A stretch of DNA of 64,000 bases from Xenophilus sp. Marseille-Q4582 (GTDB lineage: Bacteria > Pseudomonadota > Gammaproteobacteria > Burkholderiales > Burkholderiaceae_C): assembly GCF_916700565.1 (NCBI RefSeq), contig NZ_CAKAKO010000001.1:620001-684000 (forward strand), given 5' to 3'. Below, piece by piece: positions 1 to 64,000 of this stretch (its first letter is position 1; each line of letters starts with the position of its first letter). Below the pieces are notes generated by a model. The model worked only from the letters and a program-made list of their open reading frames with translations. It had not been told where the DNA came from and searched no databases. Position numbers and translations under genes: made by a program.

Positions 1-415
1 GGCGCGCCACGCGGCCCGCGCCCAGCACCAGCAAGCGGCGCGCATCCTCGCGCGCCAGGAAGGAGGCGCCCAGCGCCGCCGCGGCGGCCGTGCGGTGGGC
101 CGTGATCTCGTTGCCGTCCATCATCGCCAGCGGCACGCCGGTGCGCGCGTCGTACAGCACGTAGGTCGCATGCAGGCCCGGCAGGCCGCTGGCGCCATTG
201 CCCGGGAAGATGTTGATGGTCTTGATGCCCAGGTAGCCCGCGTCGCTCCAGGCCGGCATGATCAGCACGGTGCCCTGCGCCTGGCCCTGCTGCGCGATGG
301 CGTGCACATGGCGCGGCGGCACCTGCACCTGGGCCGCGAAGGCGGCGCGCAGCGCGGGCACCAGGGTGTCGAAGCCCAGGGCGGCGCGGGTGGCGGCGGC
401 GTCGAAATGCTGCAT
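1..415 (-). CDS. Ornithine cyclodeaminase / mu-crystallin family protein (N-terminal part, truncated by window edge)
   Basis: The minus-strand frame starts at ATG 415 and runs off the window at base 1, giving the first 138 residues. The visible segments TINIFPGN and AMMDGNEITAHRTAAAAALGA are the substrate- and NAD-proximal motifs of the ornithine cyclodeaminase/mu-crystallin family, and the last residues (LLVLGAGRVA) begin the Rossmann nucleotide-binding site. Family members are ornithine cyclodeaminases, pyrroline-2-carboxylate reductases or alanine dehydrogenases; which reaction applies cannot be told from half the protein. Confidence 0.85.
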   Translation of the reverse strand, partial: MQHFDAAATRAALGFDTLVPALRAAFAAQVQVPPRHVHAIAQQGQAQGTVLIMPAWSDAGYLGIKTINIFPGNGASGLPGLHATYVLYDARTGVPLAMMDGNEITAHRTAAAAALGASFLAREDARRLLVLGAGRVAR

Positions 416-507
416 GGCGCTCAGGCCTTCGCCGGGGCCGCGTCAGGCTGCGGGCCGGGGCGCTGTGCGGCCCGCCGGGCGCAAAGGGGCAGGGCAGCCG
501 GCATCGC

Positions 508-1116
508 TCAGACGCCCGTCAGTGCGCGGTAGGCCTCGCGTGTCTGCGGCGACACGGCATCGAGCACCTGCTCGTAGCTGCTCTGGTGCCGCGCCGCCAG
601 CCGCGCGCTGGCCACGGTCCTGGAGCGGCAGAACCAGTGGCAGGTGTGCTGCATCAGGTACAGCTCGGCGGTCATCATGTAGGCCTTGGCCTTGGGGCTG
701 AGCCCTAGCGCGTTCTGCGCGCTGGCCTCGATGCCGCGCGCGTGGATCGCGAAGGCCTTGCGCACGTCGAACAGGCGGTAGCCGGGCAGCAACTGCTGCG
801 CGAAGGGCAGGGCGAAAGGCAGCTTGCTCACCTGCGCCAGCGGCGCCTCGGTCTGCTGGAACTCGCGCGCGAAGCTCGTGAACTGGCCGGTCAGGGCCTG
901 TTCGGTGCCTTCCAGCACGCCCCAGACCTGCGCCTTGCGTTCGGCATCGTCCTCGCCCAGCCAGCGCAGGTAGCCGTCGGTCAGGTTCTCCATCAGCTGC
1001 TCGATCTGGTAGCGGCCCAGGGCCTGGCCCAGCAGCGCGATGCGCCGCTGCTGCTCGCGGGTCTTGAGGATGTGGCCGGCCAGGGCGGCCAGGAAGACGA
1101 GGAAGAACAGTTCCAT
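508..1116 (-). CDS. Conserved hypothetical protein with N-terminal membrane anchor
   Basis: 202 residues from ATG 1116; an upstream in-frame ATG at 1185 adds only a low-complexity Arg/Ala leader, so the shorter start is preferred. Residues 2-15 (ELFFLVFLAALAGH) form a single hydrophobic anchor. The rest is a soluble, mostly helical domain with a region rich in His, Cys and Trp near residue 160 (LMQHTCHWFC). I do not recognise the family. It lies 92 bases upstream of the ornithine cyclodeaminase gene on the same strand, and may or may not be co-transcribed with it. Confidence 0.7.
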   Translation of the reverse strand: MELFFLVFLAALAGHILKTREQQRRIALLGQALGRYQIEQLMENLTDGYLRWLGEDDAERKAQVWGVLEGTEQALTGQFTSFAREFQQTEAPLAQVSKLPFALPFAQQLLPGYRLFDVRKAFAIHARGIEASAQNALGLSPKAKAYMMTAELYLMQHTCHWFCRSRTVASARLAARHQSSYEQVLDAVSPQTREAYRALTGV

Positions 1117-1222
1117 GAACGGCAAGGCGGGAGCGGTGAGCGCGCGCGGACGGCGCGCAGAAGAGCAGGCTGCGAGTGTAGGCACGCGCGCGGGCGCATC
1201 CGGCGCCCGCGGCCGCCGTCTC

Positions 1223-2827
1223 TCAGGCCACCAGCCGGTCCCAGCTCAACTGGTGCTTGGCCAGGTACTTGCGCAGCCGGTCCGCGTCGTTGACCACGCT
1301 GCGCGCCGCGCGCGAGGCCTGGAAGAGCTTGCGCCCGGCGTCCGACAGCGTGCGCGACTGGCGGCACACGCGCAGCACGGCTTCGAGCTGCAAGCGGTCG
1401 AACAGGTCCAGTGCCGCGGCCTGCTCGGCGCCCAGCAGCGCGTCCAGGTCCACCTCGGTGGTGGCGGCGCGCGCCGACGGGTCTTCGCGCGCCCACAGCC
1501 AGCGCAGTCGCGCGATCTCGGCCTGCACCAGCGGCTCGGTGATGCGCCCACCCTCGGCCAGCGTGGCCAGGCGCGTGATGCTGGCCGACAGGTCGCGGAA
1601 GTTGCCGCGCCACGGCGCGTCGGGCCCCTGGGCGAAGCGCAGGTAGGCGGTGCGCGCCTCGGCGTTGAAGCGCACGCCGCGGCGCGTCTCGTGCGCATGC
1701 TGGGCCAGCAGGTGCTCGATGTTGGGCTCCAGGTCTTCGGGCCGCTGGGCCAGGCCCGGCAGCTCGTAGGTCCAGAGGTTGATGCGCGCGAACAGGTCTT
1801 CGCGGAACCGCCCGGCCGCCACGGCCTCGCGCAGGTCGCGGTTGGTGCCGGCGATGAGCTGGAAGTCACTGGTCACCTCGCGGTCCGCGCCCACGGGGTA
1901 GAAGCGCTTTTCCTCGATGGCCATGAGCAGCATCGCCTGCTCGTCCGCGCCGAGTTCGCCGATTTCGTCGAGAAAGAGCACGCCCTGGTCGGCGCTGCGC
2001 AGCAGGCCCGCGCGCTCGCTGGCGGCGCCCGTGAACGCGCCCTTCCTGTGGCCGAACAGGCTGGAGGCCGCGCCGTCGCCGCGCAAGGTGGCGCAGTTCA
2101 CCTCGACGAAGGCGCCGCTCATCTGGTGGCGCGCTTTCTTCAGCTCGAACATGCGCCGCGCCAGGAAGGACTTGCCCGCGCCCGTCGGCCCCACCAGCAG
2201 GATGGGTGCGCGCGAGCGCACGGCCACGCGCTCCACCTCGTCGATGAGCGCATTGAAGCGCGCGTTGCGCGTGGCGATGCCGCGCTTGAGGAAGGCCACC
2301 GCGTCGCGCTGCTCGGCCGCATGCCGCTGCGCGATGGCGTCGTAGCGCGAGAGGTCCAGGTCGATCAGCGCATAGCTGCCGGGGTCGCCCTCGCGCTGGC
2401 GCCGGGGCGGCGAGGTCTGCGCCAGCACGGCCGGCAGGATGCGCGATTCGGCCAGCAGGAACATGCAGATCTGCGCCACGTGCGTGCCCGTGGTGATGTG
2501 TGCCCAGTACTGCTCGCGCCCGGCGTCGAAGGGGTAGGCGCGCGCCCAGTCGTACAGGCGGGTGTAGACCTCGCCGAAGTCCCAGGGGTCCTCGATGGCC
2601 AGCGGCACCAGGTTCACGGCGGTCTCGGGCGAGACGCCGGCGATGTCGGCCTTCAGCAGTTCGGCCAGCGCCTGGTGGCGCGGCGTGTAGAGCAACTCCA
2701 TGCGCGCCACCGCCATGTGCGGGTGCTGGGTCAGCGACAGCGTGGGACGCCACTTCTCCCAGCGGCCCGAACCCTTGCCCGAATCGAGCTGGGTGCCCAG
2801 GAAGCCGATGACGACGATGGGTTTCAT
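1223..2827 (-). CDS. rtcR: RtcR, sigma-54-dependent activator of the RNA repair operon
   Basis: 534 residues from ATG 2827. Residues 1-180 are the divergent CARF-like sensor of RtcR (KPIVVIGFLGTQLDSGKGS near the start; HITTGTHVAQICMFLLAES around 110-128). Residues 185-430 are an AAA+ sigma-54 activator domain with Walker A GPTGAGKS (213-220), the sigma-54-contacting GAFTGA loop (263-268) and a Walker B block LFLDEIGELG. The C-terminus is the RtcR DNA-binding region (SVVNDADRLRKYLA). In the known family the CARF domain senses a tRNA-derived RNA ligand and switches on rtcBA. It is divergent from the slipin-rtcB-rtcA operon, matching that role; the start agrees with characterised RtcR proteins. 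Confidence 0.96.
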   Translation of the reverse strand: MKPIVVIGFLGTQLDSGKGSGRWEKWRPTLSLTQHPHMAVARMELLYTPRHQALAELLKADIAGVSPETAVNLVPLAIEDPWDFGEVYTRLYDWARAYPFDAGREQYWAHITTGTHVAQICMFLLAESRILPAVLAQTSPPRRQREGDPGSYALIDLDLSRYDAIAQRHAAEQRDAVAFLKRGIATRNARFNALIDEVERVAVRSRAPILLVGPTGAGKSFLARRMFELKKARHQMSGAFVEVNCATLRGDGAASSLFGHRKGAFTGAASERAGLLRSADQGVLFLDEIGELGADEQAMLLMAIEEKRFYPVGADREVTSDFQLIAGTNRDLREAVAAGRFREDLFARINLWTYELPGLAQRPEDLEPNIEHLLAQHAHETRRGVRFNAEARTAYLRFAQGPDAPWRGNFRDLSASITRLATLAEGGRITEPLVQAEIARLRWLWAREDPSARAATTEVDLDALLGAEQAAALDLFDRLQLEAVLRVCRQSRTLSDAGRKLFQASRAARSVVNDADRLRKYLAKHQLSWDRLVA

Positions 2828-2964
2828 GATCGGATAAAAAATTAGCCAATTTGCTAGGAAAACAGGAATTCTAAGTCGAGCAGAGCGGCAGCTGCATCCA
2901 TCGGAAAGAAAAATATTCAATCAAATCAATGGCTTGATCTGATTGGCCGCCCAGCGAACCAGTC

Positions 2965-2980
2965 TGGCACAGGTCCTGCA
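2965..2980 (+). promoter_or_regulatory. Sigma-54 (-24/-12) promoter of the rtc operon
   Basis: TGGCAC-AGGTC-CTGCA matches the sigma-54 consensus (TGGCAC, five bases, TTGCW), with GG and GC exactly ten bases apart. It points away from rtcR, 137 bases from its start codon, so transcription should begin near 2990 and run into the structured segment and slipin. The AT-rich block 2828-2945 between it and rtcR is the natural place for RtcR binding sites and the rtcR promoter. Confidence 0.85.
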
Positions 2981-3111
2981 AGACCTCACCCGTCCGGTTG
3001 CAACATGTGCTGCTCACAGGCGCCGCTTGGGGCTCAAGCCCTGCGGCCCGGTGCCATGGACCAGGTCATGCCTTGGGTCGGTGGTATGCCGCTGCCAGGT
3101 TGTCGGATGTG

Positions 3112-3160
3112 AATTCATGCCGTCGGGGCGTACAGGGTTCGAGTCCCTGGTGAATTTCCA
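3112..3160 (+). other. tRNA-like minihelix 1 with templated CCA
   Basis: AATTCAT (3112-3118) pairs with GTGAATT (3150-3156) as a 7-bp acceptor-type stem. A perfect T-arm lies between them: CAGGG, loop TTCGAGT, CCCTG (3133-3149). A discriminator-like T (3157) and CCA (3158-3160) follow directly. The D and anticodon arms are replaced by 14 bases (3119-3132) that could form a tiny GCC/GGC hairpin. Confidence 0.65.
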
Positions 3161-3194
3161 ACCCCTGCAAAGGGAACGGAAAGCGGGCCCTTCG

Positions 3195-3227
3195 GGGTCG
3201 GCGAACGGGTTCGAGTCCCGCTGACTC
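3195..3227 (+). other. tRNA-like minihelix 2 (T-loop hairpin)
   Basis: GGGTCGG (3195-3201) pairs with CTGACTC (3221-3227) with two G-U wobbles, enclosing a CGGG/CCCG stem and the same TTCGAGT T-loop (3210-3216). Only CGAA (3202-3205) intervenes, so acceptor and T stems would stack directly. The 3' end lacks CCA. A UUCG hairpin (CCC-TTCG-GGG, 3188-3197) is a competing fold of the 5' arm. Confidence 0.55.
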
Positions 3228-3537
3228 GCGGTGGCAACACCGCTTTGAATGGGATGAAAGTCCCATGCCCCGGTCAGGCGGCGCGCGAGGAGGCGCTTGT
3301 CCTCCATTGCGCCACGCCCGGCCGACACAGGCCGCCTGTGCCCCGTGCCCTTGGCCGGGAAGCGGGTGCAGCCAGCCCGGGCGGGAGGCGAGTGGCAGGC
3401 CGGTTCGGCTTGCCTGCGTCACCGCCCACCCGGGACCGCTGCACCGGCCCCGTTCAGGCAGGAAGCCCGCAGCCTGTGTTCAAGGGGCACCGATGGATGG
3501 GATGTTCGGCGGATACGAACAACTTTGGGAGAAGAGG

Positions 3538-4686
3538 ATGCTGGGTTTCGAAAATTTCACCGTCAAGAAGAATGAACGCGCACTGCTGCTGCGCAATGGC
3601 GATTTCGCGGGTCTGTTCGGCCCTGGCAAGCACCGCGTGTTCGGTGGCTTCGACACCTTGACCGTGGAGCGCTTCTCGTTGAACGAGCCGCTGTTCGAGC
3701 ACGAACTGGCCGATGTGCTGCGCGTGCAGGAACCGGAACTGGTGGCCCGCGAGTTCGTGCAGGTGAACCTGGGCGAAAGCGAAGTGGGCCTGCGCCATGA
3801 AGATGGCGTGCTGGTCGAGATCCTGCCGCCGGCGAGCCGCAAGCTCTACTGGCGTGGCCTGCGCGAGCAGCGCGTGGACGTGGTCGACGTGGCGGCCGAT
3901 GCGCGCCTGCCGGCCGAACTGCTGGCCAGGCTGCAAAGCGTGAACCTGCGCCCCCGTGCGGTGCGCGGCCTGGACGGCGTACTGCTGGTGCAGGTGCCGG
4001 AGTTCCATGCCGGCGTGTGGACGCTGGAAGGGCAGATGCAGGAACTGCTGGCGCCGGGGGCGCATGGCTTTTGGCGCTTCAACCGCCAGGTGGCCGTGAC
4101 AACGGTTGATCTGCGCGCGCAGATCGCCGAAGTGAGCGGCCAGGAAATCCTGACGCGTGACAAGGTCGGCCTGCGCCTGAACCTGTCGGCGGTGTGGCGC
4201 TACACCGACGTGCGGCTGGCCTTGGCCCAGATGCCGAAGCCGGCCGACCATGTGTACCGCGAACTCCAGTTCGGTCTGCGGGCCGCCGTGGGTGAGCAGA
4301 ACCTCGATGCGCTGCTGGAGAGCAAGGCGGCCATCGACGCGTCGGTGCTGGCCCAGGTGCGCGAGCGCTTGGCGGGCTCGGGCGTGGCGCTGGAAAGCGT
4401 GGGCGTGAAGGACATCATCCTGCCGGGCGAGATGAAGAGCATCCTGGCGCAGGTCGTGGAAGCCGAGAAGTCGGCGCAGGCCAACGTGATCCGCCGCCGC
4501 GAAGAAACCGCAGCGACCCGTTCGCTGTTGAACACGGCCAAGGTGATGGAGGGCAACCCCGTCGCCTTGCGGATGAAGGAACTGGAAACCCTGGAACGCG
4601 TGGCCGAGCGGATCGACAAGATCTCGGTGGTCGGCGGCCTGGACCAGGTCCTCAACGGGCTGGTGACCCTGCGTCAACCGGCCTGA
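3538..4686 (+). CDS. Slipin (SPFH/band-7 family) protein of the rtc operon
   Basis: 382 residues from ATG 3538, chosen because GGGAGAAG lies just upstream; an in-frame ATG at 3493 is possible. The middle carries the SPFH/band-7 core (RQVAVTTVDLRAQ, GQEILTRDKVGLRLNLSAVWRYTD, LAGSGVALESVGVKDIILPGEMK), and the C-terminus is helical (AEKSAQANVIRRREETAATRSLL), typical of oligomerising slipins. There is no obvious N-terminal membrane segment. Slipins occur in RtcR-controlled operons of several bacteria, but their role in RNA repair is unknown. The gene sits 102 bases upstream of rtcB on the same strand and is probably co-transcribed with it. Confidence 0.9.
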   Translation: MLGFENFTVKKNERALLLRNGDFAGLFGPGKHRVFGGFDTLTVERFSLNEPLFEHELADVLRVQEPELVAREFVQVNLGESEVGLRHEDGVLVEILPPASRKLYWRGLREQRVDVVDVAADARLPAELLARLQSVNLRPRAVRGLDGVLLVQVPEFHAGVWTLEGQMQELLAPGAHGFWRFNRQVAVTTVDLRAQIAEVSGQEILTRDKVGLRLNLSAVWRYTDVRLALAQMPKPADHVYRELQFGLRAAVGEQNLDALLESKAAIDASVLAQVRERLAGSGVALESVGVKDIILPGEMKSILAQVVEAEKSAQANVIRRREETAATRSLLNTAKVMEGNPVALRMKELETLERVAERIDKISVVGGLDQVLNGLVTLRQPA

Positions 4687-4788
4687 GCGCCGCCGGATGG
4701 GCGGCATCGCGGATGCCAACCGGCTTTCCTCGTGCTCATCCGCTCGAGCGCTCGGAGCAGAGAGAGAGAGAGAAAAGGAGTCAGAGCA

Positions 4789-6018
4789 ATGAACAACGAA
4801 CCCAACTACCAGCTGCACGAAGTCGCGGGCGGCGTGCCCGTGAAGATGTGGACCCAGGGCGTGCCCGTGGAAGCCGAGGCGCAGCAGCAGCTCGAGAACG
4901 CCGCGCGCCTGCCGATCGTGTTCAAGCACATCGCGGCCATGCCCGATGTGCACTACGGCATCGGAGCGACCGTGGGCTCGGTGATCCCGACCTTCAAGGC
5001 CATCATCCCGGCCGCGGTGGGCGTGGACATCGGCTGCGGCATGATGGCCTGCAAGACCACGCTGCACGCCAACGACCTGCCCGACAACCTGGGCCCGCTG
5101 CGCGCCGCGATCGAGAAGGCCGTGCCGCACGGCTCCAACCCCAAGCGCATGGGCCGCGACAAGGGGTCGTGGGAGACGCCACCCAGCGAGACCGACGTGG
5201 CCTGGGCGCTGCTCAAGGACGAGTTCGATGCGATCTGCGAGGCGCATCCGCGCATCAGGAACACCAACAACCACAAGCACCTGGGAACGCTCGGTACCGG
5301 CAACCACTTCATCGAGGTCTGCCTCGACGAAGCGGGCGCCGTGTGGTTCATGCTGCACTCGGGTTCGCGTGGCGTGGGCAATGCCATCGGCACCCACTTC
5401 ATCGAACTGGCGAAGAAGGATGCCGAGCAGCACCAGCGCAACCTGCCCGACCAGGACCTGGCGTACTTCGAGGAAGGCGCGCAGTACTTCGGCGACTACG
5501 TGCGAGCGGTGGGCTGGGCCCAGAAGTTCGCGCGTGCGAACCGCGAAGTGATGATGCAGCGCGTGGTCGCGGCCGCGCGCAAGGTCATCACGAAGCCCTT
5601 CGAGGCGCATGTGGAAGCGGTGAACTGCCACCACAACTACGTGAGCCGCGAAACGCACTTCGGCGAGGACGTGCTGGTGACCCGCAAGGGCGCGGTGAGC
5701 GCCAAGGCGGGCGAGCTGGGCATCATTCCGGGCAGCATGGGTGCCAAGAGCTACATCGTGCGCGGCAAGGGCAACCCCGAGTCGTTCATGAGCTGCAGCC
5801 ACGGCGCGGGCCGCAAGATGAGCCGCACCAAGGCCAAGAAGCTCTACACCGTGGCCGACCAGATCGCCGCCACCGAAGGCGTGGAATGCCGCAAGGACGC
5901 CGACGTGATCGACGAGATCCCGATGGCCTACAAGGACATCGACGCCGTGATGGCAGCGCAGCAGGACCTGGTGGACGTGGTGTACACGCTCAAGCAGGTG
6001 GTGTGCGTGAAGGGCTGA
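4789..6018 (+). CDS. rtcB: RtcB, RNA-splicing ligase / 3'-phosphate RNA ligase
   Basis: 409 residues, the normal RtcB length, from ATG 4789 behind a strong AAAGGAG. RtcB joins RNA 2',3'-cyclic phosphate or 3'-phosphate ends to 5'-OH ends, using GTP and Mn2+. The metal and guanylate residues are all visible: VGVDIGCGM (Asp80, Cys83), GTGNHF (His173), HSGSRG (His190), NCHHNY (His281/282) and the guanylated His338 in SCSHGAGR. The ribosome site follows an (AG)7 run at 4759-4772. The gene lies between slipin and rtcA, so expression should depend on RtcR and sigma-54. Confidence 0.98.
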   Translation: MNNEPNYQLHEVAGGVPVKMWTQGVPVEAEAQQQLENAARLPIVFKHIAAMPDVHYGIGATVGSVIPTFKAIIPAAVGVDIGCGMMACKTTLHANDLPDNLGPLRAAIEKAVPHGSNPKRMGRDKGSWETPPSETDVAWALLKDEFDAICEAHPRIRNTNNHKHLGTLGTGNHFIEVCLDEAGAVWFMLHSGSRGVGNAIGTHFIELAKKDAEQHQRNLPDQDLAYFEEGAQYFGDYVRAVGWAQKFARANREVMMQRVVAAARKVITKPFEAHVEAVNCHHNYVSRETHFGEDVLVTRKGAVSAKAGELGIIPGSMGAKSYIVRGKGNPESFMSCSHGAGRKMSRTKAKKLYTVADQIAATEGVECRKDADVIDEIPMAYKDIDAVMAAQQDLVDVVYTLKQVVCVKG

Positions 6019-6141
6019 CGCCGGCCGCACATGCGGCGCGCGCGGCGCGCGCGACGGAGCGAGGAGCCGGCCGCAGGGCCGGCTGGAACATTCGGGAGCG
6101 GCCGCGCGTGCGCCAACATGCGCGGGGCCCCGCGGGACGAC

Positions 6142-7233
6142 ATGAACGACAACGTGATCACGCACGCGGCGCGGCAGGCGCCCGAAATCGAACTCGACGG
6201 TGCCGAAGGCGAGGGCGGCGGCCAGATCCTGCGCACGGGCCTGGCCCTGTCCATCGTCACGCAGCGGCCGCTGGCCCTGACGCGCATCCGCGCGCGCCGG
6301 CCCAAGCCGGGCCTGATGCGCCAGCACCTGGCCTGCGTGCAGGCGGCCGCCGCCATCAGCGGCGCGCAGGTGCAGGGCGCGGAACTGGGCGCGCAGGCGC
6401 TGCATTTCGTGCCCGGCCCGGTGCGCGCGGGCGACTACGCCTTCGGCATCGCCAGCGCGGGCAGCTGCACCCTGGTGCTGCAGACCGTGCTGCCGCCGCT
6501 GTGGCTGGCCGACGGGCCCAGCCGCGTGCAGCTGCAGGGCGGCACGCACAACCCGATGGCGCCGTGCTTCCATTTCCTGGACGCGGCCTATGCACCGCTG
6601 CTGCGGCGCCTGGGCGGCGACCTGCAGCTGGACCTGCGCCGCCACGGCTTCTACCCGGCCGGCGGCGGGCAACTGGGGGCACAGATCACGCCGGCACCCG
6701 CCCCGGGGCCGCGGCCCTTCGACCTGATGGCGCGCGGCCCGCGGCTCAGCGCCCATGCCGAATGCCTGGTGCCGGGCCTGGCGCGGCAGATCGGCACGCG
6801 CGAGCTGCGCGTGCTGCACGAGGCGCTGGGCTGGTCGGGGGAGCAGTTGCGCATCGGCCCTGCGCGGCAGGACGAAGGCCCCGGCAACGTGCTGATGGCC
6901 ACGCTGGCTTATGCGCACAGCACCGAGCTGATCACCGTGTTCGGCGAACGCGGCCGGCCGGCCGAAGACGTGGCGCAGGACCTGGTGCAGCAGGTGCGCG
7001 CCTGGGAGCGCAGCGGCGCGGCGCTGGGCGAGCACCTGGCCGACCAGTGGGTGCTGCTGCTGGCGCTGGCCTGCTGGCGCAGCGGCTGCGGTGCCGCCTT
7101 CACCTGCACCGGGGTCAGCGAGCACCTGCGCACCAACTGCGCGGTGATCGAGCGTTTCCTGCCCGTGCGCATCGCCCTTGAGCCCGCCGCCGGCGACGGG
7201 CTGCCGGCCTGCGTGCGCGTCATGCCGCGCTGA
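6142..7233 (+). CDS. rtcA: RtcA, RNA 3'-terminal phosphate cyclase
   Basis: 363 residues from ATG 6142; an in-frame ATG at 6118 would add eight residues. RtcA converts RNA 3'-phosphate to 2',3'-cyclic phosphate with ATP through an adenylated histidine. Diagnostic motifs are EGEGGGQILRTGLALS at the N-terminus, RPKPGLMRQHLACVQA, GGGTHN-like QGGTHNPMAP, HGFYPAGGGQ, and the C-terminal SEHLRTN block that holds the nucleophilic His. It follows rtcB by about 120 bases and is the last gene of the rtc operon. Confidence 0.96.
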   Translation: MNDNVITHAARQAPEIELDGAEGEGGGQILRTGLALSIVTQRPLALTRIRARRPKPGLMRQHLACVQAAAAISGAQVQGAELGAQALHFVPGPVRAGDYAFGIASAGSCTLVLQTVLPPLWLADGPSRVQLQGGTHNPMAPCFHFLDAAYAPLLRRLGGDLQLDLRRHGFYPAGGGQLGAQITPAPAPGPRPFDLMARGPRLSAHAECLVPGLARQIGTRELRVLHEALGWSGEQLRIGPARQDEGPGNVLMATLAYAHSTELITVFGERGRPAEDVAQDLVQQVRAWERSGAALGEHLADQWVLLLALACWRSGCGAAFTCTGVSEHLRTNCAVIERFLPVRIALEPAAGDGLPACVRVMPR

Positions 7234-7371
7234 AAAGGCAAGGCGCGGCAGCGCCGGCTGACGCGTGGGCCGCCCGGGTTCAGGGTTTTCACGCAACGGC
7301 GATGCGCCACGCAGCCGGCGGGGCCGACAATGAGAGAACAAGAATCGCTCTCAACAACCTCTCGGCCACCT

Positions 7372-8373
7372 ATGTCCCATGCTCCCCGCCTCCCGCTGTC
7401 CCGCCGCCAGGCCCTCGCGGGCGCGGCCGCCCTGATGGCCCCCGCGCTGTGGCCGGGCGCGGCGGCGGCTGCGGCGGCCTGGCCCGCGCAGCCGGTGCGC
7501 TTCGTCGTGCCTTTCCCGGCCGCGTCGGCGCCGGACGTGCTGATCCGCCTCGTGGGCGAGCAGCTGTCGCGCCGGTGGGGCCAGGCCGTGGTGGTGGACA
7601 ACCGCCCGGGCGGCAGCGGCGTGATCGGCATGAACCACATCCTCTCGTCGCCGGCCGACGGCTACACCGTGGGCTTCGTGCAGGGCTCGGCCATCTCGGT
7701 GGCGCCCAGTCTGATCCGCGGCGTGGCCTACGACTTCCAGCGCGACTTCGTGCCCGTCACGCTGGCCGCGGCGGCGCCCTTCATGCTGGCGGTGCCCGCC
7801 GATTCGCCCTACCGCACGCTGGCGGACCTGATCGCGGATGCGCGCCTGCGCCCCGAGGGCGTGGAAGTGGCCGACAACGGCCGCGGCACCGCGCCGCACC
7901 TGGCGGCCGCGCTGCTGGGGCTGAAGGCGGGCGTGCGCTTCCTGCATGTGCACTACACGGGCGGCGCGCAGCAGCTGCAGGCGACGCTGGGCGGCCAGAC
8001 GCGCCTGATGGTCGAGACCTACAACGTCATCGCGGGCGCCGTGCAGGGCGGCAGGCTGCGCGTGCTGGCGTCCATGGGCGACCGCGTGGAGCCCGGCCTG
8101 GAGGCCTTCCCGCTCGCGCGCGACACGGTGCCCGGCGGCGTGTCCCATGGCCTGTTCGCGGTCATCGCGAAAAAGGGCGTGGATGCCGCCGTGCTCGCGC
8201 GCCTGCAGCGGGACATGGGCGAGGCGCTGCGCGAGCCGGCCGTGCTCGCCAAGTCGCGCGAGCTGGGCGTGTATCCGCGCCCCGGCACGCCGCAGCAGCT
8301 GGCGCAGGCCATCGAGGAGGACCGGCGCACCTGGCAGGGGGTGCTGGACGCGCTGCACATCGGGCCGGAGTAA
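7372..8373 (+). CDS. Bug-family (tripartite tricarboxylate transporter-type) periplasmic receptor
   Basis: 333 residues. The N-terminus has a twin-arginine-like SRRQALAG followed by an Ala-rich hydrophobic stretch, so the protein is exported. The mature part is a typical Bug receptor: QPVRFVVPFPAASAPDVLIRLVGEQLS, VVVDNRPGGSGVIGMNHI, SSPADGYT and the C-terminal AKSRELGVYPRPGTPQQLA. Bug proteins bind carboxylates or other small solutes and are abundant in Comamonadaceae and Bordetella, often without adjacent permease genes, as here. The ligand cannot be told. ATG 7372 was preferred over ATG 7330 because it gives the more compact signal sequence; neither has a strong ribosome site. Confidence 0.9.
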   Translation: MSHAPRLPLSRRQALAGAAALMAPALWPGAAAAAAAWPAQPVRFVVPFPAASAPDVLIRLVGEQLSRRWGQAVVVDNRPGGSGVIGMNHILSSPADGYTVGFVQGSAISVAPSLIRGVAYDFQRDFVPVTLAAAAPFMLAVPADSPYRTLADLIADARLRPEGVEVADNGRGTAPHLAAALLGLKAGVRFLHVHYTGGAQQLQATLGGQTRLMVETYNVIAGAVQGGRLRVLASMGDRVEPGLEAFPLARDTVPGGVSHGLFAVIAKKGVDAAVLARLQRDMGEALREPAVLAKSRELGVYPRPGTPQQLAQAIEEDRRTWQGVLDALHIGPE

Positions 8374-8585
8374 GAGGCGGCGACATCGGCCGGCAGCGAC
8401 AAGTGCGCCGGCAACGAGGTGCGCCCCGGCAGCCCGACCACTGCCGTGGCAGAGGCGTCCCGTGATGGCGGCCCCGGCTTTGCGTCCCGCACGGCGCGGC
8501 GGCGCGGGGAGCGCCACAATGCCGGGCTTCGCCGGCACGATTCCTGCCGCGCGCCTTCCTCCCTCCCTGCGCCGCGGCGCCTGCG

Positions 8586-9368
8586 TTGCCTGCCTTGCCT
8601 GCCTCCCTCTTCGGCCTTTCGCTCGTCACCGATCCCTTCTTCTATGCCGTCGCGGCGCCCGCCGTGTTCCTCATGGGCCTGAGCAAGAGCGGCTTCGGCG
8701 CGGGCTTCGGCTCGCTGGCCGTGCCGCTGATGGCCCTGGCCGCCACGGTGCCGCAGGCGGCCGCGATCATGATGCCGCTGCTGCTGGTCATGGACCTGCT
8801 GGGCCTTGCCGCCTTCCGGCGCGACGTGGACTGGAAGCTGCTGCGCTTCCTGCTGCCCTGGGCGCTGCTCGGCACGGGGGTGGGCACGCTGCTGTTTCGC
8901 CTGCTGTCGCCGGCCACCGTGGCGGGCATCGTGGGCGTGTTCACGCTGCTCTTCCTGGCGCAGCGCCTGCTCTTTGCGCCGCGGCCCGACAGCCCGCCGC
9001 CGCCGCGTGCGCTCGGCGCCCTGCTCACGGTGACCTCGGGCTTCACCAGCTTCATCTCGCACGCCGGCGGGCCGCCGCTCAACGCCTACCTGGTGCCGCT
9101 GCGGCTGCCGCCCATCGTGTTCACGGCCACCGTGGCCTACCTGTTCTTCGCGGTGAACCTCAGCAAGTGGATTCCGTACGCCTGGCTGGGCCTGCTGGAC
9201 CTGCGCAACCTGGCCACCTCGCTGGTGCTGATGCCGCTGGCGCCGCTGGGCGTGTGGGCCGGCGTGCGCATCGCCCGGCGCATCAGTGCGCTATGGTTCT
9301 ACCGCTTCATCTATGCCGGCATGCTGCTCACGGGCCTCAAGCTGGTGTGGGACGGCTTCATCGCCTGA
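8586..9368 (+). CDS. TSUP-family (TauE/SafE) sulfite/anion permease-like membrane protein
   Basis: About 260 residues with eight or so hydrophobic segments. The paired TSUP motifs are visible: VFLMGLSKSGFGAGFGSLAVPL near the N-terminus and TSGFTSFISHAGGPPLNAYLVPL in the second half. TSUP proteins export or import sulfite, organosulfonates or related anions; the substrate here is unknown. No ATG lies in frame before residue 30, so initiation is probably at TTG 8586 or TTG 8595. The SDR gene follows 41 bases later. Confidence 0.85.
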   Translation: MPALPASLFGLSLVTDPFFYAVAAPAVFLMGLSKSGFGAGFGSLAVPLMALAATVPQAAAIMMPLLLVMDLLGLAAFRRDVDWKLLRFLLPWALLGTGVGTLLFRLLSPATVAGIVGVFTLLFLAQRLLFAPRPDSPPPPRALGALLTVTSGFTSFISHAGGPPLNAYLVPLRLPPIVFTATVAYLFFAVNLSKWIPYAWLGLLDLRNLATSLVLMPLAPLGVWAGVRIARRISALWFYRFIYAGMLLTGLKLVWDGFIA

Positions 9369-9409
9369 CCCCGTCCGAAGAACGCTTTCAACCCTACCGA
9401 GGAACTCCG

Positions 9410-10165
9410 ATGTCCGAACTCTTCATCCTCACGGGCGCCTCGCGCGGCATGGGCCGCGCGATGGCCGAGCAGTTGCTGCGCCGCGGCGAGGTCACGCTGC
9501 TGGCAATCTCGCGCGGCACGGACGCCGCGCTCGAGGCCGTGGCCGCCGAGGCCGGCAGCCTGCTGCTGCAATGGCCGCTGGACCTGGCCGATCCGCTGCC
9601 CGCCGCGCAGCGCGTGAGCGACTGGCTGGGCACGCTGCATGCGCCGGCCTTCCAGAGCGCCACGCTGATCAACAACGCCGGCACCGTGGGCCGCCCGGCA
9701 CCGCTGGCCCAGGCCGAGCTGGCCGATCTGTCGCAGGCGCTGCGCGTGGGGCTGGAGGCGCCGCTGCTGCTCACGGCGGCCTTCCTGCGCGCCACCCGCG
9801 GCTGGACGGCGCCCCGGCGCGTGCTCAACATCTCTTCGGGCCTGGGCCGCAACGCCATGGGCAGCCAGGCGCCCTACTGCGCGTCGAAGGCGGGCATGGA
9901 CCACTTCTCGCGCGCGGTGGCGCTGGAGGAGGCGGGCGAAGGCGGCGCGCGCATCGTGTCGCTGGCGCCGGGCGTGATCGACACCGACATGCAGATCGCG
10001 CTGCGCGGCGCCGATGCGGCGCTGTTTCCCGACCGCGGCCGCTTCGAGAAACTCAAGCAGGACGGCCTGCTCGACAGCCCGGACAGCGCCGCCGCCAAGG
10101 TGCTGGCTTGGCTGGACCGGCCGGACTTCGGCGCGCAGCCCGTGGGCGACGTGCGACAGCCCTGA
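9410..10165 (+). CDS. Short-chain dehydrogenase/reductase (SDR)
   Basis: 251 residues from ATG 9410 with GAGGAAC upstream. Classical SDR features: cofactor loop TGASRGMGRAMAEQLL, LINNAG, NISSGLG and the catalytic YCASKAGMDHF (Tyr-x3-Lys), with APGVIDTDMQ. The pattern resembles sepiapterin or benzil reductase-type SDRs, but substrate specificity is not readable. It is convergent with the DUF1428 gene; an inverted repeat spans both stop codons. Confidence 0.9.
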   Translation: MSELFILTGASRGMGRAMAEQLLRRGEVTLLAISRGTDAALEAVAAEAGSLLLQWPLDLADPLPAAQRVSDWLGTLHAPAFQSATLINNAGTVGRPAPLAQAELADLSQALRVGLEAPLLLTAAFLRATRGWTAPRRVLNISSGLGRNAMGSQAPYCASKAGMDHFSRAVALEEAGEGGARIVSLAPGVIDTDMQIALRGADAALFPDRGRFEKLKQDGLLDSPDSAAAKVLAWLDRPDFGAQPVGDVRQP

Positions 10166-10186
10166 AGGGCTCGCTCACACCTTCAG
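10162..10186. terminator. Inverted repeat spanning the stop codons of SDR and DUF1428 genes
   Basis: CTGAAGG (10162-10168) and CCTTCAG (10180-10186) are exact inverted copies; the first contains the SDR TGA and the second the TCA complement of the DUF1428 stop. It is a plausible bidirectional hairpin without a T-run. Confidence 0.45.
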
Positions 10187-10542
10187 AGTTCCACGGCCGC
10201 GCTGAAGCCGCCGAAGATCATGCGCTTCGCATCGAAGGGCATGGTCTTCGGGTCCATCTTCGCGATGCGCGGGTCGGCCATCACCTGGGCATTGACCGCG
10301 TCGCGGTGTTTGCGCGACTTGTAGACGATGTACGAGAAGAAGACGACCTCGTCGTCCTTGAGCTTGACGCTGCGCGCGAAGGAGGTCGTCCTGCCGGGCG
10401 GCACGTCGTCACCCATGCATTCGATGTATTCCAGAGCGCCGTATTCCTTCCAGACCTTGCCGGCCTTGCGCGCGATGGCGCGGTAGGCCGCGATGTTCGC
10501 GCGCGGCACGGGCAGCACGAAGCCGTCGACATAACGGGGCAT
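10183..10542 (-). CDS. DUF1428 family protein
   Basis: 119 residues from ATG 10542, preceded by AGGAGA. The sequence MPRYVDGFVLPVPRANI, the block MGDDVPPGRTTSFARSVKLKDDEVVFFSYIVYKSR (read in parts) and the end MIFGGFSAAVEL are characteristic of DUF1428, a ferredoxin-fold stress-type family of unknown function often encoded beside VOC/PhnB-like proteins. Here it lies 83 bases downstream of a damaged VOC gene and probably shares its transcript. Confidence 0.92.
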   Translation of the reverse strand: MPRYVDGFVLPVPRANIAAYRAIARKAGKVWKEYGALEYIECMGDDVPPGRTTSFARSVKLKDDEVVFFSYIVYKSRKHRDAVNAQVMADPRIAKMDPKTMPFDAKRMIFGGFSAAVEL

Positions 10543-10624
10543 GGAGAGTCTCCTGGTTCGGGGAATGGGTGCCGCACGCGCGGGCGGCCGAATCGCTGGC
10601 GCGGTGGCCAACGCGAAGAAGCGG

Positions 10625-11051
10625 TCAGAAGCTCTTGCCGGGCCCGTTCACCAGCCAGGGCGTGCCGAAGCGGTCGACCACCATGCCGAAGACCTCGGCC
10701 CAGAAAGTTGGGGGCGAGCGGCATCTGCACCTGGCCGCCCTCGGCGAAGGCGGCGAACACGCGCTCGGCCTCGGCCACGCTGGGCAGGCTCAGGGCCACG
10801 CCGAAACCCTTCATGCCTTCGTAGGCCTGGCCGGGCATCGTGTCGGACGCCATGAGCATGCCGCCCCCGAAGGACAGGGCCGCATGCATGATGCGGTCCT
10901 GGGCCTCGCGCGGCAGTTCGGCGCAGGCGCCGTCGGGGGCCTGCGCCATGGTCATCATCACTTCCAGCTTGCCGCGCAGCACTTGTTCGTAGAAGCGCAT
11001 GGCCTGCGCCGCATGGCCATCGAAAGTCAGGTAGGCGTTGATCGGGGACAT
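10625..11051 (-). pseudogene. VOC/PhnB-like protein, single-base frameshift
   Basis: ATG 11051 opens MSPINAYLTFDGHAAQAMRFYEQVL, a typical PhnB-like VOC domain, read correctly to MPLAP at about residue 113. There a run of five C (G on the plus strand, 10710-10714) puts the frame off by one. Removing one C restores PLAPTFWAEVFG followed by the standard ending RFGTPWLVNGPGKSF and a TGA at 10625. Without correction the frame runs on into the DUF1428 gene. It is either a true frameshift mutation or a base-calling error in the homopolymer; the remainder is intact. Confidence 0.88.
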
Positions 11052-11102
11052 GGAGGTTCCTTGGAGTGAGGGGAGGACGGTGTGCCATCAGGACCGGAAG
11101 TT

Positions 11103-11152
11103 TGTGTACACCGTCCACAAAGACTAGCAGACAATCGTGAACACTGTCCACA
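11103..11152. promoter_or_regulatory. Two TetR-type palindromic operators between VOC and tetR genes
   Basis: TGTGTACACCGTCCACA (11103-11119) and CGTGAACACTGTCCACA (11136-11152) fit the palindrome TGTGnACnnnGTnCACA, the second with one mismatch. Their centres are 33 bases apart, about three helical turns. They sit between the divergent VOC-DUF1428 and tetR genes, so the neighbouring TetR protein is the likely ligand. Confidence 0.7.
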
Positions 11153-11236
11153 TGAGTTCCAGAATGAATCTCGCAGTCGCATCGCAGCACGGCCGGGCCG
11201 CAGGCCTTCCGTGGGGCACGGCGCGAGGGCGCTGAC

Positions 11237-11917
11237 ATGCGCCGCACGACGCCTTCCGCCCCTTCGCAGCCGCGCCCCGGCGAGGCTGGCGCCGCGCCCG
11301 CCCGCCGCGGCTACCGGCATGGCGACCTGCGCCGCGCGCTGCTGGAGGCCGGCATGGCCCTGGCGCGCGAAGGCGGCCCCGAAGCCGTGGTGCTGCGCGA
11401 GGCGACGCGCCGCGCCGGCGTGGCGCCCAATGCCGCCTACCGCCATTTCGCCAGCCACCAGGACCTGATGGCCGCCGTGCGCGCGGCCGCGCTGGCGGCC
11501 GTCGCCGATGCCATCGAGGCCCAGCTGGCGCAGGTGCCTGCGCGGGGCCGCCGCGCCGAGCGCGCGCGCGCCGGGCTGCGCGCCGTGGGTGCGGGCTACC
11601 TGGGCTTCGCGCTGCGCGAGACCGGCCTGTTCCGCACCGCCTTCGTGGCGCTGGGCCCGGTCGAGAACGACCACGACCCGGCCAAGGCGGGACGGGGCGG
11701 GCTCAACCCCTTCGAGCTGCTGGGCGCGGCGCTGGACCGGCTGGTGGAAGCCGGCGTGCTGCCGGCCGAGCGCCGCCCGGGCGCCGAATACCTGGCCTGG
11801 TCGGCGGTGCACGGCCTGGCCATGCTGCTGATCGACGGCCCCTTGCGCGGCGCGCCCGAAGCGCAGGTGCAGGCGCTCGCGCAGCGGCTGCTGCGGATGG
11901 TCGAGAACGGCCTGTGA
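11237..11917 (+). CDS. TetR/AcrR family transcriptional regulator
   Basis: 226 residues from ATG 11237. The N-terminal helix-turn-helix is clear (GDLRRALLEAGMALAREGG, VVLREATRRAGVAPNAAYRHFASHQDLM) and is followed by an all-helical ligand domain containing GYLGFALRETGLFRTAF, typical of the WHG/TetR_C_33 group. It is divergent from the VOC-DUF1428 genes with two palindromes in between, suggesting repression of that unit and of itself. The inducer is unknown. Confidence 0.92.
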   Translation: MRRTTPSAPSQPRPGEAGAAPARRGYRHGDLRRALLEAGMALAREGGPEAVVLREATRRAGVAPNAAYRHFASHQDLMAAVRAAALAAVADAIEAQLAQVPARGRRAERARAGLRAVGAGYLGFALRETGLFRTAFVALGPVENDHDPAKAGRGGLNPFELLGAALDRLVEAGVLPAERRPGAEYLAWSAVHGLAMLLIDGPLRGAPEAQVQALAQRLLRMVENGL

Positions 11918-11985
11918 GCGCACGGCGCGGGCCCGGCCGTCATGCGATGGATTTAGGATGAGGCTTCCATCCCGCAGGAAAGCGC

Positions 11986-12642
11986 ATGCCAGTCGTTCTG
12001 ATCGCCAACCCCAAGGGCGGCGTGGGCAAGTCCACGCTGGCCACCCATGTGGCCGGTTATTTCGCCAACCAGGGCCATGCCGTGATGCTGGGCGACGTGG
12101 ACCGCCAGCAGTCCTCCCGGCTGTGGCTGGGGCTGCGCCCGGCCCAGGTGGCGCCCATCCAGGGCTGGGACGCGGAAGGCGAGGAAGGCCTGCTGCGGCC
12201 GCCCCGGGGCACCACGCATGCGGTGCTCGATTCGCCGGCCGGCCTGCACGGCAAGCGGCTCAAGCAGGTGCTGGCGCTGGCCGACCAGGTGCTGGTGCCG
12301 CTGCAACCGAGCCTGTTCGACATCTATGCCACGAGCGACTTCGTGCACAGGCTGCTGGAGCGCACCGAAGGCAAGGCCGGCAAGCGCGTGGCGCTGGTGG
12401 GCATGCGCGTGGGCGGGCGCACGCTCGCGGCCGGGCAACTGCGCGAGTTCGTGGCGCGGCTGGACGTGCCCGTGGTCACCGAGCTGCGCGACACGCAGAA
12501 CTACGTGCAACTGGCGGCGCGCGGACTCACGCTCTTCGACGTGGCGCCGGGGCGCGTGCAGCGCGACCTGGCGCAGTGGGAGCCGCTCATGCGCTGGCTG
12601 GACGGCCGGCCGGCGGGCCCCGCAGCCTCTGGAAATCCCTGA
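11986..12642 (+). CDS. ParA-family ATPase (orphan, MinD/ParA-like)
   Basis: 218 residues from ATG 11986 with AGGAAAG upstream. A deviant Walker A motif NPKGGVGKSTLATHVAGYF, the switch region LGDVDRQQSS and VLDSPAGLHGKRL mark a ParA/MinD ATPase. No parB or parS is adjacent, so it is not a standard partition pair. Orphan ParAs of this short type are common in betaproteobacteria and their cargo is undefined. Confidence 0.88.
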   Translation: MPVVLIANPKGGVGKSTLATHVAGYFANQGHAVMLGDVDRQQSSRLWLGLRPAQVAPIQGWDAEGEEGLLRPPRGTTHAVLDSPAGLHGKRLKQVLALADQVLVPLQPSLFDIYATSDFVHRLLERTEGKAGKRVALVGMRVGGRTLAAGQLREFVARLDVPVVTELRDTQNYVQLAARGLTLFDVAPGRVQRDLAQWEPLMRWLDGRPAGPAASGNP

Positions 12643-12700
12643 GATCCGGCTGTCGCCGCAGCTACAAGCGCGGCACCGCAGCGACCCCAGAATGCCAGCC

Positions 12701-13162
12701 ATGAGCATCCGCACCTTCGAGAACCTCGAGGCCCTGGCCGCCTGCGTCGGCCAGAGCGTGGCCACCAGCGACTGGGTCACCATCACCCAGGCCCAGGTCA
12801 ACCAGTTCGCCGAGGCGACCGGCGATCACCAGTGGATCCACATCGACGTGGAACGCGCCAAGGCCGGGCCCTTCGGCGCCCCCATCGCGCACGGCTTTCT
12901 CACGCTGTCGCTGCTGCCCACCTTCTTCGAAAGCGCGATCCGCATCGAAGGCGTGCGCATGGGCGTGAACTATGGCCTGAACCGCGTGCGCTTCATGTCG
13001 CCCGTGCCCGTGGGCAGCCGCCTGCGTGCGCACATCAAGCTGCTGGCCAGCGACGCCATCGACGGCGGCGGCCGCCAGCAGACCTGGGAAGTGACGGTGG
13101 AGCTGGAAGGCGCGGCCAAGCCGGCCTGCGTGGCCGAGTCGGTGTCCCGCGCGTACGCCTGA
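12701..13162 (+). CDS. MaoC family dehydratase ((R)-specific enoyl-CoA hydratase-like)
   Basis: 153 residues from ATG 12701; ATG 12692 would add three residues. The hydratase-2 motif is present as ATGDHQWIHIDVERA with the catalytic Asp and His, followed by PFGAPIAHGFLTLSLLP. Proteins of this type hydrate trans-2-enoyl-CoA in beta-oxidation or polyhydroxyalkanoate supply. The gene is convergent with trmL, and a hairpin covers both stop codons. Confidence 0.93.
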   Translation: MSIRTFENLEALAACVGQSVATSDWVTITQAQVNQFAEATGDHQWIHIDVERAKAGPFGAPIAHGFLTLSLLPTFFESAIRIEGVRMGVNYGLNRVRFMSPVPVGSRLRAHIKLLASDAIDGGGRQQTWEVTVELEGAAKPACVAESVSRAYA

Positions 13163-13180
13163 CGCGTCGCGCGTCAGGCG
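13156..13180. terminator. Perfect hairpin containing both stop codons of maoC-like and trmL genes
   Basis: CGCCTGACGCG (13156-13166), loop TCG, CGCGTCAGGCG (13170-13180): an 11-bp perfect stem with a 3-base loop. The TGA of the MaoC gene (13160-13162) and the TCA complement of the trmL stop (13174-13176) lie in opposite arms. It is a likely bidirectional terminator without a T-run. Confidence 0.65.
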
Positions 13181-13656
13181 ACGCCCAAGGACGCCCCGCC
13201 AAACCCGTTCTGCCGCCAGGCCTCGAACACGGTCACGGCCACGGCGTTCGACAGATTGAGGCTGCGCTGGCCCGCGCGCATGGGCAGGCGCAGCAGCTGT
13301 GCGGGCGCGAACTGCGCGCGCAGCCCGGGCGCCAGGCCGCGCGTCTCGCAGCCGAAGACCAGCCAGTCGCCGGGCCGGAAGGCCGTGCCGTGCACGCTGC
13401 CGGTGCCGCGCGTGCTCAGGCCGAACAGGCGCTCGCGCGCCGGCGCGCAGCGCGCGAGGAAGGCGGCCCAGTCCGCATGCCGCTGCACGTCGGCGTACTC
13501 GTGGTAGTCCAGGCCGGCGCGCCGCAGCAGCCGGTCGTCCATCGAAAAGCCCAGCGGCTCCACCAGGTGGAGCGTGCAGCCCGTGTTGGCCGCCAGGCGG
13601 ATCACGTTGCCGGTGTTCGGCGGAATCTCGGGTTCGACGAGGACGATGTGGAACAT
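13174..13656 (-). CDS. trmL: tRNA (cytidine/uridine-34 2'-O)-methyltransferase TrmL
   Basis: 160 residues from ATG 13656, the usual TrmL size. SPOUT-fold motifs are obvious: FHIVLVEPEIPPNTGNVIRLAANTG (read in parts), LVFGCETRGL and the knotted SAM-binding end LPMRAGQRSLNLSNAVAV. TrmL methylates the wobble base ribose of certain tRNA-Leu species. Confidence 0.96.
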   Translation of the reverse strand: MFHIVLVEPEIPPNTGNVIRLAANTGCTLHLVEPLGFSMDDRLLRRAGLDYHEYADVQRHADWAAFLARCAPARERLFGLSTRGTGSVHGTAFRPGDWLVFGCETRGLAPGLRAQFAPAQLLRLPMRAGQRSLNLSNAVAVTVFEAWRQNGFGGASLGVA

Positions 13657-13682
13657 GCGGACGAAGCAGGAAGCCCTGCGCC

Positions 13683-14153
13683 TCAATTGGGCCAGAGGTG
13701 GAGCAGGACCACCGTCATGCAGAAATAGCGTGCGAGCTTGCCGATCGCCATGTAGAGCACGCAGGGCCAGAAAGGCATGCGCAGCCAGCCGGCCACCGCG
13801 CACAGCGGGTCGCCGACGAGCGGCAGCCAGCTGAGCAGGCAGGCCTTGGGGCCCAGCTTTTCCAGCCAGGCCAGCGCGCGCAGATGGTGGGAAGACTGGC
13901 TGTACTTGTCGGCCACCTTGTGCGCGCCGTAGCCCATCCACCAGCTCACGGCGCCGCCGAGCGTGTTGCCGGCCGTGGCCACGGCGATGGCGGGCCAGAA
14001 CAGTTCGGGATTGAGCTGCAGCAGGCCGAACAGCGCCGGCTCCGAACCCAGAGGCAGCAGCGTGGCCGACACGAAGGCCACGAAGAAGAGGGTGGACAGG
14101 CCGTACTCGGGCAGGGCGAGCAGCGCCAGCAGGGAATCGAACCAGGCTTGCAT
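13683..14153 (-). CDS. YqaA family (DedA-like/SNARE-associated) membrane protein
   Basis: 156 residues from ATG 14153; a further upstream ATG at 14240 would add a non-membrane Arg-rich leader. The chain has several hydrophobic segments (STLFFVAFVSATLLPLGSE, FWPAIAVATAGNTLGG) and the conserved SWWMGYG, ALAWLEKLG and SWLPLVGDPLCAVAGWLRM of the YqaA branch of the DedA/VTT superfamily, which is linked to lipid scrambling or transport. It lies 26 bases upstream of trmL on the same strand. Confidence 0.88.
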   Translation of the reverse strand: MQAWFDSLLALLALPEYGLSTLFFVAFVSATLLPLGSEPALFGLLQLNPELFWPAIAVATAGNTLGGAVSWWMGYGAHKVADKYSQSSHHLRALAWLEKLGPKACLLSWLPLVGDPLCAVAGWLRMPFWPCVLYMAIGKLARYFCMTVVLLHLWPN

Positions 14154-14391
14154 GGGTGGACGATGAGTATAGGAAGCGGTCCCGGCGGCCTTGTCGTCGG
14201 CCAGGCCGGGCGCACGCAGGCGCAGGGCGGGTGCGCGCATGGCACGAGCAGGCGCGCCCCGTGGGGGGGGCGAGTCTGGCGCCGCCCACCTGTCCGGCGC
14301 CTGATTTCATTCGCTGAAATCGCGGCTGGCTACAATCGCTGCCTCATTTTTGAGCAGCCCGCGGCTGCACCGTCCCGCTTCCTTCCCCATC

Positions 14392-15474
14392 ATGCAGATC
14401 GGCCCCATCGCGCTGGAGAACCGGCTGTTCGTCGCGCCCATGGCGGGCGTCACGGACCGGCCCTTCCGCATGCTGTGCCGCGCCTGGGGCGCGGGCTACG
14501 CGGTGAGCGAGATGGTCACCTCGCGCAAGGACCTGTGGGCGTCGCTCAAGACCTCGCGCCGCGCCAACCACGAAGGCGAGCCCGGCCCGATCGCGGTGCA
14601 GATCGCCGGCACCGACGCCGCCATGATGGCCGAGGCCGCGCAGTACAACATCGACCGCGGCGCGCAGATCATCGACATCAACATGGGCTGCCCGGCCAAG
14701 AAGGTCTGCACCAAGTGGGCGGGCTCGGCGCTGATGCGCGACGAGCCGCTGGCGCTGGCGATCGCCGAGGCGGTGGTGCAGGCCGCCGCGCCGCATGGCG
14801 TGCCCGTGACGCTGAAGATGCGCACGGGCTGGAGCGCCGAGCACCGCAACGCCGTGAAGCTGGCGCGCGACTTCGAGCGCGCGGGCATCCAGATGCTGAC
14901 GGTGCACGGCCGCACGCGCGAGCAGGGCTACCAGGGCCAGGCCGAGTACGACACCATCGCCGCCGTGAAGGCCGCGGTGCGCATTCCGGTGGTGGCCAAC
15001 GGCGACATCACGGGCCCGCACAAGGCGCGCCAGGTGCTGGCCGCGACCGGCGCCGACGCCCTCATGATCGGCCGCGCCGCGCAGGGCCGGCCCTGGATCT
15101 TCCGCGAGATCGGCCACTTCCTGGCCACGGGCGACCTGCTGGCGCCGCCGCGCGTGGCCGAGGTGCGCCAGGCGCTGCTGGGCCACCTGCGCGAGCACTA
15201 TGCGCTGTACGGCGAAGGCACGGGCGTGCGCAGCGCGCGCAAGCACATCGGCTGGTACGTGCGCGCGCTGCCCGGCGGCGAGGCCTTCCGCGACGCCATG
15301 AACCGCATCGAGGAGGCCGAGGCCCAGTGGCAGGCCGTGGACCGCTTCTTTGCGGTGCTGGGTGCGCAGATGGACTACCTGCCCGCCGCGGCGCCGGACG
15401 CTTTTTCACCCGAGGACGAGGAGGGCGCGGACGGTGCGCGCCAGGGCGCGCCGGCCCATTGCGCCATGGCCTGA
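14392..15474 (+). CDS. dusB: tRNA-dihydrouridine synthase DusB
   Basis: 360 residues from ATG 14392. A flavin-dependent TIM barrel with APMAGVTDRPFR, MVTS, VQIAGTD, DINMGCPAKKVCTKWAGSALM (read in parts; catalytic Cys), TLKMRTGW, TVHGRTREQGY, NGDI and MIGRAAQGRPWIF: a DusB signature. It reduces specific uridines of the tRNA D-loop. A TACAAT at 14331-14336 is a reasonable -10 box for the dusB-fis-purH run, although the -35 is weak. The order dusB-fis is classical in proteobacteria. Confidence 0.96.
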   Translation: MQIGPIALENRLFVAPMAGVTDRPFRMLCRAWGAGYAVSEMVTSRKDLWASLKTSRRANHEGEPGPIAVQIAGTDAAMMAEAAQYNIDRGAQIIDINMGCPAKKVCTKWAGSALMRDEPLALAIAEAVVQAAAPHGVPVTLKMRTGWSAEHRNAVKLARDFERAGIQMLTVHGRTREQGYQGQAEYDTIAAVKAAVRIPVVANGDITGPHKARQVLAATGADALMIGRAAQGRPWIFREIGHFLATGDLLAPPRVAEVRQALLGHLREHYALYGEGTGVRSARKHIGWYVRALPGGEAFRDAMNRIEEAEAQWQAVDRFFAVLGAQMDYLPAAAPDAFSPEDEEGADGARQGAPAHCAMA

Positions 15475-15532
15475 GGGCCGGCGCTGCGCTGGAATCCGCC
15501 CTTCCCTCCCACAGAAGAACAGGCCCAGACCT

Positions 15533-15769
15533 ATGAGCAAGAAGCAGATCGACGAGTGCGTGCGCGGCAGTCTTGAAGACTATTTCAAGGACCTGCGCGG
15601 CACCGAACCCGACGGCATGTACGACATGCTGGTGCGCGTGGTGGAAAAACCGCTGCTGGAAGTGGTGATGGCCCGCGCCGAGAACAACCAGTCGCGCGCC
15701 GCGCAGTGGCTGGGCATGAACCGCAACACCCTTCGCAAGAAGCTGGTGGAGCACCGCCTGATCAAGTGA
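15533..15769 (+). CDS. fis: Fis-family DNA-binding protein
   Basis: 78 residues, typical of the short betaproteobacterial Fis. The C-terminal helix-turn-helix [21 protein letters not shown] is standard, and the N-terminal half carries YFKDLRG and [10 protein letters not shown]. Fis bends DNA and modulates rRNA, recombination and growth-phase promoters. It lies 58 bases after dusB, consistent with the conserved dusB-fis operon. Confidence 0.96.
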
Positions 15770-15827
15770 TCGGCCGCGTGCAGCGCCTCGCTTTCATTTT
15801 TCCCTTTCCCCTTTTTCGCAGAACACC

Positions 15828-17435
15828 ATGGCGCTCACGGCCCTTCTCTCCGTTTCCGACAAGACCGGCATCCTCGAATTCGCGCAGGCGCTGCATGGGC
15901 TGGGCGTGAAGCTTCTTTCGACCGGCGGCACCGCCAAGCTGCTGGCCGACGCCGGCCTGCCGGTGACCGAGGTGGCCGACCACACCGGCTTCCCCGAAAT
16001 GCTCGACGGCCGCGTGAAGACGCTGCATCCCAAGATCCACGGCGGCCTGCTGGCCCGCCGCGACCTGCCGGCGCACATGGCAGCGATCGAGCAGCACGGC
16101 ATCGCCACCATCGACCTGCTGGTGGTCAACCTCTACCCCTTCGAAGCGACGGTGGCCAAGGCCGGCTGCACGCTGGAAGACGCGATCGAGAACATCGACA
16201 TCGGCGGCCCGGCCATGGTGCGCAGCGCGGCCAAGAACTGGAAGGACGTGGCGGTGCTGACCGATGCCTCGCAGTACGCCGTCGCACTGGAAGAACTCAA
16301 GGCGAATGGCAGCATCAGCGCCAAGACCAAGTTCGGCTTCTCCGTGGCCGCTTTCAACCGCATCGCCGACTACGACGGCGCGATCAGCGACTTCCTGTCG
16401 GCCGTGGACTTCGACGCCAGCCAGGGCCAGAGCGCGCCCGTGCGCACGCTGTTCCCGGCGCAGAGCAACGGCCGCTTCGTCAAGCTGCAGGACCTGCGCT
16501 ACGGCGAGAACCCGCACCAGCAGGCCGCCTTCTACCGCGACCTGTACCCGGCGCCCGGTTCGCTGGTCAGTGCCAAGCAGCTGCAGGGCAAGGAGCTCTC
16601 GTACAACAACATCGCCGACGCCGACGCGGCCTGGGAATGCGTGAAGAGCTTTGATGCGCCCGCGTGCGTGATCGTCAAGCATGCCAACCCCTGCGGCGTG
16701 GCCATCGGCGAGGACGCGCTCCAGGCGTACAGCAAGGCCTTCCAGACCGACCCGACCTCGGCCTTCGGCGGCATCATCGCCTTCAACCGCCCGGTCGACC
16801 TGGCCGCGGCCGAGGCCGTGAACAAGCAGTTCGTCGAGGTGCTGATGGCGCCCGGCTACACGCCCGAGGCGCTGGCCGTGTTCCAGGCCACCAAGGCCAA
16901 GCAGAACGTGCGCATCCTGCAGATCGAACTGCCGCCGGGCGGCGACACCGACTGGGCCAACGGCCGCAACGCCATGGACGTCAAGCGCGTGGGCTCGGGC
17001 CTGCTGATCCAGACCGCCGACAACCACGAGCTGCAACTGGCCGACCTCAAGGTCGTGACGAAAAAGCAGCCCACGCCGGAGCAACTGCAGGACCTGCTGT
17101 TCGCCTGGAAGGTGGCCAAGTACGTGAAGAGCAACGCCATCGTTTTCTGCAAGGGCGGCATGACCCTGGGCGTGGGCGCGGGCCAGATGAGCCGCCTCGA
17201 TTCGGCGCGCATCGCCAGCATCAAGGCCGAACACGCCAAGCTCTCGCTGGCCGGCACGGCCGTGGCGAGCGACGCCTTCTTCCCCTTCCGTGATGGCCTG
17301 GACGTGGTGATCGACCACGGCGCGAGCTGCGTGATCCAGCCCGGCGGCTCGATGCGCGACCAGGAGGTGATCGACGCCGCCGACGAGCGCGGCGTGGCGA
17401 TGGTCTTCAGCGGCGTGCGCCACTTCCGCCATTGA
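15828..17435 (+). CDS. purH: Bifunctional AICAR formyltransferase / IMP cyclohydrolase PurH
   Basis: 535 residues from ATG 15828, close to the usual length. The N-terminal IMP cyclohydrolase has [38 protein letters not shown] (read in parts). The C-terminal AICAR transformylase has [42 protein letters not shown] and the C-terminal [10 protein letters not shown]. It catalyses the last two steps of IMP synthesis. In many relatives ruvC follows; here a short hydrophobic frame follows instead. Confidence 0.97.
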
Positions 17436-17905
17436 CCGGCTCGCCACCGCCACCGCGCCCTCCCGGTTTCGAGGATGACGCGGACACGCCCCGGCCGCGC
17501 TGGATGGGTGTGCTGCTGGCGGCCTGCGTGGCCCTGCTCATCGCGGGCCTGCTGATGACCTCGGTGTTCATCCTGCGCAACTACGCCGGGGGCGGCGCGG
17601 GCCCGGCCGCCGAGGCCCAGGCCGCGGACGCTGCCGCGCGCCCGCGGCCCCTTCCTCAGGCGACGCGCACGCGGCGCGGTGCGCGCAAGGCGCCGGCATC
17701 GTTGCTGGCTTCGGCATGCGGCAGGGCTTCGGCCAACGGGCGGTCGCCCTGCGCGTCGTGCACGCGCGTGGCCAGGCCCATGGCCTCCATGCGCGTGAGC
17801 AGGGGCAGCGGCGGCAGCTCTTCCACGTTGGCCATGCGCCGCACGTCCCACGTGCCGTCGGCGATCAGCCGCGCCGCGGCCACGGCCGGCACGCCGGCGG
17901 TGTAG
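17432..17905 (+). CDS. Putative small single-pass membrane protein overlapping purH stop
   Basis: A TTG at 17432 overlaps the purH stop. The frame begins Pro-rich ([14 protein letters not shown]), then has a convincing transmembrane stretch ([21 protein letters not shown], read in parts) and an Ala-rich tail. Its last 250 bases lie antisense to the convergent dehydrogenase, whose codon pattern dominates there, so only the first 75 residues look protein-like. Either the overlap is real or the gene has lost its natural stop. No family is recognised. Confidence 0.35.
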
Positions 17906-18963
17906 GAGATGGCCTGGCTGCCCACCTCGCGGTAGCACGCGGCGTGGTCGCACACGTTGTAGATGAACAGCTCGCGTGGCTGGCCGTCCTTCGTGCCGCG
18001 CACCTTGTCGCCGATGCAGGTGAGGCCCTGGTAGGTGGGCGCGAGCGAGGCCGGATCGGGCAGCAGCGCCTTGACCACGTGCAGCGGCACCACGGTCTGG
18101 CCGTCCTGCAGCCGCACGGGCTTTTCGGACAGCAGGCCCAGCTTGTTCAGCACCGTGAAGACGTTGATGTAGTGGTCGGAAAAGCCCATCCAGAAGCGGA
18201 TGTCGGGCACGTCGAGCAGGCTCGAGAGCGAATGCAGTTCGTCATGCCCCGTGAGGTAGGTGGTCTGCGTGCCCACGGCCGGCAGGTTCCAGTCCTGCCG
18301 CACCTCGAACATGCGGTTGGGCGTCCACTGCCGGTTCTGCCACGACCACACCGTGCCCGTGAATTCGCGGAAATTGATCTCCGGATCGAAGTTGGTCGCG
18401 AACCAGCGGCCGTGCGAGCCCGCGTTGGTGTCGATGATGTCGATGGCCTCGATGCGGTCGAAGAACAGGTCGCGGGCCAGGCGCGCATACGCATTGACCA
18501 CGCCCGGGTCGAAGCCGATCCCCAGCACCGCCGTCACGCCGGCCGCGGCGCATTCCTCGCGGCGCTTCCATTCGTGGTTGGCGTACCAGGGCGGCGTTTC
18601 GCAGACCTTGTCCGGGTCCTCGTGGATGGCGGTGTCGATGTAGGCCGCGCCGGTGGCGATGCAGGCCGAGAGCACGGCCATGTTGAGGAAGGACGAGCCG
18701 GCCTGGATCACGATGCGCGCGCCCGTGGCGCGGATCAGCGCGGCCGTGGCCTGCACGTCCCGCGCATCGAGCGCATGCGCCTGCAGCACGCCCGGCTGCT
18801 GCAGGCTGCCCTTCGCCCTCACCGACTCGACGACGGCCCGGCATTTGGGCACGGTGCGCGAGGCGATGTGGAGGTCGCCCAGCTGGGCGTTGTGCTGCGC
18901 GCATTTGTGCGCCACCACGTGGGCCACGCCGCCGGCGCCGATGATCAGGACATTCTTCTTCAT
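17656..18963 (-). CDS. Carboxynorspermidine/carboxyspermidine dehydrogenase (saccharopine dehydrogenase family)
   Basis: 435 residues from ATG 18963. The N-terminal Rossmann motif VLIIGAGGVAHVVAHKCAQ and the segments QAGSSFLNMAVLSACIATG and GIGFDPGVVNAYARLA place it in the LYS9-like carboxynorspermidine synthase branch. It condenses aspartate semialdehyde with diaminopropane or putrescine, giving carboxynorspermidine or carboxyspermidine. It directly follows nspC on the same strand (44 bases), the classical pairing, so it is the first enzyme of an alternative polyamine route. The substrate preference is not readable. Confidence 0.92.
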   Translation of the reverse strand: MKKNVLIIGAGGVAHVVAHKCAQHNAQLGDLHIASRTVPKCRAVVESVRAKGSLQQPGVLQAHALDARDVQATAALIRATGARIVIQAGSSFLNMAVLSACIATGAAYIDTAIHEDPDKVCETPPWYANHEWKRREECAAAGVTAVLGIGFDPGVVNAYARLARDLFFDRIEAIDIIDTNAGSHGRWFATNFDPEINFREFTGTVWSWQNRQWTPNRMFEVRQDWNLPAVGTQTTYLTGHDELHSLSSLLDVPDIRFWMGFSDHYINVFTVLNKLGLLSEKPVRLQDGQTVVPLHVVKALLPDPASLAPTYQGLTCIGDKVRGTKDGQPRELFIYNVCDHAACYREVGSQAISYTAGVPAVAAARLIADGTWDVRRMANVEELPPLPLLTRMEAMGLATRVHDAQGDRPLAEALPHAEASNDAGALRAPRRVRVA

Positions 18964-19007
18964 GCTTCGCTTCTCCTTTCTGGGGCAGAGGGTGAGGGGC
19001 GCGCGGT

Positions 19008-20165
19008 TCAGCCCAGGCTGTCCACGTAGTCCTGGTAGCCGAAGCGGCGCACCAGGCGCACCTGGCCGTCCAGCTCGCGCACGGCGATGGCGGGCATCGC
19101 CACGCCGTTGAACCAGTTCTTCTTGACCATCGTGTAGCCCGCGGCATCGCGCACCGACAGCCGGTCGCCCGGCACCAGGGCGCGCGCAAAGTCGTACTCG
19201 CCGAACACGTCGCCGGCCAGGCAGGTCTTGCCGCAGACCAGGGTGCGCTGCGGCGCGGCGCCGGCCGGCGCCGTCACGGGCGTGCCGATGACGGGTTCGT
19301 CGCGCACCAGGTCAATGCCGGCGGCCTGCAGGCGGTAGATCAGCAGGTCCGGCATGTGCGATTCGGTGGCGGCATCCACCACCGCCAGCGCCTTGCCGTT
19401 GTGCAGCGTGTCCAGCACCGTCACTTCCAGCGTGGCGCTGTGCTGCGCCAGGGCCTCGCCGGGCTCCAGGTAGACCTGCACGCCGTGGCGCTCCGAGAAG
19501 GCGCGCAGCCGCGCGGCCAGGGCCTGCAGCGGGTAGCCGGGCGCGGTGAAATGGATGCCGCCGCCCAGGCTGACCCAGTCCACGCGCGCCAGCAGCGGCG
19601 CGAAGCGCTCCTCCACCTGGCCAAGCAGCGCATCGAAGCGCGCGAAGTCGCGGTTCTCGCAGTTGTTGTGGATCATGAAGCCGTCGAGCCGGTCCATCAC
19701 GCTTTCCACGCGCGCCAGGTCCCACTCGCCCAGGCGGCTGAAGGGGCGCGCGGGATCGGCGAGGTCGTAGCCGGCCGCGCTCACCTGCGGGTTCAGGCGC
19801 AGGCCGCGCGGGATGGCGGCCGCGTGGTGGCCCAGCCGCTGCAGCTGCGAGGCGGAATTGAAGATGATCTTGTCGGCATGCGCCACCGCGTCGGCCATCT
19901 CGTGCTCGGACCAGGCCACGCTGTAGGCGTGCGTTTCGCCGCCGAACTTCTGCCGGCCCAGCTGAAGCTCGAACAGGGAGGAGGACGTGGTGCCGTCGAG
20001 GTAGTCGCGCATCAGGTCGAACACGGGCCAGGTGGCGAAGCACTTGAGCGCCAGCAGGATGCGGGCGCCGGAAAGCTCGCGCAGGCGGGCCGCCTGTTCC
20101 AGGTTGCGGCGCAGCGCGGCCTTGTCGATCAGGTAGTAGGGCGTCTGAAGGGCGGTCGGGGTCAT
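19008..20165 (-). CDS. nspC: Carboxynorspermidine/carboxyspermidine decarboxylase NspC
   Basis: 385 residues from ATG 20165. A PLP-dependent alanine-racemase-fold decarboxylase: TPYYLIDKAALRRNLE, LLALKCFATWPVF (PLP lysine in ALKCF), HNNCENRDFARFD, LGGGIHFTAPGYP, YLEPGEA, VCGKTCLAGDVFGEYDF and KKNWFNG. It decarboxylates carboxynorspermidine or carboxyspermidine to the triamine, the second step after the adjacent dehydrogenase. Confidence 0.95.
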   Translation of the reverse strand: MTPTALQTPYYLIDKAALRRNLEQAARLRELSGARILLALKCFATWPVFDLMRDYLDGTTSSSLFELQLGRQKFGGETHAYSVAWSEHEMADAVAHADKIIFNSASQLQRLGHHAAAIPRGLRLNPQVSAAGYDLADPARPFSRLGEWDLARVESVMDRLDGFMIHNNCENRDFARFDALLGQVEERFAPLLARVDWVSLGGGIHFTAPGYPLQALAARLRAFSERHGVQVYLEPGEALAQHSATLEVTVLDTLHNGKALAVVDAATESHMPDLLIYRLQAAGIDLVRDEPVIGTPVTAPAGAAPQRTLVCGKTCLAGDVFGEYDFARALVPGDRLSVRDAAGYTMVKKNWFNGVAMPAIAVRELDGQVRLVRRFGYQDYVDSLG

Positions 20166-20339
20166 GCGGAAGAAAGCGGAGGAAGCGGCCCGGCCCGGCG
20201 CGGCCGGGGCCGCAGGGGAAAGGCAGGCAGGTCGCGTGGCCGGAAGGCCGGTGCTGGAAGGCGCAGCGCGGCAGTGCGCGTGCGTGCGTACGACGAAGGG
20301 CTGCTGAGCCCGCGCGCGCCGAAGGCGGCGGCTACGGAC

Positions 20340-20693
20340 TCAGGCCGGTGTTCGGCTCTGGCAGACCTGGTCCTGCATCGGATGCCGGTGCAGGCGCGTG
20401 GCCGCGGGCCGATGGGCCGGGCGCTGGAGGTTCGTGCGCACGGGCGCGCGGGTCGTCGTCGAGGGGCGCGCATGCGTGCGCGCCGCCGTGGACTTGCGCG
20501 CAGGCGCGGGCGCCGTGGACTTGCACGCAGGCGCGCGCGCCGTGGACTTGCACGCATGCGCGCGCGCTCTGGACTTGCGCGCATGCGCGCGCAAGGGCCA
20601 CCGCAGCGGGTGGCCCGGGTGATGTTCTTCCTCTTGGGAGGTGTTCAGCGCAACTGAGACGATCCCCAATTGGAAGAGGGCGTCGGTGTTCAT
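20340..20693 (-). CDS. Small repeat-containing hypothetical protein upstream of nspC
   Basis: 117 residues. The start ATG 20693 is preceded by a strong GGGGAGGA at good spacing, which argues for translation. The first 24 residues (MNTDALFQLGIVSVALN then TSQEEEH) look like a conserved leader. The rest is basic and low-complexity, built on nine-residue units such as RAHACKSTA, RAPACKSTA and PAPARKSTA encoded by a 27-bp tandem repeat. No domain is recognised. It lies 174 bases upstream of nspC in the same direction, so a leader-peptide role for the polyamine genes is conceivable but untested. Confidence 0.55.
   Translation of the reverse strand: MNTDALFQLGIVSVALNTSQEEEHHPGHPLRWPLRAHARKSRARAHACKSTARAPACKSTAPAPARKSTAARTHARPSTTTRAPVRTNLQRPAHRPAATRLHRHPMQDQVCQSRTPA
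20486..20593. repeat. 27-bp tandem repeat, about four units
   Basis: Units start at 20486, 20513, 20540 and 20567 with the core CGTGGACTTGC and an alternating GC tail. The units differ by a few bases. The repeat stays in frame within the small minus-strand gene 20340-20693, encoding a nine-residue unit (x-A-x-A-C/R-K-S-T-A), so copy-number change would keep the frame. Confidence 0.85.
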
Positions 20694-20856
20694 GGCGTCC
20701 TCCCCAACCAGCAGATGGAAAGGCCCGCGCGGTGGCGGGCCCAGAACTGGCGATCCTACCGCATGCCCCGCCCGCCCGCGAAGGGCGTAGGGGACGAAAG
20801 GATGGCCGCCAGCGGCGGTGCGCGCCGCAGCCGGCCCCGCCGCATGCCGCGCGCGG

Positions 20857-22143
20857 TCAGCCCAGCGTGCGGAAAGCCTCGCGTGCCGCCGCCACCGTGG
20901 CCGCGATGTCCTCGTCGGTGTGGGCCGCGCTCACGAAGCCGGCTTCGTACAGCGCCGGGGCGATGTAGACGCCGCGGTCCAGCAGGCCATGGAAGAGGGC
21001 GTTGAACTTCGCGCTGTCGCTCTTCATCACGGCGCCGTAGTTGCGCGGCAGCTCGGGCAGCAGGAAAAAGCCGAACATCCCGCCTTCGCTTTCGGTGCAG
21101 AAGGGCACGCCGGCCTCGTCGGCCGCGGCCTGCAGGCCTTGCACCAGCGACTGGGTCTTGGCACCCAGCGCTTCGTAGAAGCCGGGCCTGGCGATCTCCT
21201 TGAGCGTGGCCAGCCCGCAGGCCGTGGCCACGGGGTTGCCCGACAGCGTACCGGCTTGGTAGACCGGGCCCACGGGGGCCATCTGCTCCATGATCGCGCG
21301 CGGGCCGCCGAAGGCCGCCAGCGGCATGCCGCCGCCGATCACCTTGCCCAGCACCGTGATGTCGGGCGTGATGCCCAGCACGCCCTGCGCGCCGCCGAGC
21401 CCCACGCGAAAGCCCGTCATCACCTCGTCCACGATCAGCAGCGCGCCATGCTGCGTGCACAGCTCGCGGCAGCGCCGCGCGAACTCGGGCGTGGCGCGCA
21501 CGAAGTTCATGTTGCCGGCGATGGCTTCGATGATCAGGCCCGCGATGTCGGCGCCGTGCAGCGAGAACGCTTCTTCGAGCTGCGCGACGTTGTTGAACTC
21601 CAGCACCAGCGTGTGCTGCACCACCTCTTCGGGCACGCCGGCCGAGGTGCTCTGGCCGAAGGTGGCCAGGCCCGAGCCGGCCTTGACCAGCAGCGCGTCC
21701 GCATGGCCGTGGTAGCAGCCTTCGAACTTGATGATGCGCTTGCGGCCCGTCGCGCCGCGCGCCAGGCGGATGGCGCTCATGCCAGCTTCGGTGCCGGAAC
21801 TGACCAGCCGCACCATCTCCATCGAAGGCATCAGCGCGAGGATGGCCTCGGCCAGCTCGATCTCGCGCTCGGTCGGCGCGCCGAAGGACAGGCCCTCGGT
21901 CACGGCGCGCTGCACGGCCTCGATCACGGCCGGGTGGCCGTGGCCCAGGATCATCGGCCCCCAGGAGCCGATGTAGTCGATGTAGCGCGCACCGGCCGCG
22001 TCCCACATGTAGGCGCCCTGGGCGCGGGCGATGAAGCGCGGCGTGCCGCCCACGGCCTTGAAGGCCCGCACGGGCGAGTTGACGCCGCCGGGAATCACGG
22101 CGCGGGCGCGTTCGAAAAGTTGTGTGTTGGTGTCGGTGGTCAT
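20857..22143 (-). CDS. hemL: Glutamate-1-semialdehyde 2,1-aminomutase HemL
   Basis: 428 residues from ATG 22143, the standard size. HemL converts glutamate-1-semialdehyde to 5-aminolevulinate for haem synthesis with PLP. Motifs: [71 protein letters not shown] and the PLP lysine in [10 protein letters not shown]. The gene follows the thiD-like gene by 81 bases on the same strand. Confidence 0.97.
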
Positions 22144-22224
22144 GTCAGTGTGCGATGGCGCTGCAGGCAATCTCTGGGCCGGCGAGCGCAGCGAAGCCTC
22201 CCGGGGGTGCTTCATCTGGTGTCT

Positions 22225-23196
22225 CTAGTGTCGGGTGTCGTGGGCAGGCAGCGCGAAGTCGGGCGGGGCGTCGCCGGCTTCCTCGCCACCCTCCTCGGGG
22301 TCGGGCTGGGCCCAGAACAGGCGGTCGGGCAGCACGTGGCCCATGCCGGGGCGAAAGCCCTCGTCCAGGCAGCGGTCCATGTAGGCCAGCGCTTCGCTGG
22401 CGGCCGCATTCAGTTCGGTGCCGGTGGCCAGCAGGGCGGACAGGGCGGCCGACAGCGTTTCGCCGGCGCCGCTGAAGATGGCCTCCAGCCGCTCGTACTT
22501 CTCGGTCACCAGCACCGCGCTGGGCGAGGCCAGCACGTTCTCGATGAAGGGATCGGGCCGCACGATGCCCGTCACCAGGGTGTAGGGCACGCCGTGTTCG
22601 CCGGCGGCGCGCGCGATGTCGCGTGCCGAGGGCGGCCGGTCGCCGGACCAGTCGGGCAGCAGCCAGCGCCAGAGCGTGCTGTGGTTGCCCACCAGCACGG
22701 TGGTCTGCGGCAGCAGCAGGTCGCGGAAGGCGTCCAGGTAGCTTTCGATCGCGTCGTCTTCCCACCACGCCAGGTGCGGCATGTAGGCGACCAGCGGCAC
22801 GTCCGCGTAATCCGAGGCGATCTCGGCCACCCGGCCCAGGTTGTCGGGGCTGCCCACGAAGCCGACCTTGATGATCTGCACCGTCACGTCCTCCAGGATG
22901 GCACGGGCCTGCTCGGCCACATGCTCCTCGTCGAAGGCGAAATGGTCGAAGATCTGCGCGGTGTCGCGCGCATAGGCGCCCGTCACCACGCCCAGCATGT
23001 GAGCGCCCACCGACCCGATGGCCAGGGCGTCGCCGCTGAGCCCGCCGGCACCGCTCGGATCGCTGGCGTTGAACACCAGGACACAGGCCGGCTGCGCGCC
23101 GTCGTCGGCCGTCTGTGCGCCCTCGTCGGACGCGCCGGGGGCGCCGTTAACATCGCCCTCCGATGCGTCCTGCGGCGGTAGTAAGCGCGTATTCAT
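22225..23196 (-). CDS. thiD: Hydroxymethylpyrimidine/phosphomethylpyrimidine kinase (ThiD family)
   Basis: 323 residues from ATG 23196. After an acidic 37-residue N-terminal extension the ribokinase-like core begins with VLVFNASDPSGAGGLSGDALAI, close to the ThiD start, and includes ADVPLVAYMPHLAWWED and the ATP/anion-hole region FSGAGETLSAALSALLATG. ThiD phosphorylates HMP and HMP-P for thiamine synthesis. This betaproteobacterial form is divergent from E. coli ThiD (for example FN-ASD rather than IAGSDSGG), so substrate is less certain than family. It is divergent from the rubredoxin gene. Confidence 0.85.
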   Translation of the reverse strand: MNTRLLPPQDASEGDVNGAPGASDEGAQTADDGAQPACVLVFNASDPSGAGGLSGDALAIGSVGAHMLGVVTGAYARDTAQIFDHFAFDEEHVAEQARAILEDVTVQIIKVGFVGSPDNLGRVAEIASDYADVPLVAYMPHLAWWEDDAIESYLDAFRDLLLPQTTVLVGNHSTLWRWLLPDWSGDRPPSARDIARAAGEHGVPYTLVTGIVRPDPFIENVLASPSAVLVTEKYERLEAIFSGAGETLSAALSALLATGTELNAAASEALAYMDRCLDEGFRPGMGHVLPDRLFWAQPDPEEGGEEAGDAPPDFALPAHDTRH

Positions 23197-23306
23197 GACG
23201 GGCTCCGAGCGCTCGCAAGGTGGCGGATTCGCGACGCCGACCCCGCTGAGGGTGGAGACGTCTAGATACAATCGTTGCATTCTATGTACAAGGCTCGTAA
23301 GCTGCG

Positions 23307-23477
23307 ATGAACACCAAAACCTGGATGTGCCTGATCTGCGGGTGGATCTACGACGAGGCGGCGGGGGTGCCTGAGGATGGTATTGCCCCCGGCACGGCCT
23401 GGGAGCAAGTGCCCATGAACTGGACCTGCCCCGAGTGTGGCGCGCGCAAGGAAGATTTCGAGATGGTCGAGATCTGA
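23307..23477 (+). CDS. Rubredoxin
   Basis: 56 residues from ATG 23307. Both iron-binding knuckles are present, CLICGWIYDEAAG and CPECGARKEDF, with the typical GIAPGTAWEQVP and DFEMVEI end. It is a one-electron carrier with a single Fe(Cys)4 centre; the redox partner is not in the window. TACAAT at 23267-23272 is a candidate -10 box. It sits between the divergent thiD and the pilG operon, an arrangement often seen in this group. Confidence 0.97.
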   Translation: MNTKTWMCLICGWIYDEAAGVPEDGIAPGTAWEQVPMNWTCPECGARKEDFEMVEI

Positions 23478-23560
23478 GGCCCCACAGGCTGCAGGCTCGC
23501 CGGGCATGTCATGGTGACATGGCCTGGCCGGGTTTTGGCGCGAATGAGGAGTGTGTGCCC

Positions 23561-23959
23561 ATGAGCACGAACGGTTCGGGTTTCAAGGTGCTGGTCATCG
23601 ACGACAGCAACACGATTCGGCGCAGCGCCGAGATCTTCCTCAAGCAGGGCGGGCACGAAGTGCTGCTCGCTGAAGACGGCTACGACGCGCTGTCCAAGGT
23701 CAACGACCACAAGCCGCAGCTCATTTTCTGCGACATCCTGATGCCGCGCCTGGACGGCTACCAGACCTGCGCCATCATCAAGCGCAACGCCCATTTCACC
23801 CACGTGCCGGTGGTCATGCTCTCGTCCAAGGACGGCGTGTTCGACAAGGCGCGCGGCCGCATGGTCGGCTCGCAGGACTACCTGACCAAACCCTTCACCA
23901 AGGAACAGCTGCTGCAGGCCGTGCAGCAGTTCGGCGCCGCCAGCCAGGCGGCCGCCTGA
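23561..23959 (+). CDS. pilG: PilG, twitching-motility response regulator
   Basis: 132 residues from ATG 23561 with GAGGAG upstream. A single CheY-like receiver: KVLVIDDSNTIRRSAEIFLKQGG, FCDILMPRLDGY (phospho-acceptor Asp), VMLSSKDG and YLTKPFTKEQLL. It is the first gene of the Pil/Chp chemosensory operon, which steers type IV pilus extension and cAMP-linked surface sensing in pseudomonads. Confidence 0.95.
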   Translation: MSTNGSGFKVLVIDDSNTIRRSAEIFLKQGGHEVLLAEDGYDALSKVNDHKPQLIFCDILMPRLDGYQTCAIIKRNAHFTHVPVVMLSSKDGVFDKARGRMVGSQDYLTKPFTKEQLLQAVQQFGAASQAAA

Positions 23960-23971
23960 TAAGGAAAGACG

Positions 23972-24337
23972 ATGCCCATCCAGAAAATCCTCGTTGTGGA
24001 CGACTCGAAGACCGAGTTGATGTTTCTGTCCGAGCTGCTGCAGAAGAACGGCTTCGCCGTGCGCACCGCCGAGAACGCGGATGACGCCATGAGCAAGCTC
24101 GAGGCGGACAAGCCGGACCTGATCCTCATGGACGTGGTCATGCCGGGCCAGAACGGTTTCCAGCTCACCCGGGCGCTGGCGCGCAACCCGCAGTTCGCGC
24201 AGGTGCCCGTGATCCTGTGCACCAGCAAGAACCAGGAAACCGACCGCGTCTGGGGCATGCGCCAGGGCGCGCGCGACTACATCGTCAAGCCGGTGCAGGC
24301 CGCCGAACTGCTGGCCAAGATCCAGGCGCTGGCATGA
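23972..24337 (+). CDS. pilH: PilH, twitching-motility response regulator
   Basis: 121 residues, 12 bases after pilG. Receiver motifs: KILVVDDSKTELMFLSELLQ, LILMDVVMPGQNGFQ, VILCTSKNQETDRVWGMRQGA and YIVKPVQ. In the known Pil/Chp system PilH accompanies PilG and is associated with pilus retraction or acts as a phosphate sink for the PilL/ChpA kinase. Confidence 0.95.
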   Translation: MPIQKILVVDDSKTELMFLSELLQKNGFAVRTAENADDAMSKLEADKPDLILMDVVMPGQNGFQLTRALARNPQFAQVPVILCTSKNQETDRVWGMRQGARDYIVKPVQAAELLAKIQALA

Positions 24338-24342
24338 GCACA

Positions 24343-24390
24343 CCCCCCGAGCCGCTTCGCGGCTCCCCCGCCGCCTGCGGGCGGGGGGCG
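24343..24390. repeat. GC-rich double-hairpin intergenic element
   Basis: Between pilH and pilI lies GAGCCGC-TTC-GCGGCTC (24349-24365), immediately followed by a second stem CCCCCGCC/GGCGGGGG (24365-24387). The composition resembles dispersed CCCCCGAGCCGC-type intergenic repeats I associate with Comamonadaceae genomes. That it is repeated elsewhere is from memory, not from this window. Confidence 0.5.
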
Positions 24391-24496
24391 CACCCGGCGG
24401 CCCGGCGCAGCTCCTTGCCCGGCGGCCTTGAGAAAAAAGCCGCACGGGCGGGCGCGCGCGTGACGCCCGCTGCAAGCGGCCCCACGGAAAGCTGAC

Positions 24497-25033
24497 ATGG
24501 CCCGCGAAGCCCTCCGAGAGTTCCAGGCCCGGCTGGCGAGCCGCCTGCAGTCCGCGCACGCCACCAACGTCGCCGCCTGGCTGGCCGTGGAGGCCGGCAG
24601 CGGCCGCTACCTCTTCCCGCTCGGCCAGGCGGGCGAGATCTTCCCCTGGACGGCGCCCACCCCGGTGCCCTACACGCAACCCTGGTTCTTGGGCGTGGCC
24701 AACCTGCGCGGTGGCCTGTGGGGGGTGGCCCAGCTGTCCGCCTTCCTGGGCGAGCCGCCTTCGCGCCCGCCGGCCGGCCCGATGGCCGACGCCGCGCGCG
24801 AGCAGGCCCGGCTGGTGGCCTTCAACGACGTGCTGGAAGTCAATTGCGCGCTGGTCGTCGACCGGCTCGTGGGCTTGCGCGGCGTGGAGGCCTTCGCCAC
24901 CTCGCAGGCGCCGGCCGAGGGGGCGCCACCCTGGCTGGGCGCCACCTACCGCACGGCGCAGGGCGAAAGCTGGCAGGAGCTGAACCTGCAGGTGCTGGCC
25001 GGCCAGCCCGAGTTTCTGAGCATCGGCGCCTGA
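24497..25033 (+). CDS. pilI: PilI, CheW-like coupling protein
   Basis: 178 residues from ATG 24497. CheW fold cues: YLFPLGQAGEIFPW, PWFLGVANLRGGLWGVAQLSAFLG, NCALVVDRLVGLRGVEAF. It couples the PilJ receptor to the PilL kinase. It is separated from pilH by 159 bases containing a double hairpin and from pilJ by 31 bases. Confidence 0.93.
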   Translation: MAREALREFQARLASRLQSAHATNVAAWLAVEAGSGRYLFPLGQAGEIFPWTAPTPVPYTQPWFLGVANLRGGLWGVAQLSAFLGEPPSRPPAGPMADAAREQARLVAFNDVLEVNCALVVDRLVGLRGVEAFATSQAPAEGAPPWLGATYRTAQGESWQELNLQVLAGQPEFLSIGA

Positions 25034-25064
25034 GCGGCGCCCGTCACCACAACAAGGACCGACC

Positions 25065-27410
25065 GTGAATTCGATCGCCGACAAGTTCAAGAAGTTGCTG
25101 CCCGCCAAGCCCGAAGGCGGTGATGTGCCCCCCGCCGATGCGGCGGCGCTCGTGATCGACAACGCCGACACGGTGCAGTCGCCCGAGGAGCGCACGGTCT
25201 ACATCCCGCGCAAGGACAAGGCTTCGGATCCGCCCAGCGTGTACGACGCGCCGGTGGACTTCGCGCCCAGCCGCAATTTCGACGAGCCTGTCGAGCAGCC
25301 CGCGCTGACCGCCGCCACGCCCGACGCCGCCGCAGCCGCCGCCGAGGCGATGCCGGCGGTCGAAAGCCGCAGCAGCGGCCTGGCCCGGCGGCAGCGCATG
25401 CTGGCCCTGGGCCTGGCCGGTTCGGTGCTGGCCCTGCTGGTGGTGGCCGGCTACTCGATCGTGTCGGCGGACCGGCTGGCGCAGCAGGTGGCCTCCAGCG
25501 GCCAGTCGCTGATGCAGTCGCAGCGCCTGGCCAAGTCGGTCTCGCAGGCCCTGGTGGGCAGCGAGTCGGCTTTCGCGGAGGTGCAGGACAGCGCGGGTGA
25601 CTTGCAGCGCCGCGTGAACGGCCTGGCCTCGGGCGACGAGGGCCTGAAGCTGGAGGCGCTGGGCACCGACTTCTCCGGTGACATGGCCAAGATCCAGCCG
25701 CTGGTCAGCCGCGCCTCGGCCAGCGCCAAGGTGGTGCTGGACCAGAAGCCCACGCTGACCAAGGTCGGCACCGCCCTGCGCACCATCAACCGCCAGTCCT
25801 CCGAACTGCTGGAGATGAGCGAAACCGTGTCCTCGCTGAAGATGCAGCAGGGTGCCTCGCTGCCCGAGATCGCGGCCGCCGGCCAGCTCGTGATGCTGAC
25901 GCAGCGCATCGGCAAGTCGGCCAACGAATTCCTGACGGTGGAAGGCGTGAGCCCCGACGCCGTGTTCCTGCTGGGCAAGGACCTGAACAGCTTCCAGGAG
26001 ATCGCCCGCGGCCTGCTGGACGGCAGCGCCCAGCTGCGCCTGCCGGGCACCCGCGAGGCGCAGACCCGCCAGCAGCTGGAGGCGCTGCTCAAGAGCTACG
26101 AAGAAACGCGCACGGAAGCCGGCGGCATCCTGGGCAACCTGCAGGGCCTGGTCGCGGCGCGCGAGGCGCAGGCCACCATCCTGGCCGACAGCGAACCCCT
26201 GCGCGTGGCGCTGGGCGAGCTGCAGGGCAAGCTGTCGCAGCGCTCGGGCCTGGGCGGCGGCACGCTGGCCCTGCTGGCGCTGTTGTCGCTGGCCTCGCTG
26301 GGCCTGGCCGCCGCCATCGGTTACGTGCAGGTGCGCGAAGGCCGCCTGCGCGCCGCCGCCGCCGAACAGGAGCGCCTGGAAGCCGAACGCCTGAGCGAGG
26401 AAGCCAACCGCGTCAACACCGCCAACCAGGCCGCCATTCTTCGCCTGATGAACGAGCTGCAGACGGTGGCCGAAGGCGACCTGACGCACGAGGCGACGGT
26501 GACCGAGGACATCACCGGTGCCATCGCCGACTCGGTGAACTACACGGTGGAAGAACTGCGCATCCTGGTGGGCAACGTGCAGAACACGGCCGCCCGCGTG
26601 GCCCAGACCACCTCGCAGGTGGAAAGCACCTCGACCGAGCTGCTCGCCGCGTCGACCGAACAGCTGCGCGAAATCCGCGAGACCGGCCAGTCCGTGCTGA
26701 CCATGGCCGAGCGCATCAACGGCGTGTCCGCCCAGGCGCAGGAATCCGCCGCGGTGGCGCGCCAGTCGCTGCAGGCGGCCTCGTCCGGCCTGGACGCCGT
26801 GCAGAACGCCATCGGCGGCATGAACGCCATCCGCGACCAGATCCAGGAAACCTCCAAGCGCATCAAGCGCCTAGGCGAGTCCTCGCAGGAGATCGGTGAA
26901 ATCACCGAGCTGATCTCGGACATCACCGAACAGACCAACGTGCTGGCGCTGAACGCCGCCATCCAGGCCGCCTCGGCCGGCGACGCCGGCCGCGGCTTCT
27001 CGGTGGTGGCGGAAGAAGTGCAGCGGCTGGCCGAACGCTCCGCGGACGCCACGCGCCAGATCGCGGCGCTGGTGAAGGCCATTCAGACCGACACGCAGGA
27101 CGCGGTGGGCGCCATGGAGCGTTCCACGCAGGGCGTGGTGCAGGGGGCCAAGCTGTCCGACAACGCCGGCACGGCCCTGACCGAGATCGACAGCGTGTCG
27201 CGCCGGCTGGCCGACCTGATCGAGCAGATCTCGCAATCGGCCTCCCGCGAAGCCGAGTCGGCCAACGTGGTGGCGGCCAACATCCAGCACATCTTCGCCG
27301 TGACCGAGCAGACCGGCGAAGGCACGCGCGCCACGGCGCGCCAGGTGCGCGAGCTGTCGCACATGGCCGAAGAGCTGCGCCAGTCGGTGGCGCGCTTCAA
27401 GATCGCCTGA
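25065..27410 (+). CDS. pilJ: PilJ, type IV pilus methyl-accepting chemotaxis protein
   Basis: 781 residues from GTG 25065. An unusually long, acidic N-terminal cytoplasmic tail precedes the first membrane segment (about 107-128, MLALGLAGSVLALLVVAGYS). A helical PilJ sensor domain follows, with a second segment near 400-420 (GGTLALLALLSLASLGLAAA), a HAMP region and the signalling hairpin around 600-690 (ITEQTNVLALNAAIQAASAG, GRGFSVVAEEVQRLAERS). It is the sole receptor of the Pil/Chp system and is encoded between pilI and pilL. Confidence 0.95.
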   Translation: MNSIADKFKKLLPAKPEGGDVPPADAAALVIDNADTVQSPEERTVYIPRKDKASDPPSVYDAPVDFAPSRNFDEPVEQPALTAATPDAAAAAAEAMPAVESRSSGLARRQRMLALGLAGSVLALLVVAGYSIVSADRLAQQVASSGQSLMQSQRLAKSVSQALVGSESAFAEVQDSAGDLQRRVNGLASGDEGLKLEALGTDFSGDMAKIQPLVSRASASAKVVLDQKPTLTKVGTALRTINRQSSELLEMSETVSSLKMQQGASLPEIAAAGQLVMLTQRIGKSANEFLTVEGVSPDAVFLLGKDLNSFQEIARGLLDGSAQLRLPGTREAQTRQQLEALLKSYEETRTEAGGILGNLQGLVAAREAQATILADSEPLRVALGELQGKLSQRSGLGGGTLALLALLSLASLGLAAAIGYVQVREGRLRAAAAEQERLEAERLSEEANRVNTANQAAILRLMNELQTVAEGDLTHEATVTEDITGAIADSVNYTVEELRILVGNVQNTAARVAQTTSQVESTSTELLAASTEQLREIRETGQSVLTMAERINGVSAQAQESAAVARQSLQAASSGLDAVQNAIGGMNAIRDQIQETSKRIKRLGESSQEIGEITELISDITEQTNVLALNAAIQAASAGDAGRGFSVVAEEVQRLAERSADATRQIAALVKAIQTDTQDAVGAMERSTQGVVQGAKLSDNAGTALTEIDSVSRRLADLIEQISQSASREAESANVVAANIQHIFAVTEQTGEGTRATARQVRELSHMAEELRQSVARFKIA

Positions 27411-27442
27411 CCGTCGCCCGATTTCCTGCCGAGCTGTCCATC

Positions 27443-30400
27443 GTGCCCATTTCCTCGTCCGCTCAAGCGCCCGTCGCCGGCAACGCGCCGGCCTCCGAAG
27501 ATCTGGGGCCCTTGGCCTGGGTCCACGGCGAAATCCAGAAGTCCGTCGACACCGCGGTCAAGTCGCTGCGGCGCGTGGCGCGGGAGCAGGGCCTGTCGCA
27601 CGAGGAAGCGGCCGGCGTGCTGCGCATGGCGCGCCAGCAGCTGCACCAGGCCGTGGGCGTGCTGCAGATGGTGGGCCATGGCGCGCCCGCGCGCCTGCTG
27701 GGCGCGATGGAACTCGCGGTGCGCCAGTTCGTCGACGAGCCCGGCCGCTGCACCGACGAGCGCGTGGGCCGCATCGAGCAGGCGGGCTTTGCGCTGACCG
27801 ACTTCATCGGCGCCGTGCTGGCCGGCAAGCGGGTGTCCTCGGTCGGCCTGTTCCCGCAGTACCGCGAAGTGCTGGAACAGGTGGGCAACGAGCGCGTGCA
27901 TCCGGCCGACCTGTGGAACTACCCCTGGGTGTGGGCCGAGGTGCAGCGCCCCAAGGGCCACCGCGCGGTGGCCTACGGCCCGGCCGTGCGCTCGGCCTTC
28001 GACCGCGACATCCTCAAGGTCGTCAAGAGCGGCGACGAGGAAGCCGCGCGCCACCTGGGCGCGCTCTGCCTGAGCCTGGGCCTGGGCGTCACGCAGCCGA
28101 GGATCGCCAGCTTCTGGATGCTGGCCTCGGGCTTCTTCGAAGCGCTGTCGCTGGGCCTGCTACCCACCGACAGCTACGTGAAACTCGCGGCCTCGCGCGT
28201 GCTGCTGCAGTACACCACGCTCGCACGCGGCGATTCGGCCGTGTCCGAGCGCCTGGGGCAGGACCTGCTGTTCTTCTGTGCGCAGGCCGTGCCCGGCCCG
28301 CGCGAAGCCGCCCAGATGCTGCGCGCCGTGCGCGTGGCGTGGGGCGTGCAGAACCACGAGGCGATCAACTACGGCGCCGTCCAGTTCGGCCGCTTCGACC
28401 CCGCGGCCCTGGCCCAGGCGCGCAAGCGCATCGAGACCGCCAAGGAAATGTGGACCCGGCTGGCCGGCGGCGACACGCAGAGCGTGCGCCAGGTCGCCGA
28501 CAGCTTCGCGCAGCTGGGCGAGTCGCTGCACAAGCTGCATCCGGCCAGCGCGCCCATGGCACAGGCGCTCCAGCATGCGGTGGAGGCCTCGGCCCGTTCG
28601 GGCCAGGCGCCGTCGACCGAACTGGCCATGGAAGTGGCCACCTCGGTGCTGTACCTGGAGGCGGCCTTCGAGGACCTGGACCCGCAGGACCGCCAGCTCA
28701 CGGCCCGCACGGTGCAACTGGCCGCGCGCATCGAGCGCGCCCGCGAAGGCGGCAAGTCGGAGCCGCTCGAGCCCTGGATGGAGGAGCTCTACCGCCGCGT
28801 GAGCGACCGCCAGACCATGGGCTCCATCGTCGACGAGCTGCGCGCCCATCTGTCGGAGCTCGAGAAATCGCTGGACCAGTTCTTCCGACGCCCGGGCGAG
28901 AAGGGGCTGCTGCGCACCGTGCCGGGCCAGCTGCAGCAGATGCGCGGCGTGTTCTCGGTGCTGGGGCTGGAGCAGGCCTCGCAGACCGTGCAGCGCATGC
29001 GCGAGGAGGTCGAGGACCTGATGGCGCAGCGCGGCGCCGCCGAGCCCGAGGACTATGACCTGCTGGGCAACAACCTCGGCGCCCTGGGCTTCCTGATCGA
29101 CATGCTGGGCTACCAGCCCGGCCTGGCGCGCCGCCTGTTCGTGTTCGACGAGGTGCGCGGCGAGCTCAAGCCACTGATGGGCCGCCAGCTCGAAGACACG
29201 CCGGTGCACGGCATCGGCGCCGATGCCGGCGTGGCCGCGGGCAGCGCCGCGCCGCAGACCGACACCGTGCTCAGCGTCGAGGACGTGGACAAGCAGATCG
29301 CGGCCAAGCTGGCCGCGCTGGCGGCACCGGCGAAGGCCGCCAGGCCGGCCCAGCCCGCGGCGGGCCTGGACGCCTTCGTCCAGGCCGCCAGCAGCTGGGA
29401 CCACAAGATCGCCGGCCCCGCCTCGCTCGACGTGCTGCCGCACACCGAGGTCAACGAACTCGACGAAGACGACCTGCAGGCCATCTTCCTGGAAGAGGCC
29501 AGCGAAGTGCTGCACAACGGCCGCGACGCCGTCGCCGCGCTGCGCAACAACCCGTCCGACACGAGCGAGCTCACGGTGCTGCGCCGCGCCTTCCACACGC
29601 TCAAGGGCAGCTCGCGCATGGTCGGGCTCATGGACTACGGCGAAGCCGCCTGGGCCTACGAGCAGGTGCTCAACACCTGGCTGGCCGACCAGCGGTCCGC
29701 CACGCCCGAACTGCTGGACGGCGCCGCCGAGGCGCTGGAAAGCTTCCGCCAGTGGGCCGACGCCATCGCCCGCAACGAACCGCATGGCTGGGAGCCCGGC
29801 CCGATGCGCGCGGCAGCCGAAGCGCTGGCCCGCGGCGAGGCTTCGCCGGCGCTGGCCGCGCGCCACCTCAACGACGCCGCCGCGCTCGCCGTCGCCGCCC
29901 GCCAGATCGCGGCGGGAGAAGACGCCGGGGCCGCCCCCGCGCCCGCGCCGGCGGCCGAGGCGCCGTCCGCACCGCCGCAAGAGGCCCCGCGCTTCGAGCT
30001 GCCGGATCTTGAGCTGGATCTGGACCTGGGCGACGGCGCTCCGGTGGCTGCGCCAGCGGCCACGCCCGCGGCACCGCAGCGCGGGCTGCAAGACCTGCCG
30101 GACCTGGATTTCCTGCCCGAGGAAGAAGGCACGCTGCGCGCCGGCCCGCGCGTGGACCGTGACGCCCCCACGCAGCTGGCCGGCCTGCCGGGCGAAGGCC
30201 CGGCCGCACCCGCGCCTTCCCTCAGCGACGAAGAGCGCCGCGCCGACGCCGAGGCCCTGGACCTGCATGGCGACGACTTCGCCATCACCGACATCCTGCA
30301 TCCGATCTACGAAGAGCCGTCCGCGCGCAGCGAGGCGGATTCGCTGGCGCTGGGCGAGATCGACTTCCTCGATGCCGTGCGCCGGCCTGCGCCCCCTGCG

Positions 30401-33400
30401 GCCGCGCCGGCCTCGCACGCCGAGCCCCTGGCCTTCACGCTGCCCGCCGACTGGACCGAGGAGGGGCAGCCGCGCAAGGCCGCCGGACCGGCCGATCCGC
30501 TGGGCCCCGATGCCGGCGAGACGCAGCCGGGCAAGCTGCTGGAGCCCACGCCTGCGGCGCCGACCGAGCCGGAAGCGGTGACCGCCGCGCCGCCGTCGCT
30601 GGATCCCGGCGAGGAAGCGCCCGCGGCCGCGGAGGCGGAAGCCCGCGCGCCGGCCCTCGCCGGCCTTTCCCTGGCGCCGGCCGATCCTGCCGGGCCCGCG
30701 CCGCAGCCGGCCCCGGAGGCAGCGGCCGAAGAAGCCTCTGCGACGGCGACGGCAGACGATGCCGCACCGGCCGCGCCCCTGGCCGCTTCCGCCCTGGACG
30801 CCGTCATCGACCTGCCCGCGCCCGCCGCGGCCGCGTCGGAACAGGTCCCCGAGCCGGCCGCCGAGCCCGTCTTCCTGCCGGAAAGCGCGCTGACCGAGGC
30901 GCTGCTGCAAGCGCAGGTCTCGCCGGAGCCGGCGCCAGAACCGGCCGCTGCCGCCGGCGCGCCGGCGGACGATGCCGCAGTCCCGTCCGCGCCCGAGGCC
31001 GAGCCGGCCGTTCTGCCCGAGCCCGAGCCCGGGCATCCGGCGGCGGCCGCCGCGCCGGTGCCGCCCCCCGCGCTGGTCGCTTCCGCCGAGGACGCGGTCA
31101 AGGTCATCGGTCCGCTGCGCATCGGCATCGCGCTCTACAACGTCTACCTCAACGAGGCCGACGAATGGTCGCGCCAGCTTGCCAACGACGTCGGCGAATG
31201 GGCCCTGCAGCCTTATGAAACCATCGCCGACAGCACCGTCGGCCTGGCGCATTCGCTGGCCGGCAGTTCGGCGACCGTCGGCTTCCAGGGCCTGTCGGGC
31301 ATGGCGCGCCTGTTCGAGGCCGCGCTGCAGCACCTGCGCAACCACGGCGGCGGCACCGCCGCGCAGGGCGCGACGCTGGTCGCCGCGGCCAACGAAGTGC
31401 GCCGGCTGCTGCACCAGTTCGCGGCCGGCTTCCTGAAGGAGCCGGATCCGCTGGTGCTGCATGCGCTGCGTGAACTGGTCATGGCGCCCGAGCGGCCCGC
31501 GGCCGCGCCGGCCCAGGCGCCCTGGGCCTCGTCGTCCTCGGGCTTCGAGCGCGGCCCGGCAGTTGCCACCGCCCCTACGGCCGGGCGCGCGATGGACGCA
31601 GCGCTGGAGGACAGCGATGAAGCCATCGACGTCGAGGATGCCGTGGACCCGGACCTGTTCCCGGTGTTCGAGGAAGAAGCCGCCGAGCTGCTGCCCGAAC
31701 TGGCCCGGGCCCTGCAGCAGTGGACGCAGCATCCGGCCGATGCCGGCCCGCGCACCGCGGCGCTGCGCACGCTGCACACCCTGAAGGGCAGCGCGCGCCT
31801 GGCCGGCGCCATGCGCCTGGGCGAACGCGCGCACCGCATGGAATCGGCCATCGAGGCCATCGCCGTCGATGCCGGCGAGCGCGGCGCCATCGAGGCGCTG
31901 AGCGCGCGCTTCGACGGCCTGCAGGCCACCTTCGACGGCCTGCGCATGGCGGACCAGGCCGGCCAGGCCGAACTCGCGCAGCGCGCGGCTGCCGCGGTGG
32001 CCGCCGCGCCGGCCGTGCCGGGCAGCACCTTCCTCGAAGACCTGGCGCCGGTGAGCGCCGGGGCGGCCGATGCCGCGCCCGAAAGCGCCGCCGCTGCCCA
32101 CGATGGCGCGCCCGCGCCCGATGGGGAAGCGGCCGAAGCCGCTGCCGCGCCCCCGGGACCGGCGGCGCCGCTGCTGCCGCCGTCCACGCTGCGCCTGGGC
32201 GCCGCGCGCGCCGGTTCCGGGCAGACGGTGCGCGTGCGCACCCAGCTGCTGGACCGCCTGGTGTCGCAGGCCGGCGAGGTCATCATCACGCGCTCGCGCA
32301 TGGAGGCCGAGCTGCGCCAGCTGACGGGTTCGCTGGCCGAGCTGACCGGCAACCTGGACCGCCTGCGCCAGCAGCTGCGCGACGTGGAAGTGCAGGCCGA
32401 GAGCCAGATGCAGTCGCGCCTGGCCCAGACCAAGGACACGCAGCAGAGCTTCGACCCGCTGGAGTTCGACCGCTTCACGCGGGTGCAGGAGCTGACGCGC
32501 ATGATGGCCGAGTCGGTGAACGACGTGGCCACCGTGCAGCGCACCTTGCAAAAGACCGTGCAGGCGGCCGAAGACGGCCTGGCCGCGCAGGCGCGCCAGA
32601 CGCGCGAACTGCAGCGCGGCCTGCTGCGCACGCGCATGGTCGAGTTCGAGAGCCTGGCCGACCGCCTGTACCGCGTCACGCGCCAGGCCTCCAAGGACAC
32701 GGGCAAGCAGGTGCGTCTGGACATCACGGGCGGCAGCATCGAGATGGACCGCGGCGTGCTCGACCGCATGACGCCGGCCTTCGAGCACCTGCTGCGCAAC
32801 TGCGTGGCGCACGGCATCGAGGACGCGGCCGTGCGTGCGCAGGCCGGCAAGGACCCGGTGGGCCTGGTGCGCATCACGCTGGCGCAGGAAGGCAACGACG
32901 TGTCGGTGCGCTTCGCCGACGACGGCGCCGGCCTGCAGCGCGAGCGCATCCTGGCGCGCGCCCAGGCCCTGGGGCTGGTGGACGCGAACCAGGCGCGCGA
33001 ACTGAGCGCGGCCGAGGCGGCCGAACTGATCTTCCGTCCGGGCTTTTCTACGGCCACCCAAGTGTCCGAGTTGGCCGGCCGCGGCATCGGCATGGACGTG
33101 GTGCGCGCCGAAGTGGCGGCGCTGGGCGGGCGCATCGAGACGCACAGCACCGACGGCCTGGGCACCGAGTTCCGCCTCGTGCTGCCGCTGACCACCGCCG
33201 TCACGCACGTGGTGATGCTGCGTTCGGGCGAGAACACGGTGGGCGTGCCGTCCAACCTGGTCGAGCTGGTGCAGCGCGCCAGCGCCGACGATCTGGCCCG
33301 CGCCTACGCGCAGCAAAGCTACCCCTTCGGCGGCGAAGATGTGCCCTTCTACTGGAGCGGCGCGCTGCTGCAGTCCAGTGCGCAGAGCGCGCAGGCGCCG

Positions 33401-34114
33401 GGGCGCACCAACACCATCGTCATCGTGCGAAGCGCCGCGCAGCGGCTGGCGCTGCACGTGGACGAAGTGCTGGGCAACCAGGAAGTGGTGGTGAAGAACC
33501 TGGGCCCGCAGCTGGCGCGCGTGCCCGGCATGGCCGGCATCTCGGTGCTGGCCTCGGGCGCGGTGGCGCTGATCTACAACCCGGTGGCCCTGGCCGCGCT
33601 GCATGGCGACACCGCCCGTGCACTGCAGCGCAGTGCGGCCGAGCCGGCGGCACCCGCCGCGGACCGGCCCGCTGCCGATCTGGGGCCGCGAGGCCCGGCG
33701 GCTGCGGTGCCGCAGGCGCAGGCCGCCTCGCAGGTTCCGCTGGTGCTGGTGGTGGACGACTCGATCACGGTGCGCCGCGTCACGCAGCGCCTGCTGCAGC
33801 GCGAAGGCTACCGCGTGGCGCTGGCGGCCGACGGCCTGCAGGCGCTGGAGCGGCTGCAGCAGGAGCGCCCGACCGTGGTGCTGTCGGACATCGAGATGCC
33901 GCGCATGGACGGCTTCGACCTGGCGCGCAACATCCGGGCCGACGCCGCCCTGGCCGGCCTGCCGATCATCATGATCACCTCGCGCATTGCCGAGAAGCAC
34001 CGCGACCACGCGCGCGAACTGGGCGTGGACCACTACCTGGGCAAGCCCTATGCGGAAGAGGAACTGCTGAGCCTGGTGCGGCACTTCGCCGAGCAGGGGC
34101 AGGTGGCCGCCTGA
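27443..34114 (+). CDS. pilL: PilL/ChpA, multi-Hpt hybrid histidine kinase of the Pil/Chp system
   Basis: 2223 residues from GTG 27443. Histidine phosphotransfer motifs occur at His718 (AFHTLKGSSRMVG), His1270 (LAHSLAGSSATVG) and His1445 (TLHTLKGSARLAG). A long Ala/Pro-rich linker spans roughly residues 830-1210. The CheA core follows, with the dimerisation helices, an ATP-binding N-box near Asn1786 (LLRNCVAHGIED), a CheW-like domain, and a C-terminal receiver (VLVVDDSITVRRVTQRLL, SDIEMPRMDG) in the last 120 residues. It phosphorylates PilG and PilH. The expected pilK methyltransferase between pilJ and pilL is absent; pilJ and pilL are only 32 bases apart. Confidence 0.95.
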   Translation: MPISSSAQAPVAGNAPASEDLGPLAWVHGEIQKSVDTAVKSLRRVAREQGLSHEEAAGVLRMARQQLHQAVGVLQMVGHGAPARLLGAMELAVRQFVDEPGRCTDERVGRIEQAGFALTDFIGAVLAGKRVSSVGLFPQYREVLEQVGNERVHPADLWNYPWVWAEVQRPKGHRAVAYGPAVRSAFDRDILKVVKSGDEEAARHLGALCLSLGLGVTQPRIASFWMLASGFFEALSLGLLPTDSYVKLAASRVLLQYTTLARGDSAVSERLGQDLLFFCAQAVPGPREAAQMLRAVRVAWGVQNHEAINYGAVQFGRFDPAALAQARKRIETAKEMWTRLAGGDTQSVRQVADSFAQLGESLHKLHPASAPMAQALQHAVEASARSGQAPSTELAMEVATSVLYLEAAFEDLDPQDRQLTARTVQLAARIERAREGGKSEPLEPWMEELYRRVSDRQTMGSIVDELRAHLSELEKSLDQFFRRPGEKGLLRTVPGQLQQMRGVFSVLGLEQASQTVQRMREEVEDLMAQRGAAEPEDYDLLGNNLGALGFLIDMLGYQPGLARRLFVFDEVRGELKPLMGRQLEDTPVHGIGADAGVAAGSAAPQTDTVLSVEDVDKQIAAKLAALAAPAKAARPAQPAAGLDAFVQAASSWDHKIAGPASLDVLPHTEVNELDEDDLQAIFLEEASEVLHNGRDAVAALRNNPSDTSELTVLRRAFHTLKGSSRMVGLMDYGEAAWAYEQVLNTWLADQRSATPELLDGAAEALESFRQWADAIARNEPHGWEPGPMRAAAEALARGEASPALAARHLNDAAALAVAARQIAAGEDAGAAPAPAPAAEAPSAPPQEAPRFELPDLELDLDLGDGAPVAAPAATPAAPQRGLQDLPDLDFLPEEEGTLRAGPRVDRDAPTQLAGLPGEGPAAPAPSLSDEERRADAEALDLHGDDFAITDILHPIYEEPSARSEADSLALGEIDFLDAVRRPAPPAAAPASHAEPLAFTLPADWTEEGQPRKAAGPADPLGPDAGETQPGKLLEPTPAAPTEPEAVTAAPPSLDPGEEAPAAAEAEARAPALAGLSLAPADPAGPAPQPAPEAAAEEASATATADDAAPAAPLAASALDAVIDLPAPAAAASEQVPEPAAEPVFLPESALTEALLQAQVSPEPAPEPAAAAGAPADDAAVPSAPEAEPAVLPEPEPGHPAAAAAPVPPPALVASAEDAVKVIGPLRIGIALYNVYLNEADEWSRQLANDVGEWALQPYETIADSTVGLAHSLAGSSATVGFQGLSGMARLFEAALQHLRNHGGGTAAQGATLVAAANEVRRLLHQFAAGFLKEPDPLVLHALRELVMAPERPAAAPAQAPWASSSSGFERGPAVATAPTAGRAMDAALEDSDEAIDVEDAVDPDLFPVFEEEAAELLPELARALQQWTQHPADAGPRTAALRTLHTLKGSARLAGAMRLGERAHRMESAIEAIAVDAGERGAIEALSARFDGLQATFDGLRMADQAGQAELAQRAAAAVAAAPAVPGSTFLEDLAPVSAGAADAAPESAAAAHDGAPAPDGEAAEAAAAPPGPAAPLLPPSTLRLGAARAGSGQTVRVRTQLLDRLVSQAGEVIITRSRMEAELRQLTGSLAELTGNLDRLRQQLRDVEVQAESQMQSRLAQTKDTQQSFDPLEFDRFTRVQELTRMMAESVNDVATVQRTLQKTVQAAEDGLAAQARQTRELQRGLLRTRMVEFESLADRLYRVTRQASKDTGKQVRLDITGGSIEMDRGVLDRMTPAFEHLLRNCVAHGIEDAAVRAQAGKDPVGLVRITLAQEGNDVSVRFADDGAGLQRERILARAQALGLVDANQARELSAAEAAELIFRPGFSTATQVSELAGRGIGMDVVRAEVAALGGRIETHSTDGLGTEFRLVLPLTTAVTHVVMLRSGENTVGVPSNLVELVQRASADDLARAYAQQSYPFGGEDVPFYWSGALLQSSAQSAQAPGRTNTIVIVRSAAQRLALHVDEVLGNQEVVVKNLGPQLARVPGMAGISVLASGAVALIYNPVALAALHGDTARALQRSAAEPAAPAADRPAADLGPRGPAAAVPQAQAASQVPLVLVVDDSITVRRVTQRLLQREGYRVALAADGLQALERLQQERPTVVLSDIEMPRMDGFDLARNIRADAALAGLPIIMITSRIAEKHRDHARELGVDHYLGKPYAEEELLSLVRHFAEQGQVAA

Positions 34115-34173
34115 GGCGGCGCGGGCAGGGCGCCGAAGCGTCCCGGCGGCGCCGCCTCAGGCGGCCACCTGCC
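34098..34173. terminator. 25-bp perfect inverted repeat at the pilL end, between convergent pilL and phr
   Basis: Arm 34098-34122 is the exact reverse complement of arm 34149-34173, with a 26-base loop. The first arm includes the last codons and TGA of pilL; the second ends 15 bases from the phr stop. There is no T-run, but a stem of this length should block or process transcripts from both sides. Confidence 0.75.
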
Positions 34174-34188
34174 AGGGATGGCAGGCGC

Positions 34189-35799
34189 TCAGTGCCGGGG
34201 GCCCGCCGCCGTCGCTGCGCCGGCGCGCTTCTTCGGCGCCGCGCCGCGTGCAGGCGGCGCGCCCTCCTTCACCACCGCATAGCGCGCCAGCGTCTCCTCG
34301 CGCGCCTGCGCATGGTCGACCACGGGCCGCGGATAGTGCTCGCCCAAGTGGATGCCGGCGGCCTCCAGCTCGACCGGCGTCGCCTTCCAGGGCGCGTGGA
34401 TGAGCTTGTCGTCCAGCGCCGCGATCTCGGGCACGTAGCGGCGGATGAACTTGCCGTCGGGGTCGAAGCGCTCGCTTTGCGCGACCGGGTTGAAGATGCG
34501 GAACCAGGGCTGCGCGTCGCAGCCGCTGGAGCTGGCCCATTGCCAGCCGCCGTTGTTGGAGGCCAGCTCGAAATCGTTGAGGTGGCGCGCGAACCAGGCC
34601 TCGCCGCGCCGCCAGTCCAGCCCCAGGTCCTTGCACAGAAAGCTGGCCGTGACCATGCGCAGCCGGTTGTGCATGTAGCCGGTTCGCGTCAACTGCCGCA
34701 TGGCCGCGTCCACCAGCGGATAGCCGGTGCGGCCTTCGCACCAGGCGGCGAAGAGGGCGTCGGCGTGCTTGCCGTGCAGCCACTGGATGCGGTCGTAGGC
34801 CGGCTTGAAGCTGCGGCCTTTGGCGATCTGCGGATGGTGCGACAGCAGCTGCAGGTAGAAGTCGCGCCAGATCAGCTCGCTCACCCACGCGGCCGCGCCC
34901 GCGTTGCCCTGCAGCGCCAACTGGTGCGCAGGCGCGACCACTTCGCGGATCGACAGGGTGCCAAAGCGCAGGTGCACGCCCAGGTAGCTGGGCCCGCGCA
35001 CGGCGGGGTAGTCCCGCGCCTGGCCGTAGCGGTCGATGCGCTCGAAGAATTCCTCGAACATGGCCGCGCCGCCTTCGGTGCCCGGCGCGATTCGGAGCGC
35101 GGGCAGGTTGGTGGGCGCGAAGCCCAGGTCGGCCAGGGTGGGCAGGCCCTCGGGAGCGCTGGTCTCGGGCAAGGCGGCCTTCAGCTGCGCGGCACTCAGG
35201 CGGATCAGCGCCTGCGCATGGTGGCGCACCGGGTAGGCCTTGAGGAAGAAGTCGTCGACCTTGGCCAGCCACGCGCGCTTGTAGGGGGTGAAGACCGTGT
35301 ACGGCGTCTCGGCCTGGCTCACCACTTCGTCGCGCTCGAAGATGCAGTGGTCCTTGAAGGTGTGGAAGCTGATGCCCGCGTTGGCCAGCGCGCCCAGCAC
35401 GCGCGCGTCGCGCGCCAGCGCATCGGGCTCGTCGTCGCGGTTGGCGAAGACGGCCTGCACCTGCAGCGCCTGCGCCAGGCGCGGCACTTCCTCTTCGGCC
35501 ACCGCGTGGCGCACCAGCAGCTGGCCGCCCATGTCCCGCAGCCGCGCCTGCAGCGCCTTCACCGATTCCAGGATGAACTCCACCCGCCGGTCGCTGCGCA
35601 GGCCGTCCGCGCGCGGGGCCGGATCCTGCCCGGGCAGCGGGTCGAGGATGGCGCGGTCGAACACGAAGACGCACAGCACTTCCTCGCAGGCGCGCAGGGC
35701 GCGGTACAGGGCCGCGTGGTCGTGCGCGCGCAGGTCGCGCCGGAACCAGACCAGGCCGCGGGAAAAGCGCTTGTCGACGGCCAGTAAAATCGGGGGCAT
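34189..35799 (-). CDS. phrB: Deoxyribodipyrimidine photo-lyase / cryptochrome family protein
   Basis: 536 residues from ATG 35799. N-terminal antenna domain starts with GLVWFRRDLRAHDHAAL; the FAD-binding half has DRYGQARDYPAVRGPSYLGVHLRFGTLS (read in parts), SELIWRDFYLQLL, TGYPLVDAAMRQLTRTGYMHNRLRM, FLCKDLGLDWRRGE and NNGGWQWASSSGCDAQPWFRIFNP, the class I CPD photolyase signature. The enzyme repairs cyclobutane pyrimidine dimers with light. A Lys/Ala-rich tail (PKKRAGAA) ends the protein. Its start codon overlaps that of the divergent yqgE on the shared CATG. Confidence 0.95.
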   Translation of the reverse strand: MPPILLAVDKRFSRGLVWFRRDLRAHDHAALYRALRACEEVLCVFVFDRAILDPLPGQDPAPRADGLRSDRRVEFILESVKALQARLRDMGGQLLVRHAVAEEEVPRLAQALQVQAVFANRDDEPDALARDARVLGALANAGISFHTFKDHCIFERDEVVSQAETPYTVFTPYKRAWLAKVDDFFLKAYPVRHHAQALIRLSAAQLKAALPETSAPEGLPTLADLGFAPTNLPALRIAPGTEGGAAMFEEFFERIDRYGQARDYPAVRGPSYLGVHLRFGTLSIREVVAPAHQLALQGNAGAAAWVSELIWRDFYLQLLSHHPQIAKGRSFKPAYDRIQWLHGKHADALFAAWCEGRTGYPLVDAAMRQLTRTGYMHNRLRMVTASFLCKDLGLDWRRGEAWFARHLNDFELASNNGGWQWASSSGCDAQPWFRIFNPVAQSERFDPDGKFIRRYVPEIAALDDKLIHAPWKATPVELEAAGIHLGEHYPRPVVDHAQAREETLARYAVVKEGAPPARGAAPKKRAGAATAAGPRH

Positions 35800-36433
35800 G
35801 GCCAGCGATTCTGCCCCGATCAATCTCACGCATCACTTCCTGATCGCGATGCCGGGGCTGCAGGACCCGTCCTTCGTCCGCAGCGTGGTCTACCTCTGCG
35901 AGCACAGCGAGCGCGGCGCGCTCGGGCTCATCATCAACAAGCCCAGCGACATCAAGCTCAAGGGCCTGTTCGAGAAGGTGGACCTGCAGCTCGCGCGCCC
36001 CGACCTCGACGACGCGCCGGTGTTCCAGGGCGGCCCCGTGCAGATCGAGCGGGGCTTCGTGCTGCACGAGCCCGTGGTGGGCACCGTGCAGGGCGCGCCG
36101 GCCCGCGCACCGACGGCGGAGGGCGAGGACCTGCCGGCCGCCGTCTATGCGTCCACCATGACCATCCCGGGCGGGCTGGAGATGACCACCTCGCGCGACG
36201 TGCTGGAAGCCATGGCCACCGGCGCCGGGCCGCGCAAGGTGCTGGTCACGCTGGGCTACTCGGCTTGGGAAGAGGGCCAGCTCGAATCCGAACTGGCCGA
36301 GAACAGCTGGCTCACCGTGGGCGCCGATCCGGCCGTGATCTTCGACACGCCCATCGAGCAGCGCTATGACAAGGCGCTGTCGCTGCTCGGACTGGAGGCG
36401 TGGAAACTCTCGCCCGAAGCGGGGCACGCGTGA
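35798..36433 (+). CDS. yqgE: YqgE/AlgH family protein
   Basis: 211 residues from ATG 35798. Conserved start LTHHFLIAMPGLQDPSFVRSVVYLCEHSERGALGLIINKP (read in parts) and FQGGPVQIERGFVLHEP, typical of YqgE/AlgH (DUF179). The biochemical role is unsettled, though AlgH affects alginate regulation in Pseudomonas. The next gene, ruvX, starts inside its stop codon (GTGA overlap), so they are translationally coupled. TAAAAT sits at about 35785-35790, very near the start codon. Confidence 0.95.
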   Translation: MASDSAPINLTHHFLIAMPGLQDPSFVRSVVYLCEHSERGALGLIINKPSDIKLKGLFEKVDLQLARPDLDDAPVFQGGPVQIERGFVLHEPVVGTVQGAPARAPTAEGEDLPAAVYASTMTIPGGLEMTTSRDVLEAMATGAGPRKVLVTLGYSAWEEGQLESELAENSWLTVGADPAVIFDTPIEQRYDKALSLLGLEAWKLSPEAGHA

Positions 36434-36840
36434 ACCCGCCTGCCCCCGTTTCCGCGCAGCATCGGTCCTTCCTGGCTTTCGATTTCGGCACCCAGCGCAC
36501 GGGCGTGGCCAGCGGCAACCGCCTGCTGGGCAGCGCCACGCCGCAGGCCACCATCGCCGCCAAGGGCGACGCCCGTTTCGCGCAGATCGAGGCGCGCATC
36601 CGCGAGTGGCAGCCCGACGCCCTGGTGGTGGGCGTGCCCTTCCATCCCGACGGGGCCGAGCACGAGAACACCCGCGCCGCGCGCAAGTTCGCGCGCCAGC
36701 TGCACGGCCGCTTCGGCCTGCCGGTGTACGAGGTGGACGAGCGCTACAGCACCACCGAGGCGCTGGCCGGCGGCGCGCGCGATGCCGACGCGGCCAGCGC
36801 CTGCATCATCCTTGAACAGTTCCTGCGCGGCCTGGATTGA
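36430..36840 (+). CDS. ruvX: Holliday junction resolvase-like protein RuvX (YqgF)
   Basis: 136 residues from GTG 36430, overlapping the yqgE stop by four bases. RNase H-like fold motifs: FLAFDFGTQRTGVASGN, VVGVPFHPDGAEHENTRAARKFA and VDERYSTTEA. YqgF/RuvX proteins are implicated in 5'-end processing of pre-16S rRNA and resolve branched nucleic acids. Confidence 0.95.
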   Translation: MNPPAPVSAQHRSFLAFDFGTQRTGVASGNRLLGSATPQATIAAKGDARFAQIEARIREWQPDALVVGVPFHPDGAEHENTRAARKFARQLHGRFGLPVYEVDERYSTTEALAGGARDADAASACIILEQFLRGLD

Positions 36841-36861
36841 AACCCAGCCATCCGAAACCGA

Positions 36862-37383
36862 ATGAACGACATGAGCCCACCTGCCAGCCCCCTTCCGGAC
36901 GCCGAGCGCGCCTACCAGACCCTGCGTGACGGTGTGCAGCAGCTGCTGCGCCCTGAGACCCGGCTGGTCGGCGTGACCTCCGGCGGGGCCTGGCTGGTCG
37001 AGCGCCTGCAAAAGGACCTGGGCCTGCCCGGGGCGCCCGGCATCATTTCGTCGGCCATGCACCGCGACGATTTCGCGCGCCGCGGCCTGGCCGCCAGCGC
37101 CCAGACCACGCTGCCCTTCGACGTGAACGGCGCCGACGTGCTGCTCCTGGACGACGTGCTCTACACCGGCCGCACCATCCGCGCCGTGCTCAACGAGCTG
37201 TTCGACTTCGGCCGCCCCGCCTGCGTGCGCCTGGCCGTGCTGGTGGACCGCGGCGGGCGCGAACTGCCCGTGTCGGCCGACTTCGCAGCCGTGCGGCTTG
37301 AAGGCGTGCCGGCGACGCAGTCGGTGGCGCTCGCACGGGCCGAGGACGGCGGCTTCAGCCTGCAGGTCAAGGACGCTGCGTGA
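36862..37383 (+). CDS. pyrR: PyrR, pyrimidine regulator / uracil phosphoribosyltransferase
   Basis: 173 residues from ATG 36862. The PRPP-binding loop VLLLDDVLYTGRTIRAVLNELFDFGRP is nearly identical to the PyrR consensus, and GVTSGGAWLVERL and SSAMHRDDF are also present. In Gram-positives PyrR is an RNA-binding attenuator; in proteobacterial pyrR-pyrB-pyrC' operons its regulatory role is less clear. It lies 21 bases after ruvX. Confidence 0.95.
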   Translation: MNDMSPPASPLPDAERAYQTLRDGVQQLLRPETRLVGVTSGGAWLVERLQKDLGLPGAPGIISSAMHRDDFARRGLAASAQTTLPFDVNGADVLLLDDVLYTGRTIRAVLNELFDFGRPACVRLAVLVDRGGRELPVSADFAAVRLEGVPATQSVALARAEDGGFSLQVKDAA

Positions 37384-37433
37384 CGCGTGCACGCCTTCGC
37401 GGCGGCCATGCAGAGATTGGAGAGACCTGAACC

Positions 37434-38396
37434 ATGCTGTACAAGCGCAACCCCCAGCTCAACAAGAACGGCGAGCTGATCCACCTGCTGTCCATCGAGG
37501 GTCTGCCCCGGGACATCCTCACGCACATCCTCGACACGGCCGCGAACTTCGTGAGCGTGAGTGACCGCGAGATCAAGAAGGTGCCGCTCCTGCGCGGCAA
37601 GAGCGTGTTCAACCTGTTCTTCGAGAACAGCACGCGCACGCGCACCACCTTCGAGATCGCGGCCAAGCGCCTGTCGGCCGACGTGCTGAACCTCGACATC
37701 GCGCGCAGCTCGGCCAGCAAGGGCGAATCGCTGCTCGACACCATCGCCAACCTGAGCGCGATGGCGGCCGACCTCTTCGTCGTGCGGCACAGCGAATCGG
37801 GCGCGCCGTACCTGATCGCGCAGCACGTGGCGCCGCATGTGCACGTGGTGAACGCCGGCGACGGCCGGCATGCGCACCCCACGCAGGGGCTGCTCGACAT
37901 GTACACCATCCGCCACTACAAGAAGGACTTCAGCAACCTCACGGTGGCGATCGTGGGCGACGTGCTGCATTCGCGCGTGGCGCGCTCCGACATCCATGCG
38001 CTCACCACGCTGGGCGCCGCCGAGGTGCGCGTGGTGGGCCCGCGCACGCTGGTGCCGGGCGACCTGGCGCCCATGGGCGTGAAGGTCTTCCATTCGCTGG
38101 AGGAGGGCATCCGCGGCTGCGACGTGGTCATCATGCTGCGCCTGCAGAACGAGCGCATGAGCGGCGCGCTGCTGCCGTCGAGCCAGGAATATTTCAAGAC
38201 CTACGGCCTCACGCCCGAGAAGCTGCAACTGGCCAGGCCCGATGCCATCGTGATGCACCCGGGCCCCATCAACCGCGGCGTGGAGATCGCATCGGAAGTG
38301 GTGGACGGCAAGCAGAGCGTGATCCTGCCGCAGGTCACTTTCGGCATCGCGGTGCGCATGGCCGTGATGAGCATCGTGGCAGGGAACGAGGCATAA
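37434..38396 (+). CDS. pyrB: Aspartate carbamoyltransferase catalytic subunit PyrB
   Basis: 320 residues from ATG 37434 (GGAGAGACC upstream). Motifs: carbamoyl-phosphate loop [61 protein letters not shown] and [12 protein letters not shown]. It forms carbamoyl-aspartate in UMP synthesis. It is followed four bases later by pyrC', the gene order of dodecameric ATCases that associate with an inactive dihydroorotase. Confidence 0.97.
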
Positions 38397-38400
38397 GACC

Positions 38401-39705
38401 ATGAACATCCTGATCAACAACGGCCGCGTCATCGACCCGGCTTCGGGCTTCGACGGCACCGCCACGGTGGCGATCGCGAATGGCAAGATCCAGGCGCTGG
38501 GCGAGGTGTCTGCTGGCTTCCAGGCCGACCGGCAGATCGACGCCACCGGCTGCCTGGTGCTGCCCGGCCTGGTGGACCTGTGCGCGCGCCTGCGCGAACC
38601 GGGCTACGAGCACGAAGGCATGCTGGAAAGCGAGATGGGCGCGGCCGTGGCCGGCGGCGTGACCAGCCTGGTCTGCCCGCCCGACACCGACCCCGTGCTC
38701 GACGAGCCGGGCTTGGTGGAAATGCTCAAGTTCCGCGCCGAGAAGCTGCAGCGCGCGCGCCTGTTCCCGCAGGGCGCGCTCACGCGCGGCCTGCAGGGCG
38801 AGGTGCTGACCGAAATGGCCGAGCTCAGCGAAGCCGGCTGCATCGGCTTCGGCCAGGCCGAAGTGCCGCTCACCAACACCCAGGTGCTGCAGCGCGCGCT
38901 GCAGTACGCCAGCACCTTCGGCCACACCGTGTGGCTGCGCCCGCAGGACCGCGACCTGGGCAAGGGCGTGGCCGCCAGCGGCGCGCTGGCCACGCGCCTG
39001 GGCCTGTCGGGCGTGCCGGTGGCGGCCGAGACGATCGCGCTGTTCACCATCTTCGAACTGATGAAGTCCTCGGGCGCGCGCGTGCACCTGTGCCGCCTGT
39101 CGAGCGCGGCCGGCGTGCAGCTGGTGCGCGAGGCCAAGGCCGCGGGCCTGCCCGTGACCTGCGACGTCAGCATCAATTCGCTGCTGCTGAGCGACACCGA
39201 CATCGGCTACTTCGACAGCCGCGCGCGCCTGACGCCGCCGCTGCGCCAGCAGCGCGACCGCGAGGCGCTCTCGGCCGCGCTGGCCGACGGCACCATCGAC
39301 GCGCTGGTGTCCGACCACACGCCGGTCGAAGCCGATGCCAAGACCCTGCCCTTCGCCGAGAGCGAGGCCGGCGCCACGGGCCTGGAGCTGCTGCTGCCGC
39401 TGGCCCTGCAGTGGAGCCGCCAGGACGGTGTCGAGCTGCGGCGCGCGGTGGAGGTGATCACTGCCGCGCCGGCGCGCCTGATCGGCCCCGCGGCCGCCCG
39501 CCTGGGCAGCCTGGGCGTGGGCGCGGCCGCCGACCTGGTGGTGGCGCAGCCCGATGCCGAATGGCAGGTGCTGCCCGGTGCGCTGCGCAGCCAGGGCAAG
39601 CACACGCCCTTCGCGGGCCATGCGCTGCAGGGCCGCGTGCGCGCCACGCTGGTGGGTGGGCAGCTCGTGCACGAAGCCGCCGCGCCTGCCGCCGCCGCAG
39701 CCTGA
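38401..39705 (+). CDS. pyrC': PyrC', non-catalytic dihydroorotase-like subunit of ATCase
   Basis: 434 residues, dihydroorotase fold throughout, but the catalytic metal ligands are missing. The usual DxHxHLREPG is DLCARLREPGYE; the second-metal HH pair is replaced in DVSINSLLLSD; and the last active-site region reads SDHTPVEADAK instead of ending AP-H. This matches the pseudo-dihydroorotase (PyrC' or PyrX) of Pseudomonas-type pyrBC' operons, which stabilises the ATCase complex rather than hydrolysing dihydroorotate. A genuine dihydroorotase should be encoded elsewhere. Confidence 0.93.
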   Translation: MNILINNGRVIDPASGFDGTATVAIANGKIQALGEVSAGFQADRQIDATGCLVLPGLVDLCARLREPGYEHEGMLESEMGAAVAGGVTSLVCPPDTDPVLDEPGLVEMLKFRAEKLQRARLFPQGALTRGLQGEVLTEMAELSEAGCIGFGQAEVPLTNTQVLQRALQYASTFGHTVWLRPQDRDLGKGVAASGALATRLGLSGVPVAAETIALFTIFELMKSSGARVHLCRLSSAAGVQLVREAKAAGLPVTCDVSINSLLLSDTDIGYFDSRARLTPPLRQQRDREALSAALADGTIDALVSDHTPVEADAKTLPFAESEAGATGLELLLPLALQWSRQDGVELRRAVEVITAAPARLIGPAAARLGSLGVGAAADLVVAQPDAEWQVLPGALRSQGKHTPFAGHALQGRVRATLVGGQLVHEAAAPAAAAA

Positions 39706-39717
39706 GACAGGCCGCGC

Positions 39718-40476
39718 GTGCGAACCCTGCGCGCCATCGCCCGCCTGCTGCACGCGCTGGCCGTGGCGCTGCGCGGCTGGTGGACCATCCGCACCCGCTT
39801 CGAGCTGCTGGACGATGCGCACCGCGCGGCCGAAGTCGAACGCTGGGCGCGCCGCATGCTGGAAGTGCTGGGCATCCGGGTGCAGGTGCAGGGCACGCCG
39901 CCGCCCGCGCGCGTGCCGCTGCTGCTCATTAGCAACCACATCTCCTGGCTCGACATCCTCGTGCTGCATGCGGCGCGGCATGTGCGCTTCGTGTCGAAGG
40001 CCGCGGTCAAGAACTGGCCGCTGATCGGCCTGATGGCCAGCGGAGCGGGCACGCTCTACATCGAGCGCGAACGCCGCCGTGACGCGATGCGCGTGGTGCA
40101 CCACATGACCGAGGCGCTGCGCAACGGCGACCGCCTGGCCGTGTTCCCGGAAGGCACGACGAGCGATGGCCGGGTGCTGCTGCCCTTCCATGCCAATTTG
40201 CTGCAGGCCGCCATCTCGGCGGGCGTGCCCGTGCTGCCGGCGGCGCTGCGCTTCGTCGACGCCGCCACGGGCCAGACCAGCTACGCGCCGCGCTACGTGG
40301 ACGAAGACACGCTGCTCAGCTCCCTGTGGCGCACCCTGTGCGCGCCGCCGCTGCTGGCCATCGTGCGCTTCGGCGAACCGCAGGATTCGCATGCGCGGGA
40401 CCGCCGTGAGTGGGCGCAATCGCTGCATGCCGACGTACTGGCCCTGCGCGAGCAGGCCCAAGCGCATGCGAACTGA
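39718..40476 (+). CDS. 1-acyl-sn-glycerol-3-phosphate acyltransferase family protein (PlsC-like)
   Basis: 252 residues from GTG 39718, twelve bases after pyrC'. The acyltransferase H(x)4D motif appears in LLISNHISWLDILV and the glycerolipid-binding FPEGTTSDG follows; an N-terminal hydrophobic/amphipathic stretch suggests membrane association. It transfers an acyl group to lysophosphatidate or a related acceptor. Its place at the end of the pyr operon is common in betaproteobacteria. Confidence 0.92.
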   Translation: MRTLRAIARLLHALAVALRGWWTIRTRFELLDDAHRAAEVERWARRMLEVLGIRVQVQGTPPPARVPLLLISNHISWLDILVLHAARHVRFVSKAAVKNWPLIGLMASGAGTLYIERERRRDAMRVVHHMTEALRNGDRLAVFPEGTTSDGRVLLPFHANLLQAAISAGVPVLPAALRFVDAATGQTSYAPRYVDEDTLLSSLWRTLCAPPLLAIVRFGEPQDSHARDRREWAQSLHADVLALREQAQAHAN

Positions 40477-40553
40477 AACGTGCCTGCCGGCGCCCCCGGC
40501 TCGCCGCGCCGCGGGCGTTTCGCGACTGTGGATGGGTTAAAGTTGCGCGTTCC

Positions 40554-40628
40554 GTCTCTGTAGTTCAATGGATAGAACGGCCCCCTCCTAAGGGGCAGAT
40601 GCAGGTTCGATTCCTGCCAGGGGCACCA
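40554..40628 (+). tRNA. tRNA-Arg (anticodon CCT)
   Basis: 75 bases including a templated CCA (40626-40628). Acceptor GTCTCTG pairs with CAGGGGC, the anticodon stem GCCCC/GGGGC closes the loop CTCCTAA with anticodon CCT, and the T-arm is GCAGG-TTCGATT-CCTGC. It decodes the rare AGG codon and is a common integration site for mobile DNA. Confidence 0.96.
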
Positions 40629-40665
40629 TGAGGCCCTACCCAGTCATCTCATGGAATCACCGAAG

Positions 40666-40699
40666 CCCGCATGCTGCAAGGCATGGCGGGTTTTTCTTT
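40666..40699 (+). terminator. Intrinsic terminator downstream of tRNA-Arg
   Basis: CCCGC-ATGC (40666-40674) pairs with GCAT-G-GCGGG (40681-40690), one bulged G and a six-base loop, followed directly by TTTTTCTTT (40691-40699). It ends the tRNA transcript. Confidence 0.85.
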
Positions 40700-40823
40700 G
40701 CCTTGGAACGGCATCGCCGACGGTGTGGCGGGCCTGCTGGACAAGTCCTCGCGCCATGAGCCTTTCGGCCTGCCTCGACAGCATAATTCGAGCCACTGAC
40801 TGCACTTGCTCAGATTGCCAAGC

Positions 40824-41729
40824 ATGCGTCTCAAGCACATCGAAGTCTTTAACGCCATCATGCTGACGGGCACCGTGGGGGGCGCGGCGAAGCTCTTGCA
40901 CGTGACGCAGCCATCGGTGACGCAGGCGCTTGCCCACGCAGAGTTGCAACTTGGCTATCCACTGTTCACGCGCCAGCGCCGCAAGCTGGTGCCGACCAGC
41001 GAAGCGCATGCGCTGTACCCCGAAGTGCAGCAACTGATGACGCAGCTGGAAACGGTGCGCCGCATGTCGGTCGCCCTGGGGGGCGACACGGCCACAGGTC
41101 TACGACTGCTGATCGTACCTTCGCTCGCCGTACGTGCGCTGCCCGACGCGCTGCGGATCTTTCGCAAGCAGCACCCCGACATGAACGTCTCCATACGCAT
41201 ACAGCACTCCAAGGAGATCACTCAGGCCATCGGCCTTCAAGAGGCTGATGTCGGGATCGTCTATGGGAGCCGGTCCCATCCCGCAGTGCAGGAAGAGCCG
41301 ATTGCGACAGGGCGGCTCGTTTGCGTCTCGCGCGTGAGAGCGCCTGGGGCTGATCGGCGATCTACCATCACGCTCGAGGAGGTCATGCGCACCCCGTTTA
41401 TCCGTATCGACGAGCGTGACCCTATCGGGACCATGTTGGCTGAGCAATGGTCAAGGCTGGGGATGGCGCCGCGAGCGAACGTCACGGTGCAGACGCATCA
41501 CATCGCGATGGTCCTGGCCGAAGAGGGATTCGGCCCTGCCATCCTCGACTCATTCACCGCGCAGGCCTCCAAAAGCAAGCTGCTGCATATCCGCAGCGTT
41601 CTGCCAGAGGTGGCCGTGGAGATCAAGGCGCTGTTGCCAAACGGCCAGCGCTCGGCCAGGGCTGTGGAGGACTTTATCCGAGCGTTCCGCGCTGCGACCA
41701 GGACCACGCAGATCGCTCAGTCATGTTGA
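40824..41729 (+). CDS. LysR-type transcriptional regulator
   Basis: 301 residues from ATG 40824. The N-terminal winged helix is clear (MRLKHIEVFNAIMLTGTVGGAAKLLHVTQPSVTQALAHAE, read in parts); the rest is the LysR effector-binding domain. It is convergent with the racemase gene. Its codon use is visibly less GC-rich than in flanking genes, consistent with acquired DNA. By position it may regulate the adjacent racemase and amino-acid-binding protein genes. Confidence 0.93.
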   Translation: MRLKHIEVFNAIMLTGTVGGAAKLLHVTQPSVTQALAHAELQLGYPLFTRQRRKLVPTSEAHALYPEVQQLMTQLETVRRMSVALGGDTATGLRLLIVPSLAVRALPDALRIFRKQHPDMNVSIRIQHSKEITQAIGLQEADVGIVYGSRSHPAVQEEPIATGRLVCVSRVRAPGADRRSTITLEEVMRTPFIRIDERDPIGTMLAEQWSRLGMAPRANVTVQTHHIAMVLAEEGFGPAILDSFTAQASKSKLLHIRSVLPEVAVEIKALLPNGQRSARAVEDFIRAFRAATRTTQIAQSC

Positions 41730-41800
41730 CTGACCACCTCCACTGCTCGTTCACACGATCGATTCGGCAAGTTGCCTGCCGACGCTCACCAGAAGAATGG

Positions 41801-42571
41801 CTAGGCCGCCGCTGCTGGGGCAGCGGGAAAGATGGGCACCACGGCAGGCACCGGGACATCGATCCTGCCCATTGCCCATGCGACGGCTCGGCGCGCGAGT
41901 GACGCCGTCGCATCGACAACAGGGACTGGCGAGTTCGCGTCATTCAGAACAACTGGAATCTCCGTGCACCCCAGCACAATCGCCTTGGCGCCGCGCTTGC
42001 CCAGCGCGGCTGCCGCTTGAGCAAGGAGCTGTTCACCCAGCTTGGTGTCACCTGCCTTGACGGCTGCGATGCCCGGAGAGACCAGGTCCACCATCTCCCC
42101 TGCCGTGGGCAGCAACCAGTTCACGCCGGCGGAACTGGCTGACTTAAGGTTCACATAAAGCCCCGACGCAACTGTGGCATCGGTGGCCAGCAAACCGATC
42201 CGATCTGCAGGCCTGCCCAGATAGGTGGCGGCATCCTCTACGGCGGAGTCGACCAGGTGAATCATCGGCACACCCAGCGCCTCCTGCACCGGCTCGTACC
42301 AAAGATGAGCCGTGTTGCAGGGAATGACGATGAGACTTGCGCCAGCGTCCAAAAGACGCTTACCGCTCTCGATCATTCCTGGGAGCGGCGACTCGCCTTC
42401 ACCGAGGAATGCCGCTGTACGGTCGGGCACCTGTGGAATCGACGCAGCGACGAAGGGGATGTGCTCCTGATCCGTCTTCGCCGGCGTCGCTGACAGCAAC
42501 TTGCTGAGGAAGTCGATGGTGGCCAGCGGGCCCATGCCCCCGAGCACACCCAGCAGACGCTTCGAGATCAT
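41801..42571 (-). CDS. Aspartate/glutamate racemase family protein
   Basis: 256 residues from ATG 42571. Both catalytic cysteines and their surroundings are visible: LGVLGGMGPLATIDFLSKL, LIVIPCNTAHLWYE (first Cys) and AIVLGCTEIPVVLND (second Cys). It interconverts L- and D-aspartate or glutamate. Its start overlaps the stop of the interrupted solute-binding protein gene (ATGA), so the two formed one transcript before the IS insertion. Confidence 0.94.
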   Translation of the reverse strand: MISKRLLGVLGGMGPLATIDFLSKLLSATPAKTDQEHIPFVAASIPQVPDRTAAFLGEGESPLPGMIESGKRLLDAGASLIVIPCNTAHLWYEPVQEALGVPMIHLVDSAVEDAATYLGRPADRIGLLATDATVASGLYVNLKSASSAGVNWLLPTAGEMVDLVSPGIAAVKAGDTKLGEQLLAQAAAALGKRGAKAIVLGCTEIPVVLNDANSPVPVVDATASLARRAVAWAMGRIDVPVPAVVPIFPAAPAAAA

Positions 42572-42833
42572 TCTGCAGGCTGGTCGGACAGTGCTTGGAG
42601 GTTTGCGAGAAGCTCGGCGCTCATCGGCGCATTCAAGTTGATGCCTTTGGGGGGAATGGGCGATTGAAACCACTTGGCGTAGTGCTTCTCGAACTCGCCG
42701 CTGGCGATCATGCTGGTGAGCACGCCGTCGACCAGTTTCTTGAATGCAGGATCGTCCTTTCGAAACATGATCGAGTACGGCTCGACCTGCAACGCATCGC
42801 CCACCACAGCCAGACTTGCCGGATTGGTTGCGT
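42568..42833 (-). pseudogene. Amino-acid ABC transporter substrate-binding protein, 3' part (split by IS630)
   Basis: The frame encodes the C-terminal lobe of a glutamate/aspartate-type binding protein: VVGDALQVEPYSIMFRKDDPAFKKLVDG, then the GltI-like ending FEKHYAKWFQSPIPPKGINLN. Rejoining across the element with one TA copy gives an uninterrupted frame (LLYGIKA then NATNPASL), so the IS insertion is the only damage seen. Confidence 0.93.
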
Positions 42834-42835
42834 TA

Positions 42836-43949
42836 TTGATTCGGCCCTTGTGCACTTGAATTTATCTGCACCGCCCCCAACTCGGATTCATGCAAGCAAC
42901 TGACATGAGATCGTTGAGCCACGAAGCGCGGCATGAGCGCCGGGTTCAGGTCATCCGGCTACGCAAGGCCGGCAACACCTACGACAAGATCGCCGCGCTC
43001 ACCGGCCTGAGTCGCACAGGCGTCTTCAACATCTGCAAACGCCATGAGGCGCTCGGTGCCAAGGCGCTGCACGACGCCATTGGCGGGCGCAAGCTCGGCG
43101 AAAACCGCTTGCTCGACCCCGCCCAGGAGGCCCTGGTGCGCAAGCTCATCGCCGACAAGACGCCCGATCAGCTCAAGATGCCCTACGCGCTGTGGACCCG
43201 CGCCGCTGTGGCCCAACTCATCGAACAGCGCTTTGGGCTGCGACTGCAAGTGCGCACCATGGGCAAGTACCTGGCGCGCTGGGGCTTCACGCCGCAAAAG
43301 CCGATGAAGAAGGCCTACGAGCAGTCACCGGCGGCGGTCAAGAAGTGGCTCGCCGAGGACTCCCCCGCCATTGCCGCGCGGGCCAAGGCCGAGGGAGCCG
43401 AAATTCACTGGGGCGACGAGAGTGGACTGCGCAGCGACGATGTACGCGGCCGTGGTTTTTCGCCCAAGGGCCAGACGCCGGTGGTGCGGGTCAACAACAA
43501 GCGCCACAACCTGTCGGTCATCTCCACCGTGACCAACAAAGGGCAGATGCGCTGGCGCATCTTTGACGGGGCGCTCAACACCACAATCCTGATCGACTTC
43601 CTGCGCCGGCTGATCAAGGGACAGACCAAGAAGGTGTTCCTGATCCTGGACAACCTGCGGGTGCATCATGCCAAACCGGTCAAGGCCTGGCTGGCCGAGC
43701 ATGCCGATGCCATCGAGGTGTTCTACCTACCGAGCTATAGCCCGGAGTTGAACCCGGATGAGATGGCCAATGCGGATATCAAGCAGGCGGTCACGAAGCT
43801 GGCACCGGCGCGAACGAAGCTGCAACTGGCCAAAGCCACAGCCAAGCACCTTCGCAGCGTGCAACGCCAGCCCGAGCGCATCCGCAAGTACTTCGAGCAC
43901 GCCACGGTACGCTATGCGGCTTGAGTCAAGTTCATTGAGGCCGGATCAA
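42836..43949 (+). mobile_element. IS630-family insertion sequence
   Basis: 1114 bp. Terminal inverted repeats start TTGATTCGGCC at 42836 and TTGATCCGGCC (complement) ending at 43949. Both ends are flanked by the TA dinucleotide (42834-42835 and 43950-43951), the duplicated target typical of IS630/Tc1-mariner elements. It contains one intact transposase gene. Confidence 0.93.
42890..43924 (+). CDS. IS630 family transposase
   Basis: 344 residues from ATG 42890 (an in-frame ATG at 42905 is possible). N-terminal helix-turn-helix (LRKAGNTYDKIAALTGLSRTG); DDE catalytic residues in IHWGDESGLRSDD, FLILDNLRVHHAKPV and FYLPSYSPELNPDEMANADIK. The gene appears intact, so the element may be mobile. Confidence 0.96.
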   Translation: MQATDMRSLSHEARHERRVQVIRLRKAGNTYDKIAALTGLSRTGVFNICKRHEALGAKALHDAIGGRKLGENRLLDPAQEALVRKLIADKTPDQLKMPYALWTRAAVAQLIEQRFGLRLQVRTMGKYLARWGFTPQKPMKKAYEQSPAAVKKWLAEDSPAIAARAKAEGAEIHWGDESGLRSDDVRGRGFSPKGQTPVVRVNNKRHNLSVISTVTNKGQMRWRIFDGALNTTILIDFLRRLIKGQTKKVFLILDNLRVHHAKPVKAWLAEHADAIEVFYLPSYSPELNPDEMANADIKQAVTKLAPARTKLQLAKATAKHLRSVQRQPERIRKYFEHATVRYAA

Positions 43950-43951
43950 TA

Positions 43952-44580
43952 GCTTTAATGCCGTAAAGAAGAATGTCGTCCATAGCGAACGCATCTGCCC
44001 GACCACTTTCAACCAGCAGCGCCGACTCTCCGTGATCTTTGGCTGCAATCAGGTTGACGTCAAGATTCTGGTCTCGCGCGGCCTTGCGGATCACCAGCAT
44101 GTTGGTGGTGCCGGTGGTGGAAACTACTTTGCGCCCCTTCAGATCCTGCAAGGACCTTACTGGCGAGTCAGCCTTCACAAGCAAGCGCGTGCCGGTATAG
44201 AAGTAGTTGATCGCGAACGCAACTTGCTTGTTCCGGTCGGCGTTGTTGGTGGTGGAGCCGCATTCGACATCCACCGAGCCGTTCTGGATGAGTGCGATGC
44301 GGTTCTGAGGCGTGACCGCCTGCGTCTTCACGATCAGATCCGAACGGCCAGTCAGCCTCTTCACTTCATCTGCAATGCGGTTGCAGATCTCGAAGCCAAA
44401 GCCGGTGGGCTGGCCGTTGGTGCCCAAGTAGGAGAAAGGAATCGAGGCTTCCCGATACCCAATGGTGAAGACACCCGATGACTTCGCTTTCTCGATGGTC
44501 GACGGAGACGATTGGGCCTCAGCAAAGGTCGTGATCGAGAGCGCAACGATGGAGGCGGCGATTGCAGCAGTTGTCTTCAT
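43952..44580 (-). pseudogene. Amino-acid ABC transporter substrate-binding protein, 5' part (split by IS630)
   Basis: ATG 44580 opens a signal peptide (MKTTAAIAASIVALSITTFAEA) and about 190 residues of a PBP2 domain: GVFTIGYREASIPFSYLG, GFGFEICNRIADEV, GSVDVECGSTTNN, ADAFAMDDILLYG. After GIKA the frame enters the IS630 end and stops at 43912 within the element. A truncated secreted lobe might be made but could not bind substrate. The intact gene would belong to the glutamate/aspartate (GltI-like) group, fitting the racemase next door. Confidence 0.94.
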
Positions 44581-44632
44581 GAGGTTCTCCGAGCTTGTTG
44601 AGAGGCTCGAATGCTAGGAGGCCTGCGTAGAA

Positions 44633-44932
44633 GTGGTGATCGGCTTTTCGCCGCTTTTCATAGGGCCGTCCTATGAAAGTGCGCAGCGCATCTCAGTGCT
44701 TCTCAGCCATGGCGGGTCGGGCAACGATGGCCAGATGGACCTCATCGCGGCGCTGCAGTGGGAGAAGTCCGGCATCGCGGCTTTCGGCGGGGACCCCGGC
44801 AATGTGACGATCTTCGGCCAGTCGGGCGGTGGCGGGAAGGTCTATTCGCTGATGAATTCGCCGCAGGCGAAGGGCCTGTTCCACAAGGCCATCGGGTGCC
44901 CGACGGCCGTTCCCGCACGTAGTGCTAAGTAG
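44633..44932 (+). pseudogene. Carboxylesterase type B fragment
   Basis: Only the nucleophile-elbow region is recognisable: [34 protein letters not shown] with the Gly-x-Ser-x-Gly, then [14 protein letters not shown]. Typical family proteins are about 500 residues; the sequence before about 44710 and after about 44905 is unrelated, so this is a remnant. Confidence 0.75.
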
Positions 44933-44944
44933 TAGCATGCGCGC

Positions 44945-45250
44945 ATGTCCACCCATTCTCCCGGGTCTGTTCCTACAGCCCTGCTGAGATCGTGGCAGGA
45001 AGGTTCGGCTCCTGCCATGAAACGTTCGCGTGTTCAGATTCCCCATGTCATTCCGCCGGAATGGCAGATCAGCTTCACGCTGTCGCATGACGGCGCTCCC
45101 CATTACGCGACGATCACCCGGGCAGGTTCCTTGATGTGCCGGCTGAGCATCGCCGGCCAGGGTGTGGATCCGGAACAGGCCCGGCAGGAACTGAGGGCAA
45201 GGGCCGAGGTCTGGATCAAGATTTACCTCTTGCGACCGCAGAGCGTGTAG
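44945..45250 (+). CDS. Small hypothetical protein, paralogue of the next gene (HicB-like fold suggested)
   Basis: 101 residues from ATG 44945, or 77 from ATG 45017. The C-terminal half aligns with the following gene: PPEW near the start, MCRLSIAGQG, then a helix EQARQELRARAEVWI. The pattern of a short beta-hairpin strand ending in Gly followed by a long amphipathic helix resembles HicB-type antitoxin cores. No HicA toxin is adjacent and the similarity is by eye only. Confidence 0.55.
   Translation: MSTHSPGSVPTALLRSWQEGSAPAMKRSRVQIPHVIPPEWQISFTLSHDGAPHYATITRAGSLMCRLSIAGQGVDPEQARQELRARAEVWIKIYLLRPQSV
45001..45017 (+). other. Degenerate copy of the tRNA-Arg T-arm (possible att remnant)
   Basis: AGGTTCGGCTCCTGCCA matches 15 of 17 bases of the tRNA-Arg(CCT) T-arm AGGTTCGATTCCTGCCA (40603-40619), in the same orientation, 4.4 kb downstream and close to the end of the less GC-rich, acquired-looking segment. 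Confidence 0.35.
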
Positions 45251-45270
45251 GCTTGCGCCAGGAGGCTTGA

Positions 45271-45528
45271 ATGAAGCTCGACAGACCTGATGCGCCGCAC
45301 ACCCAACCGCTTGCGCCGGCAGAGTGGGAGATGGATCTGATCTGCGAGGGCAATCAGTACGTCGCAGAGGTCAAGCGCAAGCTGCAGCCGATGTGCCGGC
45401 TCTCGATTGCCGCCCAGGGGCAATCCGAAAGCGAGGCGCGTACCGTGCTGGCCGACAAGGCGCGGGCGTGGATCGCCGAGTACCTGAGCCGCGACCCGAC
45501 GGGCTCGACGGAATTCGGAAGCCTCTAG
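45271..45528 (+). CDS. Small hypothetical protein, paralogue of the preceding gene (HicB-like fold suggested)
   Basis: 85 residues from ATG 45271 with a perfect AGGAGG upstream. It shares PAEW, MCRLSIAAQG and the helix SEARTVLADKARAWIAEYL with the preceding gene, 20 bases away, so the two arose by tandem duplication. The function is unknown; the HicB resemblance is structural guesswork from pattern. Confidence 0.65.
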   Translation: MKLDRPDAPHTQPLAPAEWEMDLICEGNQYVAEVKRKLQPMCRLSIAAQGQSESEARTVLADKARAWIAEYLSRDPTGSTEFGSL

Positions 45529-45639
45529 AAGCGAGGGCCGCCCGAGCCGCAGGCCTCGTGGATCACCGGCGCGTCTGCCGCAAGTGCCGGTATCGCCGGG
45601 CCCCGCGCGGGCAGGGCATACGCCAGCCGGCGTTGCGCA

Positions 45640-45837
45640 CTACGCGAACTCCGCCCGGATTTTCTGCAGCGCCGCGAGCAGGCGATCGTCCCGCGGATCC
45701 AGGCCGAGTTCCACCCGCACCTGGACTTCGGCGATCAGCCCACTGAGCTGCGCGAGGGCCTGGGCTGGCCGGGGATGGCTGGCCATGACGGCGGCCAAGG
45801 CCATGCGCAGGGCCTCGGCCTCCTCGGGATCGGTCAT
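45640..45837 (-). CDS. Small helical hypothetical protein
   Basis: 65 residues from ATG 45837, preceded by GGGGAGG at good spacing. It is acidic at the start (MTDPEEAEALRMALAAVMAS) and almost entirely helical, ending DDRLLAALQKIRAEFA. No family is recognised. Confidence 0.6.
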   Translation of the reverse strand: MTDPEEAEALRMALAAVMASHPRPAQALAQLSGLIAEVQVRVELGLDPRDDRLLAALQKIRAEFA

Positions 45838-46215
45838 CGGTACCCTCCCCGGGCGGCTGGCCTGCCACGGACTGCCGCAAGCCCGGCCGTCGCGCTGCGG
45901 CGACGCGCATGAGCGGATGGCCCCGGCGCCCCTTGCGGCAGGTGCCGTCCCGCGTTGGATCGGTAGAGCAAAGGCATGGCAGGGGGCGAGAGGCTGGCTG
46001 GCACGGCAGGCGGCAAGCGGCATACCCGTGATCCGGCCCCTGCCTTGCCGGCAGCAGGCGCGGATGCGCGCACCTGCAAGCCCTGGTGCCATCGGCCTAC
46101 CGGACGTGGCCCGGACGGCCCGGCATGCTTGCGTGCTCGAAGCTGCGGGCCGGCCGCAGCGTCCGCGCCGCCTGCGGGCCATGGAGCCGGGCAGAGCCGC
46201 CAAAGGACGCCACCG
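45838..46215. other. Intergenic stretch without recognised gene
   Basis: 378 bases between divergent small genes. Open frames cross it, but none has a start with a ribosome site or a recognisable protein pattern. It presumably carries promoters for both neighbours; none stands out. Confidence 0.5.
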
Positions 46216-47310
46216 ATGACATCGACTTTCCGCACCGCTGCGCAGCCCCTGTGGCGCGCCGTCGCCCGCCGCCTGTGGGGCGGCGAGGCCGCGGACGCGA
46301 CCGTCGGCGCCTGCACCCTGTCCCGCCTGGCCTGGACGCCGGACGCCTCCGGGCACGCGGTGCTGCGCATGGCCGAGCTGGAACTGCACGATGTCCGATT
46401 GCGCGGTCCCGGCTTCGTCCTGCGGGCAGAGCTGATCCGCATCGAAGGCCTGCAGGTGCGGCCTTTCGCCATGCAGGCCGCGCACGCCGGCGCCTGGCTG
46501 CAGGCCGACCGTGTGGTGCTGACCCAGGCGTGCGCGCAGGCGGAGCTGGCGCCGCCAGCGGTGTCCGCGCCCCTACCGCCGGCGCGCGGCGACTGGCAGC
46601 TCGAACCCCTGGGCGCCGCCACGGGCGAGCTGACGGGCCGCATCACGGATGCGCACCTGTTCTTCGACGCCACGGTGCGCGTCGGGCTGCGCGACGGCCG
46701 GATCGACTTCAATGACGCCACGGTGGCCCATGTGGGGCCCGACTCGCGCATGGGCGTGGCGCGCATGGGGCTGTACGTGGACGCACCCCACGGCCGCAGC
46801 TATCTCTATCAGTTCGCCTCGCCGCCGCTCGCGGGGGTCGACTACGAGCGCCGCGGCGCGCTGCTCAATTCCTGGGTCTCCGACCGCGGCCGCATCTGGC
46901 TGCAGCCGCTGGCCGAGGCCCTGCTGCGCCAGTCGCTGGGGGGCCTGGCGCAGGGCCTGACGGAACAGGCCCGCCTGCTGCTGCAGCGCACGAGCCTGCG
47001 CGGCCACCTGCAACTGGGCGAGGGGTGGGTGAAGCTGCCCGGCCTGTCGCTGCGCCTGAGCGGCCGCGCCGACGGCGCGAACAGCTTGCGCCTGCAGGCC
47101 CAGGAGGTGGGCGAAGGCGCGTCGGTGCACTTCGGCCGGCTGCAGGCCCAGGACCTTTGCGCCACGGCCGCTGGGCAGTCCGTGCACCTCGACCGGCTCC
47201 AGGCGAGGGGGCAGCTGGCGCTGCGCCTGCCTGCGATGCCCGGGCAGCTCGAACTCAGGCTGGAAGCCTGCGAACTCACGCAACTGCGCCTGAACGGCGC
47301 GCCGGCCTGA
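46216..47310 (+). CDS. Hypothetical protein, beta-rich repetitive pattern
   Basis: 364 residues from ATG 46216. The sequence alternates hydrophobic and polar residues in long strands (VLRMAELELHDVRLRGPGF, LRIEGLQVRPF, HLDRLQARGQLALRL), reminiscent of AsmA/DUF748-like layered beta proteins, but I recognise no family. No signal peptide is evident. It converges on the alpha/beta hydrolase gene, and an inverted repeat spans both stop codons. Confidence 0.65.
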   Translation: MTSTFRTAAQPLWRAVARRLWGGEAADATVGACTLSRLAWTPDASGHAVLRMAELELHDVRLRGPGFVLRAELIRIEGLQVRPFAMQAAHAGAWLQADRVVLTQACAQAELAPPAVSAPLPPARGDWQLEPLGAATGELTGRITDAHLFFDATVRVGLRDGRIDFNDATVAHVGPDSRMGVARMGLYVDAPHGRSYLYQFASPPLAGVDYERRGALLNSWVSDRGRIWLQPLAEALLRQSLGGLAQGLTEQARLLLQRTSLRGHLQLGEGWVKLPGLSLRLSGRADGANSLRLQAQEVGEGASVHFGRLQAQDLCATAAGQSVHLDRLQARGQLALRLPAMPGQLELRLEACELTQLRLNGAPA

Positions 47311-47338
47311 GGCGTGCCGCGGCTTCGGTCTCAGCCGG
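47302..47338. terminator. Inverted repeat spanning two convergent stop codons
   Basis: CCGGCCTGAG (47302-47311) pairs with CTCAGCCGG (47330-47338) with one bulged C; the arms hold the TGA of the upstream gene and the TCA of the hydrolase gene. Confidence 0.5.
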
Positions 47339-48227
47339 GCGGGGTGTCCGTGGCGGGCGCGGGCGAGGGCGCATGCCCTTGCGCCAGGAAGTCGCAGATC
47401 AGGCCCGACACCTTCACCGGCTGTTCGTGGTGCAGCCAGTGCGTGGCATCGGCCAGGCGCACCAGTTCTGCGTTGTCGCAGCGCTGCAGGGCGGCATCGG
47501 CCAGGCCCGGTTCGAGCGCGGTGTCGCGATCGCCCCAGATCACGAGCGTGGGCGCCTGCACGCGGCCGGGATGGGGCCGCGCGAGCACCAGCGCCCGGTA
47601 CACGCTGAGCATCGCGGTCAGCGCGCCGGGCTGCGCCCAGGCGGCCCGGTAGGCGGCCAGCAGATCGGCGCCGAAGGTCTTCGGGCGGCTCGTGTGCGTC
47701 AGCGCACGGGTCGGCAAGGCGAAATCGCCCGCGCTCAGCACGGCCTCCGGCAGCAGCGGCAGCTGGAAGAAGCCGACATACCCGCTGCGCAGCCACTGGA
47801 ACGGGTGGGTCCACAGATAGGCCCCCATCGCCGCGGGATGCGGTGCGTTGAGGATGACCAGCCGCTCCACCTTGCCGGGCCGGGCCGACGCAAGCTGCCA
47901 GGCCACGATGCCGCCCCAGTCATGCCCGACCAGCGAGAAGCGGCTGGCGCCCAGCCTTTCCGCCACCTCCTCGACATCGGCGGCCAGCCGGTCCAGCGCA
48001 TAGGCCCGCAGTCCGCGCGGCCGCTCGGAGCTGCCGCAGCCGCGCTGGTCGACGGCGGCCACGCGCCAGCCGCAGGCGACCAGGGGCGCGATGTGGCGCT
48101 CCCAGGCCTGCCAGGTTTCGGGAAAGCCATGGAGCAGCAGCACCAGCGGTGCCTGCGCATCGCCGGCCAGCGCGACATGCAGCGTCAGCGTCTGCAGGCG
48201 CAGCATCCGGTGTTCGATCGGCGGCAT
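47331..48227 (-). CDS. Alpha/beta hydrolase, epoxide-hydrolase-like
   Basis: 298 residues from ATG 48227 (ATG 48206 possible). Oxyanion region LLLHGFPETWQAWERH, nucleophile elbow LVGHDWGG with Asp as nucleophile, acid in VIWGDRDTAL and the catalytic His in DATHWLHHEQP. The HGxP and GHDWG pattern is that of soluble epoxide hydrolases and haloacetate dehalogenases; substrate unknown. Confidence 0.9.
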   Translation of the reverse strand: MPPIEHRMLRLQTLTLHVALAGDAQAPLVLLLHGFPETWQAWERHIAPLVACGWRVAAVDQRGCGSSERPRGLRAYALDRLAADVEEVAERLGASRFSLVGHDWGGIVAWQLASARPGKVERLVILNAPHPAAMGAYLWTHPFQWLRSGYVGFFQLPLLPEAVLSAGDFALPTRALTHTSRPKTFGADLLAAYRAAWAQPGALTAMLSVYRALVLARPHPGRVQAPTLVIWGDRDTALEPGLADAALQRCDNAELVRLADATHWLHHEQPVKVSGLICDFLAQGHAPSPAPATDTPPG

Positions 48228-48300
48228 GGCGGGGTCTCCGGGCACATGTGAGACGGGAAGGCGCGCGCGGGTGCGCGCAGGCCGCATCCCCGGGTCGCGC

Positions 48301-48588
48301 TCAGCGCTGCCCGCGGCTGTCGATGCCGTGGCCGTCCGGGGCGTCGGGGTCGCTGGGCCGGTTGGTCGGTGCCAGTTGTTCCGCGGGCGGGGCGACGCGG
48401 CCGCTGTCGCCCCCGCGCGCCTCGGTCGTGCCTGCGCTGCGCCGCGCCTTGGCGCGGCCGCTGTAGATTTCCTCATCGTCGAAATCCAGCGCTGGCCTTC
48501 CCTCGCCGCCGCCGCTGACCACCTGCCCGCCGGGCAGCATGGCATCGTCGTGAAGAGGGGTGGCGTCGGATCGTTTCGGATCGGGCAT
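48301..48588 (-). CDS. Small hydrophilic, low-complexity hypothetical protein
   Basis: 95 residues from ATG 48588, preceded by CAGGAGCTCGCC, a convincing ribosome site. The chain is rich in Asp, Gly, Pro and Arg (PALDFDDEEIYSGRAKARRSAG) and looks disordered. No family is recognised. Confidence 0.55.
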   Translation of the reverse strand: MPDPKRSDATPLHDDAMLPGGQVVSGGGEGRPALDFDDEEIYSGRAKARRSAGTTEARGGDSGRVAPPAEQLAPTNRPSDPDAPDGHGIDSRGQR

Positions 48589-48899
48589 GGCGAGCTCCTG
48601 GCGCAGCGGAAAGCCCCAGTGTTCCGCCTTCGCGGGTGAAAGGCGTCATCCAATGCCGATGCGCGAAGTGGGAGAGGCCGCGCGCCAGGCCGGCCACGGC
48701 GGTCCTGGGACGCGGCGCCTTGGGCGGCGGAAAGGCGGGGCCGGATGCCGGAGCCGGCGGCAAGGTCCGGTTCTCAGGCAAGGAAGGACTGCCGCCACCC
48801 CGCGGGCGCTTTCCATTCGGCAAGAAGAAGAATGACGCCTCGGTCGGACGTCCTGCTTCCGGGCATGCCGCAGGCCGAGCATGCCAGGTCGGGCAGCAG
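48589..48899. other. Intergenic stretch without recognised gene
   Basis: 311 bases between two minus-strand small genes. Several open frames cross it without a ribosome site or recognisable pattern. Nothing else is seen. Confidence 0.5.
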
Positions 48900-49184
48900 T
48901 CAGGACAGGCGCACTTCGAAATACGCCGCGCCCAGCTCGGGCAGCTTCTCGAGGCCGGCCGCGCTCGCGGCTTCGTAGGCGGCCGACCAGTCGCTGGCCA
49001 GCCGCAGCATGTCGGGGCTCACGCGTTCGGTGGGCGAGGCGGCCACCTTCTGGTAGGCCCGCACGGCATCCTCGAGCCGGTCGCCCAGCCGCCGGTCCAG
49101 CTCGCGCCGGAAGCGGTGGATCGCCTGCACGATGGCGTCGACGTGGCCGTGGGGATAGTCCTGGAGGGTGACGGTGAGAGCCAT
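48900..49184 (-). CDS. Small hypothetical protein
   Basis: 94 residues from ATG 49184. It starts with MALTVTLQDYPHGHVDAIVQAIHRFRRELDRRLG (read in parts) and is predicted helical throughout. No recognised domain; codon pattern is typical of the surrounding genes. Confidence 0.6.
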   Translation of the reverse strand: MALTVTLQDYPHGHVDAIVQAIHRFRRELDRRLGDRLEDAVRAYQKVAASPTERVSPDMLRLASDWSAAYEAASAAGLEKLPELGAAYFEVRLS

Positions 49185-49265
49185 GGTGTGCGGTGCGCGC
49201 GCAGGGGCTGGCTCAGCCGGCGCGGTCGATCCGGCGGACCGGGTTCAAGGACGGCGGCCAGCAGG

Positions 49266-49412
49266 TCATGGGGCGACCCCGGGCGCGGGGAAATCGGTGG
49301 GCGCAGGGGCCTGCACGGGCTGCGGCGGGCTTTCGGGCGGGCTGTGATGCGGCAGGTCCTGCGCCGGCATGTCGGGCTCCGGGTTGGGCTGCTCGCCGGG
49401 CAAGGTGGCCAT
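49266..49412 (-). CDS. Short proline-rich hypothetical protein
   Basis: 48 residues from ATG 49412 behind a strong GAAGGAGATC. Nearly one third is proline (EPDMPAQDLPHHSPPESPP). Similar short Pro-rich proteins are scattered in Comamonadaceae; function unknown. Confidence 0.55.
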   Translation of the reverse strand: MATLPGEQPNPEPDMPAQDLPHHSPPESPPQPVQAPAPTDFPAPGVAP

Positions 49413-49577
49413 GGGGATCTCCTTCGCTTGACGGTAGGCCATCGGGCCCGCGGCAGCCGTAGGCGTCTTCTGTCGCCGCCTGTAGGCCCCGGCTTGGGCG
49501 GTTGCGGGCCCCGCAGCGCCGCGGGCGCCGCTGCCGTCCGACGGCGCGAGCCCCGTCCGGCAGGCTAGGGTGGCGCC

Positions 49578-49712
49578 ATGACCGACCCCACCAAGACCTC
49601 CAAGCCCGTGCCCGTGTCCTCCAGCCGTAACGGCTTCCTGAACGCGCGCACGACCACCCTCCTGGCCGTGATCGTCGCCGTTGTGCTGATCGCGATCTTC
49701 GTGCCCTGGTAA
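49578..49712 (+). CDS. Small single-pass membrane protein
   Basis: 44 residues from ATG 49578: a polar Lys/Ser/Pro N-terminus, then one strong transmembrane helix (TTTLLAVIVAVVLIAIFVPW) ending at the stop. The ribosome site is weak, so translation is likely but not certain. Confidence 0.5.
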   Translation: MTDPTKTSKPVPVSSSRNGFLNARTTTLLAVIVAVVLIAIFVPW

Positions 49713-49756
49713 TCGCTTGCGCCGCCGTGCGCGGGGCCGGCGGCCTGGCCGCCGCG

Positions 49757-50596
49757 CTAGATCTGGTTGCGCATCGCCTGCGCCGCTTCGCGCAGCACGG
49801 GCAGCACGCGCGCCACCGCGTCCTTGCTGAGCTCCTGGCCCATCGGCATGGTGATGTTCAGCGCGCCGACCAGGGCGCCGTGCCGGTCGCGCAGCGGCAC
49901 CGCGATGCCGCGCGAGTTCAGGTCCAGCTGCTGTTCCGACAGCGCCCAGCCCTGTGCGCGGATGCGCGCGAATTCCTGCTTCAGCGTGTTCTTGTCGGCG
50001 ATGGTGAAGGAGGTGAAGACCTTGAGTTCGTGCGTGGCCAGCCAGTGCGCGACCGCGTCGTCGTCGCGCAGCGCCAGCATCAGCATGCCCGAAGCCGTGA
50101 CCTGTGCCGGCACGCGCGCGCCCAGCACGTAGCCCGTGTTCATGCTGCGGTTGGGGCCGTTGCGCGCGATGTAGACCACGTCGTCTCCGTCGAGCACGCT
50201 GAGGTAGGCCGTCTCGTGCGTGCCCGCCGTCACGCGCTGCAGGAAGGGCTGCACGATGCGCGGCAGCCGCGCCGATTCGAGGTACGACTGCCCGAGGCGC
50301 AGCACCCGCGGCGTCAGCCAGAACAGCTTGCCGTCGCTGGCCACGTAGCCCATGTGCTGCAGGGTGAGCAGGTAGCGGCGTGCGGCGGTGCGCGTCATGC
50401 CGGTGCGCTGGCCGGCTTCGCTGGCCGTCATGCGCGGGTGCGCGTCGTCGAAGGACTCGATGATGCTCAGGCCGCGCTCCAGCCCGGCGATCCAGTCGCG
50501 CCGGTCCAGGCCGGCGGGCACGCTGCCCTGCGCGGCGGCCCCCGGGGCCGGGCCGGCCCGGTCCGGCAGGGGGTCGGAGGAAGAGGGAAGGTCCAT
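49757..50596 (-). CDS. IclR family transcriptional regulator (PcaR/PobR-like)
   Basis: 279 residues from ATG 50596. The winged helix is at about 38-90 (LERGLSIIESFDDAHPRMTASEAGQRTGMTRTAARRYLLTL, read in parts), followed by the IclR effector domain (HETAYLSVLDGDDVVYIARN, SMNTGYVLGARVPAQVTASG, RGIAVPLRDRHGALVGALNI). The RSMN motif and spacing are those of the PcaR/PcaU/PobR aromatic-acid subgroup. It is divergent from a shikimate dehydrogenase gene; PcaR-like boxes lie there and upstream of quiC. Confidence 0.92.
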   Translation of the reverse strand: MDLPSSSDPLPDRAGPAPGAAAQGSVPAGLDRRDWIAGLERGLSIIESFDDAHPRMTASEAGQRTGMTRTAARRYLLTLQHMGYVASDGKLFWLTPRVLRLGQSYLESARLPRIVQPFLQRVTAGTHETAYLSVLDGDDVVYIARNGPNRSMNTGYVLGARVPAQVTASGMLMLALRDDDAVAHWLATHELKVFTSFTIADKNTLKQEFARIRAQGWALSEQQLDLNSRGIAVPLRDRHGALVGALNITMPMGQELSKDAVARVLPVLREAAQAMRNQI

Positions 50597-50660
50597 GGGG
50601 GGGCAGAGAGAGCGGCGGCCGCGCGGCGCCGGCCGGTGCAGAGAGAGGGTGTTGCGACGC

Positions 50661-50675
50661 GTTCGCTGATCGACC
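50661..50675. promoter_or_regulatory. Weak PcaR/IclR-type operator in the divergent promoter region
   Basis: GTTCGCTGATCGACC shares the GTTCG-TGATCG core with the clearer box at 53227-53241 and lies between the iclR and shikimate dehydrogenase genes. GTTCATCGCGCAC at 50686 is a possible second half. Assignment is by resemblance. Confidence 0.35.
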
Positions 50676-50853
50676 GATCATGCCCGTTCATCGCGCACGG
50701 CGGCAAGCCCGGCCGGCTGGCACGGCGGCGCGGCGGCGCGGCGGGCGCGCTTTCGGTGCGATCATCGGCGGCATCCACCCCTCGGCCGCATCCTGCGGGC
50801 GGCGCCCCGCGCGCCCGCGCCGACCCGGCCCACGCAGACTTCCAAGGCTTCCC

Positions 50854-51765
50854 ATGACGGACATTCCCGGCAACACCGACCTTTACCTGATCCCGGGCGA
50901 TCCGGTCATCAACGTGCGCCTGCCGCGCATGTGCAACGCCGTGTTCGAGCGCTGCGCCATCAACGCCGTGATGCTGCCGGTGCAGGTGCGCGCACGCGAC
51001 TTCGCGGTCTGGCTCAAGGCCAGCTTCCTGGCGCGCAACGTCAAGGGCATGGTGATCGCGCCGCCGCACAAGCCGCTGGCGGTGGACCTGCTCGACGGCT
51101 GCGGCCTGTTCGCGCGCGTGGCCGGCTCGGTCAACGTGATCCGCCGCACGCACACCGGCGACCTGGAAGGCGATCTGTTCGACGGCGAAGGCATCGTGGG
51201 CGCGCTGGACCGCTTCGGCATGGCCTTTCGCGGCCAGCGCGTGCTGATCCTGGGCGCGGGCGTGAGCGCGGCGGCCATCGGTGTATCGCTGGCCGAAGGC
51301 GGCGGCGACAACGGCGCGCGCCACATCGCCTTCTACGACCCGGCGCCGGGCAAGGCGGCCGGCGTGGCGGCACGCATCGACGCCGCCTTCGACACGCGCG
51401 TGAGCGTGGCCGCCAGCGCCGACCCGGCCGACTACGACCTGGTCATCAACGCCACCTCGGTGGGCCTGAAGCCCGAAGACGAGCTGCCTTGCGACGTGGG
51501 GCGCATGGCGCCGCATGCGGCCCTGTTCGACATCCTGCTGCGCAACCAGCCCACGCCGCTGGTGCAGGCGGCCCGGGCGCGCGGCCTGCGCGCCGAACCG
51601 GGCTTCGAGATGCTGATCCAACAGATGTCGCATTACATGGACTACTTCGGCCTCGAGGAAGCGGCCGAATTCGTGCGCCAGGATTGCGACTTCCTGCGCG
51701 AACTGATCTACCCCGCCGCCCTGGCCGGCGAAATCCACCGCCCCGTGCGCCACATCGGGGCCTGA
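50854..51765 (+). CDS. Shikimate/quinate 5-dehydrogenase (AroE family), copy 1
   Basis: 303 residues from ATG 50854. N-terminal substrate domain YLIPGDPVINVRLPRMCNAVFE (in parts), KGMVIAPPHKP (catalytic Lys region), then a Rossmann domain GQRVLILGAGVSAAAIG and NATSVGLKPEDELP. Long and divergent from biosynthetic AroE, with catabolic neighbours, so it likely oxidises shikimate or quinate to the 3-dehydro acid. It is divergent from the IclR regulator. Confidence 0.88.
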   Translation: MTDIPGNTDLYLIPGDPVINVRLPRMCNAVFERCAINAVMLPVQVRARDFAVWLKASFLARNVKGMVIAPPHKPLAVDLLDGCGLFARVAGSVNVIRRTHTGDLEGDLFDGEGIVGALDRFGMAFRGQRVLILGAGVSAAAIGVSLAEGGGDNGARHIAFYDPAPGKAAGVAARIDAAFDTRVSVAASADPADYDLVINATSVGLKPEDELPCDVGRMAPHAALFDILLRNQPTPLVQAARARGLRAEPGFEMLIQQMSHYMDYFGLEEAAEFVRQDCDFLRELIYPAALAGEIHRPVRHIGA

Positions 51766-51952
51766 GAAGGTGTGACCGCCCCCATGCCCGCTCATCCCGG
51801 CAGAACTGCCCGAGTGTGGCACGCCCTCATCGTGGCAGATGCTCGTCATGGCGGGGGCCATGGCTGTGCTTCGCGCCTCGATCGCGCACTCCTGGACGGT
51901 CCGTTCGGCCACGCCGGATTCATCCGCACGTTCTGAGTAACCGTCTTTGAAG

Positions 51953-53104
<1,152 letters not shown>

Positions 53105-53207
53105 GGTTTAAAGATACAAGCGCTCCGGGCAGTGCCTGGGCACCGCAGCAGACGCCTGGGCGATCCCGCCAGCCCTCTTTCGGGCCTAGGGCAAACCCTT
53201 TGAATGC

Positions 53208-53241
53208 GCGATTGTTGAACCTCTGCGTTCGATGATCGCAC
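53208..53241. promoter_or_regulatory. IclR/PcaR-type operator upstream of quiC
   Basis: GTTCGATGATCGCAC (53227-53241) differs by one base from the PcaR/PobR-type box GTTCGATAATCGCAC as I remember it. It forms an imperfect inverted repeat with GCGATTGTTGAAC (53208-53220), ten of thirteen positions matching. It lies about 170 bases before quiC, so the IclR protein encoded at 49757-50596 is the obvious candidate. The remaining bases to 53408 show nothing else. Confidence 0.6.
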
Positions 53242-53408
53242 GCGGCCTACCGGCGCATCGTTGTGGGCCTGCAGGGGGGATTTCTACAGTTCCGCCCATG
53301 CCTTCCCCTTGTGCCCGCGGGTCTTCGTTCCGCTTCGCATGCCCGACGCCGCGCACCGCTGCGGCGGCCGGCCCCATGGCGCCGCAGCGCTGAGCCGGGG
53401 CCGACGCC

Positions 53409-55391
53409 ATGCATCGTTCCATCGCCACCGTCTCCCTGAGCGGCACCCTGCGCGAGAAGCTGGAAGCCATCGCGGCCGCCGGCTTCGACGGCTTCGAGCT
53501 CTTCGAAGCCGACTTCATCCACTTCCCGGGGTCCGCCGCCGAACTGGGCCGCATCGCCGGCGACCTGGGCCTGTCCATCGACCTGTACCAGCCCTTCCGC
53601 GACTTCGAGGGCATGCCCGAGGCGCAGTTCCGCCGCAGCCTGGAGCGCGCCGAGCGCAAGTTCGACGTCATGCAGGCCATGGGCGCGTCGCTGGTGCTGT
53701 GCTGCTCCAACACCTCGCCGCTGGTGAAGGACGACCTGGCGCTGGCCGCCGCGCAGTTGCACGAACTGGCCGAGCGCGCCGCGCGCCGCGGCCTGCGCGT
53801 GGGCTTCGAGGCGCTGGCCTGGGGCCGCGTGACCTCGCGCTACGGCCAGGCCTGGGACCTCGTGCGGCGCGCCGATCACCCGAGCCTGGGCCTGATCCTG
53901 GACAGCTTCCACACCTTGTCGCTCAACGACGATCCGCGCGGCATCCTGGAGATTCCGGGCGAGAAGCTCTTCTTCGTGCAGATGGCCGATGCGCCGCTGC
54001 TGGCCATGGACGTGCTGCAATGGGCGCGCCACCACCGCAGCTTCCCGGGGCAGGGCGACTTCGACTGCGTGGGCTTCTTCGAGCTGGCGCTGCGCGCGGG
54101 CTACACCGGCCCGCTGTCGCTGGAAATCTTCAACGACGTGTTCCGCGAGACGCCCAACCGCCGCACGGCCGTGGACGCGATGCGCTCGCTGCTGTGGCTG
54201 GAAAGCCAGGTGCGCGAGCGGCTGGGCGCGGTGGCCGAGGCCCCGGCAGCGCCCGCGACGCCGGCGCCGGCCGTCCCGCTCTTCAGCCCGCCGCCCGCGC
54301 CGGCGCTGCAGGGCATCGGCTTCCTGGAATTCGCCGTCGACGCGCCGGCCGCCGAGCGCCTGGACGGCACGCTGCGCCAGCTGGGCTTCGCGCGCGTCGG
54401 CCGGCACCGCTCCAAGGCCGTCACGCTGTACCGCCAGGGCGACATCCATTTCATCGTCAACGCGCAGCCCGATTCCTTTGCCAGCGAGCGTTTCGCACTG
54501 CACGGCACCTCGGTCTGCGCGCTGGGCCTGCAGGCGCAGGACCCCGAGGCCGCCGCCGCGCGCGCCACCGCCATGTGCTCGCAGCGGCACGACAGCCCGC
54601 GCGGTCCGGGCGAGCTGGCGCTGCCGGCCATCGTGGCGCCGGGCGGCAATCTCCTGCACTTCATGCCGGGCGACCAGCCCGCCGCCGCGCTGTTGCTCGC
54701 GGATTTCGTGACCGACGAGGCCGCCGGTGCCGGGGGCGCGGTCCCTGGCCATGGCCTGAAAGCCGTGGACCATGTGGCGCTGGGCCTGGCGCTGGACCAG
54801 CTGGACACCTGGGTGCTGTTCTCGCGCGCCGTCCTCGGCCTCATCCCGGGCGAAAGCCTGGAACTGGCCGACCCCTTCGGCCTGGTGCGCAGCCGCGGCG
54901 TGGCCGATGCCGGACGCCGCGTGCGCCTGGTGCTCAATGCCTCGCTGAGCCAGCGCACGCACACCGCGCGCACGCTCACGCGCACCGGCGGCGGCGCGGT
55001 GCACCACATCGCCCTGCGCTGCGACGACATCTTCGCCACGGTGCAGAAGCTGCGCGCGGCCGGCGTGCGCTTCGTGCCCATCTCGGGCAACTACTACGAC
55101 GACCTGCCCACCCGCATCGAGCTGGACGAGGCCTTCGTCGCACGCCTGCGCGCGGCGGGCATCCTGTTCGACCGGTCGGCCGCGGGCGACTACCTGCACA
55201 TCTACACCGAAAGCCTCGAGCAGGGGCTGTTCTTCGAGGTGGTGCAGCGCATCGACGGCTACGACGCCTACGGCGCCGCCAATGCGCCGGCGCGCATGGC
55301 TTCGCAGGCCCTGCAGTCGCACGGATTCCCGCCTCCCGTTTCCCTCCCGCCTTCCCCTGTTCCCCCGCGCGGGCCTGCCCGCCACGATTGA
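53409..55391 (+). CDS. quiC: QuiC-type 3-dehydroshikimate dehydratase fused to an HPPD-like domain
   Basis: 660 residues from ATG 53409. Residues 1-285 are a sugar-phosphate isomerase-like TIM barrel (AIAAAGFDGFELFEADFI, GFEALAWGRVT, LGLILDSFHTLSL, FVQMADAP), the dehydratase that turns 3-dehydroshikimate into protocatechuate. Residues 300-640 are a two-module VOC domain like 4-hydroxyphenylpyruvate dioxygenase (AVDHVALGLALDQLDTWVLF, GGGAVHHIALRCDDIFATV, YLHIYTE). This fusion is known from Pseudomonas QuiC1. It supplies the protocatechuate pathway seen at 62.8-64 kb. Confidence 0.95.
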   Translation: MHRSIATVSLSGTLREKLEAIAAAGFDGFELFEADFIHFPGSAAELGRIAGDLGLSIDLYQPFRDFEGMPEAQFRRSLERAERKFDVMQAMGASLVLCCSNTSPLVKDDLALAAAQLHELAERAARRGLRVGFEALAWGRVTSRYGQAWDLVRRADHPSLGLILDSFHTLSLNDDPRGILEIPGEKLFFVQMADAPLLAMDVLQWARHHRSFPGQGDFDCVGFFELALRAGYTGPLSLEIFNDVFRETPNRRTAVDAMRSLLWLESQVRERLGAVAEAPAAPATPAPAVPLFSPPPAPALQGIGFLEFAVDAPAAERLDGTLRQLGFARVGRHRSKAVTLYRQGDIHFIVNAQPDSFASERFALHGTSVCALGLQAQDPEAAAARATAMCSQRHDSPRGPGELALPAIVAPGGNLLHFMPGDQPAAALLLADFVTDEAAGAGGAVPGHGLKAVDHVALGLALDQLDTWVLFSRAVLGLIPGESLELADPFGLVRSRGVADAGRRVRLVLNASLSQRTHTARTLTRTGGGAVHHIALRCDDIFATVQKLRAAGVRFVPISGNYYDDLPTRIELDEAFVARLRAAGILFDRSAAGDYLHIYTESLEQGLFFEVVQRIDGYDAYGAANAPARMASQALQSHGFPPPVSLPPSPVPPRGPARHD

Positions 55392-55408
55392 TCCTCATCG
55401 CAGACGCC

Positions 55409-56824
55409 ATGTCCACTGCCATCGCGCACGAGCCCGAGGGCCAGCACCAGTCGAAGAAGGCCGCCGCCAGCGGCTGGATCGGCTCTGCGCTCGAGTACTA
55501 CGACTTCTTCATCTACGCCACCGCCGCGGCGCTGATCTTTCCGCAGATCTTCTTCCCCCAGGGCGACCCGGCCATCGGCATCATCGCGTCGCTCGCCACC
55601 TACGGCGTGGGCTACGTGGCGCGGCCCATCGGCGCCTTCGTGCTGGGCCACATCGGCGACACGCACGGCCGCAAGCAGGTGCTGGTGTGGTGCATGTTCC
55701 TGATGGGCTTCTCGACCATCGCCGTGGGCCTGCTGCCCACCTACGAGCAGATCGGCCTGTGGGCACCCGCGCTGCTGGTGCTGTGCCGGCTGGTCCAGGG
55801 CTTCGCGGTGGCGGGCGAGATCTCGGGCGCCAGCTCGATGATCATGGAGCACGCGCCCTTCGGGCGCCGCGGCTTCTTCGCCAGCTTCTCGCTGCAGGGC
55901 GTGCAGGCCGGCCAGATCCTGGCGGCCGCCGTGTTCCTGCCGCTGGCCCACTACATGCCCGCCGAGCAGTTCAACAGCTGGGGCTGGCGCATTCCCTTCC
56001 TGCTGAGCTTCATCGTCATCGTGGCCGGCTGGATCATCCGCCGCGAAGTGGCCGAGACGCCCGCCTTCACCGACAAGACCGCGCAGAAGGAACGCGCGCG
56101 CTCGCCCATCCTCGACGCTTTCAAGTACAGCTCGGCCGACATGTTTCGTGTGGTGTGCATGGCGCTCATGAACGTGATCCCCGTGGTCGCCACCATCTTC
56201 GGGGCCGCCTACGCCGTGCAGCCGGCCTACGGCATCGGCTTCGCCAAGGACATCTACCTCTGGATCCCCGTGCTGGGCAACTTGCTGGCCGTGCTGGTGA
56301 TTCCCTTCGTGGGCAACCTGTCCGACAAGGTCGGCCGCCGTCCGCCCATCATCGTGGGCGCGCTGGCCTCGGGCCTGCTGGCCTTCGGCTACCTCTACGC
56401 CATCAGCATCAAGAACGTGCCGCTGGCCATCTGCATGTCGCTCTTGATGTGGGGCGTGGTCTACCAGGGCTACAACGCGGTGTTCCCTTCGTTCTACCCC
56501 GAGCTGTTCCCCACCCGCACCCGGGTGTCGGCCATGGCCATCTCGCAGAACGTGGGCACCGCCATCACCGCCATGCTGCCGGCGCTCTTCACCTTCGTCG
56601 CGCCCCCGGGCTCGGCGAACATCTGGATCAAGGTCGGTGCCATCGCCTTCGGCATCACCGTCATCGCCGCCTTGGCCGCCCTGAGCGCCCGAGAGACCTT
56701 CCGCGTGCCCATGAACGAACTCGGCAAGCCCGACGCGCGTCCGCTGAACAAGGCCGACTACGATCGGCTGCGCGAAGAGGCCCTGGCCGCGCGCCCGGCA
56801 CGCAGCGGCCATGCCGCGGCCTGA
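55409..56824 (+). CDS. MFS transporter, MHS family (shikimate/quinate uptake likely)
   Basis: 471 residues from ATG 55409 with about twelve hydrophobic segments. MHS-family motifs: GSALEYYDFFIYATAAALIF, GYVARPIGAFVLGHIGDTHGRK and PELFPTRTRVSAMAISQNVGTA. Members include ShiA (shikimate) and other proton-coupled carboxylate importers. Its position between quiC and a shikimate dehydrogenase makes shikimate or quinate the likely substrate. Confidence 0.92.
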   Translation: MSTAIAHEPEGQHQSKKAAASGWIGSALEYYDFFIYATAAALIFPQIFFPQGDPAIGIIASLATYGVGYVARPIGAFVLGHIGDTHGRKQVLVWCMFLMGFSTIAVGLLPTYEQIGLWAPALLVLCRLVQGFAVAGEISGASSMIMEHAPFGRRGFFASFSLQGVQAGQILAAAVFLPLAHYMPAEQFNSWGWRIPFLLSFIVIVAGWIIRREVAETPAFTDKTAQKERARSPILDAFKYSSADMFRVVCMALMNVIPVVATIFGAAYAVQPAYGIGFAKDIYLWIPVLGNLLAVLVIPFVGNLSDKVGRRPPIIVGALASGLLAFGYLYAISIKNVPLAICMSLLMWGVVYQGYNAVFPSFYPELFPTRTRVSAMAISQNVGTAITAMLPALFTFVAPPGSANIWIKVGAIAFGITVIAALAALSARETFRVPMNELGKPDARPLNKADYDRLREEALAARPARSGHAAA

Positions 56825-56859
56825 TTTCCTTCCCCCGTTGACTTCTTCTTCCCTCGCCC

Positions 56860-57693
56860 ATGATTTCCGGCAAGACCACGCTCATCGCCCACCTCGGCTA
56901 CCCCACCGAGACGTTCAAGGCGCCGATGATCTACAACCCCTGGTTCGAGCAGCAGGGCATCGACGCCGTGGTCGTGCCCATGGGCGTGAAGGGCGAGGAC
57001 TATGCGGCCTCGCTGCCGCAGATCATGCGCTTCACGAACATCCGCGGCGCACTCGTGACCATGCCGCACAAGATCAGCACGCTGGGCCTGGTTCATGAGG
57101 CCACGCCCACGGCCCGGATCGCCGGCGCCTGCAACGCGATCCTCAAGCGCGCCGACGGCACGCTGCTGGGCGACATGTTCGACGGCGCGGGCTTCGTGCG
57201 CGGCGTGCAGCGCAAGGGCCGCAGCCTTGCCGGCGCGCGCGTGCTGGTGTCGGGCTCGGGCGGCGTGGGCTCGGCCATCGCCGCGTCCATGGCCGCTGCG
57301 GGCGCGGCGGAGCTGATGCTCTTCGACGCGAACCCGGCCGCGGCCGACGCGCTGGCCGGCCGGCTGCGTGAGCATTACCCGCAGCTCGAGGTGCGCACCG
57401 GCTCCCGGGACCCGGCGGGCTGGGACGTGATCGTCAACGCCACGCCGCTGGGCATGAAGGAGGGCGACCCGCTGCCCTTCGACATCGACCGCATCGCGCC
57501 CACGACCTTCGTCGGCGAGGTGGTGATGAAGGCCGAGCACACGCCGCTGCTGAAGGCGGCGCTGGCGCGCGGCTGCCCCGTGCAGGTGGGCACCGACATG
57601 CTGTTCGAGCAGATCCCCGCCTACCTGGAGTTCTTCGGCTTCGGCACCACCACGGCCGAGGCCCTGCGTGCCGTCGCCCGACTGCAATACTGA
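56860..57693 (+). CDS. Shikimate dehydrogenase (AroE family), copy 2
   Basis: 277 residues from ATG 56860, 35 bases after the transporter. Motifs: GALVTMPHKISTL (catalytic Lys), GACNAILKRADGTLLGDMFDGAGFV, Rossmann loop VLVSGSGGVGSAIAASMAAAGA and NATPLGMKEGDPLPFD. It is distinct from copy 1 (different spacing and ends), suggesting division of labour between shikimate and quinate or between cofactors. Confidence 0.93.
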   Translation: MISGKTTLIAHLGYPTETFKAPMIYNPWFEQQGIDAVVVPMGVKGEDYAASLPQIMRFTNIRGALVTMPHKISTLGLVHEATPTARIAGACNAILKRADGTLLGDMFDGAGFVRGVQRKGRSLAGARVLVSGSGGVGSAIAASMAAAGAAELMLFDANPAAADALAGRLREHYPQLEVRTGSRDPAGWDVIVNATPLGMKEGDPLPFDIDRIAPTTFVGEVVMKAEHTPLLKAALARGCPVQVGTDMLFEQIPAYLEFFGFGTTTAEALRAVARLQY

Positions 57694-57772
57694 GGACCGT
57701 TCGCACCCCGTTGCGCGGGCCAAAGCCGCCGGCCTCGATTTCGCCAACCCCAAGAGAAGAAGGAGACAAGCC

Positions 57773-58777
57773 ATGAGAAGACTGTTCATCGCCGCGATGG
57801 TGGCCGCCACCGCGCTGGGCGCCACCGGCCTGGCCGCCGCCCAGGTCAAGGAGCGCACGATCAAGTTCGCGTTCCAGAACCAGACCGGCCATCCGCAGGC
57901 GCAGGGCGCGCAGAAATTCGCCGAACTGGTGGCCCAGAAATCGGGCCACAAGCTGAACGTGAAGCTCTTCCCCGGCGGCACGCTGGGCGGCGACCTGCAG
58001 ACCGTATCGGCGCTGCAGGGCGGCACGGTGGAGATGACGGTGCTCAACGCCGGCATCCTGGCCGCGCAGGTCAAGGAGTTCGCAGTCTACGACTTCCCCT
58101 TCCTCTTCGGCAATGCGAAGGAGGCCGACGCCGTGACCGACGGCGCCTTCGGCAAGAAGCTGCTGGCCAAGCTCGAAGACAAGCAGATGCATGGCCTGGG
58201 CTACTGGGACCTGGGCTTTCGCAACCTCACCAACAGCCGCCGCCCCGTCGCCAAGGCCGAGGACATCGCGGGCCTGAAGGTGCGCGTGATCCAGTCGCCC
58301 ATCTACATCGACCTGTTCGCCGCGCTGGGCGCCAACGCCACGCCGCTGCCCTTCCCCGAGCTGTACCCGGCGCTGGAGCAGCGCGTGGTGGACGGCCAGG
58401 AGAACCCGAACACGGTGATCCTGTCCTCGCGCTTCGCCGAAGTGCAGAAGCACCTGACCGAGACGCGCCACATCTACAACCCGCAGGCGCTGATCATCAG
58501 CAAGAAGTTCTGGGACCAGCTCTCGGCCGACGAGAAGAAGATCGTGAGCGAGGCCGCGGCCGAGGCCACCGCCTTCCAGCGCGGCGTGTCGCGCGGCGCC
58601 GCCGACTCGGCGCTGGCCGAGCTGAAGAAGGCCGGCATCACCGTCACCGAACTGCCGCCGGCCGAGTTGGCCAAGCTGCGCGAGAAGGTCAAGCCCGTGA
58701 TCGACAAGTACACGGCCAGCGTGGGCGAAGCCACGGTCAAGGAACTGATGGCCGAGATCGCGAAGGCGCGCCAGTAG
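57773..58777 (+). CDS. TRAP transporter substrate-binding protein, DctP family
   Basis: 334 residues from ATG 57773 behind AAGGAGACA. A signal peptide (RRLFIAAMVAATALGATGLAAA) precedes a DctP domain: FPGGTLGGDLQTVSALQGGTVEMTVL, the signature YWDLGFRNLTNSRRPV, LKVRVIQSPIYIDLFAALGANATPL, and PFPELYPALEQRVVDGQENP. It binds a carboxylate in the periplasm. No DctQ/DctM membrane genes are adjacent, so partners must be elsewhere. Confidence 0.94.
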   Translation: MRRLFIAAMVAATALGATGLAAAQVKERTIKFAFQNQTGHPQAQGAQKFAELVAQKSGHKLNVKLFPGGTLGGDLQTVSALQGGTVEMTVLNAGILAAQVKEFAVYDFPFLFGNAKEADAVTDGAFGKKLLAKLEDKQMHGLGYWDLGFRNLTNSRRPVAKAEDIAGLKVRVIQSPIYIDLFAALGANATPLPFPELYPALEQRVVDGQENPNTVILSSRFAEVQKHLTETRHIYNPQALIISKKFWDQLSADEKKIVSEAAAEATAFQRGVSRGAADSALAELKKAGITVTELPPAELAKLREKVKPVIDKYTASVGEATVKELMAEIAKARQ

Positions 58778-58933
58778 TGCGCACAATGAAGGGGGCGGCG
58801 CCTGGCGTGCCGCGCTTCGAGGCCCCGTGATCCACCGGTTCCTTCTTTCGTTCCCGCCGCAGCTGCGCGCGTTGCCGCGCGGGCGTCCTGCCTGGCCTCG
58901 TCTGCGGCGCCTGTCCCTGCCGGCTCGCGCGCC

Positions 58934-60142
58934 ATGAGTGGCACGCCGCTTGCGAAGAATGGCGCCGTGCACAAGCCGCTGCCCTTCGCGCTGCTGTTGC
59001 CGCTGCTGCTGGCCGCGCAGCCGGTGGCCACCGACAGCTACCTGCCCGCCCTCCCGGCCATTGCCCGCGCGCTGGGCTCGGCCAGCGCCAGCCTCACCGT
59101 CTTCGTGCTGGCCTTCGGCATCGCGCAGCTGCTGTGCGGGCCACTGGCCGATCGCTGGGGGCGCCGGCCGCTGCTGCTGATGGGGCTGGCCTGCTACGTG
59201 CTGGCCGGGCTGGGCAGCGCGGTGTCCTTCCATGTGCCCATGCTCGTGGCCTGCCGCGCCCTGCAGGGGGCGGCCATGGCCGCCGTGCTGGTGTGCGCGC
59301 GCGCGGCCGTGCGCGACCTGTATGCGCCGCAGGACGGCCTGCACGTGATGGCGCGCGGGCTCACGGGCCTGGGCATCGTCGCGCTGATGGCGCCGCTGCT
59401 GGGCGCCTGGGTGGTGCAGCTGGCCGGCTGGCGCTGGGTGATGGTGGCCATGGCCGCCTATGCAGCCGTGCTGTGGGCGCTGTGCTGGCGCGGCTTCGCC
59501 GAGACCTTGCCGCGCGACGGTGCGCGCGCGGGCCCGGCCGGCAGCGTGCGCAAGGTCTTCGCCAGCCGCAGCTTCCGCCTCTGGGCCTCGGTGGCGGCCA
59601 GCACCTATGCCGGCATCTTCTGCTTCCTGCTGCTCTCGCCCATGGTCTACATCGAGTACCTGGGCCTGTCGCCCACGCTGTACGGCTGGATTCCGGCCGG
59701 TGGTTCGCTGGTCTACATCGGCAGCACGATCGCGTGCCGGCGGTTGCTGCGCCGCTGGGGGCCGCTGCGCACGGTGCGCATCGGGGCGTCGCTCAGCCTG
59801 GCCGGCCCCTGCATCCAGGCCCTGGGGTGCCTGCTGGCCCCGCGGGCGGCGTGGCCGCTGCTGCTGGGCCACGCGGTCTACGTGCTGGGCCATGGCATCC
59901 ACCAGCCCTGCGGCCAGGCCGGTGCGGTGGCCGACCTGCCGCAGCAGGCCGGCCGCGCCGTGTCCTGGTCGGGCTTCGGCATGATGGCGGCCGCTTTCTG
60001 CGTGGGCCAGGTGGCGGCCCAGTTCGTCGATCCGCAGCTCAGCGCCGGGGCTTGGCCCATGGTGCTGCCCATGCTGGGTGCGGGCGCCCTGCTGATGGTG
60101 CTTGCGTGGTGGGGCCTGCCGCGGCTGTACCGCGCGCGCTGA
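58934..60142 (+). CDS. Bcr/CflA-type MFS multidrug efflux transporter
   Basis: 402 residues from ATG 58934 with twelve predicted membrane segments. Bcr/CflA cues: ATDSYLPALPAIARALG, CGPLADRWGRRPLLLMGLA, RALQGAAMAAVLVCARAAVRDLY. Such transporters export drugs such as bicyclomycin, chloramphenicol or small metabolites. It is convergent with the aldo/keto reductase gene. Confidence 0.9.
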   Translation: MSGTPLAKNGAVHKPLPFALLLPLLLAAQPVATDSYLPALPAIARALGSASASLTVFVLAFGIAQLLCGPLADRWGRRPLLLMGLACYVLAGLGSAVSFHVPMLVACRALQGAAMAAVLVCARAAVRDLYAPQDGLHVMARGLTGLGIVALMAPLLGAWVVQLAGWRWVMVAMAAYAAVLWALCWRGFAETLPRDGARAGPAGSVRKVFASRSFRLWASVAASTYAGIFCFLLLSPMVYIEYLGLSPTLYGWIPAGGSLVYIGSTIACRRLLRRWGPLRTVRIGASLSLAGPCIQALGCLLAPRAAWPLLLGHAVYVLGHGIHQPCGQAGAVADLPQQAGRAVSWSGFGMMAAAFCVGQVAAQFVDPQLSAGAWPMVLPMLGAGALLMVLAWWGLPRLYRAR

Positions 60143-60191
60143 CCCGGCGCATCCGGCGCAGCAGGCGTGCGAGTTCGCCTGGCGCCGGGTC
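60141..60191. terminator. Long hairpin between convergent MFS and aldo/keto reductase genes
   Basis: GACCCGGCGC (60141-60150) is the exact complement of GCGCCGGGTC (60182-60191), with an inner CAGGCG/CGCCTG stem. The first arm begins inside the MFS stop codon. No T-run follows. Confidence 0.6.
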
Positions 60192-60200
60192 CGCGTCCGC

Positions 60201-61208
60201 TCAGGCCGCGAAGTTTTCCGTGTCCACCTCGCCCGTGGCCTGCGGCGCGTAGCGCGGGCCGACCACGTTGTGCTGGCCGATCAGCGTCTCCAGCCGCGCC
60301 ATCTGCGCGGGCGTCAAGGCCACGTCGGCCGCGCCCAGGTCTTCGTGCAGGTGGTCCAGCTGCGTGGTGCCGGGGATGGGCACGATGTGCGGTGCCTTGT
60401 GCAGCAGCCAGGCCAGCGCCAGTTGCGCGGGCGTGCAGCCCACCTCGCCAGCCAGCGCCACGAAGGGCGGCAGCAGCTGGAGGTTGGCGGCGTAGTTGTC
60501 GGGCGCGAAGCGCGGCATCGGTCGGCGGATGTCCTTGGCGTCGAGCGCGCCCACGTCCTGCAGCGTGCCGGTCAGGAAGGCGCGCGCCAGCGGGCTGAAG
60601 GCGACGAAGGCGGCACCGATCTCGCGGCAGGCATCGAGCACGGCGATCTCGGGGTTGCGCGTCCACAGCGAGTATTCGGTCTGCACGGCCGCGATGGGAT
60701 GCACCGCATGCGCCTGGCGGAGCGTGGCGGCCGAGACTTCCGACAGGCCGATGGCCTGCACCTTGCCTGCGCGCACCAGGTCGGCCATGGCGCCCACGCT
60801 GTCCTCGATCGGCACCTGCTTGTCCCAGCGGTGCAGGTAGTACAGGTCGATCACTTCGGTCTTCAGGCGGCGCAGGCTGTCCTCGCAGCTCTTGCGCAGC
60901 GAATCGGGGCGGCCGTCGATCACGCGGCGCAGCACGCCGTCTTCACCGCGCACGCCGCCCAGCCCGCCCTTGCTGGCCAGGGTGAAGCGGCTGCGGTGCG
61001 GGGCCAGCACGCGGCCGACCAGTTCCTCATTCGCGCCGAAGCCGTACAGCGCGGCCGTGTCGAAGAGCGTCACGCCGGCGTCGAGTGCGGCCAGCAGCAC
61101 GCGCTCGGCCTGTTCGGCGGAGGGCGGCACGCCGTAGGCGTGGCTCAGGTTCATGCAGCCCAGGCCGATGGCCGAGACTTCAAAGTGGGCGATGCGTCGT
61201 GTTTGCAT
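60201..61208 (-). CDS. Aldo/keto reductase
   Basis: 335 residues from ATG 61208. A full AKR barrel with the catalytic Asp and Tyr in LFDTAALYGFGANEELVGR, Lys in FTLASKGGLGG, His in LYYLHRWD, and the NADPH region IPGTTQLDHLHEDLGA. The motif set is that of the YajO/aryl-alcohol dehydrogenase-like AKRs. It is the last gene of an overlapping operon led by the GIY-YIG protein and MarR genes. Confidence 0.93.
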   Translation of the reverse strand: MQTRRIAHFEVSAIGLGCMNLSHAYGVPPSAEQAERVLLAALDAGVTLFDTAALYGFGANEELVGRVLAPHRSRFTLASKGGLGGVRGEDGVLRRVIDGRPDSLRKSCEDSLRRLKTEVIDLYYLHRWDKQVPIEDSVGAMADLVRAGKVQAIGLSEVSAATLRQAHAVHPIAAVQTEYSLWTRNPEIAVLDACREIGAAFVAFSPLARAFLTGTLQDVGALDAKDIRRPMPRFAPDNYAANLQLLPPFVALAGEVGCTPAQLALAWLLHKAPHIVPIPGTTQLDHLHEDLGAADVALTPAQMARLETLIGQHNVVGPRYAPQATGEVDTENFAA

Positions 61209-61704
61209 GGGCCAAGCTTAGTCGGGGTTCAAAGGACGCGAGAGGCGCTCGGATTCTTTGCCCGGCCAGATGCCGCCAGGCCGGCGTGCCATAGCCCGCC
61301 ACGAGGTCGTGACCGAGGGCTTGCCAGGCCGGGTCCCGCGCGTCCAGGCCCAGCGCTTCGATGAAAGGCGCCTGCACGATGAAGCACTGGCGCCGGTAGG
61401 GCAGCACAAAGCCCTGGCGTTGCGGCGCAAACACCGCCCGGGCTTCGTCATGGCGCGCGAACCAGAGGTGCAGCAGCAGGCCGGTCTTCGGCGCATGCCA
61501 GAAGTTGCCCATGTCGTCGGTGGGCGCGGCCAAGCCGCCGAGCACCTGGCGCGCCTGGTCCCAGTGTGCGAAGCCGACCTCGCGCGCGGCGGCGTGCAGG
61601 TGGTCACGCAGCGTCAAGGCGCCGGCCGTGCCTTCGCGGCGCGCGCGGTTCAGGCGCACGCGCGCGCGCACCTTGAGTTCGTCGAGCGGATCCGGGGCCG
61701 TCAT
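61180..61704 (-). CDS. Conserved hypothetical protein (glyoxalase-related N-terminal motif)
   Basis: 174 residues from ATG 61704, overlapping the marR stop (ATGA) and the following aldo/keto reductase start by 29 bases. The N-terminus ELKVRARVRLNRA ... LRDHLHAAAREVGFAHWDQARQVL resembles the segment attached to some glyoxalase-superfamily proteins; the rest (GNFWHAPKTGLLLHLWFARHDEA) is unrecognised. Function unknown. Confidence 0.7.
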   Translation of the reverse strand: MTAPDPLDELKVRARVRLNRARREGTAGALTLRDHLHAAAREVGFAHWDQARQVLGGLAAPTDDMGNFWHAPKTGLLLHLWFARHDEARAVFAPQRQGFVLPYRRQCFIVQAPFIEALGLDARDPAWQALGHDLVAGYGTPAWRHLAGQRIRAPLASFEPRLSLAHANTTHRPL

Positions 61705-62156
61705 CGCGATCGCGCTCCCGCGTTGACGCGGGTCGCTCCTTGCGCCAGGGCTTGCCACTGCGCGCGCAGGGCCTCCCATGCCGTGCGATCCAGGCCGGCC
61801 GCGGCGCAGACCTGGCGGCAGACCGCGCCAACGGTCTGTGCCGCTTCGGCGTGCAGGCGGCGCCCGACGGGCCGCAGTTGCACCGTGCCGCTGTCGCGCG
61901 CGAGCAGGCCGGTCTTGTGCAGCGGCATGAGTTGGCGCACCAGCGCCGAGGGGCCCACGTGCAGGGCCGCAGCCAACTGCGCCGTGGGCAGGCCGCCGGG
62001 CGGCGCATCGACCAGCACGCCGAGCAGCCGGAAGTCGTTCAGGGCCAAGCCGTGCCACCTGCCCAGTCGTTCATCGAGCAGCGCTTGCAGGCCGGCATGG
62101 GCGTGGGCCAGGCCCAGTCCCAGATGCAGGGCTTCTGCCTCCTCGGTGCCGCTCAT
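61701..62156 (-). CDS. MarR family transcriptional regulator
   Basis: 151 residues from ATG 62156, starting inside the GIY-YIG gene stop. The winged helix reads ALNDFRLLGVLVDAPPGGLPTAQLAAALHVGPSALVRQLMPLHKTGLLARD (in parts) with the wing GTVQLRPVGRRLH. The palindrome over the operon promoter at 62671-62699 is its probable operator, giving autoregulation. Confidence 0.88.
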   Translation of the reverse strand: MSGTEEAEALHLGLGLAHAHAGLQALLDERLGRWHGLALNDFRLLGVLVDAPPGGLPTAQLAAALHVGPSALVRQLMPLHKTGLLARDSGTVQLRPVGRRLHAEAAQTVGAVCRQVCAAAGLDRTAWEALRAQWQALAQGATRVNAGARSR

Positions 62157-62533
62157 GCTGCACCGCCCTGAGGCCCCGGTGTCGCCGCGTCCGTGGGCTG
62201 CAGCTCGGCCTGCCACAGTGCCAGCAGCGTGGCCAGTTCCGCGTCGTAGTCGAAGGCCGGATCGTCGCGCTCCTTCACGCGGTCGATCACCTCCAGCCGG
62301 AAGGCGTCGGCGCCGTGCGTGTTCCAGGCCTGTTGCAGGGCGCGGTCGCGGTGCGCGCCGCGCACGAGTTCGAAGCGCAGGCGGTTGAGCGAGCCTTCGG
62401 CATTGCGGCTGCTGCCCAGGCGCAGCAAGCCGGCCGCGTCGCAGCGCACGGCATACACGCCCATGGGCGGAAAGGCCTGCTTGTATTGGCGCGTGAGTTC
62501 GCGGCGCGCGTGCGGAGAAAGGGAAAAGTACAT
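62153..62533 (-). CDS. GIY-YIG nuclease family protein
   Basis: 126 residues from ATG 62533. The family pattern is RRELTRQYKQAFPPMGVYAVRC, then LLRLGSSRNAEGSLNRLRFELVRGAH and LQQAWNTHGADAFRLEVID, matching the small GIY-YIG-like proteins of Bacillus and proteobacteria. Whether it cuts nucleic acid is unknown. It is the first gene of a four-gene overlapping operon. Confidence 0.85.
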   Translation of the reverse strand: MYFSLSPHARRELTRQYKQAFPPMGVYAVRCDAAGLLRLGSSRNAEGSLNRLRFELVRGAHRDRALQQAWNTHGADAFRLEVIDRVKERDDPAFDYDAELATLLALWQAELQPTDAATPGPQGGAA

Positions 62534-62670
62534 GGCAGCACTCCAGGGGTTCGTCACCGAGCCGGTCCCGCGCGTGGCCCGGACGAAGACCGCAGTCTGT
62601 CCATGGAAGAAGTCATGACGAGGGTGAGCGCCTCTTGTGCGGGAAGGGCGCCCCTCCGCGCCCGTCGCAA

Positions 62671-62699
62671 ATATTACCCGGGTTAATTATGGAATGCAA
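62671..62699 (-). promoter_or_regulatory. Sigma-70 promoter overlapped by palindromic operator
   Basis: Read on the minus strand: -35 TTGCAT (62694-62699), 17-base spacer, -10 TAATAT (62671-62676). The palindrome ATTAACCCGGGTAAT (62673-62687) covers the spacer end and the -10, ideal for repression. The transcript would start near 62664, 130 bases before the GIY-YIG gene. The MarR protein of the operon is the expected ligand. Confidence 0.75.
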
Positions 62700-62707
62700 T
62701 GGCTATG

Positions 62708-62740
62708 AAAAAAGCCGCCGGCTCGTGGCGAGCGGGCGGC
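62708..62740 (-). terminator. Intrinsic terminator after pmdC
   Basis: On the minus strand GCCGCC-C-GCTCG pairs with CGAGC-C-GGCGGC around a CCA loop, followed by TTTTTT. It lies 23 bases past the pmdC stop and ends the protocatechuate operon. Confidence 0.88.
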
Positions 62741-62762
62741 CTGTTCAGGGGCGGGCGGGGCC

Positions 62763-63713
62763 TCAGCCGTTGAGCTGCTGCTCCAGCTGGTGCAGCACCT
62801 GGTAGCAGGGCAGTACCTGGGCCACGCTGGCGTTGGGCTCGCGGCCTTCCTTGATGGCGGCGAAGAACTCGCGGTCCTGCAGCTCGATGCCGTTCATCGA
62901 CACGTCGACCTTGGACACGTCGATCTTCTCCTCCTTGCCGTTGACCAGGTCGTCGTAGCGCGCGATGTAGGTCGCCGTATCGCCGATGTAGCGGAAGAAG
63001 GTGCCCAGCGGGCCGTCGTTGTTGAAGGACAGCGACAGCGTGCAGATCGCACCGTTGGCGGCCTTGAGCTGGATGCTCATGTCCATGGCGATGCCCAGCT
63101 CCTTGTGGATCGGGCCCTGGATCGCATTGGCCTTCACGATCGGGCTGCCGGCCTGGTAGGCGAACAGGTCCACGGTGTGGGCGGCGTGGTGCCACAGCAG
63201 GTGGTCGGTCCAGCTGCGCGGCTGGCCCAGCGCGTTCATGTTCGTGCGGCGGAAGAAGTAGGTCTGCACGTCCATCTGCTGGATGTTGAATTCGCCAGCC
63301 TGGATCTTCTTGTGCACGTACTGGTGGCTGGGGTTGAAGCGGCGGGTGTGGCCGCACATGGCGACCAGGCCGGTCTTCTTCTGCAGCGCCACGACTTCCT
63401 CGCCGTCCTTGAGCACGTCGCACAGCGGGATCTCGACCTGCACGTGCTTGCCGGCTTCCAGGCAGGCCTTGGCCTGCGCGGCGTGCATTTGCGTGGGCGT
63501 GCACAGGATGACCGCGTCCACTTCCTTGAGCGCGAGGCTTTCGCTCAGCTCGGTGGTGACATGGCCGATGCCGTACTTTTCGGCCACTTCCCGGGTCTTG
63601 GCCAGGTCGCGGCTGATCAGCGAGACGACTTCGACGCCGTCGATGTTCCGGATGCCGTCCAGGTGCTTGATGCCGAAGGCGCCGGCGCCGGCCAGGGCTA
63701 CTTTGATGGTCAT
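62763..63713 (-). CDS. pmdC: 4-carboxy-2-hydroxymuconate-6-semialdehyde dehydrogenase (PmdC/LigC)
   Basis: 316 residues from ATG 63713. A Gfo/Idh/MocA oxidoreductase very close to LigC: VALAGAGAFGIKHLDGIRNI, DAVILCTPTQMHAAQAKACLEAGKHVQVE (in parts), FNIQQMDVQTYFFRRTNMNA and SWTDHLLWHHAAHTVDLFAYQAGSPIVKAN. It oxidises the ring-cleavage product of protocatechuate 4,5-dioxygenase to 2-pyrone-4,6-dicarboxylate with NADP. The dioxygenase subunit gene is immediately upstream. Confidence 0.96.
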   Translation of the reverse strand: MTIKVALAGAGAFGIKHLDGIRNIDGVEVVSLISRDLAKTREVAEKYGIGHVTTELSESLALKEVDAVILCTPTQMHAAQAKACLEAGKHVQVEIPLCDVLKDGEEVVALQKKTGLVAMCGHTRRFNPSHQYVHKKIQAGEFNIQQMDVQTYFFRRTNMNALGQPRSWTDHLLWHHAAHTVDLFAYQAGSPIVKANAIQGPIHKELGIAMDMSIQLKAANGAICTLSLSFNNDGPLGTFFRYIGDTATYIARYDDLVNGKEEKIDVSKVDVSMNGIELQDREFFAAIKEGREPNASVAQVLPCYQVLHQLEQQLNG

Positions 63714-63762
63714 GGGTGGGTCCTTTCGCGTTCAGGGTTTCTGTGGGATGCGGGCGCTGCGC

Positions 63763-64000
63763 TCAGCGGGGCTCCTCGAGGATCAGGTGCCCCACGGCCG
63801 TGTTGGAGGCGGGCACGTGGAAGAAGCGGTGCGCCACCTTCGGCGCCGGGCCGGCGCCGTTCACGTCGGCCATTGCGCCGCGCGCGATCAGCCACATCAC
63901 CAGCTCGATGCCTTCGCTGCCCGCTTCGCGCACGTATTCGATGTGCGGCACCTTCGCCAGCTCGGCCGGCTCGGCGATCAGGCGGTCGAGGAACCGGTTG
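63763..64000 (-). CDS. pmdB: Protocatechuate 4,5-dioxygenase beta subunit (PmdB/LigB), C-terminal part
   Basis: The stop is at 63763 and the gene enters from beyond the window. The visible end reads VPHIEYVREAGSEGIELVMWLIARGAM and HRFFHVPASNTAVGHLILEEP (both in parts), the C-terminus of the extradiol dioxygenase beta subunit family. With pmdC 49 bases downstream it cleaves protocatechuate between C4 and C5. Confidence 0.9.
   Translation of the reverse strand, partial: NRFLDRLIAEPAELAKVPHIEYVREAGSEGIELVMWLIARGAMADVNGAGPAPKVAHRFFHVPASNTAVGHLILEEPR

Follow-up and report, generated by a model that had tools for sequence, protein, structure and literature searches.

What is encoded in the DNA between a divergent rtcR gene and an operon for RNA repair, and which protein does it serve? 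In the stretch of 64,000 nucleotides analysed here (the window), from Xenophilus sp. Marseille-Q4582, open reading frames and profile searches place the gene for the sigma-54-dependent activator RtcR (1223–2827, minus strand; Pfam RtcR PF06956, E 5.6e-78; NCBIfam RNA_repair_RtcR, 815 bits with a cut-off of 650) divergent to a plus-strand operon. This operon encodes a slipin of the SPFH/Band 7 type (3538–4686; Band_7 PF01145), the RNA ligase RtcB (4789–6018; PF01139, E 1.1e-129) and the RNA 3'-phosphate cyclase RtcA (6142–7233; RTC PF01137, E 8.6e-71). The original prediction, made from the letters of the window, was that a tRNA-mimicking RNA lies behind a sigma-54 site in this RtcR/RtcB locus, with no Ro60 gene accompanying it. 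It has held up: the RNA has conserved and strongly covarying relatives that are tied to the slipin, and the leader of the operon is apparently a conserved, non-coding RNA with two stripped-down imitations of tRNA.

As relatives we used the loci of the best 80 of 382 slipin protein matches (L001–L080), which come from Variovorax, Pseudomonas, Polaromonas, Accumulibacter, Thiobacillus and others. The incomplete L078 is left out of all counts, leaving 79 loci, 61 of which have an adjacent rtcR gene. The -24/-12 promoter TGGCACaggtccTGCA (2965–2980, plus strand), which had been called canonical, is an exact match to TGGCACN6TGCA and the only one in the window. With 0.36 matches expected by chance and at least one present in 31 of 100 shuffles, the match is weak alone. 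It gains weight from these best 80 matches: 57 of the 61 rtcR-adjacent loci have a -24/-12 site no more than 900 nt before the slipin, and none of the 18 that lack an adjacent rtcR does. The predicted promoter and the divergent rtcR are the features of an RtcR/sigma-54 regulon.

A start deduced from this promoter gives a putative leader RNA that would run up to the slipin start codon (2991–3537, plus strand), and no sigma-70-like promoter or plus-strand terminator-like site was found for it. Of the structured segment of 280 bases that had been proposed, the structure is borne out (2993–3300 has a folding z-score of −3.03, and none of 100 shuffles is equally stable) but the limits are not, the conserved core beginning at 3011 and the leader reaching the slipin start at about 3538. 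A plus-strand frame of 93 amino acids (2943–3224) overlaps the tRNA-like modules; the covariation described below sits in RNA pairs.

In the 5' core of the leader (3011–3093, plus strand), ACAGG (3016–3020) pairs with CCGGT (3048–3052) around a hairpin, followed by a second stem (3053–3085) and ATGCCGC (3086–3092). The relatives share this pattern as ACRGG, hairpin, CCGGTG, second stem and ATGCCGC. We aligned the window with 41 of the 73 loci that contain the ATGCCGC motif, hand-picked for diversity (alignment A1). ATGCCGC is invariant across these 42 sequences, 93.4% of cells are paired and both-side changes occur in 11 of 13 pairs, compared with at best 47.7% paired when the partner is slid by 1–3 columns. 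A leave-one-out profile that excludes the window ranks 3011–3093 first in the 64 kb (E 7e-4), and this segment still ranks first, at E 0.17, when the four nearest rows are removed too. No family of Rfam 15 matches the core, in the window or in the 12 relatives scanned.

A covariance model of the core (R1), which has the window in its training set, scores the window core at 45.5 bits; its E-values are not independent, as the window is in the alignment and some family matches are apparently training contigs (L097/L034, L117/L001). In 299 family genomes, a sample that seems to include Variovorax and some members of which also supplied core training rows, 24 of the 25 best core matches (E ≤4.3e-5) have a slipin within 1.5 kb. 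Weaker matches, with E between 5e-5 and 0.01, are taken as chance because none of the five fetched has a slipin (L120–L124; two on short contigs). The second-best match in the window (46016–46082, minus strand; 20.3 bits, E 0.002) contains ATGCCGC and is probably also due to chance, since it falls in the score range where the fetched matches have no slipin. L112 has a core of 55.8 bits, no slipin within 1.5 kb and no T-arms; it resembles a decayed locus, which would suggest that the mimics disappear when the slipin is gone. In a phylum sample the core is found at E 1e-4 in 7 of 398 genomes.

Behind the core, the window contains two tRNA-like modules. Module 1 (3112–3160, plus strand) consists of an acceptor helix (3112–3118 with 3150–3156), a D-like hairpin (3119–3129) and a T-arm (3133–3149), and has no anticodon arm. 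The CCA end expected by the original prediction is there, at 3158–3160, separated from the 7-bp acceptor helix only by an unpaired T (T3157) in the place of the discriminator. Folded alone, module 1 forms the 7-bp acceptor, the D-like hairpin, the T-arm and a free UCCA (−15.0 kcal/mol). Module 2 is a minihelix (3195–3227, plus strand) made of an acceptor (3195–3201 with 3221–3227) and a T-arm (3206–3220), with neither D-arm nor anticodon arm. It competes with a UUCG hairpin (3186–3199) and gives a long helix when folded alone (−13.8); its formation is uncertain, because another pairing replaces it in the minimum-energy fold of the whole leader. The leader contains a tRNA-like domain, as YrlA does.

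Two exact T-loops and two acceptor-like stems had been read from the sequence, and both observations stand out from background. The T-loop motif GGTTCRANTCC occurs five times in the window against 0.09 expected, two of the copies lying at 3136–3146 and 3208–3218. Counted over both strands of the 64 kb, there are three T-arms combined with an acceptor helix of at least 7 bp; they lie at 3138 and 3210 and in a tRNA-Arg gene (40554). Among 5,000 dinucleotide shuffles of 2981–3537, two have at least one such element and none has two. We rejected an ordinary tRNA gene, since ARAGORN and the Rfam tRNA family find neither module and there is no complete cloverleaf with a 7-base anticodon loop. With the Rfam family mascRNA-menRNA (RF01684), module 1 shares the acceptor, the D-like hairpin, the T-arm, the CCA and the lack of a full anticodon arm, but its score of 33.5 bits (E 6.2e-5 in a search of 711 bases) is below the gathering threshold of 42.5; module 2 matches weakly, at 15.4 bits. 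The mascRNA/menRNA is a by-product of animal lncRNAs, and the resemblance of module 1 to it is likely convergence.

The GNRA hairpins anticipated for this segment are CCCT-GCAA-AGGG between the modules (3163–3174, plus strand), seen in sequence and fold, GCGGTG-GCAA-CACCGC (3228–3243, plus strand) and TGGGAT-GAAA-GTCCCA (3250–3265, plus strand). Variovorax and L119 have counterparts of the last two with paired changes; in them 3228–3243 keeps its position and 3250–3265 shows both-side changes under the same GAAA loop; the GNRA loop is conserved there only in 3250–3265, and L011 has a paired change in 3228–3243. None of the relatives fetched has modules of the window's reduced shape, and no close copy of this form was found in a search of 15 genomes of the genus. 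The evidence for the helices of the window's modules accordingly comes from shuffles, folding and position instead of covariation, with further backing from the conserved core before them and the hairpins behind them.

Most relatives have a fuller form. Their module 2 forms an almost complete cloverleaf whose acceptor frays at the end, and the Rfam tRNA family matches it in 10 of the 12 relatives scanned. In an alignment of 42 of the 70 loci that have module 2, hand-picked for diversity and excluding the window (A2), 92.8% of cells are paired and 13 of 20 pairs show both-side changes, with at most 44.8% paired in controls slid by 1–3 columns. The original prediction had staked its case on conservation or covariation of the stems in relatives; the family covaries, in 11 of 13 pairs of the core and 13 of 20 of the mimics. 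Four pairs of the D-stem never vary in these 42 loci and the acceptor is paired in just 78.6% of cells. The anticodon loop has 7 nt in 31 of the 42 and 4–6 nt in 11, with some tetraloops, and the 31 seven-base loops carry 17 different triplets, even the neighbours L017 and L018 being different. Constant decoding is excluded by this variation in loop length and triplet. CCA starts 6–9 nt past the T-stem in 7 of the 42 copies of module 2 and in 21 of the 49 copies of module 1 from relatives with the tandem pair. In Pseudomonas, module 1 is a cloverleaf too, UUCG-capped in some, and the two modules adjoin so closely that hardly any space, or none, is left for CCA between them; in many beta-proteobacteria module 1 is reduced, a small hairpin replacing the anticodon arm. 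The doubly reduced modules of the window are the extreme of this series, with the anticodon arm gone in both.

Among the 79 loci from the best 80 of 382 matches, 69 have a strict T-arm in the 700 nt before the slipin, and 52 have at least two there. The window shows the same arrangement, with T-loops at 3138 and 3210 and the slipin start at 3538. No T-arm precedes any of 13 distant SPFH genes; in windows downstream of the slipin, T-arms are found in 0 of 69 and 12 of 75, the 12 belonging to a second tRNA-like RNA described below. The T-arm is kept in 51 rtcR-adjacent loci and in all 18 loci without adjacent rtcR of the same best 80 matches. A separate class sample of 369 genomes contains the slipin in 20 besides the genome studied here, with a T-arm within 700 nt upstream in 18 and within 1400 nt in the other two, and with rtcR in the fetched stretch of only one. 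RtcR is absent from 14 of 20 genomes checked, which come from the 22 loci without a sigma-54 match and include many draft or metagenome assemblies. The constant companion of the RNA is thus the slipin and not RtcR, as the T-arm persists in all 18 loci without adjacent rtcR, and promoter, regulator and enzymes vary.

The 10 T-arm-less loci of the best 80 matches are L026, which has a near-miss T-arm, and nine Pseudomonas species (L047, L049, L051, L053, L054, L056, L068, L069 and L071). The nine retain the core motifs and the slipin, with plain hairpin-like sequence in place of the mimics in the seven displayed, which shows that not every lineage needs the mimics. The distribution of the locus is patchy, since among 15 genomes of the genus this slipin type occurs in the studied genome only; 13 others have remote SPFH proteins (24–27% identity) and one has no match.

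Loci without adjacent rtcR have neighbours of their own. Among the best 80 of 382 matches, an HNH endonuclease gene is present in the fetched stretch of 12 of these 18 loci versus none of the 61 rtcR-adjacent ones; it precedes the RNA in 11 and follows the slipin in L072. At least four tRNAs called by ARAGORN, and up to 14 (L034), lie upstream of the core and tandem pair in 10 of the same 18 loci. These arrays (L034:54–2490, L017–L020, L024, L028, L072, L074 and L076), most of which are accompanied by an HNH endonuclease gene, are possibly banks of replacement tRNAs coupled to RNA repair. ARAGORN, run on 40 of the 61 rtcR-adjacent loci, called no upstream array there. In mycobacterial tRNA arrays, HNH genes are the most widespread genes according to the accessible part of that study (PMC5966550). 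The array loci also resemble the Anabaena TrcR regulon, which places a tRNA array, an HNH endonuclease, a slipin and rtcB under one repressor (PMC10272220). The Anabaena genes differ in being dispersed (all3526, alr0740 and all8564, with the trn operon on a megaplasmid) and in being controlled by TrcR, not RtcR, and the accessible text of that report does not mention a mimic RNA (PMC10272220).

In E. coli and Citrobacter, a slipin and RlaP (PF10127) follow a shorter leader that has a single T-arm, a reduced core and a -24/-12-like site; no rtcB is annotated in the fetched stretch of these loci. Of 5426 complete genomes of E. coli, 1624 contain such E. coli-type leader DNA. Three such minimal-leader loci were recorded (L128:4680–6922, L130:4660–6913 and L131), and rtcR is annotated alongside in Citrobacter and not in the two E. 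coli records. The R1 search does not find E. coli-type leaders and gives one weak match (19.9 bits) in the 21 sources of the class sample plus E. coli, indicating that core and T-arms diverge separately.

Y RNAs had been named as the nearest comparison, since they are known beside rtcBA. The YrlA and YrlB RNAs of rsr-yrlBA-rtcBA operons are, by the accessible part of the report, non-coding RNAs with a tRNA-like domain in an RtcR-controlled rtcBA operon (Hughes 2020, PMC7790460). The leader studied here differs in that it precedes a slipin, lies in a Ro60-free genome and matches none of the Y RNA families of Rfam, at up to E 5 in 2850–3560. The comparison therefore stands as an analogy, a tRNA-like RNA in an RtcR/RtcB locus, and not as a Y RNA assignment by Rfam. 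To our knowledge, the 5' core has no counterpart in YrlA. The statement that no Ro60 gene accompanies the RNA is correct for this genome, in which the TROVE and vWA_Ro60 profiles both have no match. It does not extend to every genome with the RNA: vWA_Ro60 is found in 3 (G129, G049 and G244) of 22 family genomes, all of which except G1123 were picked for a strong core match, and this rules out that Ro60 is absent wherever the RNA occurs. In G129 (C24:262307–265536, around L109) the vWA_Ro60 gene shares a contig with the core and slipin, at a distance of about 2.6 kb, so that the RNA could also serve Ro60 in some lineages. In G049 and G244 the Ro60-type gene and the core are at separate places.

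The second tRNA-like RNA, of about 232 nt, lies between slipin and rtcB or behind the slipin in 13 of the 79 loci from the best 80 of 382 matches (L005:4173–4404, L021:4170–4402 and 11 more of L001–L080), and also in L153–L164. Six aligned copies have a mean column identity of 92%, and the ends pair as a 7-bp acceptor with an encoded CCA and compensatory acceptor pairs. It is present in 12 of 399 family genomes (one match being short and partial), with rtcB in the fetched stretch of 9 of the 12, and has no match in the studied genome at E 1e-4. ARAGORN calls it a tmRNA in L021, L153 and L154, three of the 19 loci run, and the tag frame is not conserved elsewhere. In L153 and L155 it lies between a gene with a Ro60 vWA domain and rtcB. 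This second RNA may be a Y-type RNA.

What, then, would the leader RNA do? The reading we favour, tentatively and at slightly under an even chance, is that it acts as the RNA partner of the slipin, as a Y-RNA-like scaffold of a slipin/RNA-repair complex. From the RtcR/sigma-54 promoter, an RNA composed of the conserved 5' core, two embedded tRNA mimics and the 3' hairpins would be made together with slipin, RtcB and RtcA. The tRNA elbow, a T-arm stacked on the acceptor helix, would then dock tRNA-binding repair or processing enzymes on the slipin oligomer. The model for this docking is the bacterial Y RNA, which docks PNPase on Ro60. We infer that the leader is transcribed, processed, active in trans and bound by the slipin. 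The anticodon arm seems dispensable to such a partner, as the mimics have shrunk to elbow and acceptor in this lineage.

The position of the mimics in cis before the slipin makes a purely cis role possible, and leads to an unlikely but more substantial alternative than those discussed after it. Here the modules would be RNase P/RNase Z sites that punctuate the transcript, as in MALAT1/mascRNA, the cuts releasing the 5' core RNA and setting the 5' end of the slipin mRNA, and the mimics would have no further role. The likeness of module 1 to mascRNA, its NCCA in the window and the CCA of 21 of 49 module 1 copies in relatives speak for such processing. The CCA is found after only 7 of 42 copies of module 2, and the Pseudomonas modules abut; moreover, conservation is much tighter in the D-stem and T-arm than in the acceptor (78.6% paired), which a processing site would need. 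A leader in the path of the RtcR promoter might instead act as a sacrificial substrate or competitive inhibitor of tRNA-cleaving toxins, or as a source of RtcR-sensed fragments. We regard this as improbable, and the roles as substrate, decoy, RtcR ligand or self-encoded signal suggested by the original prediction are not borne out. A substrate of an anticodon nuclease needs an anticodon loop, and the window has no anticodon arm at all; the loops of the relatives range from 4 to 7 nt, include some tetraloops and carry 17 triplets in 31. A self-encoded ligand is not expected in RtcR-less genomes, and RtcR is missing in 14 of the 20 genomes checked; all 18 loci that lack an adjacent rtcR have the mimic.

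The remaining alternatives concern the origin of the RNA or a role in decoding. Descent from a Y RNA, with the role kept after the slipin replaced Ro60, appears quite improbable. It would fit the tRNA-like domain in an RtcR-controlled rtc operon, a likeness to YrlA taken from the accessible part of PMC7790460, as well as the Ro60-type gene in 3 of 22 family genomes that have the same slipin type, and the different tRNA-like RNA that adjoins Ro60 in L153 and L155. It sits badly with the missing Rfam Y RNA match, a TROVE profile without a match in 37 relatives and the lack of vWA_Ro60 in 19 of the 22. Still less probable are functionless remnants of the tRNA array found before this slipin in some Burkholderiales, even though at least four tRNAs stand upstream of the core and pair in 10 of 18 loci without adjacent rtcR and module 2 is a tRNA by Rfam in 10 of 12 relatives scanned: the mimics covary strongly, the D-stem is invariant and the core is separately conserved, and the mimics persist in 51 rtcR-adjacent loci, with no upstream array in the 40 of 61 run through ARAGORN. 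We give hardly any weight to tRNAs that decode codons when normal tRNAs are damaged. ARAGORN does assign an anticodon in some relatives, and CCA follows 7 of 42 copies of module 2, but 17 triplets among 31 seven-base loops, loops of 4–6 nt in 11 of 42 and the failure of ARAGORN to find either module of the window go against it.

Returning to the partnership of slipin and leader RNA, a bolder version of it, which we hold to be possible but rather unlikely, is a widespread ribonucleoprotein machine in which a slipin ring and a tRNA-elbow-mimic RNA dock RtcB, RtcA or RlaP for tRNA repair. The slipin (SPFH) ring of such a machine would consist of three beta units and have no N-terminal membrane helix, and the anticodon arm would be free to vary or vanish as only the elbow is read. 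The one-T-arm leader of E. coli and the reduced modules of the window would be minimal forms, and the loci with tRNA banks would add replacement tRNAs. The whole would be distantly comparable to Ro60/Y RNA and to the vault particle, whose major vault protein has an SPFH-like shoulder. The vault also contains vault RNA and the TROVE protein TEP1.

An RNA of this kind has probably been described already, in work by Burroughs and Aravind of 2016 (NAR 44:8525), which is said to present SPFH/Band-7 proteins of RNA-repair operons with a novel tRNA-like RNA as their cognate RNA. That RNA is reportedly alike in being tRNA-like and encoded with an SPFH/Band-7 protein in an RNA-repair operon; whether or not it includes a 5' core, modules as doubly reduced as those of the window or the minimal form of E. 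coli, the doubly reduced form of the window is probably new. A literature search, which did not reach Chen 2014 or Burroughs and Aravind 2016, found no description of an RNA beside rtcR and slipin. The P. aeruginosa SPFH gene PaFlo8 has been placed in the rtc locus, and the accessible part of that report does not mention an RNA (PMC13086221).

With this leader, the RtcR–RtcB repair system gains, in addition to Y RNA, another type of companion RNA, one that is tied to an SPFH protein and occurs in many proteobacteria. Its natural forms, which range from a full cloverleaf to a bare elbow, show what part of the tRNA is likely read, and the leader RNA offers a direct handle on the function of the slipin.
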